Shown in pieces: positions 1-39,705 of a DNA stretch of 39,705 nucleotides. The stretch covers positions 1 through 39,705 of the forward strand of contig JAEUWI010000065.1 in NCBI GenBank assembly GCA_016791475.1. The letters run 5' to 3'. Under the pieces are notes generated by a model. It saw nothing but the letters and a program-made list of their open reading frames with translations. It was not told where the DNA came from and did no database searches. Position 1 is the first letter of the stretch, and every line of letters begins with the position of its first letter. The stretch is from Candidatus Hydrogenedentota bacterium. Its GTDB lineage: Bacteria; Hydrogenedentota; Hydrogenedentia; Hydrogenedentales; JAEUWI01. The position numbers and the translations under genes are program-made.

Positions 1-24
1 CCTCCTTTCCGAGATCCACAGTAT

Positions 25-69
25 GGGGACATTTTCAAAGAGTTAGCAGGGGGACATTTTCAAAGAGTT
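25..69. repeat. 20-bp direct repeat, two copies, 25-bp period
   Basis: The 19-mer GGGACATTTTCAAAGAGTT occurs at 26-44 and again at 51-69, each copy preceded by one more G. It lies downstream of the last minus-strand gene and is AT-richer than its surroundings. Paired G-rich repeats of this kind are often found at ends of insertion sequences, but no transposase is visible here and the window edge cuts the context. The repeat is directly seen; the mobile-element origin is only a guess. Confidence 0.75.
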
Positions 70-119
70 TCGACACGCGAAGGCAACAGACGCGCCGGGA
101 CCCGCGGTCGACCAGGAGG

Positions 120-1112
120 TCACTCCCCGGTCTCCAACCGCGCCAGCACGTCCTTCGCCATCTGGGCCGGAACTTCGTAGGGACTTTCGGCCACGGCGTG
201 AAGCAGCGCCTTGCCTTTTGCGGGGTCGACATCACCGGCGCAATAGCCCTCGCCGAGGCGCACGTCGAGCTGCGCCACCGCCACCGGGTTGCTCAGGCGC
301 GACCGCACGTCTTCCAGCGCGCCGAGCCCTTCGACATTGGACATGGCCACCATGGTCTCCATGGCCGCCTGGGCCACGCTCCGACCGGGATAGCGCGCCA
401 TTACCTGCTCCAGCGCGGGCATGCCGCTCTCGCCCTGCTTCATCGCGGCGTCGATCTGGTAAAGCGGCTCAAAGTTCGCTTCGCGGGCCTCTTCGAGAAG
501 CTCGTGGCGCTCTTTTACAATTCCAGGGCTTTGTGTCCAGGCGCCCACATGTTGAATGCGTACTTTTTCGTAGGCCTCGTACGCGGCCTCGTAGCGGCGA
601 AAGGCGCTGAACTCCAGCTCCGCGACTTCCAATTGAAGCACCCCCGCGCGATCCGCGTCGCGCTCCGACGCCAACGCCTCATTCAACACCGCCATCGCTC
701 CCGTCGCGTTGTCGGCGGCAACGAGGCCCCGCGCTTCAGCCACCGTCGGGTCCATGGGGACCTGCATCGCAACCTCGCCCGTCGGCGCTTCCACATGACG
801 CCCCTGGGTCAGAATGAATACACAGGAAACGAGAATCGCGGCGGACAGTCCGAGAAGATAGCGCCTCCACCCCGAGAACCACGGTGTGGCGGGCGAACGG
901 CGCAGTTCTTCCCGAATCGCGGGAAGAAGATCGCCCTGGAAGATGGCGGGTTCGGCTGGCATCGCACCCACAAGCGCCCGCAACGAGGCCAGCTCCGCGC
1001 GACAAGAAGCACACGCCGCCAGATGGCTCTGGAGCGTATCGTTATCGGTAGCCTCCAGCGTCTCATAGAGCGACGCGGCAATGAGCCCTTCCATTTCCTC
1101 GCAATTCGTCAT
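120..1112 (-). CDS. zinc-finger (zf-HC2) anti-sigma factor with large periplasmic domain
   Basis: This 330-residue protein probably binds and silences the ECF sigma factor encoded just upstream. The N-terminus carries the anti-sigma zinc-binding pattern: Cys4, His30, Cys34 and Cys37. A single membrane segment lies at about 85-103, and the remaining ~225 residues are predicted outside the cytoplasm; they are mostly charged helical sequence, perhaps TPR-like, and I do not recognise a named domain. The ATG is preceded by CAGGAG at a good distance and lies 15 bp after the sigma stop codon, so the two are co-transcribed. The sensory domain is much longer than in the second anti-sigma of this window (2539-3012), so the two probably sense different signals. 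The signal is unknown. Confidence 0.88.
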   Translation of the reverse strand: MTNCEEMEGLIAASLYETLEATDNDTLQSHLAACASCRAELASLRALVGAMPAEPAIFQGDLLPAIREELRRSPATPWFSGWRRYLLGLSAAILVSCVFILTQGRHVEAPTGEVAMQVPMDPTVAEARGLVAADNATGAMAVLNEALASERDADRAGVLQLEVAELEFSAFRRYEAAYEAYEKVRIQHVGAWTQSPGIVKERHELLEEAREANFEPLYQIDAAMKQGESGMPALEQVMARYPGRSVAQAAMETMVAMSNVEGLGALEDVRSRLSNPVAVAQLDVRLGEGYCAGDVDPAKGKALLHAVAESPYEVPAQMAKDVLARLETGE

Positions 1113-1127
1113 GCACTAAAACTCCTG

Positions 1128-1703
1128 TCAGGACGCTTCGTAAAGGTCCCTCAATTCATTCTGCAACTTCTTGAGGGCGCGGAAGAGGTGAACCTTCACG
1201 CTGCCCACGGTACATTCCATGCTCTCGGCAATCTCGGACAACTGCATCCCCTGATAGTGGCGCAGCAGGAAGACCTCCCGCTGCGAACGCGACAGGACCG
1301 GCAGCGCCCGCTGGATCCGCGCCTCGATCTCCCGCGCATGAACGTCGGCCTCGGTCCGGGGCGTGGCCGGCTCCACCGCAGCCCCCTCGCTGGTGGGCAC
1401 AAAAGCCTCCTCCAGCGACTGCTCGGGGTAGCGCTTCTTCCGGCGGAGATGGTCGATGCCATGGTTCGTCGTCATCCGCAGGATCCACGGCAGAAAGCCG
1501 CCCGTGGGTTTCCAGGTGTCAATTTTCCGATAGACCTTGATGAAGACTTCCTGGCTCACGTCCAGGGCATCCTCCCGATTGCCCACGACGCGATACGCCA
1601 CGGCGTAGACGCGCCCCTGGTATCGGGACACGATCTCGTCAAACGCCGAATCATCCCCCGACTGGAGCGCCAGAGCCAACGCCTTATCATCTAAGGACTT
1701 CAA
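1128..1703 (-). CDS. ECF-type RNA polymerase sigma factor (RpoE-like)
   Basis: The 191-residue product has the two conserved sigma blocks. Region 2 covers about residues 10-90 (NREDALDVSQEVFIKVYR, then WILRMTTNHGIDHLRRKK); region 4 covers about 130-185 (LSRSQREVFLLRHYQGM, with the helix-turn-helix SEIAESMECTVGSVKVHLFRA). It should direct RNA polymerase to a specific promoter set and be held inactive by the membrane anti-sigma encoded 15 bp downstream. The start is a TTG at 1703-1701: AAGGA stands five bases upstream, and the nearby ATG (1708-1706) is out of frame and runs at once into a stop. A weak start codon for a regulator may keep its level low. The target genes cannot be named from the sequence. 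Confidence 0.93.
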   Translation of the reverse strand: MKSLDDKALALALQSGDDSAFDEIVSRYQGRVYAVAYRVVGNREDALDVSQEVFIKVYRKIDTWKPTGGFLPWILRMTTNHGIDHLRRKKRYPEQSLEEAFVPTSEGAAVEPATPRTEADVHAREIEARIQRALPVLSRSQREVFLLRHYQGMQLSEIAESMECTVGSVKVHLFRALKKLQNELRDLYEAS

Positions 1704-2051
1704 TCCATTCCTTCCACGTGAAATTCACTTGATTAACGCCGGATCGCGAAGAAAGGTTAACACGGGGCGACCGTAGCCGATTGACCGGAAATGTCGCAAA
1801 TGGAACCGGCCGCAAACCTTACTCGGGGCGGCTCCGAAGTGGGGAAATCCGGGGTGACGGGACTCGGACATCGGAAGGAATCCTGGGTCTTCAAAAGATG
1901 ATCGCCCACAGGTTTGGAGCGGATGTAAAGCACGGAGATCCCGCACCCCACGTCTCCATGGTACGCGATGGGGCACGGGGTGATTGTCGGGAATACCAGC
2001 CCGCCAGGGTTCAACAGACCCCAGGGTCGAGCCGGGCGCAGGCACATCGCT
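1704..2051. other. 348-bp intergenic region, no gene seen
   Basis: This gap separates the end of the sigma/anti-sigma/Spy-like operon (stop at 2052) from the start of the next sigma gene (1703), both on the minus strand. It must hold the terminator of the first and the promoter of the second. Open frames on either strand are short and compositionally unlike genes. I found no convincing -35/-10 pair, strong hairpin or RNA gene. Confidence 0.5.
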
Positions 2052-2546
2052 CTACTCGGGCTTTTTCCCCATTGGCATCATGCCGTGGTCCGGCTTGGGA
2101 CCCCGCTTCTCCAGATCCTCCACGATCTTCTTGTACTTCTCCTGCTGCTCGGGATTCAGAATCGCCATCGTATCGTCCACGGCCTTCTGGTGGCGGGCGC
2201 GCCGCTCGGCATACACCGCCTCGCGTTTCGCCTCCGAAGCGCGATAGATCGCGTCAAAAGTCGCTTTCTGCTCCTCCGTAAGAATCGCGCGCACCTCGCT
2301 GTTCCGCTGGTCGTACAGCTCCCGAACCTTTGCCCGGTCGTCGCCCATGGCCTCCTTCGACCAGATGGACTCCATCTGCGCCTTCTGCTCCGGGCTCAGT
2401 TGCAACTCGTGGCTCAACCAGGACCCCTTGTCCCGCGGGGGCGGCGGTTTCTCCCCCGCCAGGGTGTAGCCCGCCCAGCCCGTCGCTATGCCCGCCGCAT
2501 AGGCCAGACAAAGCGCCAGGCCCGCCAGAATCTTGAGCTTAGTCAT
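2052..2546 (-). CDS. Spy/CpxP-like periplasmic protein (LTXXQ-like)
   Basis: The 164-residue product begins with an export signal (MTKLKILAGLALCLAYAAG...). The rest is charged helical sequence with two LTXXQ-like blocks, LSPEQKAQMESIW near residue 50 and LTEEQKATFDAIY near 87, followed by LNPEQQEKYKKIVEDLEK near 130. This pattern is that of Spy/CpxP/zinc-resistance-associated proteins, periplasmic helical chaperones or metal/stress sensors. The chosen ATG overlaps the stop of the upstream anti-sigma gene by 8 bp (ATGACTAA); a longer reading in the same frame would add an implausible Arg-rich leader. As third gene of a sigma/anti-sigma operon it is a plausible sensor or effector of the same stress response. 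Confidence 0.85.
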   Translation of the reverse strand: MTKLKILAGLALCLAYAAGIATGWAGYTLAGEKPPPPRDKGSWLSHELQLSPEQKAQMESIWSKEAMGDDRAKVRELYDQRNSEVRAILTEEQKATFDAIYRASEAKREAVYAERRARHQKAVDDTMAILNPEQQEKYKKIVEDLEKRGPKPDHGMMPMGKKPE

Positions 2547-3012
2547 CGCCGTACTCCCGCGCGCCGCCAGCCTGAAGGTGAATCGCATACAACGTCGCCG
2601 CCTCGGGATCCGCAAACTCGTCATCCGCCGACGGAGCCCACACCACATTTTCCTCCCACTGCGCCATCACGCTGCCTCCACCGCCGACTTCCGACTCCGT
2701 ATACACCACCAGAAACAGCGAGGAAACAAAAAGGATGCTCGCCGCCGCCAGCAGGCCCAGCGCGATGCGGCGCGGGTTCTGCTCCCGCCGCTCCAGAGCC
2801 ACACGGGCAAAACGCGCGCGCAATTCCGGAGCGGGATGCTCATCATACGCCGTGCGCAGCAGGTGACCGATCCCGGCAAAGTCCCGCAGGGCCCCCTGGC
2901 ATTCCGCACAGCCATGGAGATGCTGCTCGAAGGCGGACGCCGCGGCGCCGTCCAATTCCCGATCATGGTAGCGCTGAACATTGTTCGATTTTATGTGGGG
3001 ACAATTACTCAT
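2539..3012 (-). CDS. zinc-finger (zf-HC2) anti-sigma factor
   Basis: A 157-residue membrane protein with the zf-HC2 pattern Cys4, His31, Cys35 and Cys38 (HLHGCAECQG), one transmembrane helix at about 82-104, and a short outer segment of ~50 residues. It should bind the ECF sigma encoded immediately upstream (3005-3583), whose stop it overlaps by 8 bp (ATGAGTAA), and it in turn overlaps the Spy-like gene by 8 bp. Such tight coupling suggests the three proteins are made in fixed ratio. The outer part is too short to be an elaborate sensor, so the neighbouring Spy-like protein may deliver the signal; that is inference from gene order. Confidence 0.9.
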   Translation of the reverse strand: MSNCPHIKSNNVQRYHDRELDGAAASAFEQHLHGCAECQGALRDFAGIGHLLRTAYDEHPAPELRARFARVALERREQNPRRIALGLLAAASILFVSSLFLVVYTESEVGGGGSVMAQWEENVVWAPSADDEFADPEAATLYAIHLQAGGAREYGDD

Positions 3013-3583
3013 GGCGAGACTCCACCGGCGCGCCCACAACCGCCGGATGCGATCGGGACCGTCCCGTTTGGTACTCTTGATAACGTTCTCTAAGCATATT
3101 CCGCGCGCGAAACAACCGCGATTCCACCGTGCCCCGGGGAATCGACAGCGCCTCCGCGATCTCGTCATAGGACATACCCTGCAGCTCCCGCAGCACCAGC
3201 ACCGTCCGGTGCTCCGCCGACAGACTATCCAGCATGGCATGCACATCCAGCCGCCGTTCATCACGGAGGCCCGTACCGACCGCCGCCGCGGTCTCATCCA
3301 GCGCTTCCGTAGCCCGAAGGCGGTGGTAGCGGCGATTTCGGCTCGCCTGGCGGATGAGGATGGCCCCAAGCCAGGTTCGCACGGACGAACGCCCTTCGAA
3401 GCGACCCACACCTTCCAGCGCGGCTACAAAAGTGTCCTGCATCAGGTCCTCCGCGTCGGATCGACGGTGGCCGAGGGACAGCGCCAGCCGGTACACGTCG
3501 CGCGCATACCGGGTAAAGAGGCTGCCGAAGGCGTCAACATTGCCCGCGGCGGCCTGCGCTGCCAATTCGTCATCGTCCAACAA
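3005..3583 (-). CDS. ECF-type RNA polymerase sigma factor
   Basis: 192 residues with sigma region 2 (about 12-85; SDAEDLMQDTFVAALEGVGRF, RTWLGAILIRQASRNRRY) and region 4 (about 120-170; LSAEHRTVLVLRELQGMSYDEIA, then the recognition helix IPRGTVESRLFRARNML). The start is the TTG at 3583-3581, with GAGGG about eight bases upstream; no ATG or GTG is available in frame before it. It lies 76 bp after the TolC-like gene on the same strand, with no clear promoter in the gap, so it may be transcribed with the efflux operon and possibly feed back on it. It differs clearly in sequence from the sigma factor at 1128-1703. Confidence 0.92.
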   Translation of the reverse strand: MLDDDELAAQAAAGNVDAFGSLFTRYARDVYRLALSLGHRRSDAEDLMQDTFVAALEGVGRFEGRSSVRTWLGAILIRQASRNRRYHRLRATEALDETAAAVGTGLRDERRLDVHAMLDSLSAEHRTVLVLRELQGMSYDEIAEALSIPRGTVESRLFRARNMLRERYQEYQTGRSRSHPAVVGAPVESRHE

Positions 3584-3659
3584 AGATTCGCCCTCGTGCG
3601 GCGTTCCGCGTCCGCGGAAGCCCGGCGTTTGCCCTGAACAGTAACATTCATGATTCCAA

Positions 3660-5636
3660 TCACGGCGTGGCCGCGCCCTCCTCCACCGGCGCGGAGCCAG
3701 CTTCGGCGGGTGCCGCTTCGGGCGTGGTCGGCGCGGCCTCGGGCGCGGCAGCGCCCTCCACCACGACCTCGGAACCCGGCCCGTCCTTCACTTCTTCCCA
3801 GTTGCCGTCTTCCTTAATATACAGGATACCCATATCCCGCCAGAATTCAAGGCGGGCGATGGTGTGGGCGATGAGCGCGCTGGTCAGGTCGTTCTGGGCG
3901 CTGGTCAGGTCGTTCTGAGCGTCCACCAGGTTGATGGCCGTGCCCTGGCCCAACTCCGCGAGCAGCTCCTGTTCGCGCACGCGCCGTTTACCCAATTCTA
4001 TACTTTTTTGCGCGATCTCAAACTCCAGCTTCGCCTGCTCCAACGTCCGTCGACCGGAACGCACATCCAGCTTGATGGTGTCCTCCGCCAGTGTGAAGGC
4101 CCGCACTGTCCGCTCCTGCGCAATCAGCGATTCCCGCAGGGCGTTGCGTTCCGCCTTGCGATCCAGCGGCAAATCCAGGTTCAAACCCGCCGACCAGTCC
4201 GCCGACCGAAAGTCCAGCCGCTGAAAGTTGTCCTGGCCGATGGAATCGACGTCCGCCGCGAGCACCAGGTCGAGTCCCGGCTTAAGGGCGTTTGCCGCGA
4301 CTTTGACCTTACGCGCGCTGTCTTCCACCTGGTCCCGGGAGTTCAGATAGTCGAGCCGGGAAACCAGCGCCACCTGGATGGCCTCGTCATCCGTGATCGC
4401 CGGATGGAGAATTCCGCGCTCACCCAGTTCATGAAGCTCGTTGTCGTCCAGCACCAGCTTCACGTCGGTGGGGAGTCCCAGATCGATCTTGAACTGATCC
4501 AGCGCCTGCTGGTAACTCTGCACCGAAGCCACCCAGCGGCCCCGGTTGTCCAGCGATGCCTCTTCAAGGCGGCCCAGGTTTTCCTGGGTGGATCGTCCCT
4601 CGCGCGCGAGCGCGCCTTCCCGTTTCACACTCACCAGGAAGCTCTGGTAACTCTGCCACGTATTCCGGGCAATATCCTTGCGCTGGAGCACGTTGTAATA
4701 ACTGTTCACGGTGCGGACGATGAAGTCTTTGCGGAATTGGGTGAAGTCCCGAATCGCATAAAGCACATCGCGCTCGGCCTGGGTCAGGCTCTCGGCCGCA
4801 ATATCGCGGCCCGCACCCTCCAGCAGCGGCTGGGTGAAGGAAGCGGCCAGCGTGGAGGCCGTTGCAGTGCCGGGGTCACCCGTGACAAAGCGAAGGAAGT
4901 TTGAAGTGAGTGTCAAGGCAAAAAGTCCGCCGCCCTTGAGCAACTGACTGACCCCGATTCGGGTCTGTCCCGAAACACTGCGCTCATGATCGATAATCGT
5001 CTGCGCTTCGTCGGCACCCGTTACCGCTCCCGCGCTTTCCACGAGATCGGCATACGCCGTAATCAAATCTGCAGGGGTACCGGTAAGGGCATCGATGGCG
5101 CTCGCGACACTCCGCGCATTGGCCACGTGCTCCGTGAGGTCCGAGGGCCCTGTACCCACCGTCGTGTCGCGCGCATAGTCCCCCGAGGCCGTGGCCGAGA
5201 AGCGCGGGCCGAACTGGTGCCGGTTCAGCGAGAGATCCAGGGCTGTGAGGTACAGCAATTCCTTCTCATTCTGGTAGGTGCGGCTGTTGCGCACCGCAAT
5301 CTCCAGCGCCTTCTCCAGCGGCAGCACGGGGTATCCCGTTTCCGGGGGCAACTCCGGCGGCCCCATCGGTCGGCCCGCATCCTCCAGAACCGGCAGGCCC
5401 GCCAGGGGCTCCCAGGCCTTGTCCGTATCAATGCTGAACTCGGGTTCCATATTGGGAACGCCCGCCGACTTCTGCCCGAGGATGCCGTAAGCTTCTTTGT
5501 CCGCCGCCTCCTTGTAGTGGCTGGTGGCGCAGCCGGCGTGGAGCATGCTGGAAACCATCAGCAGACAGACGGCGCGGGATAGGGTGGATCGCGTCAACTT
5601 CGAGGTCCTTTTCAAACTATCGAGAGATCTATTCAT
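3660..5636 (-). CDS. TolC-family outer-membrane efflux lipoprotein
   Basis: The 658-residue product is the outer-membrane channel of the tripartite pump encoded upstream. It starts with a lipoprotein signal ending in the lipobox LHAGC (Cys36). It contains the two related helical halves of the TolC/OEP family with long coiled-coil stretches, e.g. LSLNRHQFGPRFSATASGD near 130-150 and SAGLNLDLPLDRKAERNALR near 480-500, and a repeated DLTSAQNDLTSA motif near 590. The C-terminus is an Ala/Pro/Glu-rich tail, unusual for TolC. The ATG overlaps the stop of the permease gene by 8 bp (ATGAATAG); the in-frame extension to 5699 would run into the permease and hide the lipobox. Substrate unknown. Confidence 0.9.
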   Translation of the reverse strand: MNRSLDSLKRTSKLTRSTLSRAVCLLMVSSMLHAGCATSHYKEAADKEAYGILGQKSAGVPNMEPEFSIDTDKAWEPLAGLPVLEDAGRPMGPPELPPETGYPVLPLEKALEIAVRNSRTYQNEKELLYLTALDLSLNRHQFGPRFSATASGDYARDTTVGTGPSDLTEHVANARSVASAIDALTGTPADLITAYADLVESAGAVTGADEAQTIIDHERSVSGQTRIGVSQLLKGGGLFALTLTSNFLRFVTGDPGTATASTLAASFTQPLLEGAGRDIAAESLTQAERDVLYAIRDFTQFRKDFIVRTVNSYYNVLQRKDIARNTWQSYQSFLVSVKREGALAREGRSTQENLGRLEEASLDNRGRWVASVQSYQQALDQFKIDLGLPTDVKLVLDDNELHELGERGILHPAITDDEAIQVALVSRLDYLNSRDQVEDSARKVKVAANALKPGLDLVLAADVDSIGQDNFQRLDFRSADWSAGLNLDLPLDRKAERNALRESLIAQERTVRAFTLAEDTIKLDVRSGRRTLEQAKLEFEIAQKSIELGKRRVREQELLAELGQGTAINLVDAQNDLTSAQNDLTSALIAHTIARLEFWRDMGILYIKEDGNWEEVKDGPGSEVVVEGAAAPEAAPTTPEAAPAEAGSAPVEEGAATP

Positions 5637-6906
5637 GGCGGAGGGCCGATATGGGGTCAAGGTTGGCGGCGCGAATGGCCGGATAGAGGCCGAACACAAT
5701 GCCGATGGCCACGCTGATGCCGGCCGATAGCACCAGGCTGCTCATGGTTACAATCGTGGGCATGCCCGCGAAATAGGTCACGCCCCAGGGAATCAGAAAG
5801 CCGATGATAATTCCAATCAAGCCACCGGCTACGGACAACACGACCGTTTCGATGAGGAATTGCAGGATAATCTGGGCGCGCCGCGCGCCGATGGCCCGCC
5901 GCACGCCAATCTCCCGGGTGCGCTCCGTAACCGAAGCGAGCATGATATTCATAATGCCGATGCCGCCCACCAGCAGACTGATCGCGGCAATAGAACCGAG
6001 GACGATATTGAACGTGCGCTTGGTCGCTTCCGCCTGGCGAAGAAGCGTCAGCGGAACGCTCATCGTGAAGTCCTTCTTCGTGTGGAAGCGGGTCAGCATG
6101 GTCTCCAGCGCCTTGGCCGTGCCCTCCACCTCCTCGTTGGTCCGCACCGACACGATCATTTGATGGAGTTCGACGACTTCGCGCTGGAAACTGCCCGTGG
6201 ACATGACCGTCACCATGTCGCCGAATCGGCCTTTTGCGACCGAAATGGGGATGTAGGCGTCCACGTTTTCGTCCAGTGACTGGATGTCGCCCGAAGCGGC
6301 GCCTTCACTCTCCACGATGCCGATCACTTCGAAATACTCTCCGCCCAGCCGCAGCGACTGGCCGATCGTGTTCTTCGTGGCCAGCAGACGCCGCGCACCA
6401 TACTCGGTGAGCACCGCCACATTGGCGAAATCGTCATTATCACGCGCCGTCATGCTACGCCCCGCGAGCAGAGGACGCTGGACCAGGTCGAACCAGAGCG
6501 GCGACGTACCCACCAGGCGCAATTCGAGGGACTTGTCATTAAGTCGCCCTTCCTTGCGAAGTGATTTAACCGGCACCACGGCGGTGACCGCCTCAAAAGT
6601 CCGCTTCACGCGCTCCACATCGCTGTAGAGCAACCCGTAGATGCTGGCGCTGCGCGAGCTGCGGTTGTTCTGGCTGCTTTCCGCCTCTTCGATAGGCTTT
6701 ACCGAGTTCACGATGATGTTCGTGCTGCCCAGCTTCTTGATGTCGTCCAGCGCCTTGGCGGATGCGCCTTCACCGATGGATAACATGGCGATCACGCTCG
6801 CCACACCGAAGACCATGCCCAGCATGGTGAGGAAGGAGCGCAATTTGTGGAGCAGCAGGTTTTTTACGCCCAGCACGATGTTCTGATAGAGGTAAAGCTT
6901 GTTCAT
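5629..6906 (-). CDS. MacB-type ABC transporter permease
   Basis: A 425-residue inner-membrane subunit with MacB topology: an N-terminal transmembrane helix at about 22-42 (RSFLTMLGMVFGVASVIAML), a large periplasmic domain at about 50-290, and three C-terminal helices in the FtsX domain (about 300-415; SLLVGGIGIMNIMLASVTER, RTREIGVRRAIGAR). In E. coli MacB the ATPase is fused to this part; here it is a separate upstream gene that overlaps by 4 bp (ATGA). With the adaptor and TolC-like protein it should form a mechanotransmission-type exporter acting on periplasmic substrates such as lipoproteins, peptides or toxins. Substrate not predictable. Confidence 0.93.
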   Translation of the reverse strand: MNKLYLYQNIVLGVKNLLLHKLRSFLTMLGMVFGVASVIAMLSIGEGASAKALDDIKKLGSTNIIVNSVKPIEEAESSQNNRSSRSASIYGLLYSDVERVKRTFEAVTAVVPVKSLRKEGRLNDKSLELRLVGTSPLWFDLVQRPLLAGRSMTARDNDDFANVAVLTEYGARRLLATKNTIGQSLRLGGEYFEVIGIVESEGAASGDIQSLDENVDAYIPISVAKGRFGDMVTVMSTGSFQREVVELHQMIVSVRTNEEVEGTAKALETMLTRFHTKKDFTMSVPLTLLRQAEATKRTFNIVLGSIAAISLLVGGIGIMNIMLASVTERTREIGVRRAIGARRAQIILQFLIETVVLSVAGGLIGIIIGFLIPWGVTYFAGMPTIVTMSSLVLSAGISVAIGIVFGLYPAIRAANLDPISALRHE

Positions 6907-7643
6907 CGGCGGAGGGTCTTTACGTCTTCCACGTTGCCGTCTTTCATATGGACCACCACCTTGGCGTGGGCGGCGATATCCGGCTCGTGGGTCACCATGA
7001 TCAGTGTCTTCCCCGCCTCGTTCAGGTTCGTGAGAATTTCCATCACCTGCGCGCCCGTCTTCGAATCCAGGTTACCCGTGGGCTCGTCCGCCAGGATCAG
7101 CGAGGGGTTGTTTGCCAGCGCGCGGGCAATCGCCACGCGCTGCATCTGGCCACCGCTCAACTCGGTCGGTCGATGGTCCAGCCGCTCTTCCAGGCCCACT
7201 TCCTTCGCATAGTGCTCCGCGATCTCGGCACGCTCCAGCGGATCCTTCTGCTGATAGAAGAGGGGCAGGGCGATATTTTCCCGCACCGTGAGCTGCGGAA
7301 TCAGATTGAAACTCTGAAAGATGAACCCGATGTACTTCAGGCGCAGGTCGCTCAGCTCGTTGTCGTCCAGCGACCCCACGTTCCGGCCTTCGAGGGTATA
7401 GGTGCCGGTCGTGGGCCGATCCAGGCAGCCGATCAGGTTGAGCATGGTGCTCTTCCCGCTGCCGCTGGATCCCATGATCGCATAGAAACCACGACGGTCA
7501 AAGTGCAGATCGACGCCGTCCAGCGCCCTGACCACGTTGTTACCCATGACGTAGTGCTTGGTCACCCGATCGAGCGTGATGATCGCCTCGCCCGGCTCGG
7601 TCGCAACGGCCGCCTCCATCAAACTACTGGGATTGGCTGTCAC
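6903..7643 (-). CDS. MacB/LolD-type ABC transporter ATP-binding protein
   Basis: The 246-residue ATPase has all nucleotide-binding motifs: Walker A GSSGSGKS (58-65), Q-loop Gln110, signature LSGGQ (162-166), Walker B LILADE (182-187) and H-loop His219. It powers the permease encoded next, with which it overlaps by 4 bp. The start chosen is GTG at 7643-7641, because AGGAAAGGG lies six bases upstream; this puts a 20-bp overlap with the end of the adaptor gene. The alternative is the ATG at 7619, which has a poorer ribosome-binding site. The first ~20 residues precede the usual domain start. Confidence 0.95.
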   Translation of the reverse strand: MTANPSSLMEAAVATEPGEAIITLDRVTKHYVMGNNVVRALDGVDLHFDRRGFYAIMGSSGSGKSTMLNLIGCLDRPTTGTYTLEGRNVGSLDDNELSDLRLKYIGFIFQSFNLIPQLTVRENIALPLFYQQKDPLERAEIAEHYAKEVGLEERLDHRPTELSGGQMQRVAIARALANNPSLILADEPTGNLDSKTGAQVMEILTNLNEAGKTLIMVTHEPDIAAHAKVVVHMKDGNVEDVKTLRR

Positions 7644-9636
7644 GATTAGCCCTTTCCTGACGACGCTTTTCCCACGCCTCCCGCTCTTCGGGGCTCATGT
7701 TCTTCATGCGCTCTTCGCGCATTTTCTCGCGCTCTTCCGGCGTCATGTTCTGGAAGCGCTCGCGCATCTTGGCGCGCTCTTCGTCGGACATGTCGGCGCC
7801 CCATCCACCGCCGCCACCCTCGCCGCGGCCACCACCGGGGCCGGCGCCCGGAGCGCCACCGGGACCCGCGCCGCCGCCCGGACCCTCGCCACCGCGGCCA
7901 CCCGGAGGGACAATTCCGCCATCGGCGGCCGGGGCCGGCGCACCCGACGGAGCACCCGCCGCTTCCGGAGCCGCAGCCGGCGCCGCGCCTTCGGCGGGCT
8001 TTCCGCCTTCGCCGCCGCCACCGCGACGGCCCTCGCCTCCGCCCTCACCGCCGCGAGGCGCGCCATTGCCCGCGGGCGCCGCAACCTCACGGGCGCCGAT
8101 GAACTTGCCATCGTCACTGGCCGCATCTTCGGCGCTTTCAATAGCCACGGCGGCAATATCCAGCGGCGGCGTCATCAACACGTTCTCGCCCGGCTTCAGG
8201 CCGGACGCGATCTGAAGCATTCGATTGTTGTCCAGACCGATCTCCACTTCGCGCTCTTCGTAATCGCCCTCGCCCTTGCTGATGAAGGCCGTCGGCTTCC
8301 CTTTGACCATGAACACGGACTGGACCGGCACATAGGTCGCCTTGTCAAAACGCGCCACCATAATCTCCGCCTCGCACGTCATTCCCGTGCGCAACGTCGC
8401 CGTGGCGCCGTCGATATCGATCTGCGTCACGTATTCCTTCAAATCGGGGTTCATGAATGAACTCTGCGCATCGGGCAACGGGGCAATGCGCGTGATGTGA
8501 CCCTCAAAGGTCGCGCCATTCAGCGCCTCGACGGTAATGCGCACGCCCATGCCCGCCTTGATCTTGTTCAGGTTGGACTCGTGCACCCGTACTTCCGCCG
8601 TCATTTCGTTGGCCGTGGGCAGATAAATCAATTCCTGGCGCTCGCGGACGGTCTGCCCTTCGTCCAGCGGCTCGTTGCGGCTGCGCCAGCCACCACCCTC
8701 GGCCGTTGTCGCGTGGATCACCAGACCGCCCGTCGGCGCGTAGATCTTCGCCTTCTTGATCTGTTCATCCAGCTTCGCCAGTTTGTCTTTCTGCCGCGAA
8801 AACTCCGATTCACCCGCGCGCAACTTCGCTTCCGCCTGCACCACGTCGGCGCCCGCCTTCAGCTCGGCGCGGCGCAGCGCCCGATCGGCCTCCTCAATCG
8901 CGCTCTGCAATTCCGTCATCTGCCGCTTGTAGGTATACTCCTTCAAAAGATTCAAAGAAGACTGGGCCAGTTCCAGATCAAGCTGGGCCCGCTCCGCGAG
9001 CGCCTTGTCCTCGTCAAATTCGATGGAGGTAAGAAAGCCTTCGTCCAGCAGACGCTGGGAGCCCTGGAGCTGCTCTTTCGTCCGGCTTTCCTCCGATAGC
9101 GCCAGCGCGATCTTCGCCTCCGCCTCCTTGATAAGCATGGGGTAGTCGCCCTCCACGTACTTCTTCAAGTCTTCCTGGGCAAACTGGGCCGCAAGTTTAG
9201 CCGCGGAAACATCGCTCTCCGCCTGATTCTTCACCACCTCCAGGTTCTCGCGATCGCTGATGAACGTCGCTTCGGAATTCTGCACCTGGATCAACTGGTC
9301 CACCCGGTTGTCCACAAGCTGGCTCGCGTCCAGCTCCACCAGCAGGTCGCCCTCCTTCACCACCGTGCCCTCCTCGATCAGGAAAATAATCTGCGCCTGC
9401 CCCTCCACCTCGTTCTTCAGGATTATCTGGTCTTTCGCCTTGATCGTCCCGGACTCCGTCACACTGATCGTCAGCGGACCCTCCCGCACCGTGAACACCT
9501 CGGACTTCTTCACCGAACCTTCGGCCGTGTCGTAGCGCTGACCCAGCACCACGTAGAGAAGGGAAAGAAACACGGCGGCACCCAGAACGATGCCCGCCGT
9601 CCGCCGGTTTTTGCCTTGAAGCAGAGGGGATCTCAC
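7624..9636 (-). CDS. MacA/HlyD-like periplasmic adaptor with Gly-rich, LTXXQ-like tail
   Basis: A 670-residue membrane fusion protein linking the ABC permease to the TolC-like channel. A positively charged leader and one membrane helix (about 13-33) are followed by a biotinyl-lipoyl half motif (VEGQAQIIFLIEEGTVVKEGD, with residues 70-100), a long coiled coil (about 110-290), the second lipoyl half (YAPTGGLVIHAT), beta-barrel and membrane-proximal domains to about 510. The C-terminus is odd: about 100 residues rich in Gly/Pro/Ala (518-615), then a charged helix with three M-[ST]-x-EER repeats (616-670). The start is the GTG at 9636-9634, with AGGTG upstream. A longer reading to 9753 would translate a perfect hairpin and is less likely. 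Confidence 0.9.
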   Translation of the reverse strand: MRSPLLQGKNRRTAGIVLGAAVFLSLLYVVLGQRYDTAEGSVKKSEVFTVREGPLTISVTESGTIKAKDQIILKNEVEGQAQIIFLIEEGTVVKEGDLLVELDASQLVDNRVDQLIQVQNSEATFISDRENLEVVKNQAESDVSAAKLAAQFAQEDLKKYVEGDYPMLIKEAEAKIALALSEESRTKEQLQGSQRLLDEGFLTSIEFDEDKALAERAQLDLELAQSSLNLLKEYTYKRQMTELQSAIEEADRALRRAELKAGADVVQAEAKLRAGESEFSRQKDKLAKLDEQIKKAKIYAPTGGLVIHATTAEGGGWRSRNEPLDEGQTVRERQELIYLPTANEMTAEVRVHESNLNKIKAGMGVRITVEALNGATFEGHITRIAPLPDAQSSFMNPDLKEYVTQIDIDGATATLRTGMTCEAEIMVARFDKATYVPVQSVFMVKGKPTAFISKGEGDYEEREVEIGLDNNRMLQIASGLKPGENVLMTPPLDIAAVAIESAEDAASDDGKFIGAREVAAPAGNGAPRGGEGGGEGRRGGGGEGGKPAEGAAPAAAPEAAGAPSGAPAPAADGGIVPPGGRGGEGPGGGAGPGGAPGAGPGGGRGEGGGGGWGADMSDEERAKMRERFQNMTPEEREKMREERMKNMSPEEREAWEKRRQERANRDSQSQ

Positions 9637-9670
9637 AGTACATGCACCTCGTCGATGTTTTTGCCCGAAG

Positions 9671-9700
9671 ACCCCGGGTGTCTCGGGCGACACCCGGGGT
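9671..9700. terminator. perfect 12-bp stem-loop between Spy-like and adaptor genes
   Basis: The arms ACCCCGGGTGTC (9671-9682) and GACACCCGGGGT (9689-9700) are exact reverse complements around a 6-nt loop. The hairpin lies in the 117-bp gap between the Gly-rich Spy-like gene and the adaptor gene, just ahead of the adaptor's ribosome-binding site. On the minus strand, the direction of transcription, no run of T follows, so it is not a classical intrinsic terminator. It may attenuate or stabilise mRNA and set the ratio between the first gene and the pump genes, or be a dispersed palindromic repeat. Confidence 0.55.
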
Positions 9701-9753
9701 TTCAGGGCCGTCTCAATATCAGGAACGATCCATTCGAACTTACGTCTCGTCAA

Positions 9754-10518
9754 TTACTGCGCTGCGGGGGGCGCGCCAGCGCCGGGGCCGCCTTCGGGTC
9801 CGCCTTCGCCGCGGCGTTCACGACCGCCGCCGCGCGGGCCGCGCGAGGTCTTCTCGGTCCATTCCGCCTTCTGGGCATCGCTCAGCAGCGGGGCAATCGC
9901 GTCGTCCAGGGTCTTCTTCGCCGCGCCCATAGCCGTGCGCATCCCGTCGAAATTACCGGCGCCCGCGTTGTCCTCCCGGGCTTTCACCGACGCCTTAACA
10001 TAGGCCACCGTGTGGCCCAGCGCTTCCGCCTGTTTCGCCTCTTCAAGACCAAAGCCCAGAATCACGGCCACCAGACGATCCCACTGGCGCGCGTTGCCGC
10101 CCAGAATCGACGCCGCTTCCTTCGCCTGCGCCTCATCGAGGAAGGCCTTGAAAGACTCCTGCATCTTGGCCCGGTTTTCTTCCTGCGCCTTCAACATCGC
10201 CTCCCAGTCGCCCCGACCGCCGCCGCCCTCGGGACGGTTCGCTGCAGCGGCCTTCCGCGCCGCCGAATACGCTTCCGCAAGCTTGCCCGACTTCTCCGCA
10301 TCCAGCTTCAGCGAAGACGCCACCGCCTGCGCCTCGGCCGCTTCCACTTTCGCCATTACTTCCGGCGACATTCCACCGCCGGGGCCACCGGGGCCACCGC
10401 CGCCAGGGCCACCACCCGGCTGAGCCATGGCGGAAATTCCAGCCACCGTAACAGCGAGAGCGCCAATCACGAGGCCGCGAAACAATGCGCGGTTACGGGT
10501 CAATACACGTTCAGACAT
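9754..10518 (-). CDS. Gly-rich Spy/CpxP-like periplasmic protein
   Basis: The 254-residue product has a signal peptide (about 1-33, ending AMA-QP), a Gly/Pro segment (GGGPGGGGPGGPGGG), then helical, Ala/Glu/Lys-rich sequence with LTXXQ-like turns (LKLDAEKSGKLAEAY, LDEAQAKEAASILG, LLSDAQKAEWTEK), and a second Gly/Arg/Pro-rich tail. AAGGAG stands nine bases before the ATG. It resembles Spy-type periplasmic helical proteins only in general pattern. It is the first gene before the adaptor, separated from it by a hairpin. On the minus strand, GGAAGTT (10631-10625) and TACTAA (10608-10603) are 16 bp apart; this might be an ECF-type promoter, but the match is weak. Role inferred: envelope-stress sensing or buffering for the pump. 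Confidence 0.82.
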   Translation of the reverse strand: MSERVLTRNRALFRGLVIGALAVTVAGISAMAQPGGGPGGGGPGGPGGGMSPEVMAKVEAAEAQAVASSLKLDAEKSGKLAEAYSAARKAAAANRPEGGGGRGDWEAMLKAQEENRAKMQESFKAFLDEAQAKEAASILGGNARQWDRLVAVILGFGLEEAKQAEALGHTVAYVKASVKAREDNAGAGNFDGMRTAMGAAKKTLDDAIAPLLSDAQKAEWTEKTSRGPRGGGRERRGEGGPEGGPGAGAPPAAQ

Positions 10519-10727
10519 GGTTTCAATCTCCTTGGCCGCCCACACAGGCGGCATTTGAACTCGTTTGCGCCAACACCGCACCATTCCGGGTGTCTGAAAG
10601 GCTTAGTACCCCGAGCCCCCGAAAAACTTCCCCACCAATCAAGAATTAATTCAACGCACCCTGAACGATACCTTCAAACCGATATAGAACAATGACTTAC
10701 CAACAAGGTCGACTCGGTCCACCCGTT

Positions 10728-10769
10728 GTCAACTGTCAACTATCAACTATCAACTGTCAACTATCAACT
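10728..10769. repeat. heptamer array, six copies of RTCAACT
   Basis: Six uninterrupted 7-bp units read GTCAACT, GTCAACT, ATCAACT, ATCAACT, GTCAACT, ATCAACT. The array lies in the gap between two minus-strand genes, and its last unit contains the stop codon of the PQQ-like protein gene (10764-10766). A related degenerate heptamer array lies at 39581-39629. Such arrays can vary in copy number by slippage; nothing here shows a function. Confidence 0.9.
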
Positions 10770-12101
10770 GCCGCCCCCAATGGCGTACAACCGCGACGCG
10801 GTCCGCAACAGCAGGCGATCCGGCGTCAGCGCGGGTGTGGCCATGCCCATGTCGTTCTCATCGAGCACGTTGGAGGCCACGATCTCGAAGGCATCCCCCG
10901 CCTTGAACGCGTGGGTCACCCCGTCCTCGTTGAGACAGAAAATCAGGCCATTGGTCGCCCAGGGCGACGCCGTGTAGCCCGCCCCCTTGGGCAACTCCGC
11001 TTTTTCGTAGATGGGCGTGCCGTCTTTGGCGTTGTAGCAACTTACGGTTCCCCGGTCGTAGAGGACATAGAGTCGATCCCGATATACCAGGGTCGTCGGA
11101 TTGTAGGGCGCGGCTAGATTATGGCTCCAGGCGATGAATTCGTTTGTGGTCTGTCCCTCCGCCAGAGCTATATCGCCCGACGCACCGGGCCGGATGGCGT
11201 AGATGGGGCGGTGATTTTTGTCGCCCACATAGCCCGAGCTGATGTAGAGCAGATCCCCATCAGCGTAGGGTGTTGCAATCGTGATGGAAGACATGCCCGT
11301 CAGGGACCAGAGCAGTTTACCCTCCAAATCGTAGGAGCGCACGGCATCAGAGCCGGGTGTCACGATCTCGCTGCGCACACTGTTCTTCCAGATGTACGGC
11401 GTGGACCAGTTGCTGCCCTCTTCCCGGGCGACGCGCCAGATTTCGTCCCCGGTCTTCTTGTCCAGCGCGAGGAGATAGGACGCTTCCTCGTTGTCATTGA
11501 TTAGGTAAAGTCGATCGCCGTCCACGATCGGCGATGCCGCCGTTCCCCAGCTATAGGCCATCTTCTGTGGCGCGATTCGCTTGTCCCACACGGGATTCCC
11601 CGCAAGATCAAAACAGAAGAAACCCACCCCGCCGAAATAGGCGTAGAGCCGCTCGCCGTCGGTCACGGGCGTCTCGGAAGCGTAACTGTTTTTGAGATGA
11701 CGCGGCGCATCGGGCTTGCCCTCGTGCACCTGCCGCTCCCACTGGAGCGCGCCGGTGGTGAGATCGAGGGCGTACACCTTCCACTGGTGAATCAAATCCG
11801 GCGCGTCCTTCCGGTCGCCGCCGAAATAGAGGCCTTTCTTAGGCTCCTCGGTTGGCCCCAGGCTTACCACGCTCGTAAGGAATACCTGGTTGCCCCACAC
11901 GACCGGCGAAGACCAGCCCCGACCGGGGATGTCGGCCTTCCACGCCACATTCTCCGTCGCCGACCACGTCGTCGGCAGTTTTTCACTGTCCAGCACACCG
12001 CGAGAATCCGCCCCGCGAAACTGGGGCCAGTTCTGGGCGTGGGACGTAAAGGTCACCACGGCGGTAACGGCAAATAGTACACTGGTAGTTGAAACTCTCA
12101 T
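10764..12101 (-). CDS. secreted PQQ-type beta-propeller protein
   Basis: The 445-residue protein has a signal peptide (about 1-22, ending SHA) followed by NWPQFRG, the usual opening of planctomycete-type PQQ-like propeller proteins. Several propeller blades follow, with recurring patterns such as TPYIWKNSVRSEIVTPGSD, SYDLEGKLLWSL and CYNAKDGTPIYEKAELP. These resemble PQQ_2/BamB-like repeats, but there is no sign of catalytic dehydrogenase residues, so it is probably a binding or scaffold protein rather than a quinoprotein enzyme. GAGGGAG lies five bases before the ATG. It is followed by the efflux block on the same strand after a 245-bp gap with the heptamer array, so co-transcription is uncertain. 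Confidence 0.9.
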   Translation of the reverse strand: MRVSTTSVLFAVTAVVTFTSHAQNWPQFRGADSRGVLDSEKLPTTWSATENVAWKADIPGRGWSSPVVWGNQVFLTSVVSLGPTEEPKKGLYFGGDRKDAPDLIHQWKVYALDLTTGALQWERQVHEGKPDAPRHLKNSYASETPVTDGERLYAYFGGVGFFCFDLAGNPVWDKRIAPQKMAYSWGTAASPIVDGDRLYLINDNEEASYLLALDKKTGDEIWRVAREEGSNWSTPYIWKNSVRSEIVTPGSDAVRSYDLEGKLLWSLTGMSSITIATPYADGDLLYISSGYVGDKNHRPIYAIRPGASGDIALAEGQTTNEFIAWSHNLAAPYNPTTLVYRDRLYVLYDRGTVSCYNAKDGTPIYEKAELPKGAGYTASPWATNGLIFCLNEDGVTHAFKAGDAFEIVASNVLDENDMGMATPALTPDRLLLRTASRLYAIGGGS

Positions 12102-12174
12102 TGGTGCTCCCTCTTCCCGCGTGCGTTCACACCCGGCGAGTAATTTCTGATTTCCGTGCCCTACAAATCAGACG

Positions 12175-12228
12175 GATCGGACGGATCAGACCGATCGGAT
12201 CGGCCCGATCAGTCTGATCCGTCCGATT
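12175..12228. terminator. 22-bp inverted repeat built from 9-bp GATCNGAC units
   Basis: Arms at 12175-12196 and 12207-12228 are reverse complements with two mismatches, around a 10-nt loop. The left arm continues outward as a run of 9-bp units (GGATCGGAC, GGATCAGAC, CGATCGGAT). The structure starts 12 bp after the stop of the DUF1501 gene, so on the minus strand it would fold in the 3' end of that transcript. It could terminate or protect the mRNA, but lacks a strong T run. The unit structure suggests a repeat family rather than a simple terminator. Confidence 0.6.
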
Positions 12229-12239
12229 CTTTCCGCCCC

Positions 12240-13670
12240 TTACGCCAACACCTGCGTCACCACATTGCCCGCCACATCCGTCAGCCGGTAATTACGACCC
12301 TGATGTCGATAGGTAAGTTTCGTGTGATCCACTCCGAGACAATGCAGAATCGTCGCCTGCAAATCATGCACATGGATCGGATCGCGCACAACCTGATAGC
12401 CCAGTTCGTCCGTCTCGCCGATGATTGCGCCGCTCTTGACGCCGCCGCCCGCCATCCACATGCTGAAAGAGAAGGGATGGTGATCCCGGCCTTCCTTGCC
12501 CGGCGTATTACCGCGTCGCACCTCGTTCATGGGCGTTCGGCCGAACTCGCCACCCCAGATCACCAACGTCTCGTCCAGCATGCCCCGCTGCTTCAGATCT
12601 CGGATGAGCGCTGCGCAGGGTTGGTCCGTCATATCGCAATTAATCTTCAGGTTGACGTTTAGATCAGAATGATCGTCCCACGTCGAGTGGTACAACTGTA
12701 CAAAGCGCACGCCCTTCTCCACCATGCGCCGCGCGAGAAGACAGTTCGTCCCGAAGGGCCGCGTGGTTTCGTTTTCCACGCCATACAGGGCTCGGGTCGC
12801 CTCGGACTCCGTGGAGAAATCGAGGAGATCCGGCGCGGAGAGCTGCATGCGGAAGGCCATTTCGTAGGCCGCAACGCGCGACGCAATTTCCGCGTCGCCG
12901 GTCTCGGCGTGGTGCATCCGGTTCAGATCGCCTATGGCATCCAGGCGCGCGCGCTGGGTCTCCCGAGTCACTCCGGCGGGGTTCGACAGGTACAGCACCG
13001 GCTCGCCCACATTGCGAAAATTCACGCCGCGATATTCCGAAGGGAGGAAGCCATTGGCCCAGTTGGCCGAGCCGCCGTCGATGCCCTTGCCGGAGTCGGA
13101 GGTAAGCACGATAAATCCGGGCAGATCCCGGCATTCACTGCCAAGCCCGTAACTCACCCAGGAACCCATGGAAGGAAAGCCGAAGCGCGGCACGCCGCAG
13201 TTCATGATGAGCTGGGCCGGATCGTGGTTACTCACATCGGTGTGCATGGAGTGAATCATGCACAGCTCGTCCGCCACCGTGGCGGTGTGGGGCAGGTAGT
13301 CGGAAAACTCCATGCCGCTCGCGCCATACTTTGAAAAGGTTCTTGGGCTTGCGAAGACCGACGCTGTGCTCTTGATCAACGGGTCGTTCAGCGAGGCCAG
13401 CATCTCGGCGGGAACGGGTGTACCGTGGTACTTCGCCATCACCGGCTTGTGCGACACCAGATCGAGTTGGGACGGCGCGCCCGCCATGAACAGAAAGATG
13501 ACGTTCTTCGCCCGGGGCGCAAGGTGGCGCAGGGCAGCCGGGGGCTGGGCCTCGCCGGCGCGCCCTTCGGCCGCGAGCAACTGGTGCAGCGCGATACTGC
13601 CCAGTCCGCAGGCGGAATGCTGCAGGAAGCGGCGGCGGCTCTGAATCGCGTTGAAGTCGTGATGTTCCAT
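12240..13670 (-). CDS. Tat-exported DUF1501 protein
   Basis: A 476-residue protein with a twin-arginine signal (SRRRFLQ at 11-17) and the DUF1501 family pattern, a sulfatase/alkaline-phosphatase-like fold: NVIFLFMAGAPSQLDLVSHK near 55, HSTWDDHSDLN near 320, GGEFGRTP near 375 and GRDHHPFSFSMWMAGGG near 395. The biochemical role of DUF1501 is not established. It starts five bases after the stop of the large cytochrome-type gene; the pair is a conserved operon in Planctomycetota and related phyla. A second DUF1501 gene (23447-24730) has a different partner. Confidence 0.93.
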   Translation of the reverse strand: MEHHDFNAIQSRRRFLQHSACGLGSIALHQLLAAEGRAGEAQPPAALRHLAPRAKNVIFLFMAGAPSQLDLVSHKPVMAKYHGTPVPAEMLASLNDPLIKSTASVFASPRTFSKYGASGMEFSDYLPHTATVADELCMIHSMHTDVSNHDPAQLIMNCGVPRFGFPSMGSWVSYGLGSECRDLPGFIVLTSDSGKGIDGGSANWANGFLPSEYRGVNFRNVGEPVLYLSNPAGVTRETQRARLDAIGDLNRMHHAETGDAEIASRVAAYEMAFRMQLSAPDLLDFSTESEATRALYGVENETTRPFGTNCLLARRMVEKGVRFVQLYHSTWDDHSDLNVNLKINCDMTDQPCAALIRDLKQRGMLDETLVIWGGEFGRTPMNEVRRGNTPGKEGRDHHPFSFSMWMAGGGVKSGAIIGETDELGYQVVRDPIHVHDLQATILHCLGVDHTKLTYRHQGRNYRLTDVAGNVVTQVLA

Positions 13671-13675
13671 GGCCT

Positions 13676-16210
13676 TTATTCCCGGGTGATGAATTCATCG
13701 AGGTTGAGCACCACGCTGGCCGCAATGACCCACGCCGCGCCTTCGGGTGTCCTCGGTACGTCTTCCCGCGCGCCGACCACTGGGCCGACGGCCTCGGGCT
13801 CCTGAGAAAAGCGTGCGGACTGTTCGTCCAGCAAGGCCAGCAACCGCTCCTGCTCGGCGGGCGAAGGCGAACGACCTACGCTCGTGGCAAAGAGTTGCGC
13901 GATGCGCCCCGCGCTGTCCTTCGAGCCCACCAGCACACGCCCGGCCAGGGCCTGGGCCGCCTCGAAGAAGGTTGGATCGTTCAGCAGATTCAGCGCCTGA
14001 AGCGGTGTGTTGGAACGTTCACGGCGCGTACACGCGCGGTTTACATCGGGATAGTCGAAGTTCACCAACTGCCCGAAGGGCGATGTGCGCTGAATGAAGG
14101 TGTAGAGGGCGCGGCGGTAGCGATTCGGGCCTTCGTCCGCCACCCACGTATTGTCGAAGCCCTGCTCCGTCACGCTGTCGGGCTGGGGCGGACGCACACT
14201 GGGTCCGCCCATCGTCGGATTGAGCAGGCCGCTCGTGGCCAGCGCCGCATCGCGCACCTGCTCCGCCCCCAGACGCAGCCGGTTCTGCCGCGCGAGCAAC
14301 ACATTGCCCGGATCGCGATCCGCAAGCTCGTGTCGCGCATCGGAGCTCTGGCGATAGGTGGAGGAGCATACGATGGTCCTGATCAGTCCTTTGATGCTCC
14401 AGCCCTGCCGCTGAAATTCGATGGCCAGCCAGTCGAGCAGATCAGGATGGCTCGGCAGTGCGCCGCGCACGCCGAAATCGCCGGCGGTGGTCACGATACC
14501 CTTTCCAAAGAGTTCCTGCCAGATCCGATTCACCGTAACCCGCGCGGTGAGGGGATTCTCCGGGGCCACCAGCCATCGGGCCAGATCGAGGCGATCGGGA
14601 GCATCCGTTCCCATGGCATGAAGAGCGCCGGGTGTTCCGGGCGTCACCGGATCGCCCGGCACGCGAAAATCACCGCGGACGAACATATGATTCGGTCGCG
14701 TCACTCGGCTTACCCGCATGGACTGCGCCCGGCTCATTCTGGGCAGTCCCTTCTTAAGTTCCTCGATCTGCTTCGCCAGTTCCGGCACTTTCAATGCGAT
14801 AAAGCGGTCCGGATTCACCAAATCCCCCCGGGCGAAGAAATAGTCCTGCAGGCGAAACTTCTCGTCCGTCGTGCGCTGTGCTACGGGCGTCTGCACGATG
14901 GAACAACCTTCCAACTGCCCTTCGCCCTCGCCGTTGCCATCGCCCTGTCCCCAGATCAGGCCCAGCACTTCCCACTGACGATCCCAGCGCGCATCGGGTC
15001 CGCCGGGATTCGCCGCCGCCCACAACATCTTCGCCTCCCACTCGGCCTGCAGGGCCTCCAGCTCCGCCGCCACCGGCGCCAGCAGGGCCTCGCGCTTCGC
15101 CACATAGTCCGGCCACGCCGCCGCCATCGCCTCCGCCTCGTCGGCCAGCGGCGCGTCGATATTCACTTCTTCGGCGTTGTTGAAAAACGAGTAGAGCTGG
15201 AAAAACTCCCTCTGCGAGACGGCATCATATTTATGATCATGGCACTGGGCGCACTCCACCGTGAGCCCGAGCCAGATGGTACCCAGGTTCTTCGTCCGAT
15301 CGATCACCTGGAGCGTTCGAAACTCTTCCAGATCGGCGCCGCCCTCGCGATTGCTCAAGGTATTGCGCAGGAAGCCGGTGGCAATGCGCTGGTCGACCGT
15401 GGCCTCGGGCAAGAGATCGCCCGCAAGTTGCTCGATGGTGAATTGATCGAAAGGGAGATCCCGATTGAAGGCCCCCACCACCCACTCGCGGTAGCGCCAT
15501 GCGGTCAGGCGCAGAAAATCGGAAAGATAGCCGTCGCTGTCACCGTACATGGCCAAGTCCAGCCACCAGCGCCCCCACTTCTCACCATAGTGGGGCGAGG
15601 CCAGCAATTCGTCCACCAGCCGCTCATAGGCGTCGGGACGGTTGTCCAACACAAAGCGATCCACGGCGGCGGGCTCCGGCGGCAATCCCGTAATATCGAA
15701 GTAAAGCCGGCGCACGAGGGTGCGACGCTCCGCTTCGGGCGACGGCTGAATCCCCTCGGCTTCGAGTCGGGCGAGAATGTGCGCGTCGATGGGACCACGA
15801 ATCCACGAGGCCAGGGCGGCGGGCGGCGGTGTGGCCTCCACCGGCGGCGTGTAGGCCCAATGCCCCTCCCAGGTTGCCCCGGCATCGATCCACGTTCCGA
15901 TGATTTCAATCTGTGCCGGAGTCAGGGACTTCCCCGAGTCCGCCGGCGGCATCCGATCATCATCTGTCGCCGTAATGTGTTGGTAGATTGCGCTGGAGCC
16001 GCGATCCGCTCCGAGCACCGCCTTCGCGCCGGCTTCCGTGTCCAGACGAAGATCCGCCTTTCGGGAAACGCGGTCCGCCCCGTGGCAGTTGAAGCAGTTT
16101 TCCGCGAGGATGGGCAGGATATCCCGGGAGTACCGGACAGTTTCGGCGTTTGCGCAGAGGGCCATTACTGCGGACAGGAGCGCAGCAGACCTATATCTGT
16201 AGATACCCAT
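13676..16210 (-). CDS. PSCyt1/DUF1549 (PSCyt2)/DUF1553 (PSD1) cytochrome-type protein
   Basis: 844 residues in the usual planctomycete order. A signal peptide (about 1-22, ending ANA) precedes a cytochrome-c-like PSCyt1 domain with heme motif CFNCH (39-43). DUF1549 follows (about 140-350) with ERLVDELLASPHYGEKWGR and a second motif CAQCHDHKYD (320-329). DUF1553 closes the protein (about 540-800) with ARVTVNRIWQELFGKGIV and RRERSNTPLQALNLLNDP. The chosen ATG (16210) is followed by a good signal peptide and preceded by GAGGTG; an upstream in-frame ATG would add 74 residues with no export signal. Genes of this type are thought to take part in periplasmic electron transfer and degradation of complex organic matter; the reaction is unknown. 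Confidence 0.93.
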   Translation of the reverse strand: MGIYRYRSAALLSAVMALCANAETVRYSRDILPILAENCFNCHGADRVSRKADLRLDTEAGAKAVLGADRGSSAIYQHITATDDDRMPPADSGKSLTPAQIEIIGTWIDAGATWEGHWAYTPPVEATPPPAALASWIRGPIDAHILARLEAEGIQPSPEAERRTLVRRLYFDITGLPPEPAAVDRFVLDNRPDAYERLVDELLASPHYGEKWGRWWLDLAMYGDSDGYLSDFLRLTAWRYREWVVGAFNRDLPFDQFTIEQLAGDLLPEATVDQRIATGFLRNTLSNREGGADLEEFRTLQVIDRTKNLGTIWLGLTVECAQCHDHKYDAVSQREFFQLYSFFNNAEEVNIDAPLADEAEAMAAAWPDYVAKREALLAPVAAELEALQAEWEAKMLWAAANPGGPDARWDRQWEVLGLIWGQGDGNGEGEGQLEGCSIVQTPVAQRTTDEKFRLQDYFFARGDLVNPDRFIALKVPELAKQIEELKKGLPRMSRAQSMRVSRVTRPNHMFVRGDFRVPGDPVTPGTPGALHAMGTDAPDRLDLARWLVAPENPLTARVTVNRIWQELFGKGIVTTAGDFGVRGALPSHPDLLDWLAIEFQRQGWSIKGLIRTIVCSSTYRQSSDARHELADRDPGNVLLARQNRLRLGAEQVRDAALATSGLLNPTMGGPSVRPPQPDSVTEQGFDNTWVADEGPNRYRRALYTFIQRTSPFGQLVNFDYPDVNRACTRRERSNTPLQALNLLNDPTFFEAAQALAGRVLVGSKDSAGRIAQLFATSVGRSPSPAEQERLLALLDEQSARFSQEPEAVGPVVGAREDVPRTPEGAAWVIAASVVLNLDEFITRE

Positions 16211-16279
16211 GCAATCGCACCTCGAACTCAAAACCGCCTGTTCCGCTGTCACGCACCTCGCGCAGCGGAGTGGAATGCC

Positions 16280-16308
16280 AGTATAGGGCGGTACCCACGT
16301 GGGTTCAA
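16280..16308 (-). promoter_or_regulatory. sigma70-type promoter of the PSCyt/DUF1501 operon
   Basis: On the minus strand, TTGAAC (16308-16303) and TATACT (16285-16280) are separated by 17 bp. The predicted transcription start is about 60 bp before the ATG at 16210. Confidence 0.62.
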
Positions 16309-16368
16309 GAGAGACCGAGCGCGTCGGACCCGCCCAGGTCCGGGCGACCCACCGAACATTACAAAGAG

Positions 16369-16435
16369 TCCGTGCCCATCCGTGAGATCCGTGGTCAGAA
16401 TTTTTTCTACCACGGATCACACGGATGGGCACGGA
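16369..16435. repeat. 27-bp inverted repeat made of TCCGTG triplets; possible terminator
   Basis: Arms 16369-16395 and 16409-16435 are reverse complements with one mismatch around a 13-nt loop containing six T. Each arm holds three TCCGTG units 10 and 9 bp apart (16369, 16379, 16388), the same layout as the 10-bp repeat family at 28086, 34201 and 39275. It lies about 30 bp after the lipocalin stop and may end that transcript. Confidence 0.8.
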
Positions 16436-16465
16436 TGCAATGCACGTTCGCGCGTGTCGTTGCGA

Positions 16466-16990
16466 TTACTCCGCCACGTCTTGCTCCACAAAAATAAGGT
16501 CGTCCACATTAAAACCGCTCTCCTCTGCCTGGAGCAGCAAGGCATCAATCGTCTCTTGATCGAGTTGGGGCGTGCGCGAAAGGATCCAGAGGAAGTCGTA
16601 GCTCGGCCCGCAGACCATCGCATACTGGTAGTTTTCCTTATCCAGCGCGATGATGTTATAGCCGCCAAAGAAGGGGCCGAAGAAGGATACCTTCAGGCTG
16701 CCCACCGTCGGGTCGCCCTGAAACAGGGCCTTGCCCACGATGGTGTCTTCGCTGCCGTCTTCCTTCACACCGAAATTCTCCACCCGCACGCTGCCGTCGT
16801 CCTGCAGGGTGTAGGTCGCCGTCACCTGGCTCAGGCCCCGCTCGAAGGAATGGTCGAGACGGTAGATTTCATACCACTTGCCCATGTAGCGATCTACTTC
16901 GAAGCCATTGACGGGCTCCAGGTCGCCCGGCAGTCCAAGACAGCCCGCAAAAGAGATGGTGCTGAGAACCGCAAGCAGGAAATTTCGCAT
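16466..16990 (-). CDS. blc: bacterial lipocalin (Blc-like outer-membrane lipoprotein)
   Basis: A 174-residue lipoprotein: signal peptide ending in the lipobox FAGC (Cys17), then a lipocalin barrel with the family motifs YMGKWYEIYRLDHSFERGL near 36-54, TLQDDGSVRVEN, and YDFLWILSRTP near 130-140, which match the Blc group closely. Blc proteins bind fatty acids or lysophospholipids and are made under envelope stress or starvation. The ATG at 16990 is preceded by AAGGCGG; an upstream in-frame ATG at 17056 would bury the signal peptide. A near-consensus promoter lies about 75 bp upstream, overlapping one for the divergent SDR-type gene. Confidence 0.93.
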   Translation of the reverse strand: MRNFLLAVLSTISFAGCLGLPGDLEPVNGFEVDRYMGKWYEIYRLDHSFERGLSQVTATYTLQDDGSVRVENFGVKEDGSEDTIVGKALFQGDPTVGSLKVSFFGPFFGGYNIIALDKENYQYAMVCGPSYDFLWILSRTPQLDQETIDALLLQAEESGFNVDDLIFVEQDVAE

Positions 16991-17057
16991 CGTGTACCGC
17001 CTTATCATTTTTCGCGTATTTCGAAACGCGATGGTTGCTAAAAGTTTCAAATTCACG

Positions 17058-17086
17058 TAGACTAAGTATAACCATCTGTCTATACT
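17058..17086 (+). promoter_or_regulatory. possible promoter of the NAD-binding protein gene, overlapping the lipocalin promoter
   Basis: TAGACT (17058-17063) and TATACT (17081-17086) are 17 bp apart on the plus strand, 41 bp before the GTG start at 17127. The -35 matches four of six consensus bases. It occupies the same DNA as the minus-strand promoter, so both could not be used at once. Confidence 0.45.
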
Positions 17087-17093
17087 TTGTCAA
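17065..17093 (-). promoter_or_regulatory. near-consensus sigma70 promoter of the lipocalin gene
   Basis: On the minus strand, TTGACA (17093-17088) and TATACT (17070-17065) are exactly 17 bp apart: a perfect -35 and a five-of-six -10. It is the best promoter visible in the window and suggests strong housekeeping transcription unless repressed. Confidence 0.78.
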
Positions 17094-17126
17094 AATTTAA
17101 ATCTCGCAATCTTAGACAGGATCGCT

Positions 17127-18605
17127 GTGTCTGAATCGACTTGTTCAACTTTAGTACCCACCGTGCTGCTTACCGGCGCATCCGGCTATATTGGCGGACG
17201 CCTCGCTCGCCGTTTCATGGCCGCCGGTGTGCCCCTGCGCTGCATGGGACGCCATGCCGACACGCTGGCGAAGCGCCTCGGTCCCGGCGCGGACGTGGTG
17301 CAAGCCGATGTGGCCCGGCGTGAAGGGCTCGACGGGGCCCTCGCCGGTATCAAGACCGCCTATTACCTGATCCACGCCCTGGATGAACGGGGCGACTTCG
17401 AGTCGGTGGAGCTCGCGGGCGCCCGCAACTTTGCCGAGGCGGCCCGCGCGGCGGGTGTGGAGCGGATCATCTACCTCGGCGGCCTGGGCGCGGGGGGCGA
17501 CACGACCTCCGCCCACATGCGAAGCCGAGAAGCCGTGGGAGAAGCCCTGCGGGCCTCCGGCATCCCAACCATCGAATTCCGCGCATCCGTGGTCATCGGC
17601 GGCGGCAGTCTTTCCTTCGAGATGATCCGCGCCCTCGTTCGCCGTCTGCCCATCATGGTCGCGCCCACCTGGGTGCGGATGGAGGCCCAGCCCATCGCCA
17701 TCGACGACGTGCTGGCCTATCTGGACGAAGCCCGCACCCTCCCCGTGGACGGTCACCGCATTTATGAAATCGGCGGCGCGGACGTCCTGTCCTATCAGGA
17801 TCTGATGCTGGCCTATGCGAAGTCCCAGAGGCTGACGCGACGCATCATCAATGTGCCCTTCCTGACACCGTGGCTCTCCAGCCTCTGGCTCGCGCTGGTA
17901 ACGCCTCTTCTCGCACGAGTTGGCCGGAAACTCATCGAAAGCATTTGTGTGGCGAGTGTGGTTCGCGATGACCGTGCGCTGGCCGACTTCTCCGTTCGGC
18001 CCATGGGGATTGACGAGGCCATCGCACGGGCGGACCGGGAAGAGAAAGAAGCCCGGCTCGCGACCCGTTGGACCGATGCGGCGTCCGCGTCCGGACCAAC
18101 CGCCCAACATGAGGGCAAGCGTTTCGGCGCGCGAATCATCGATGAACGCATCGAGCGCACGTCGTCCCCACCCGCGCACGCCTTCCTCCCTGTCCAGCGC
18201 ATCGGCGGCGAGACCGGCTGGTATTACGGCACGCCGCTGTGGCAACTCCGCGGCCTCATTGACAAGGTCCTCGGCGGCGTGGGGCTAGGCCGGGGCCGAC
18301 GTCATCCTGAGGAGCTCCTTGTGGGCGACACGGTGGACTGGTGGCGCGTGGAGGCCATCGAGCCCGGCGCACTGCTTATCCTTCGGGCCGAGATGCGCCT
18401 CCCCGGCCGTGCCTGGCTCCGCTTCGATGTGTACCCCGCCGAAGACGGCAACGGCTCGGTGATCCGCCAGACGGCCATCTTCGACCCCGACGGCATACCG
18501 GGGCTCCTCTACTGGTATGCCCTCTACCCCATCCACGAATTCATCTTCGCGGGCATGTGCCGGAATATCGCGCGGGCGGCGAATCGCATCGGACCAGCGG
18601 AATAA
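17127..18605 (+). CDS. SDR-type NAD(P)-binding protein with DUF2867-like C-terminus
   Basis: A 492-residue protein. The N-terminal Rossmann domain (about 10-270) has the nucleotide-binding motif TGASGYIGG (16-24) and resembles YbjT/NmrA-like atypical SDR proteins (YYLIHAL, ERIIYLGGLG, the tail QPIAIDDVLAYL). The C-terminal part (about 330-490; RIGGETGWYYGTPLWQLRGLIDKVLGG is split by the family border, then WWRVEAIEPG) matches the DUF2867 pattern usually fused to this domain. A catalytic YxxxK is not obvious, so it may be a reductase/epimerase-like or regulatory enzyme. The GTG start has AGG six bases upstream. It is divergent from the lipocalin gene; a link to lipid or envelope metabolism is possible but unproven. 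Confidence 0.88.
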   Translation: MSESTCSTLVPTVLLTGASGYIGGRLARRFMAAGVPLRCMGRHADTLAKRLGPGADVVQADVARREGLDGALAGIKTAYYLIHALDERGDFESVELAGARNFAEAARAAGVERIIYLGGLGAGGDTTSAHMRSREAVGEALRASGIPTIEFRASVVIGGGSLSFEMIRALVRRLPIMVAPTWVRMEAQPIAIDDVLAYLDEARTLPVDGHRIYEIGGADVLSYQDLMLAYAKSQRLTRRIINVPFLTPWLSSLWLALVTPLLARVGRKLIESICVASVVRDDRALADFSVRPMGIDEAIARADREEKEARLATRWTDAASASGPTAQHEGKRFGARIIDERIERTSSPPAHAFLPVQRIGGETGWYYGTPLWQLRGLIDKVLGGVGLGRGRRHPEELLVGDTVDWWRVEAIEPGALLILRAEMRLPGRAWLRFDVYPAEDGNGSVIRQTAIFDPDGIPGLLYWYALYPIHEFIFAGMCRNIARAANRIGPAE

Positions 18606-18765
18606 AGGGTCCCGGACCGAATGCTGGAATCGGCGGTACGCGAAAATTGCGTGGCGAACTCTTTGGGGCGCATCATATTCCTGTAGTTTTCTCGTTGCAC
18701 TCCTGATCGCGGCCCTGCTGCGCGCCGCGAGAGGGGTCCGGGAATCATAACGGGGAGATCCTGCC

Positions 18766-21700
18766 TTGAATGCTCCGGGGAATGCCGCGATTCGGTCCAC
18801 GAATCGCACCACCACCGCGCCACGCCTTTGCCGACCCACTGCATTGGTCCTGCTGATTTCTTTGCTGCTGCCCCAGGCGGCCTTTTGCTTTTCGCCTCCC
18901 GTCGACACCCGCGGTCCACTTACCGCGCGCATCGAAGGCCCGGACGCGATCAGTGAAACGGGTGTATCGGTTCCCGTGAAGCTGATCCTTTCCAATTCGG
19001 GCACCGAGCCGGTCCAGGGCACGGCCCGTTGCACCGTCATCGACGACTGGACCGTCACGCCCGACATCGCCCAGCCCTTTAGCCTCCATGCAAACGAGGA
19101 GCTCACGCTGGACTTCTCCGTGGTTGCCGGTCCAGAGACCCTGGGCGCACTCTATCCCATCCACGCATTGATTGAGGCCCGTACCGGTGACACTGCGCTC
19201 CAGCTCCACCCCATACTGATCGTCAAGGCGGCCGTCGCGAACCCTCCCGTTCCTGCGCGCGCTATTCCGTGGGAAGCGCTGCGCATCGCCCCCGATTCAG
19301 AGAATGAACTCTGGTACGGGGCCCTGTCGCGCGTCATCGTTCACGTGACCGGAGAAGCACCCAGAATCATGCCCATGGGATGGCGGGGCACCGAACCCCT
19401 GTCCTTTGGAACGGCATTGCCCGAAGGAGAAATTCATCGGGGCGATCCGCGCGTGGCCACGACCATGCACCCGCCCTGGCGCGACGGACACACGGGAACC
19501 ATTTGCACGGAGACGCCCCTCGCCCTGCCGGACGGGGGGCCCATTCGGCTCCGTTTCGCCGTCGCGATTCGCGACCATGACGTGGCCAGGAACGAACCGG
19601 CGAGCGATGGCGTGACTTTCCGGGTTCGGGTGCTGCCTTTCCGCAGTCCCGACGATGCGGAGGGGGAACTTCTCTACGAACACCACACCGCCGCAAAGCA
19701 ATGGGAAGAATCCGAGGTCAATCTGGACGCCTATGCGGGCCAGGAAGTACGCCTCCAGTTTGAGGTTCATCCTGGACCGAAGAATGACCCGACCTGTGAC
19801 CAGGCCTACTGGGCGGAACCCCGGCTGATCGTGGGCACACCCAAAGCCGACGACGACGCCCTCGCGCCGTCGCGAGAACTCGGCGTCATCGAACGCAACG
19901 GCGCTCACTACGCGGTCAGCGTGCGACCCGGCGCCCGGGGACTGCTGGACGCGAAAGTCACGTTCACCTCGAAGGACAATGAGCTTTCCTTCACCGGGTT
20001 CCGCGCCCAGGCACTGGGGACTCCCCTCGCCAAACCTCATGTACGCTGTCCTCTGTCCGCACTGCGGGAGGAGCCTGGCGCGGGCTACAAGGTTCGCCAC
20101 ACCTTCCAAAGCGCTCTGGGACCCTTTGACCTGCTCGGCGAGCTGCGGGTCGAAGACGGCGCCCTGAAGGCTCAGTTCCAACTCGAAAACACCCCGGCGC
20201 CCCGCCCCTGGGAAGTCGTCGCCCTGGAAGACGTGGCCGCGGGCCCGTGGAGCACCGCGATCTCAAGGGTCTATGCCGGCCAGGGCAACGTACTCGTCGA
20301 ACCGGAAGCCTTCACGCTGGAATTCGATGGACACCGCCTGGCCACTTCCTTCGTCGGCTTTGACTTTGCCAATGGCATGGCGATCGTGCAGGCCAGCGAC
20401 GCGCCGCCCTCTCGACTCGAATACGCTCCTGAAACCAGGACCGCATCCCTCCATGTTCAGGATGCCCAGACGGTGTGTTACATCCCGGCGGGAAGTGCCT
20501 GGGAGGCCGCTCTTGCCTGGCGTGAGATCGACCCGCGCAAGGCGGCCGGGGGTGTCGCCAACGCCGCGGGCCGCTTTGCCTTCGATCTCTGGGGAGGCGG
20601 CTACGCCGAACAGCGGGGTAACCTCCAACGCGCCTTTGACTACGGCCTCACCGACGCCATGGTGGTGTGGCACAACTGGCAGCGCTGGGGCTACGACTAC
20701 CGCCTTCCCGACATCTGGCCGCCGAATCCCGAAATGGGCACGGAGGCCGAGTTCAAGGCCCTGGCCGATCTATGCCGGCAGCGGGACGTGATCTTCGCGC
20801 CCCACGACAACTACATCGACTTCTACCCCGATGCGGACCACTTTTCCTATGACCACATCGCCTTCTGGCAGGGCGGCGCCCCTATCGCGGGCTGGCTCAA
20901 CGAGGGACGGGGTTCTCAGGCCTACCGCTGGCGGCCCGACCGCGTTCGACCTTTCCTGGAAGCCAACCTGACCCAAATTCGCGACGGCATCGGACCCACG
21001 GGCTTCTTCATCGACGTGTGGTCCTCCATGGGCCCCCATGCCTACTGGACTCGCGATGGCGATTACTACACCGCAACCGAAACGCGCCAGATCTGGGGCG
21101 ACGCCTTCGCGTGGATCCGCGAATACCTCGGCAACAACGCGCCCCAGATTTCCGAGAGCGGCCACGACCAGCTTATCGGCTGGCTCGACGCGGCCCAGAC
21201 CAATCACCTGCGCGTGGACACCGAGGCCAAAGACTGGACCACCTGGCGCATCGCCTGCGACGACGCCGAGCGCGTTCCCTGGATGGATGCCGTACACCAC
21301 GACCGCTTCGCACTCCACGGCGCGGGTTACGGAAACCGGTATGCCGGCGGTCTCGATCCCGAACTGCACGGAATCTACAGCGACGACTACATCGTCACCG
21401 AGGTCATGACCGGTCACCCCGCCATGGTCGACAACGCCTTCGGGTGGGACGTGGTGCGGAAGTACTGGCTGCTTCAGGGCCTGATGCGGGATCTCGCCCT
21501 GCGCCGCATAGAGTCGGTGGACTTCGTGGAGGGCGACATCCACCGCCAGCACATCCGCTGGGACAACGGCGCCGACGTCTGGGTCAATCGCGGCGAGACC
21601 GACTGGGTTGTCGAGAATCACCAGTTGCCCCCCTTTGGTTTTCTGGCGCGGAGTCCCGAAGGGGAAGCCGCCATCGAACGGATCGACGGCATCATCACCG

Positions 21701-22479
21701 ATTGGGCCCGCGATAAGGACACGCTTTACGTAAACGCGCGGCCCGACGTGTCCGATCGGCTGACCATCGCCGTGAAGGCCGATGCCGCCCCGCTCAATGG
21801 AGAGGCCTTTGCGCTCACCCTTCACTGGAGCGCCGGGGAAGCGACGCCCGCGCCCATGCGCATCTTCGTGCACTTTCGCGACAAGAACGGCGCGATCCAG
21901 TTCCAGGGCGACCACGACAGCCCAACGGCCACCACGGAATGGAAGGGCGCTTTTGACACGTTCTGCACGGTGCGCCTTCCCGAGGGGGGCCGTCCCGGTG
22001 ACACCTTCGACGTGCGCGCCGGTCTCTACAGCGCGCAAAACGGCACCCAGGCCCGAATCACGGGCACTCGGGACAGTGATCGCAGTGTCCAACTGGGCGC
22101 GCTGGCGCTCATCGGCGCTGGCACGACAGTAACGGGTATCACCTGGACACCCGCCGCGCCCGACGAATCCGAAGCGCCCCGACTTGCCCGACTCAACCCC
22201 ACCGGCAAGCCCATTCGCTTTGGCGCCGTCACCACCACCGGGGCCTGCAAGATCGCGCGCGACACCAACGGGATCACAGTGCGCCCACTGCCGGGAAGTC
22301 CCGCCTTCACGTTGCGCATCGACTGGCCAAAGCTCCCCTGGACGCTACCACTACCCGCACAGGTGGAAGCCATGGGTCAGGAAGGTCAACGGCTGAGCCT
22401 GGAGGCGGTCCAACACGAGGGCGACACGCTGGTTTTGACCTGCGACCCCGAGGCGATTGAATATCGACTGGTGCCATAG
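18766..22479 (+). CDS. large secreted glycoside-hydrolase-like protein
   Basis: 1237 residues starting at a TTG with GGGGAG eight bases upstream; the next ATG would remove the signal peptide (about 20-45, LVLLISLLLPQAAFC). An Ig/NEW3-like domain (about 50-150) is followed by a beta-sandwich carbohydrate-binding-like region (about 160-310). The centre (about 590-900) looks like a TIM-barrel hydrolase: MVVWHNWQRWGYDYR near 630, IFAPHDNYIDFYPDAD near 680, GFFIDVWSSMGP near 747 and ISESGHDQLIGW near 795, with many Asp/Glu at strand ends. The C-terminal third is further beta-rich sequence. It resembles GH101- or DUF5696-type proteins in layout, but I cannot assign a family or name the catalytic pair. 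It stands alone as a transcription unit, convergent with the next gene. Confidence 0.85.
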   Translation: MNAPGNAAIRSTNRTTTAPRLCRPTALVLLISLLLPQAAFCFSPPVDTRGPLTARIEGPDAISETGVSVPVKLILSNSGTEPVQGTARCTVIDDWTVTPDIAQPFSLHANEELTLDFSVVAGPETLGALYPIHALIEARTGDTALQLHPILIVKAAVANPPVPARAIPWEALRIAPDSENELWYGALSRVIVHVTGEAPRIMPMGWRGTEPLSFGTALPEGEIHRGDPRVATTMHPPWRDGHTGTICTETPLALPDGGPIRLRFAVAIRDHDVARNEPASDGVTFRVRVLPFRSPDDAEGELLYEHHTAAKQWEESEVNLDAYAGQEVRLQFEVHPGPKNDPTCDQAYWAEPRLIVGTPKADDDALAPSRELGVIERNGAHYAVSVRPGARGLLDAKVTFTSKDNELSFTGFRAQALGTPLAKPHVRCPLSALREEPGAGYKVRHTFQSALGPFDLLGELRVEDGALKAQFQLENTPAPRPWEVVALEDVAAGPWSTAISRVYAGQGNVLVEPEAFTLEFDGHRLATSFVGFDFANGMAIVQASDAPPSRLEYAPETRTASLHVQDAQTVCYIPAGSAWEAALAWREIDPRKAAGGVANAAGRFAFDLWGGGYAEQRGNLQRAFDYGLTDAMVVWHNWQRWGYDYRLPDIWPPNPEMGTEAEFKALADLCRQRDVIFAPHDNYIDFYPDADHFSYDHIAFWQGGAPIAGWLNEGRGSQAYRWRPDRVRPFLEANLTQIRDGIGPTGFFIDVWSSMGPHAYWTRDGDYYTATETRQIWGDAFAWIREYLGNNAPQISESGHDQLIGWLDAAQTNHLRVDTEAKDWTTWRIACDDAERVPWMDAVHHDRFALHGAGYGNRYAGGLDPELHGIYSDDYIVTEVMTGHPAMVDNAFGWDVVRKYWLLQGLMRDLALRRIESVDFVEGDIHRQHIRWDNGADVWVNRGETDWVVENHQLPPFGFLARSPEGEAAIERIDGIITDWARDKDTLYVNARPDVSDRLTIAVKADAAPLNGEAFALTLHWSAGEATPAPMRIFVHFRDKNGAIQFQGDHDSPTATTEWKGAFDTFCTVRLPEGGRPGDTFDVRAGLYSAQNGTQARITGTRDSDRSVQLGALALIGAGTTVTGITWTPAAPDESEAPRLARLNPTGKPIRFGAVTTTGACKIARDTNGITVRPLPGSPAFTLRIDWPKLPWTLPLPAQVEAMGQEGQRLSLEAVQHEGDTLVLTCDPEAIEYRLVP

Positions 22480-22508
22480 ATGTTGTGGAGATGGGCGTCA
22501 AACAGTGC

Positions 22509-23318
22509 CTACCCCTTCGCCGCCATCTCTGTCTCCACATTCCGGTAGTCCTGCCAGATGCGGCCGTATTTCTGCGTTGGAATCGGCCCGCGGGGATTAT
22601 GGTTGTAGATGTCCGTTCCCCGGCAGTGGTAGGTCTTGAAGTTGGGATTCACCGCGAGGTCGCACTTCACGTTGGTCTTGGAGTAGCGAATCGTGAAGCC
22701 GATGCGGGAGCGGTCCGAGTTGTTGCCGAGGGAGCCGTGAATGATTTTGTCGTCGTGGATGGAGATCTCGCCGGGCTTCAGGTCCAGGTAGACCATGGAG
22801 CTTTCTTTGTACTCCGCCGTCTCACAGCGCAGAGTGAGCTCGGAGTTCTTGTCGGCATCCTGGGTGTGCTGGATGATGCCGCCGAGATGGGATTTGGGAA
22901 TGACGCGCATGGCGCCGTTTTCGACGTCGCTGCCGTTGAAGGACAGCCACACCGTGCAAGATTCCGGGGGCGTGAGGGGCCAGTAGTAGGAGTCCTGATG
23001 CCAGTCCACGGTGCGGGGGCTATGGGGATCCTTGATGAAGAAGCTGCTGGCCCACATGTAGTAGTCCGGCCCGATGAGGTCTTCCACGTAGTTCAAGATC
23101 TGCTCGTTCATGCAGATATCAAAGAGGAAGGTGCTGTTCTGGTGCCACTCGCGAATTTCGAGGGGCTTCTCGTCGCCCTCAAGCAGCGCCAGGATTTCCT
23201 TGATACCCGTATTCAGATCGGCCACACCTGCGGCGTCATAAATTGGCGGCAGGTCCTTGATGTAGCCGTTTTCGTGGTAGAAGGCGATCTGTTCCGGTGT
23301 AAGGCGACTCAAGCTCAT
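22509..23318 (-). CDS. phytanoyl-CoA dioxygenase (PhyH) family protein
   Basis: A 269-residue Fe(II)/2-oxoglutarate-dependent oxygenase. The facial triad is visible: H-x-D in VDWHQDSYYWPLTPP (near 125) and the distal His in KIIHGSLGNNSDRSRIGF (near 210), followed by the Arg expected to bind 2-oxoglutarate. Family members hydroxylate varied small molecules or lipids; the substrate is not predictable. AGGAG stands nine bases before the ATG at 23318; an in-frame ATG at 23387 overlaps the promoter and is rejected. No signal peptide, so cytoplasmic. It has its own promoter although it follows the DUF1501 gene on the same strand. Confidence 0.92.
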   Translation of the reverse strand: MSLSRLTPEQIAFYHENGYIKDLPPIYDAAGVADLNTGIKEILALLEGDEKPLEIREWHQNSTFLFDICMNEQILNYVEDLIGPDYYMWASSFFIKDPHSPRTVDWHQDSYYWPLTPPESCTVWLSFNGSDVENGAMRVIPKSHLGGIIQHTQDADKNSELTLRCETAEYKESSMVYLDLKPGEISIHDDKIIHGSLGNNSDRSRIGFTIRYSKTNVKCDLAVNPNFKTYHCRGTDIYNHNPRGPIPTQKYGRIWQDYRNVETEMAAKG

Positions 23319-23358
23319 GGCGACTCTCTCCTGGGGTGGGGCCTGGGGCTGCTTCGCC

Positions 23359-23387
23359 AGCATAGCGGATCCCCGGAGGCCGGTCAA
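23359..23387 (-). promoter_or_regulatory. sigma70-type promoter of the PhyH-family gene
   Basis: On the minus strand, TTGACC (23387-23382) and TATGCT (23364-23359) are 17 bp apart, about 40 bp before the ATG at 23318. Confidence 0.65.
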
Positions 23388-23446
23388 TCCCGCTCAATCA
23401 CGAAAAGTCAGGCGCGGTATCGCGGGAAGAATTCCACGCGTCCCGT

Positions 23447-24730
23447 TCACGCCCCAAAGACGCCGTGACGCGTATGCACCAGGTCTGGAAACACCAGCGC
23501 CGGAACGGCGGTAGCGAGACGACGTTCCGCGATTTCATACAAGATGTCGCGGTATTCAATGGTCACGGCCAGATCTTGTCCCTCGAAGCGCTGCTCGACG
23601 GCAAGTCCGGGCCAGTCGGCGAGCACCCTTCCCCCCTGCACGGCGCCGCCCAGCACCATCATGATGCCCCCGTGCCCGTGATCGGTCCCTTTGCTTAGGT
23701 TTTCATCCACCATACGACCAAACTCCGACATGACTACAAGGGTAACCTGATGCTCCGAACCCGCGATGATGTCTGCGTGAAAAGCGGCGAGGGCCTCGGC
23801 CAGGCCGGCCATCAACGCCGCCATACCGCCGTCAATCGCGCCCTGCTCCTCATGGGTGTCCCAGCCCCCCAGATCGACCGCAATGGCCTCCACGCCCACC
23901 TCGCCGCGGATGAGGGCGGCGGAAGACCGAAGCGCCAGCCCGATTTCCGATTCGGGGTAGACCGCCCCGCCGCCCGGGGCATAGGCATCGATATTGAGGC
24001 GCTCCAGCAACGCTATGGTCTCGCTGGTTTTCGCGGCGGAGGTCCTCAGCGGCTCGGCCGTCCCGCCATACATGGTCATCATGGCGGCCAGGCGCGCATC
24101 CGCCGAGTTCTCATCGCCCGGCAGACGAAATGCGGCGGGATCGGGGACCGGCAGCGCCAGGGGGCTTCCCGCGAGGGTACGCTGCAGGGCCGGCGCCATG
24201 CCCACGGCACGCAATACGGGATCGGCTCCGGGGGGTGCCGTGTGCATCAGGTGTCGACCCAGCCAGCCCGTGGCCAACAGCGGGTCGCGGGCCTTGCCGA
24301 CCTCCATGAAGTGCATGGCGTCGAAGTGCGAGCGCGTGCCGTCGTTCATGCCGCAGGCGTGGACCAGCAGCAGATTCCCCGCACCGTAGGACTCCATGAG
24401 GGGACCCATGGCCGGTGCAAAGCCAAAGAAGCCATCCAGATCGAGCGCTCCCCCGGCGCCGGCGTCGGGCGGGGCAATGGCCAGATTGGGCCGCGCCGCG
24501 TAGTAACCCGCGTCCCCGAAGGGCGCGATCACGGAAAGTCCATCGCAACCGCCGCGGAGAAAGAGGGACACGATAATGTCGCGTCCGGCGACGTCATCCT
24601 GGGCATAGGCCACGCGGGGCAACCACGCCGATCCCGCCGCCATGGCCATTGCCGCGGCGCCCGCGCCCAGAAACTGCCGGCGGCTGAGCGCTCGATACTC
24701 GTCGCACCCTTTGCTGCATTTCAGCACCAT
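23447..24730 (-). CDS. Tat-exported DUF1501 protein, DUF1800-linked type
   Basis: 427 residues with a twin-arginine signal (SRRQFLGAGAAA from residue 16; cleavage likely after VAYA). Family motifs are clear: DIIVSLFLRGGCDGLSVIAPF near 50, VDLGGWDTHEEQG near 285, VMSEFGRMVDENLSKGTDHGHGG near 345. It starts 21 bp after the stop of the DUF1800 gene and forms the standard DUF1800-DUF1501 operon. The function of the pair is not established. Sequence and length differ from the other DUF1501 copy at 12240-13670, which pairs with a PSCyt protein. Confidence 0.93.
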   Translation of the reverse strand: MVLKCSKGCDEYRALSRRQFLGAGAAAMAMAAGSAWLPRVAYAQDDVAGRDIIVSLFLRGGCDGLSVIAPFGDAGYYAARPNLAIAPPDAGAGGALDLDGFFGFAPAMGPLMESYGAGNLLLVHACGMNDGTRSHFDAMHFMEVGKARDPLLATGWLGRHLMHTAPPGADPVLRAVGMAPALQRTLAGSPLALPVPDPAAFRLPGDENSADARLAAMMTMYGGTAEPLRTSAAKTSETIALLERLNIDAYAPGGGAVYPESEIGLALRSSAALIRGEVGVEAIAVDLGGWDTHEEQGAIDGGMAALMAGLAEALAAFHADIIAGSEHQVTLVVMSEFGRMVDENLSKGTDHGHGGIMMVLGGAVQGGRVLADWPGLAVEQRFEGQDLAVTIEYRDILYEIAERRLATAVPALVFPDLVHTRHGVFGA

Positions 24731-24751
24731 TTCAATTCTCCCGCATGCTGT

Positions 24752-26317
24752 TCAATACCACTGAAATTCCGCCGAGCCTATGGCGAGTGAGAGGGTCTCC
24801 ACCCGGCGAAAGAGATCGAGGGGCGCCGGGGCCAGAAAATCCGCCAGGGCCGCGCGGTGCTCCGCGGGCATGGCATGTTGAAAGAAGTCGGCGTCTATTC
24901 GATCGAGAAAACTCTCCAGATCCGCGGCTTCCCGGTAGGGCGTCCAGTCCAGGTCCACGGCGCCTTCCTGGTAGACCAGCCAGATACCGTAGGTCCAGCG
25001 GGGCATGAGGTAGCCGCCCCAATAGGCCGCCGAGTCGGGATACCCGTTGGGCGGGGCCCAGTTGAAGGGAAGATGCTCCATGGTGCCGATGATGTACGCC
25101 AATTCGTCGTAGCGCTTGATCGAGCCGGGGCGTGCGCGCAGTGCGGACAGGGCGTAGTGATAGGGACGCTTCAGCTTTGGCGGGGCCTGCATCAGCCAGT
25201 CTTCACGCAGCACCACGCGCAGCATGGCCTTGATATCGCCGTCGGAATTCAGATAGGCCCCGACAATTTCCTCCACGAGGGCCTCCGGCGGATCGTAGCC
25301 CCAGAAATGCACGGCAAGCTTTCGACCGATGAAGCGGGCGGTCATGGGGGCCACGTCCGGATCCAGTGACAACAGGTCCAGCACATCCTCTCCGTCGACC
25401 AAGCCGCGACCGGCGGCGAGGCGCTTTCCCAGCACAAGCTTCTCTTCGAAATCGTGCAACTCCGGGTAGAACTTGAAACTGCCGAAGGACGCCGCGTTGA
25501 TGTTGTAGTCGATGGACCAGCCGGTCAGTGCCCGGGCAACCTCCCGCACGTCCTCCTGAGTGAAATTGTCCACGCCCACCGTATGGAGTTCCATGAGTTC
25601 TCGCGCGTAGTTCTGATTCGGCGCGCCCACCTGGCTTGAGGCATTGTTCAAGTAGAGCAGCATGGCCGGACTCTGGGCACTGGCCCGAAGCAGGGCGGGA
25701 AAGGCGCCAAGGGCGTGACGGCGGATCACGTCGCGGTCATCAAGGGGCTTTAAGAGCTGCTGCGCTTCCGCCTCGAAGAAAATATTGAAATGGTCCGACC
25801 AGAACTCAACCATGCGCTCAAACAAGGTGCGGCGGCCGTAGGCCCCCCGGAGAAAGGTGGCCGCATAGAACTCATAGATGGCCGTCGTGTCGCCCCGCTC
25901 CAGCGCCCGCCAGCGCCGCAGGGGCGAGTCGTCCAGCGTGGAAAAGCGCGCCAGACTGCGGTCAACGGGCCCATCATCGATGGCGAGATGATCCAGTTGG
26001 TATTCGAGGTAGGCGCTGTAGCCCAGTTCCAGGGCGCGCACCGCCTCCTCGCGATTGATTCCGAAGGACACCCGAGCCACAAGCCGCTTCAGCGACTCCG
26101 GCAACACCGGCATGGGTCCGTCGGGGTTGAAGGGTTCCTGCGTGGGGCACCCGGCCAGCAAACTGGCCACGGCCGCCGCCGAAGGCGCACGCATGGCCCG
26201 AAGAATTCCTGCGGAGGTAAGCCCCGGCCCCTCGGGAAGCCGCCCCAGGACTTCGACGGCATCGTCAGTCCCGCCACACTCCTTCGGGACTTCGGTCTCA
26301 ACTTCGGTCTCAACCAC
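24752..26317 (-). CDS. DUF1800 protein, probable lipoprotein
   Basis: 521 residues of the DUF1800 family: LKRLVARVSFGINREE near 80, RMVEFWSDHFNIFF near 170, NQNYARELMELHTVGVDNFTQ near 240, VREVARALTGW near 265, and MTARFIGRKLAVHFWG near 330. The GTG start (26317-26315) has GGGAG upstream. The N-terminus is unusual: about 30 mainly acidic residues, then a weak hydrophobic stretch ending in LLAGC, which looks like a lipobox. If it is one, the signal is atypically long; the protein may instead use another start. It is the first gene of the operon with the Tat-exported DUF1501 protein. Confidence 0.92.
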   Translation of the reverse strand: MVETEVETEVPKECGGTDDAVEVLGRLPEGPGLTSAGILRAMRAPSAAAVASLLAGCPTQEPFNPDGPMPVLPESLKRLVARVSFGINREEAVRALELGYSAYLEYQLDHLAIDDGPVDRSLARFSTLDDSPLRRWRALERGDTTAIYEFYAATFLRGAYGRRTLFERMVEFWSDHFNIFFEAEAQQLLKPLDDRDVIRRHALGAFPALLRASAQSPAMLLYLNNASSQVGAPNQNYARELMELHTVGVDNFTQEDVREVARALTGWSIDYNINAASFGSFKFYPELHDFEEKLVLGKRLAAGRGLVDGEDVLDLLSLDPDVAPMTARFIGRKLAVHFWGYDPPEALVEEIVGAYLNSDGDIKAMLRVVLREDWLMQAPPKLKRPYHYALSALRARPGSIKRYDELAYIIGTMEHLPFNWAPPNGYPDSAAYWGGYLMPRWTYGIWLVYQEGAVDLDWTPYREAADLESFLDRIDADFFQHAMPAEHRAALADFLAPAPLDLFRRVETLSLAIGSAEFQWY

Positions 26318-26339
26318 GTCTCGTTCTCCCTGTTGAAAA

Positions 26340-26396
26340 TTGCACGGTGGTAAATGGCTGCCCCGTGATTCTGCATGCCATTACACCGGTGGTAAC
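26340..26396. promoter_or_regulatory. imperfect direct repeats upstream of the DUF1800 operon
   Basis: TTGCACGGTGGTAAA (from 26340) and TTACACCGGTGGTAAC (26381-26396) are related and 41 bp apart, about four helical turns. The second is close to a palindrome centred on ACCGGT. They lie 20-80 bp before the GTG start, where a regulator could bind. No convincing -35/-10 was found between them. Confidence 0.3.
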
Positions 26397-26436
26397 AACA
26401 AGGTTACACGCCCATGGATTTTTTCGTTTCGGGACC

Positions 26437-27969
26437 CTATTTGCGTCCCAGTCGGCGATTTAGCTGGGCCTCGTGGAGGTTCGCGGGCCGCAGGTCTTCG
26501 GGCGCGATGGTCTCGATCCAGCGGCTGTCCGGCTTGGTCGCGCTGTCGGCGTCGGTCGTAAGCCCCACGAAGTTCATGGACCAGGGCCCCCAGTCGTCTT
26601 TCGGCAGGGCGAAGGGCCGCGCCGCGCGGATGTTCCAGAAGGTGCCGCGCGCAGCGCAGTGGGCCCCCAGCGCCTCGCCGCCGCCAGACCGCCAGATCTC
26701 GGTGCCCGCGCCCACGTCGATGTTGGTGTAGAGGTTTTCATAGGGCACGTTGCGGTGGTGGTCGAAGGAGAGGTTGAGGCCCCGACCATTGGCGTACACA
26801 TTGCCCGCGCTGCCGCTGACGCAGAGGTCGTGGATGAACTTGCTCTGAAAATCGAAGTTCGTGCAGAGGTTGTCATTGCCCAGGATGACCGCGTGGTGCC
26901 CCTGGGCCTTCCGCCCCGCGATGGCGGGCTGCTCGGGCTCGGGCGCGCGCTCCGACGTGAAGGAAATGCCGTAGACCGTGTTGAAACAGCCCGATACGAA
27001 GACGCCACTGTCCGCGTTGTGGATGTGGACATTCCGCACCCAGCAGTGGGCGGTGCCCGTCAGCGCTACGGCGTTGAAGCCCAACTCGGTAAAGTGGCCA
27101 CCGTAGGGCGTGTTGGGAAACTGAAAGCGGATGCCTTCAACACCGGACTCCGTGACGGTGGGCGCGAAGCGATACACGGCAGGCTTCCATTCCGCCTTCA
27201 CATCGAAACGCAGGGGCCGGTCCATGGAGAGCGTGGCGCCGTCGATGGATACAATGCGCGCGACCAGCGAGGCCTTTGTACGCCCGTTCAACTTATCCAG
27301 ACTCGTGCGCGGATCGTCGGAGTAGAGATGGCGGGCGAGACTGTTCTCTGCGTCGTCCTCCTGCCGGATTTCGATCTCCTGCCCCACACTTAAGGGCGCG
27401 GCGTTGTCAACCGTCACCGTGTAGGCACCTCGGGCCGCCGCTGCCGAAATACTCGCGAGTCGCTCGCTCTGGTAATCGCCTCGGATGGTAATAAAACCGC
27501 CCGACCATGAGTAATTCGACGTGGGCCTTCCGCTCGTCGTCGCCCCCCAGTTGGGTGCAATGTCGTTGAGCGGCGTCGGGAAGTAAAGTACCGTCTTGTC
27601 CGGTCCCTCACCCCGGATAACGAGATTCGGCTTGGCGATGGTCAAGGGCTTCGTGATGATGTAACGCCCCTCGGGAATCAGCAGCACGCCCGACTCCACC
27701 GCCGCGATTGCTTTCAGAAACGCATCGCTGTCGTCCGCCACGCCGTCCCCGATGGCGCCATAGTCGCGCACATTATGCGTCACCACGGGATTGGGCAACT
27801 CCGCCTCGCCACGGCGATAGCCCGCGAAGGAGAAATCGGGAAGGCGGCCGTCGGGAGACCACCGCTCGCCGGAGATCCCCCAGAGCGCGGAGGTCTCGGC
27901 GGAAGTAATACTCGAAACGACAAACAGCAGACTCGCCATCGTGAGCGAGGGTAAGATAGAGATTCGCAT
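26437..27969 (-). CDS. secreted pectate-lyase-like beta-helix protein
   Basis: 510 residues with a signal peptide (about 1-24, ending TSA). Residues 65-140 match the Pectate_lyase_3 entry of right-handed beta-helix proteins: VTHNVRDYGAIGDGVADD, then LIPEGRYIITKPL and NLVIRGEGPDKTVLYFP. The rest shows irregular parallel beta-helix coils (CWVRNVHIHNADSGVFVSG, NLCTNFDFQSKFIHDLCVSG). Family members bind or cleave acidic polysaccharides; catalytic residues cannot be assigned here. The ATG at 27969 directly starts the signal peptide; an in-frame ATG 14 codons earlier is less suitable. It has a 119-bp gap to the DUF1800 operon and its own upstream region with inverted repeats. Confidence 0.88.
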   Translation of the reverse strand: MRISILPSLTMASLLFVVSSITSAETSALWGISGERWSPDGRLPDFSFAGYRRGEAELPNPVVTHNVRDYGAIGDGVADDSDAFLKAIAAVESGVLLIPEGRYIITKPLTIAKPNLVIRGEGPDKTVLYFPTPLNDIAPNWGATTSGRPTSNYSWSGGFITIRGDYQSERLASISAAAARGAYTVTVDNAAPLSVGQEIEIRQEDDAENSLARHLYSDDPRTSLDKLNGRTKASLVARIVSIDGATLSMDRPLRFDVKAEWKPAVYRFAPTVTESGVEGIRFQFPNTPYGGHFTELGFNAVALTGTAHCWVRNVHIHNADSGVFVSGCFNTVYGISFTSERAPEPEQPAIAGRKAQGHHAVILGNDNLCTNFDFQSKFIHDLCVSGSAGNVYANGRGLNLSFDHHRNVPYENLYTNIDVGAGTEIWRSGGGEALGAHCAARGTFWNIRAARPFALPKDDWGPWSMNFVGLTTDADSATKPDSRWIETIAPEDLRPANLHEAQLNRRLGRK

Positions 27970-28077
27970 GGCAAGAGTCCCGGTTGGAGTGAGGCACAAC
28001 TCGAAGTCCATTGTATCTCATCCAACAGCACCCGTGCCCGCAACCCGAGCGTTGGACCAGGGCCCCGGAGAGGAACA

Positions 28078-28261
28078 ATATTTCCCACAGATTCTCACAG
28101 ATCTTCACAGAACTACACAGACAACTTGGATAGTCGCCTGACCAGTCCGTAGTGGCACACGCGTGTCGAAAGGCCTACTCAATCCAGAAAATGGTATAGC
28201 GAACAGGTGAAGTTCGCGCTTGCATCTATCTGTGCAGACCTGCGTGAGTCTGTGGGAATAT
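28078..28261. repeat. inverted pair of 10-bp-period arrays in a 382-bp intergenic region
   Basis: On the plus strand, CACAG recurs at 28086, 28096, 28106 and 28116, exactly 10 bp apart. The opposite orientation recurs at 28229 (TCTGTG), 28239 (CCTGCG) and 28249 (TCTGTG). The two blocks (28078-28111 and 28229-28261) are imperfect reverse complements about 117 bp apart, so the region can fold as a long hairpin. The surrounding gap (27970-28351) holds no visible gene. It separates two genes that both run on the minus strand. The unit structure matches the family at 16369, 34201 and 39275. Confidence 0.85.
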
Positions 28262-28351
28262 CTTCCGTTGGGGTCGACGGATAGTCCAAGGCCTTCGCAG
28301 CAAAAAACAGGTTTGCTCCCCTGGCTGCGCTCTCCATTGTCCCGCGCCCCG

Positions 28352-29812
28352 TCACCGATTGCGATCGATGATCGCCTGCGCATGGTCCATCTGGATCTGC
28401 TCCGGCTCCAGGTCAAACACCGCCCTCGCCAGCCGTACGGCCTCGTCCCGTTGACCCGCCTTCTCCGCGATCTCGGCGAGGCGACACGTACTCCATACAT
28501 ACCCGGGGTAAACGTCGCGAGACTTTTCCATATAAGGCTTCGACCCCGCGTGGTCCCCTTTGTCGAACAGCTCCATGCCATAGATGTAGTTCGTGTAATA
28601 ATGATTCGGCGCCAGGTCCAGCGCTTCCTTTATTCTTACACTGCGCTCATCGCCCGGCGCCATGGCATTGGCCATAAAGGCATATACATAGCCCCGATAA
28701 TTGTTGTATTCCAGCACGTGCTCAAAGCTGCCGTTCCCCTCGTAGTAGGTATCGCCAAGCTTCCGGAAATAGGTCTCCGCCAGGGCATAGTCCCCGCCCT
28801 CCGCCGCATAAAAAGCCGCGTTGGTCTCCAGCAGCGGCGCACCGGGACTCACCTTGAGCTGCGCAAGGTAGGGCTCAACCCAGCGGCGCTTCACGTCCTC
28901 CGAGTCCAAGGCATCCTTGTGCTTCTCGCTTCGCGTCCGCATCAGCCTGGCCCCCTCGCGCTCCATCAAGCCCAGCATGGGAAAGGCCGCGCTGGACCGA
29001 GCCGACTCCGCCATAATCGCGTCGACCTCCTCCCAGGATCCGCCCCACTGTGGCAGGCGCGCAGTGAGAAGACGCAGGCGCGCCATGAAGTTCAGCGGGT
29101 CCACCGCGATCGCCTTGCTGTAGTGATCCATCACTCTGGCGTCCGGTTCGCCCCGCCCCATGGCGATGGAAATCATGCTCACCGAAGCATTGGGATCGGA
29201 AGGCTCCATATCCCGCGCCGCCGTCAGATCCGCCTCGGCCAGTTCGAGATGACGGTGAAACCCCTCGAACGATGAAGCGGACACGTCCCGCGCCAGGCTC
29301 CCGCCGCGATACACCCAGGCATAGTCCACATGAAAGCGCCCGCGAACGAGACGCGCGCGGTAAGAATTGGGGTAGGCCACCACCCATTCATTGAGCACCC
29401 CCTCCATGGCTTTGGGGTCGTCTCCGGCGCGGATATCGCAAAGATCACCGATGCAACGGCCATAATTGAAGCGTTCGTACTGATCGCTCTTCGCGAACTG
29501 CGCCGCCAGCCGCGCTTCCACCGTCGCGAAGTCCCGCAGTGTGTAGAGCGTCTGCCGAGACCCTTCAAAAAAGGGGACCACCGTGTAGCGCTGTCGGAGG
29601 CCCAGTTCCGTGATCTGGCGCTCCACATCCGCCTCCCGCTTGAGGTCCGCCGCCGAGTCCTCAGCCCAATTCTTCGCGCCGTCTTCCTTCCCGGGCCGGA
29701 TGGCGGCGAAGCCATTCTTATACACATAGACCACCGGCCCCAGCGCCAGCAGCCCCATACATACCGCCACCAACACGCCGATTATGCTTGCAACGACATC
29801 TTCCCGTTCCAT
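28352..29812 (-). CDS. membrane-anchored DUF4034/TPR-like protein
   Basis: A 486-residue protein with an N-terminal membrane helix (about 8-30, ASIIGVLVAVCMGLLALGP) and a large outer or cytoplasmic helical part. Residues about 90-290 fit DUF4034: VEARLAAQFAKSDQYER, LNEWVVAYPNSYRARLVRGRFHVDYAWVYRGG (split here), then a block of helix pairs resembling TPR. The C-terminal part (about 300-480) has clear TPR-like repeats (ALDLAPNHYYTNYIYGMELFDKG, RLAEIAEKAGQRDEAVRLAR). It is probably a scaffold for protein contacts; no enzyme motif is seen. AGGGG is seven bases before the ATG, and a good promoter lies 60 bp upstream. Confidence 0.82.
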   Translation of the reverse strand: MEREDVVASIIGVLVAVCMGLLALGPVVYVYKNGFAAIRPGKEDGAKNWAEDSAADLKREADVERQITELGLRQRYTVVPFFEGSRQTLYTLRDFATVEARLAAQFAKSDQYERFNYGRCIGDLCDIRAGDDPKAMEGVLNEWVVAYPNSYRARLVRGRFHVDYAWVYRGGSLARDVSASSFEGFHRHLELAEADLTAARDMEPSDPNASVSMISIAMGRGEPDARVMDHYSKAIAVDPLNFMARLRLLTARLPQWGGSWEEVDAIMAESARSSAAFPMLGLMEREGARLMRTRSEKHKDALDSEDVKRRWVEPYLAQLKVSPGAPLLETNAAFYAAEGGDYALAETYFRKLGDTYYEGNGSFEHVLEYNNYRGYVYAFMANAMAPGDERSVRIKEALDLAPNHYYTNYIYGMELFDKGDHAGSKPYMEKSRDVYPGYVWSTCRLAEIAEKAGQRDEAVRLARAVFDLEPEQIQMDHAQAIIDRNR

Positions 29813-29871
29813 GGATAGTCCCCTGGCCTCACTGCGCCCGTTTTGCCCTTCAATACTGCACCTGAGCCCTA

Positions 29872-29900
29872 AGACTAGCCGCGATGGGCACGCTTGTCAA
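29872..29900 (-). promoter_or_regulatory. sigma70-type promoter of the DUF4034-like gene
   Basis: On the minus strand, TTGACA (29900-29895) and TAGTCT (29877-29872) are 17 bp apart, about 60 bp before the ATG at 29812. Confidence 0.6.
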
Positions 29901-29909
29901 GTGCGGTGT

Positions 29910-29939
29910 TTGTGCCACCCGCCGACGTCGCTATATAGT
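29910..29939 (+). promoter_or_regulatory. possible promoter of the propeller/toroid gene
   Basis: TTGTGC (29910-29915) and TATAGT (29934-29939) are 18 bp apart, about 50 bp before the ATG at 29989. A 7-bp inverted repeat (TGTGGTC ... GACCACA) lies just downstream and could be an operator. It is divergent from the preceding promoter. Confidence 0.45.
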
Positions 29940-29988
29940 GTGGTCAACCGCACGCGGGCCGGACCACATGAAATAGGGATTCCACTAT

Positions 29989-32382
29989 ATGAAACGCATG
30001 CTTCTTTTCTCAGTTCTTTCCATCATCGCCCCTGTGGCTGCGGCGGCACCGCTCGAAAGCGGCGCGTTTATCGCCGTTGGGACCTATCCTCAAGAGACGC
30101 GCACAGCCTACACGACCTCAGACGGGCTGCCTTCGGATGATGTGCTCTCCATCGAAGTAACGCAAACGGGTGAAGTCTATGCCGGCACGGACAAGGGGCT
30201 GGCGAAGTTCGATGGAAACGGTTGGACCACGGTAGAACTATCACCGGGAGGTCCCGTTACTGCGCTTCTTGCCACGCCCGGCGGTTTGCTGGTTGGCGCA
30301 GGCAACACGATTTTTCAGGAGAAAGAGGGCTCACTTGTGCCCCTGCCGGGCGCTGCCGCCGCGCAAGTCACGGCCCTATCGATTGATCCCAGCCATCCCG
30401 ACGGCGCGGTAGCCATTGCGGCGACAACCTCGGGATTGTGGTACATCGAGGAGGGCACCACGCGTCCCTATCGGGTGGTCGATTCTCTGTCCCATGAAAT
30501 ACTCGACATCACCGGTATCGCCGTGGACGGCGAAGGTCGCGCGGTGGCCGCCACCGCTACCGGCGCGTTCAGAGCCGCCCGTCCCCTCTCGGAACTTCGT
30601 GGCGCATCGCGGGAGACGTCGACGCCGGCGCCGTGGCAGCCCCTGCTACCCCGCAGTGAGGCAGCAGGCTGGGCACCGAACGACGTACGCGCCGTGGCCC
30701 TTCACGACGGCCTGCTGATCCTCGCCGCGCCCCAGGGTGTGGCCATGGAGAACGGCGACGGCACCTGGAATCTCTACACGGGCCGCGAGGGCCTGCCTTG
30801 GAACGATTTCACGTCGATGGATGTTGCTCCCGACGGCCGATTGTGGCTGGGTACGACCAAAGGCGCGGTCCACTTCGACGGCACCCACTGGGCCTGGCGC
30901 GCGGGGAAGCGGTGGCTGCCGAACGACGAGGTGCGCGACATCGCGGCCACCGACGACGGCGCGTGGGTCGCCACGGCGGGCGGCGTGAGCCATATTCAGT
31001 TCAAGCCCATGACGCTGGCCGAGAAGGCGAAGTTCTACGAGGACGAGATCGATAAATACCACCGCCGCACGCCCTATGGTTATGTGGCGGGGGTATCGCT
31101 GGAGAATCCCGGCGACAAATCGAAGGTGGAGCAGCACGACACGGACAACGACGGCCAGTACACGGGCCTCTACGGCGCGGGCGAATGCCTGGCCTATGCC
31201 GCAACGGGCGACCCGAAGGCGAAGGAGCGGGCGACCAAAGCGTTCGAGGCCCTGGCCTTCCTCAGCGAAGTCACCCAGTCGGGCTCGAACCCCGCACCGA
31301 AAGGCTTCATCGCCCGGACCATCCTCCCCACGGACGGCCCAAACCCGAACGAGCAAAACAGCCCGGAAAGCGACCGCAAGAAGCAGGAAAGCGATGCATT
31401 GTGGAAGGTCATCGTGCCGCGCTGGCCCACGAGTGGTGATGGGAAGTGGTATTGGAAGACGGACGCCAGCTCCGATGAGCTGGACGGCCATTTCCTGCTT
31501 TATGGCACCTACTTCGACCATGTGGCCGAGACCGACGCGGAAAAGGCCCGCGCGCGGGAAGTGACTTCGCGGGTGATGGACCACCTCATCGAGCACAACT
31601 TCAAGCTGGTGGATCACGACGGCCAGCCCACGCGCTGGGCCAATTTCAGTCCGGAATCCATCAACGGCGATCCGGACTGGTGGGCGGAGCGCGGCCTGAA
31701 CTCCCTCAGCCTCCTGACCTACTTGAGCATCACCCATCATGTGACCGGCGATCAGAAATACAGAGACATCTTCGACGACCTCGTGAAGAACCACCACTAC
31801 GCGCTGAACGGCATGGTGGCGCCCAAGCTCCAGGCGGGACCGGGCTCCTACGTGCAGTTCGACGATAAGATGGCCTTCATGAACTATTACCACCTCATCC
31901 GCTATGAGAAGGATCCGGAAGTGCTCCGCATGTTCCAGAATTCCATCTTCTACTACTGGCAGATCGAACAGTACGAGCGGAATCCCTTTTTCAACTTCGT
32001 CTACGCCGCCTGCTGCCTCGGCCAGGGCATGCAGACCCAGTGGGGCGTGACCGACCTCTCCCCCACGGGCAAGTGGCTGGAAGACAGCGTGGACACGCTG
32101 AAGCGCTTCCCCTTGGACCTGGTCATGTGGCCCGTGGAGAACAGCCACCGCATTGATCTGCTTCCGCTGCCCAGCCATGTGCGCGAGCCCGGTGATGCCG
32201 AAGGCAAGGGCTATCGCGTGGACAACTACGTCATTCCCGTCGACGAGCGCAACAGCCTGAGCCTGAGCGAAGACACGTGGACTCTCGACGACAAGGGCGG
32301 AAACGGAAAATGGCTCGACGAAGGCGGCCCCTTCCTCCTCAGCTATTATCTGGGACTTTACCACGGTTTCATTCAGGAATAG
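29989..32382 (+). CDS. secreted beta-propeller (Reg_prop) fused to an alpha/alpha-toroid-like domain
   Basis: 797 residues with a signal peptide (about 1-20, ending VAAAA). Residues 40-340 contain Reg_prop-type blades, for example TTSDGLPSDDVLSIEV near 41, EVYAGTDKGLAKFDGNGW near 63, GREGLPWNDFTSMDVAPDGRLW (split) near 265, VHFDGTHWAW near 295. Residues 340-797 form a mostly helical domain with paired helices and aromatic clusters (GVSLENPGDKSKVEQHDTDN region, DGHFLLYGTYFDHV, NPFFNFVYAACCLGQG), resembling six-hairpin glycosidases or cellobiose-epimerase-like barrels. Reg_prop blades are best known from hybrid two-component sensors, so this free-standing fusion is unusual. A role in polysaccharide recognition or turnover is inferred. 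Catalytic residues not identified. Confidence 0.87.
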   Translation: MKRMLLFSVLSIIAPVAAAAPLESGAFIAVGTYPQETRTAYTTSDGLPSDDVLSIEVTQTGEVYAGTDKGLAKFDGNGWTTVELSPGGPVTALLATPGGLLVGAGNTIFQEKEGSLVPLPGAAAAQVTALSIDPSHPDGAVAIAATTSGLWYIEEGTTRPYRVVDSLSHEILDITGIAVDGEGRAVAATATGAFRAARPLSELRGASRETSTPAPWQPLLPRSEAAGWAPNDVRAVALHDGLLILAAPQGVAMENGDGTWNLYTGREGLPWNDFTSMDVAPDGRLWLGTTKGAVHFDGTHWAWRAGKRWLPNDEVRDIAATDDGAWVATAGGVSHIQFKPMTLAEKAKFYEDEIDKYHRRTPYGYVAGVSLENPGDKSKVEQHDTDNDGQYTGLYGAGECLAYAATGDPKAKERATKAFEALAFLSEVTQSGSNPAPKGFIARTILPTDGPNPNEQNSPESDRKKQESDALWKVIVPRWPTSGDGKWYWKTDASSDELDGHFLLYGTYFDHVAETDAEKARAREVTSRVMDHLIEHNFKLVDHDGQPTRWANFSPESINGDPDWWAERGLNSLSLLTYLSITHHVTGDQKYRDIFDDLVKNHHYALNGMVAPKLQAGPGSYVQFDDKMAFMNYYHLIRYEKDPEVLRMFQNSIFYYWQIEQYERNPFFNFVYAACCLGQGMQTQWGVTDLSPTGKWLEDSVDTLKRFPLDLVMWPVENSHRIDLLPLPSHVREPGDAEGKGYRVDNYVIPVDERNSLSLSEDTWTLDDKGGNGKWLDEGGPFLLSYYLGLYHGFIQE

Positions 32383-32497
32383 ATCACGAATAAAGATTTC
32401 CCATGTTCAATCCGATATACTGGCGGAAGAGATCGATGTGTACGCCCGAGGGGGGCGGGAATAACCGTCATTCGTTGACCACGTCCGGAGAAATGCG

Positions 32498-32713
32498 ATG
32501 CCCAAGTCAGCCCTGAGTCAAAATATCCGTACGCCGCGGCCGGCCTATATCGATGGCGGTATGGCCGCCATGCTCCTGCAGGGAGCGATCGGCGGCATAC
32601 TAGCCGCCACGCTGTATTTCACAGGGTTCGTGCGAGCGATGAAGAACTGGTTCAGCGGCGAGCCTGCCAAAAAGACGCCGTCCGACCCAAGTAAAGAGGA
32701 TACAGGCGTATAG
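32498..32713 (+). CDS. small single-pass membrane protein
   Basis: 71 residues: a short polar N-terminus, one hydrophobic helix (about 22-45, MAAMLLQGAIGGILAATLYF), a basic stretch (RAMKNWFSG) and a Lys/Asp/Ser-rich tail. GGAG is seven bases before the ATG. The inside-positive rule puts the C-terminal tail in the cytoplasm. No family recognised. It may be the first gene of a short operon with the fusion protein 119 bp downstream. A TATACT at 32416-32421 could be its -10, without a good -35. Similar small proteins are found next to glycosyltransferase and export genes, but no function can be given. Confidence 0.72.
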   Translation: MPKSALSQNIRTPRPAYIDGGMAAMLLQGAIGGILAATLYFTGFVRAMKNWFSGEPAKKTPSDPSKEDTGV

Positions 32714-32832
32714 CGGGGTGTCAGCTGACAACCGGCCCCAGCGGGGCAAGCTCCAGCCGCCGGTCCCGACTGCCCCCCTTTTCTCGTTGTTTTCGCGGGA
32801 TCTCGCCCGGCAGAAACTGATACAGTGGCCCC

Positions 32833-34128
32833 ATGCTGAACGCCATAAAAATTCCCGATCTCGATCTCTCCGTCGTCATTCCCGCCAAGGACGAGGGGCC
32901 CAACCTCGATCTTCTTCTGCCCCAGCTTCGAAGCGCCCTTGTCGAACTCGGCGTGCGCTGGGAAATTCTGGTCGTGGACGCTGCGTCGGACGACGGGACC
33001 CCCGACATCGTGGCCGCCCACGGCGCGCGTTATCTCAGCGAGAAGGCCAAGGGCTACGGCCACGCCATCCTCACGGGCGCGCAGGAGGCTCGCGGTGCCT
33101 ATATCATCACGATGGACGCGGACCACTCCCACCCCACCAAGTTCATCGCCGATCTGTGGGCGGCCCGAACCAGAGGCGATCTCGTCATTGCCTCGCGCTA
33201 TGTAAAAGGCGGGAAGGCCGATCAGCCGTGGTTCCGCCTCATGCTCAGCAAGATCGTCAATGCGTTCTTCCGGATTGGCCTCGCCCTGCCCGCGCGGGAT
33301 CTGTCCAGCGGTTTTCGCCTCTACAACCGCCGCATCTTCGACGGCCTCGACGTGCGCTTTACCACCTTCGTGTTCCTGGTCGAGCTGCTGCTCATCGTCA
33401 TGCGCCAGGGCCGGGAGATCGCCGAGATCCCCTTTCACTACGAGCCGCGAGACCAGGGCCAGTCCCACGCGCGGATCATCGCTTTTGGCCTCGATTACTG
33501 CCGCCTTTTTCACCAGATGTGGCGCATCCGAAACTCCTGCACCTTTCCCGACTACGACTGGCGCGCGTTCAAGAGCCGGATTCCCCTGCAACGCTGGTGG
33601 CACGGGCGTCGCATCCACCATGTCCTGCGCTTTACCGAGCTGAGCTATCCCCTTATCGACGTGGGCTGTGGCAGTTCGCGCATCCTCCAGTTGCTCCCCG
33701 AGCGCACGGTCGGCGTCGACATGAATCTCTCCAAGCTCCGCTTCATGAAGCGCACCGGTCGCCCGAGACTTCGGGCCGATGGCTGCCGCCTTCCCCTGCC
33801 TGACGCTTCCGTCGCCTCCCTCGTGTGCTCCCAGGTTATCGAGCACATCCCCGACGAAGGTGGGCGCATGCTGGACGAATTTGCCCGGGTAGTGAAACCC
33901 GGCGGTTGCCTTGTACTTGGTACGCCTGACTACGGCAACTGGCAATGGCGCGCCACCGAGTGGCTCTACGACCGGGTCGTACCGGACGCCTATGGCCAGG
34001 AGCACGTGAACCCTTACACCTTCGCGAGCCTTAAAGAAGGCATCGAGAAACGCGGCTTCGAGCTCGAAGACCACGCCTATATCTGCAAGGGTGAGCTCAT
34101 CTTTAAAGCCCGCAAGCGGCAGTTGTAA
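32833..34128 (+). CDS. family 2 glycosyltransferase fused to a SAM-dependent methyltransferase
   Basis: 431 residues with two enzyme domains. Residues 10-230 are a GT-A/dolichol-phosphate-mannose-synthase-like glycosyltransferase: LSVVIPAKDEGPNLD, ILVVDAASDDGTPD, MDADHSHPTKF with the metal-binding Asp-x-Asp, and SSGFRLYNRRIF. Residues 270-420 are a class I methyltransferase: motif I LIDVGCGSSRIL near 275, VGVDMNLSKL, SLVCSQVIEHIPD near 330 and VVKPGGCLVLGTPDYG. No transmembrane helices like those in DPM1/GtrB tails are present. The fusion suggests a sugar is transferred, probably to a lipid carrier, and then the same pathway product is methylated. Ribosome-binding site weak. The in-frame ATG at 32833 sits directly before the GT2 domain. 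Confidence 0.9.
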   Translation: MLNAIKIPDLDLSVVIPAKDEGPNLDLLLPQLRSALVELGVRWEILVVDAASDDGTPDIVAAHGARYLSEKAKGYGHAILTGAQEARGAYIITMDADHSHPTKFIADLWAARTRGDLVIASRYVKGGKADQPWFRLMLSKIVNAFFRIGLALPARDLSSGFRLYNRRIFDGLDVRFTTFVFLVELLLIVMRQGREIAEIPFHYEPRDQGQSHARIIAFGLDYCRLFHQMWRIRNSCTFPDYDWRAFKSRIPLQRWWHGRRIHHVLRFTELSYPLIDVGCGSSRILQLLPERTVGVDMNLSKLRFMKRTGRPRLRADGCRLPLPDASVASLVCSQVIEHIPDEGGRMLDEFARVVKPGGCLVLGTPDYGNWQWRATEWLYDRVVPDAYGQEHVNPYTFASLKEGIEKRGFELEDHAYICKGELIFKARKRQL

Positions 34129-34194
34129 AGGGGATTTGGCGGCACGTCTGTTAGCGTCCATTCGCGCTTCAATCACCAGGCGATATTCCTCCTC

Positions 34195-34232
34195 ATCGCA
34201 TTTGCGTAAATTTGCGTGAATTTGCGGTTCAG
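34195..34232. repeat. 10-bp-period array, TTTGCG triplet
   Basis: TTTGCG occurs at 34201, 34211 and 34221, exactly 10 bp apart, followed by GTTCAG. The same layout (TYYGYGNNNA three times, then G or GGTTCA) recurs at 16369, 28229, 39275 and 39332. Confidence 0.85.
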
Positions 34233-34256
34233 TTCTTCCCCGCTTCGTTCCCGCGC

Positions 34257-34286
34257 TTGACCCGGCAGCCGCCCACGCCCTAGAAT
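34257..34286 (+). promoter_or_regulatory. sigma70-type promoter of the DUF5009 gene
   Basis: TTGACC (34257-34262) and TAGAAT (34281-34286) are 18 bp apart, about 140 bp before the ATG at 34430. A 5' leader of this length is possible but no riboswitch is recognised. Confidence 0.45.
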
Positions 34287-34429
34287 GCCGCCCCGCTGTC
34301 CTTCCCTTTACCCATGAAACCATCCAACCGAAGCGACAGTCTCAGACCTGATCATTTGAGCCGCGTGCTGCCGGGGCGCATGCGTTTTACCCAGAATACT
34401 CCCACGGTTCCACCTCAAAGGAAGACGCA

Positions 34430-35569
34430 ATGTCCCGAAAGAAGCACAAAGGCGAGCCCGCCCCCGCCGATTCCTCCACCGCCAACCGGATGGTCTCCGT
34501 CGACGCTCTCCGCGGTTTTGATATGTTCTGGATCACCGGGGGCGAAGGCGCCGTAGGGGCTGTGGCCGCCCTCTTTGGTGGCTCCATCGCCACGCTCGTC
34601 CACACCCAGCTCGACCACGCCGCCTGGGAAGGCTTCCGTTTCTACGACCTCATCTTCCCCCTCTTTCTCTTCCTCATCGGCGTCTCTATTACCTTTTCCC
34701 TCGGCCGGATCAAGGAAACCGGCGATATGGGCGCGGTCTACAAGCGCATTTTCCGCCGCACCATCATCCTCTTCATTGTCGGCCTCGTGTACTACGGCGG
34801 CTTCCGCAATGAATGGCCCGACATTCGCGTGGCGGGCGTGCTCCAGCGCATGGCTCTGTGCTACTTCTTCGGAAGCCTCGCCTTCTGCCTGCTGTCCCTT
34901 CGCGGCATGATCATTCTTTGCGTGTCGCTCCTCGTGGGCTACTGGGCCCTTCTCTCCTTCGTGCCCGTGCCCGGACTCGGCGTGGCGACGTTTGAGGAAG
35001 GCAAGAACTGGGCCTGCTACATCGACCAGCACTACCTGCCCGGCCGCATGCACAACGGCACCTGGGACCCCGAAGGTCTCCTGAGCACTATCCCCTCCGT
35101 CAGCACCTGCCTGCTCGGCATCTTCTCCGGCTTCCTCATCACCTCCAAGTCGCTCGACGACAAGAAAAAGGTGCTCTACCTTATCGGCGGTGGCGCGCTG
35201 CTCGTCATCCTCGGCTTCGCCTGGGGCTTCCAGTTCCCCGTCATCAAGAAGATCTGGACCTCCTCCTACGTTCTCGTCGCGGGGGGCTACAGCGCGATGT
35301 TCCTCGGCGTTTTCTACCAGATCGTGGACGTGTGGAAAATCCGCGCCTGGACCGTGCCCTTCGTGTGGATCGGGGCGAATCCCCTCGTGATCTACCTGGC
35401 CCACAACTTCTTCGACTTCGACAAGTTTGCCCTCCGCTTCGCCGGCGGCGACATCCAGCGCCTCGCCGGACCGAATGTAGGCCCGGCGCTGCTTGGACTA
35501 GCGTCTCTGGGATTGTCCCTGCTCTTTGCACGGTTCCTCTACAAGAACAAGATCTTCATCCGGCTCTAG
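34430..35569 (+). CDS. DUF5009/heparan-alpha-glucosaminide acetyltransferase-like membrane protein
   Basis: A 379-residue polytopic membrane protein with the family's opening signature RMVSVDALRGFDMFWITGG (residues 19-37) and about ten hydrophobic helices. A conserved His (VHTQLDHAAWEG region near 60) corresponds to the segment where lysosomal HGSNAT has its catalytic His. Bacterial relatives (NagX/YeiB group) move acyl groups across the inner membrane to sugars. AAGGA lies seven bases before the ATG. The next genes are convergent, and the first of two 304-bp repeat elements begins 4 bp after its stop. Placement after a glycosyltransferase-methyltransferase gene is consistent with glycan modification at the envelope. 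Confidence 0.9.
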   Translation: MSRKKHKGEPAPADSSTANRMVSVDALRGFDMFWITGGEGAVGAVAALFGGSIATLVHTQLDHAAWEGFRFYDLIFPLFLFLIGVSITFSLGRIKETGDMGAVYKRIFRRTIILFIVGLVYYGGFRNEWPDIRVAGVLQRMALCYFFGSLAFCLLSLRGMIILCVSLLVGYWALLSFVPVPGLGVATFEEGKNWACYIDQHYLPGRMHNGTWDPEGLLSTIPSVSTCLLGIFSGFLITSKSLDDKKKVLYLIGGGALLVILGFAWGFQFPVIKKIWTSSYVLVAGGYSAMFLGVFYQIVDVWKIRAWTVPFVWIGANPLVIYLAHNFFDFDKFALRFAGGDIQRLAGPNVGPALLGLASLGLSLLFARFLYKNKIFIRL

Positions 35570-35573
35570 AATC

Positions 35574-35877
35574 AGGGACTGACGCACCCGCGATATCGGT
35601 GGAGATCTTCGTGATTCACACCCCGTCAATCGCCCCGATTGCGAGTCCGTGATGTCTCTGGGTGTGGCTGTCCCGTCGTGCGGGGAGTGGACTCGTCGCC
35701 AACATAAACAACCCAACAGGCAACACGTCGTCAGATCGATTTGACGCAGTAAACCGGGTTTACCTCCGCGAGCGACGGGACAGCCACACCCGGAGACAAC
35801 ACTCCGCATTGTCGGGGTTGGCCTTGGGTCGCAGGGCAAAACGTTCCAGTTAACACATGGTGGGTGCGTCAGTCCCT
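35574..35877. mobile_element. 304-bp symmetric MITE-like element, copy 1
   Basis: Terminal inverted repeats AGGGACTGACGCACCC (35574-35589) and its exact complement (35862-35877) enclose two 70-bp arms (35590-35659, 35792-35861) and a 132-bp core (35660-35791). The core begins with GGGTGTGGCTGTCCCGTCG and ends with its exact complement, giving a nested palindrome. No transposase or good open frame is inside, so it would be non-autonomous. No target-site duplication is evident. It begins 4 bp after the DUF5009 stop, and its right end supplies the last two bases of the ferredoxin stop codon. Copy 2 lies at 36355-36658. Confidence 0.88.
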
Positions 35878-36193
35878 ACTTGCCCTTTTTCCCGTCCGCA
35901 TCCGCACGTTCCAGCGCATCGTCCAGCAGGGCATCAACATCGTCGTGCCCATCTACTTTGCAGGCCCACACATTCCCCGGAAACACCAGCACATTCGGCC
36001 CCTTCGAACACTTGTCAATGCAGCCCGAAGGGTAAACCCGGACCACATCCTGAAGCTTTCGCTCCTTGATCCGTTTCTTTAATTGCGCCAGCACCTTCTC
36101 CCCGCCAAAGCGCGCACAGCAGTCATCCTTCTTCCCCCGATCACGGGTGCATACAAAAATGACTACCGGCTGGCGCAGATCGCGTTGTTTCAT
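35876..36193 (-). CDS. thioredoxin-like [2Fe-2S] ferredoxin
   Basis: A 105-residue protein with the ferredoxin-of-thioredoxin-fold pattern (Aquifex Fd4/NuoE-like). Candidate cluster ligands are Cys15 (VIFVCTRDRG), Cys25 or Cys26 (KKDDCCARFGG), Cys58 and Cys62 (SGCIDKCSKGP). A further Cys78 follows. It should carry electrons in the cytoplasm for an unidentified partner. The ATG at 36193 fits the domain start; GAGAG precedes it. TATACT on the minus strand (36253-36248) may be its -10, without a clear -35. The gene is bracketed by the two 304-bp elements, and its TAG stop is formed by a T plus the AG of the terminal repeat, so the C-terminus may have been altered by the insertion. Confidence 0.9.
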   Translation of the reverse strand: MKQRDLRQPVVIFVCTRDRGKKDDCCARFGGEKVLAQLKKRIKERKLQDVVRVYPSGCIDKCSKGPNVLVFPGNVWACKVDGHDDVDALLDDALERADADGKKGK

Positions 36194-36354
36194 GGCGGAC
36201 TCTCTCTCAACGGCGCGGCGGGTGGGAAGAAGACTGCGCCCGAGTCCAGTATACCGTGTGGCGGTCCGAGGCCGCGAATGATTTGTCAGCGAAACCGGAA
36301 ACATGAGAAGCGACGGCGACAAACTCCGGGTGTCGCCCTGTCGGGCGCGTCCGC

Positions 36355-36658
36355 AGGGACTGACGCACCCACCGTGGCTCGACCGGATCTACATGCACTG
36401 CGACCCAACACGTACGGCGACAAGGCGTCGTGTTATCTCTGGGTGTGGCTGTCCCGTCGTGCGGGGAGTGGACTCGTCGCCGCGATAAACAGCTCAACAG
36501 GCAACATGTCGTCTGGTCAATGTGGCACGGTAAACCCGGTTTCCCTCCGCGAGCGACGGGACAGCCACACCCGGCGACACCACGGACTCTCAGTCGGGAA
36601 AATTGATACGTTGGAAATCACGAAGGTCATTACCAAAAACGCGGGTGCGTCAGTCCCT
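36355..36658. mobile_element. 304-bp symmetric MITE-like element, copy 2, arms exchanged relative to copy 1
   Basis: Same length and plan as copy 1: 16-bp terminal repeats (36355-36370, 36643-36658), arms 36371-36440 and 36573-36642, core 36441-36572. Aligned by eye, the cores are in the same orientation and match at about 117 of 132 positions. The arms instead match crosswise: left arm 2 with the reverse complement of right arm 1 (47 of 70), right arm 2 reversed with left arm 1 (49 of 70); left against left is near random. So the core is inverted with respect to the rest. Confidence 0.88.
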
Positions 36659-36689
36659 ACGGCGACGTGTTTTGCTACCGACAGGCGTA

Positions 36690-38414
36690 TCACTTCGCCG
36701 CAGCAACTTCCTCCGCTCCCATCGGCGTCAATACGAGCCACATGGGGCGACGTTCCATGCTCTTCGAGTTTTTTGTCCCTATCGCGGCGAGGAAGCTGGC
36801 GTGCTTGGAATCGCTATTCGCCCAGCGGGCCAGATAGGCTTGCGGCACTGCGCCCGCGCCGTCTTGAGCTGCACCTCTCGTCACATCGAAAAGAAGCCAG
36901 GAATCTAAGCTTGCCAATTTCGTAAGCACTGTATTCGAGCAGACCGCCGCAGGCTCCGATCCAAGCTCCGGAGTAGCAACGGCTACGTTGGAATCATCTA
37001 CAGTGGATAAAACGCTGGCCACATCATTGAAGACGGGCCAGATCTGGAGTTCATTCTCCATTTCCATCGGAAAAAAGTCGAGACGGGAAATCGCAAGTAT
37101 GAGGCGCGAGTTTGTACCGATATTCAAGGAATTCGGAGGACTAAATAGCGAAACAATTGACTTTCCCGAGCCTGCCCGATCTTTCTGACCCTCACACGAG
37201 ATCTGCAACATGCTCTCGTCGTAGGTAATAGAAAATTCCGCCCATCTGCTAAGACTTGCATCTCTCTGAGCCGCGCTTATAGATTCACTAATGATGGAGG
37301 CCCCATCCAGAACCATTTTGGGAAATTGGTTTCGGACTGCATTCAACAATGGATCATCCAATTCCACCCCCCGCGATTTCGCGTGATCCTGAACGCGCCA
37401 GTCGTCGAACTGTTTCACGAACGCGGGCGGCATCTCAAGCCGGTAACCTCCCCCTTCTTGGAGGGGCGTAATCTTCGATGAATCCAGACTGGCATTGTCA
37501 TGCAGGTTGCCTGGTTTACCCAATTGCAACTCGACACTTGTAATTTCTCCTGACATATTGATCGAAGCGCTCTGTGCGGTTTCCTGATCGGAGTCTCCGG
37601 TAGACGATGCATCAACACTGAACCACGTATTCCCCTTCCACGCGGCCCCGTTGATCTCCCATTTGGCGAAGACACTACCTGACAATCCACGATTTTCGCC
37701 CAGCACCACAGGCGATGAAAAATCAAGGCTCACGTCGCGGGGCACAACATCGGGCGCTACCAACTTGACGACCTCGGGCGCGCTTCCCGCGAAGAGCGTC
37801 ACAACCTTTGACCCATCAAAGCTGAGATCAGATGTTGGATCGGTTGCGAAGGCCTCGAACTGCCCCGCCTGCATGGGGCCAAAGTTAGCCACACCCGTGG
37901 CGTCTGTCGAGCGAGAGATGTGAACTCTCTCATTTCCGAACGCCGCCCCCGTGAGCCGGATCTCCACCCCCTCCGCCGGCGGCCCGTCCTCCGTGCCGCG
38001 CGTCACCTTTACCTTCAGCGTGACCAGCGGGTTCACCGCCGTGGCGTTGCTTTTCAAGGCCTCCAGCACCGCCTGGTTCGCCGTGTTCATCTGCCGCATC
38101 ACCAGCGTCATGAACACCACCACCGCAATCGCCACGACCACTACCACCCCGGTTTGAATCCATTCCCGCATGACCGTGTCCCTCATTTCATCCCACCAGA
38201 GCTTTCGGGCTATGGCATCGGGATTGCCGAATCGTTCCAGGACCCGGCCCCAGGCCGCGTCCTCGGTATCATTCTCCCCGCCGCACTCCGCCTCCCGCTC
38301 CGCGGCACATTCCAGATGATCCGCGATTTCATCCAGGATATCCTGCCGCAACCGGCCCGGCTCGCGCGGATGGCGCGGCGGGAAAGCTTCTTCCGTATCG
38401 TCACCCCAGCGCAT
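36690..38414 (-). CDS. membrane protein with permease-prefix-like N-terminus and regulatory-like beta domain
   Basis: 574 residues. The cytoplasmic N-terminus (about 20-75; LRQDILDEIADHLECAAERE, AWGRVLERFGNPDAIARKLW) resembles the HAAS/permease-prefix or DUF1700-type domain often linked to PadR regulators or sigma systems. One membrane helix follows (about 86-106, GVVVVVAIAVVVFMTLVM). The outer part has a carboxypeptidase-regulatory-like beta domain (about 130-190; EGVEIRLTGAAFGNERVHI, STDATGVANFGPMQAG) and a long unrecognised C-terminus. The ATG is preceded by AAAGGCGGG. The GC content of the C-terminal half is lower than in neighbouring genes, which may reflect transfer or relaxed selection. 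No regulator gene is adjacent. Function unknown. Confidence 0.8.
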   Translation of the reverse strand: MRWGDDTEEAFPPRHPREPGRLRQDILDEIADHLECAAEREAECGGENDTEDAAWGRVLERFGNPDAIARKLWWDEMRDTVMREWIQTGVVVVVAIAVVVFMTLVMRQMNTANQAVLEALKSNATAVNPLVTLKVKVTRGTEDGPPAEGVEIRLTGAAFGNERVHISRSTDATGVANFGPMQAGQFEAFATDPTSDLSFDGSKVVTLFAGSAPEVVKLVAPDVVPRDVSLDFSSPVVLGENRGLSGSVFAKWEINGAAWKGNTWFSVDASSTGDSDQETAQSASINMSGEITSVELQLGKPGNLHDNASLDSSKITPLQEGGGYRLEMPPAFVKQFDDWRVQDHAKSRGVELDDPLLNAVRNQFPKMVLDGASIISESISAAQRDASLSRWAEFSITYDESMLQISCEGQKDRAGSGKSIVSLFSPPNSLNIGTNSRLILAISRLDFFPMEMENELQIWPVFNDVASVLSTVDDSNVAVATPELGSEPAAVCSNTVLTKLASLDSWLLFDVTRGAAQDGAGAVPQAYLARWANSDSKHASFLAAIGTKNSKSMERRPMWLVLTPMGAEEVAAAK

Positions 38415-38600
38415 TCCACAGCCCGCCTTTCCAAAGTCTCATGCCGGACGCCAACCCCGGCGCAATTTCGACCGACCACATCCACGTGATGGCCCCCGCG
38501 ACGCGAGTTACCCAGCAAATCTATACATAGATTGCAGATTTCTACGCGGTTTGTCAAGGGCTTTGTTGGCGATGGGTACGCGCCTTGTAAAAACGGGCTC

Positions 38601-38609
38601 TGGTATACT
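38601..38609 (+). promoter_or_regulatory. extended -10 element before the toxin-antitoxin pair
   Basis: TGGTATACT (38601-38609) is an extended -10 without a good -35 at the normal distance. It is 34 bp before the antitoxin ATG, the right place for an autoregulated promoter. Confidence 0.45.
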
Positions 38610-38642
38610 GGATGCACGGCTAAGGCCCAAATGGAGTTCGTC

Positions 38643-38900
38643 ATGCAAATCACAGTAAACCCCGCACAAGAGCGGTTTATCCAGGAACGCCTCGACACAG
38701 GCCTCTACGATTCGGCAAGCGCGCTGCTGGAAGAGGCTCCGGCGCTGCTGGAAGAACGCGACCAATGGTTCAATCTCGATCTCGAGCGTTTGAAACCGGA
38801 AATAGATCAAGCCGTAAGAGAGCTTGAAGCTGGCTTGGGGATGGATGGTCCAGCCTTCTTCGAAAAGCTGCTCCAACGGTCAAGACCCAACACGCCGTGA
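38643..38900 (+). CDS. parD: ParD-like antitoxin
   Basis: 85 residues beginning MQITVNPAQERFIQERLDTG, the ribbon-helix-helix start of the ParD/CC2985 group, with the family phrase LDTGLYDSASALLEEAPALLEE and an acidic helical C-terminus that would wrap the toxin. It should neutralise the ParE-like toxin encoded next and repress its own promoter. The start at 38643 has GGAG six bases upstream; an in-frame ATG four codons earlier is also possible. The stop overlaps the toxin start by 4 bp (GTGA). Confidence 0.87.
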   Translation: MQITVNPAQERFIQERLDTGLYDSASALLEEAPALLEERDQWFNLDLERLKPEIDQAVRELEAGLGMDGPAFFEKLLQRSRPNTP

Positions 38901-39193
38901 ACCTTTTTATTCGCTCGCCCTCAGCGGGCTCAGATGTTGAAGGGATCTTCGACTTTATTTCGAGGGACAATCCCGACGCAGCGATCCAATGGGCCACCGC
39001 GCTTCAGGCCAAGTTTGAGTTTCTCACGAGCCACCCCAACGTGGGACGACCCTTTCCGTCAGTGGGACCGGGCGTACGGGCGATACCATTCGGTCGATAC
39101 CTGTCATTTTTCAAGTTTGAACACGAGGCTCTGAAAATCTTGCGCGTCATTCACAGCGCCAGGAATATCAAGCAGGCGTGGGACGAGGTGTAG
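38897..39193 (+). CDS. parE: ParE/RelE-superfamily toxin
   Basis: 98 residues with the compact ParE pattern: AGSDVEGIFDFISRDNPDAAIQWA at the start (split), LTSHPNVGRPFPSVGPGVRAIPFGRYLSFFKFE in the centre (split), and ILRVIHSARNIKQAW at the end, where the Arg and His-Ser-Ala-Arg-Asn segment is typical. ParE toxins poison DNA gyrase. The GTG start overlaps the antitoxin stop. The pair lies near a stretch of intergenic repeats, in a region that looks less conserved than the efflux block. Confidence 0.9.
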   Translation: MNLFIRSPSAGSDVEGIFDFISRDNPDAAIQWATALQAKFEFLTSHPNVGRPFPSVGPGVRAIPFGRYLSFFKFEHEALKILRVIHSARNIKQAWDEV

Positions 39194-39274
39194 CGGGCAA
39201 TAGACCCCGATGACCTCCGGCCAGTCAACGCAGTAAGCTCTGGAGCACAAAGCCCCCCCGAGGCGACACAGGTA

Positions 39275-39357
39275 TCCGCGTTCATTCGCGTCCATTCGCG
39301 GTTCACCTCCCCTCTTCCGCCTCATGAAAGATTTGCGCTAATCTGCGAAAATTTGCG
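39275..39357. repeat. two 10-bp-period arrays in the terminal 512-bp intergenic region
   Basis: TCCGCG/TTCGCG units stand at 39275, 39285 and 39295, and TTTGCG/TCTGCG/TTTGCG at 39332, 39342 and 39352; each triplet ends with GGTTCA. They belong to the family seen at 16369, 28086 and 34201. No gene is supported between 39194 and the window end. Confidence 0.87.
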
Positions 39358-39547
39358 GTTCAGAAAATCTTGCATGCGCATACCGCCTGTCGTGTTACAG
39401 GAAACAACACCACGCCAACCGGCGCACAGGACATCGCGACCCCATGATTCAGTTCCGTCAGTCATAGTCCTTCCCCCCCCACGGGGCACGACCACACCTT
39501 CGGGCCAAAGTGCCCAACCCGCGCAGGTGAACTGCGTTTATTCGCTC

Positions 39548-39629
39548 CACCCCATCCACCCCATCCACCTCTTCCATTCTTTGCCCGTTGCCCGTCGCCC
39601 GTTGTCCATTGTCAATTGTCCATTGCTCC
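39548..39629. repeat. short tandem repeats: 9-bp and 7-bp units
   Basis: CACCCCATC occurs twice in tandem from 39548 (partial third copy). From 39581 seven degenerate heptamers follow: TTGCCCG, TTGCCCG, TCGCCCG, TTGTCCA, TTGTCAA, TTGTCCA, TTGCTCC. The TTGTCAA form links this array with the GTCAACT array at 10728-10769, which contains the same 7-mer out of phase. Confidence 0.8.
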
Positions 39630-39705
39630 CTGAGCTATCCCCAGTTTGGTGCAGCCTGTGCGGTGGCTAGTATTTTGAGTGCATCCACGGCGTCCGATAT
39701 TTTCT

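Follow-up and report, generated by a model that had tools for sequence, protein, structure and literature searches.

Two 304-bp elements bracket a ferredoxin-like gene

The stretch of DNA analyzed here (39,705 nucleotides, referred to as the window) is contig C65 of the 7.7-Mb, 529-contig genome of a Candidatus Hydrogenedentota bacterium (G000). It carries two elements of identical length, C65a and C65b, on either side of a gene for a 2Fe-2S ferredoxin-like protein. The features of the locus are as follows.

35574..35877, plus strand: element C65a, 304 bp, made of an A-loop unit, a reversed core and a B-loop unit
35574..35678, plus strand: hairpin unit A of C65a, based on same-side covariation and a predicted stem (outer repeat 35574-35589, 70-nt loop A 35590-35659, inner repeat 35660-35678)
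35679..35772, minus strand: middle of the C65a core (spacer), in the opposite orientation to that in every other classifiable copy
35773..35877, minus strand: hairpin unit B of C65a, based on covariation, arm clusters and a predicted stem (inner repeat 35773-35791, loop B 35792-35861, outer repeat 35862-35877)
35876..35878, minus strand: stop codon (TAG) that ends the ferredoxin-like gene, made up of the terminal AG of C65a and the flanking T
35876..36192, minus strand: 2Fe-2S ferredoxin-like gene, with a match to NF041612 below the cut-off; the start at 36192 was read by eye, the listed open reading frame being 35876-36322
36355..36658, minus strand: element C65b, which on the minus strand reads as an A unit, a core in the usual orientation of the family and a B unit
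36355..36459, plus strand: hairpin unit B of C65b (outer repeat 36355-36370, loop B 36371-36440, inner repeat 36441-36459)
36460..36553, plus strand: middle of the C65b core (spacer)
36554..36658, minus strand: hairpin unit A of C65b (inner repeat 36554-36572, loop A 36573-36642, outer repeat 36643-36658)

A preliminary description of this locus had recognized two copies with the same 16/70/132/70/16 plan, cores that align directly and arms that align only crosswise, and all of this was confirmed. The copies lie at 35574-35877 and 36355-36658, offset by 781 bp. All four occurrences of the outer repeat, AGGGACTGACGCACCC, agree at 16 of 16 bases, as do those of the inner repeat, GGGTGTGGCTGTCCCGTCG, at 19 of 19. 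The 94-bp middles of the cores are 84% identical in direct alignment vs 40% when one is inverted. The arms are 70% and 67% identical as reverse complements vs 30% and 29% when compared on the same side; the crosswise local scores are 29 and 25, and shuffled sequences gave 7.3±1.4 with a maximum of 14. Allowing up to three mismatches, the outer repeat occurs four times in the window vs 0.5 expected, a count reached in none of 100 shuffles. The outer and inner repeats are also related to each other (12 of 16 positions), a point that the preliminary description left unused. The arms of C65a and C65b are opposite in orientation across the ferredoxin-like gene.

The elements belong to a dispersed family

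A search of the whole of G000 with the outer 16-mer, allowing at most one mismatch, gave 35 matches vs none for the reversed control. By combining whole-element and repeat searches, at least 28 full elements were parsed, besides fragments and single units, and the copies are spread over many contigs. Most lie between long open frames or at their ends, so that the family is mostly extragenic; a few fall inside a longer overlapping open reading frame of unproven reality. The spacing of outer repeat, ~70 bp, inner repeat, ~100 bp, inner repeat, ~70 bp and outer repeat is nearly constant even where arms and core can no longer be aligned, except for longer cores in three copies. In one copy (locus L067:1496-1821, contig C80) the core is 22 bp longer and the left inner repeat is damaged (GGGTGTGGCTGTTTCT). 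Clustering of the arms separates two subfamilies: S1 (stem type ACCC), which comprises loops A and B, and S2, which comprises loop C (GGAC) and loop D (GCGC).

A sister species of the same genus (G002) has a far larger population, with ~174 exact outer repeats; its doublets are ~246 bp long owing to a shorter core. The exact core pattern had no match in 84,980 species genomes, a set from which the genome of the window itself may be absent.

Two loci in G000 have more complex arrangements. On contig C10 (21612-23111; L078:1513-3012), a pair of truncated doublets, in direct order, surrounds ~1.1 kb and forms a composite whose cargo resembles toxin-antitoxin genes (an HTH_37 protein, PF13744, and a fragment of a HicB-like antitoxin, PF15919). 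On contig C21 (L065:1518-2220), a ~97-bp gene-end stretch recurs after each element, and the element together with the gene end looks tandemly duplicated; the last gene-end copy continues as GGCGTAGTAGG, perhaps a site without the element.

Each element is a pair of inverted hairpin units

Whichever repeats of C65a and C65b are compared, their variable stem bases are complementary, so these two copies alone cannot reveal which pairs are relevant. The family resolves the ambiguity. Across 28 elements, the four bases at the top of the stem are complementary between the outer and inner repeats of the same side at 221 of 224 positions, vs 91 of 112 between the two outer repeats and 89 of 112 between the two inner repeats. 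Where an element has different stem types on its two sides, each side pairs with itself: the stem tops of C5a are GCCC...GGGC on the left and GGAC...GTCC on the right, and those of C3 are GGAC...GTCC and GCGC...GCGC. The outer-to-outer and inner-to-inner symmetry of C65a and C65b is thus lost in other copies while same-side complementarity is kept. Among 81 distinct units from three congeneric species, 309 of 324 same-side pairs are complementary (mean 198 and maximum 224 in 2000 shuffles); these shuffles ignore relatedness among units, but the comparison within elements is independent of them.

The element is therefore not the nested palindrome of the preliminary description, a working structure that same-side covariation contradicts. 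It consists of two inverted ~105-nt hairpin units, each with an interrupted stem and a loop (the former arm), around a spacer (the former core). A unit has an unpaired A and five base pairs (GGGAC/GTCCC), followed by a conserved interruption in which TGA faces GCT with a T·T mismatch, and a short upper stem capped by the four covarying pairs; a loop of 68–73 nt follows, and the 3′ GTCG is unpaired. Pairing ends directly after the fourth stem-top base in the 81 units. The mismatched T is present in the outer repeat of all 81 and in the inner repeat of 80. Between units, identity reaches 96% at the 27 constant stem positions vs an average of 47% in the loops, and single-sequence folds of 41 units had a common fold only in the stem and none inside the loops. 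That the conserved repeats are recognized by a protein, as had been suggested, is very probable. The further suggestion that the outer part and the core move as separate nested elements conflicts with the covariation, which joins each outer repeat to the inner repeat of its own side; our searches turned up no intact core that lacked arms, and the only core-only match (C82) has degraded inner repeats.

Element ends often carry a degenerate GTAG-like foot and supply stop codons

The three bases immediately outside the element read C-R-Y at 34 of 56 ends, vs a background of 8% (p = 6e-23). Together with the following AG they form a GTAG-like foot: RYAG is present at 39 of the 56 ends and exact GTAG at 16. 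No target-site duplication was evident when the printed flanks were inspected by eye. Open frames of at least 150 codons often terminate at the element: at 12 ends the neighboring frame stops at the TAG made of the flanking T and the AG of the element (TAG at −1), as the ferredoxin-like gene does at C65a, and eight frames stop at a TGA inside the outer repeat (+6). In all, 18 of the 56 ends of the 28 G000 elements supply the stop codon of a neighbor. The gene flanking the element is only 41–49% identical in the sister species, too distant for a DNA comparison with an empty site.

RAYT-like Y1 transposase genes lie beside the elements

G000 has 14 Y1 transposase-like matches, and a candidate cognate gene of the sort that the preliminary description had proposed to look for was found beside copies on contigs C8 and C21. 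The C8 RAYT (209 aa) has an S2 doublet on each side. The C21 RAYT (223 aa) is contained within its own AGGGACAGCCACC...GGTGGCTGTCCCT repeats, which fit a GGGGWSAS-like motif at 7 of 8 positions; it directly adjoins half an S1 element, beyond which lies a complete one, so that the S1 copies are on one side. We considered whether C21a might have arisen when the RAYT gene was inserted into an element whose left arm stayed intact, and rejected this since the left arm is undetectable upstream. In G002, the RAYT on contig C596 has doublets of the local type on both sides, and that on contig C264 lies beside local-type doublets that flank it at least in part. The arrangement that defines a REPtron, a cognate RAYT flanked by the same elements, is accordingly found at C8 and at G002 C596. 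Another G002 contig (C228, L160:1090-2700) contains a third related family of units (GGGGACTGCCTCGCC...GGCGGGGCTGTCCCC), similar in unit size, in arrays on both sides of a RAYT.

Both the C8 and C21 proteins match Y1_Tnp (PF01797) above the cut-off, and score 68.4 and 64.4 bits, respectively, against the REP-associated transposase model NF047646, below its 80-bit cut-off. In the RAYT alignment the HUH motif (H60-x-H62) and the catalytic Y119 are invariant. A sequence-only search of the PDB with the RAYT found no chain; the top PDB match of an AlphaFold2 model (pLDDT 83) was 4ER8, the complex of TnpA-REP with a REP hairpin (E = 4.4e-8).

RAYT relatives inside gene-spanning inverted repeats of the GGGACAG type occur in other genomes of the order and, in the same arrangement, in genomes of named planctomycetes, hydrogenedentotes and Holophagales. 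At two loci with gene-spanning nested repeats (L233 and L250), a gene in the position of the core was considered and discarded: single units or doublets stand on each side of the gene.

The elements are a variant of REPIN/BIME-type doublets

The preliminary description knew of no named element with this plan, but the plan is that of REPINs and BIMEs and of the dimerized TIR repeats of TIRYTs (PMC3116915, PMC3733652). REPINs or BIMEs are doublets of REP sequences, with a spacing of 71 bp in GI REPINs (Bertels & Rainey 2011, PMC3116915). The 28 elements share with them two inverted REP-like palindromes, with conserved ends of the 16-nt class, around a spacer that is less conserved but matters in its length, as well as dispersed copies and a specific association with RAYTs; a foot resembling GTAG lies outside the units at part of the ends. 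They differ in their loops: REP hairpins have loops of 2–5 nt in the model of PMC6006769, whereas those of the 81 units span 68–73 nt, resulting in a 304-bp doublet. Since the short loop is missing, we regard the elements as a variant of REPIN/BIME and not as plain members. The foot is also degenerate (CRYAG), and the copy number in G000 is low (~30).

In TIRtrons, the TIR repeats of the TIRYT gene also occur as dimers elsewhere in the genome (Di Nocera 2013, PMC3733652), and TIRYTs (TnpAY1 subclass 2.1) were reported to lack REP-like flanks (Quentin 2018, PMC6006769). The similarities to this group are ends of the GGGGWSAS kind, which the inner repeat CGGGACAG and the AGGGACAG of the C21 gene fit at 7 of 8 positions, and the RAYT-like genes within gene-spanning inverted repeats that have many members in the order. 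Unlike in TIRYTs, the outer and inner repeats are distinct here (ACTG vs ACAG, hence the T·T mismatch), the units form regular doublets of fixed length, and RAYTs of the C8 type are flanked by whole doublets.

For TnpA-REP, an irregularity in the stem is required, the foot is GTAG and each RAYT is paired with its own REP family (PMC8266576, PMC6006769). The E. coli system (4ER8; PMC8266576) has in common with ours a Y1 HUH transposase, an imperfect hairpin with a conserved irregularity and, in degenerate form, a GTAG foot; its hairpins, however, are ~35 nt long, and the sequence similarity of the RAYT is remote (14% in the structural alignment). Among the papers searched, TIRYTs or TIRtrons are treated only in PMC3733652 and PMC6006769, and nothing links Hydrogenedentota with palindromes and a transposase.

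C65a is a mosaic with a reversed core

When the arms are set in one order, the core has the same orientation in 15 of 16 classifiable copies, across the two subfamilies, and only in C65a is it flipped. The earlier claim that one core is inverted relative to its arms is therefore true of a single copy. The proviso attached to it, that other copies might show one arrangement only and the pair be an alignment artefact, holds in its first part for the 15 copies and fails in its second, as the flip in C65a is real.

The arms and the core of C65a differ in their affinities. The arms group with those of C1 in one clade (bootstrap 96, SH-aLRT 95), while the core, once turned, groups with C30, C40 and C65b in a poorly resolved core tree. 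In AU tests, whose groups were picked after the identities had been seen, placement of the C65a arms with the C30 group was rejected (p = 3.5e-5), as was, with modest support, placement of the core with C1 (p = 0.015). At diagnostic columns, arm A of C65a is C1-like in seven of eight cases, the eighth being 5 bp from the inner repeat, and the core is like C30, C40 and C65b in 11 of 11; arm B is mixed. To judge from these comparisons, C65a is a mosaic with arms of the C1 lineage and a reversed core of the C30/C40/C65b lineage.

As the lineage of the core differs from that of the arms, the core appears to have been replaced, in reverse, and the symmetry of the inner repeats would allow replacement in either orientation. 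Such replacement accounts for C65a better than inversion in situ would. The earlier proposal that the inversion arose by recombination at the internal repeats is thus likely to be right, but not in the form of one core turning round where it stood. C65b is a possible donor, being 781 bp away with a core in the same top-strand direction; by sequence, C30 is closer (87% identity vs 83% for C65b).

Proposed mechanism and alternative explanations

The explanation that we favor, and consider likely, is that the elements are non-autonomous mobile doublets of the REPIN/BIME kind that are recognized by RAYTs, and that the C65a core was replaced in reverse. Each unit would form a strand-specific single-stranded DNA hairpin with an unpaired 5′ foot (CRY-A, GTAG-like). 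The Y1 HUH transposase (RAYT/TIRYT; contigs C8 and C21) would most likely recognize the stem, its interruption and the foot on single-stranded DNA, as TnpA-REP does on REP hairpins, and would move or copy the doublets to the 3′ ends of genes; the elements are thus probably mobile, although neither an empty site nor an excision product was observed. Loops and core may serve mainly as spacers of set length, which would let their sequences drift. The core of C65a could have been exchanged for one of the C30/C40/C65b lineage, in reverse, through recombination or gene conversion at the inner repeats, which read alike from either side.

The perfect 19-bp inverted inner repeats around the core and the flipped state of C65a would also suit an invertible switch, turned repeatedly in place by a site-specific recombinase or by recombination between the inner repeats. 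We judge this very unlikely: a single orientation prevails in 15 of 16 copies of two subfamilies, the C65a core belongs to another lineage and is not a C1 core turned round, and only Y1 transposases were found beside the copies in a search aimed at that type. It is most improbable, too, that the reversed core is an assembly chimera. The genome is fragmented into 529 contigs and C65a and C65b share ~40 bp exactly, but no other core found matches that of C65a at more than 87–89% identity, which leaves no known copy from which a mis-join could have produced it.

Terminal inverted repeats, a length of ~300 bp and the lack of notable coding capacity are also what one would see in a plain double-stranded MITE that depends on a DDE transposase, with 16-bp TIRs (AGGGACTGACGC ends) and incidental inner repeats, and in size and non-coding nature the elements do resemble canonical MITEs. 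On each side, however, the outer repeat covaries with its inner repeat, giving two hairpins; the listed flanks have no visible target-site duplication, and copies have RAYT genes beside them, for Y1 and not DDE transposases, which leaves this reading with very little probability. A family of structured RNAs or terminators kept for regulation at the 3′ ends of genes, to which the RAYT association would be secondary, we regard as unlikely. Stem covariation suits RNA as well as single-stranded DNA, and the copies lie at gene 3′ ends, where they so often provide the stop codon. Against it, no Rfam match was better than chance at E ≤ 5, the loops have no common fold in single-sequence folding, the copies are scattered with diverged loops, and a third unit family accompanies a related RAYT in G002.

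The doublets could also be read more boldly, as a new kind of substrate for a RAYT-class single-stranded DNA transposase, namely two long-looped hairpins of measured length in doublets that shuffle their modules. This reading, which we find rather doubtful, would entail a four-base code at the stem top that differs between subfamilies and between the halves of a doublet, and a spacer exchanged between copies in either orientation via the symmetric inner repeats.

Outside the well-studied gamma-proteobacteria, the family offers a clear instance of RAYT-associated doublets in which compensatory changes point out the recognition features: a constant basal stem with a conserved mismatch, a variable paired top and a free loop of fixed length. 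C65a is one clean example of spacer replacement and inversion, and suggests modular recombination of REPIN-like elements. If RAYT does act on hairpins with 70-nt loops, the accepted definition of its substrate, a short hairpin beside GTAG, would need widening.
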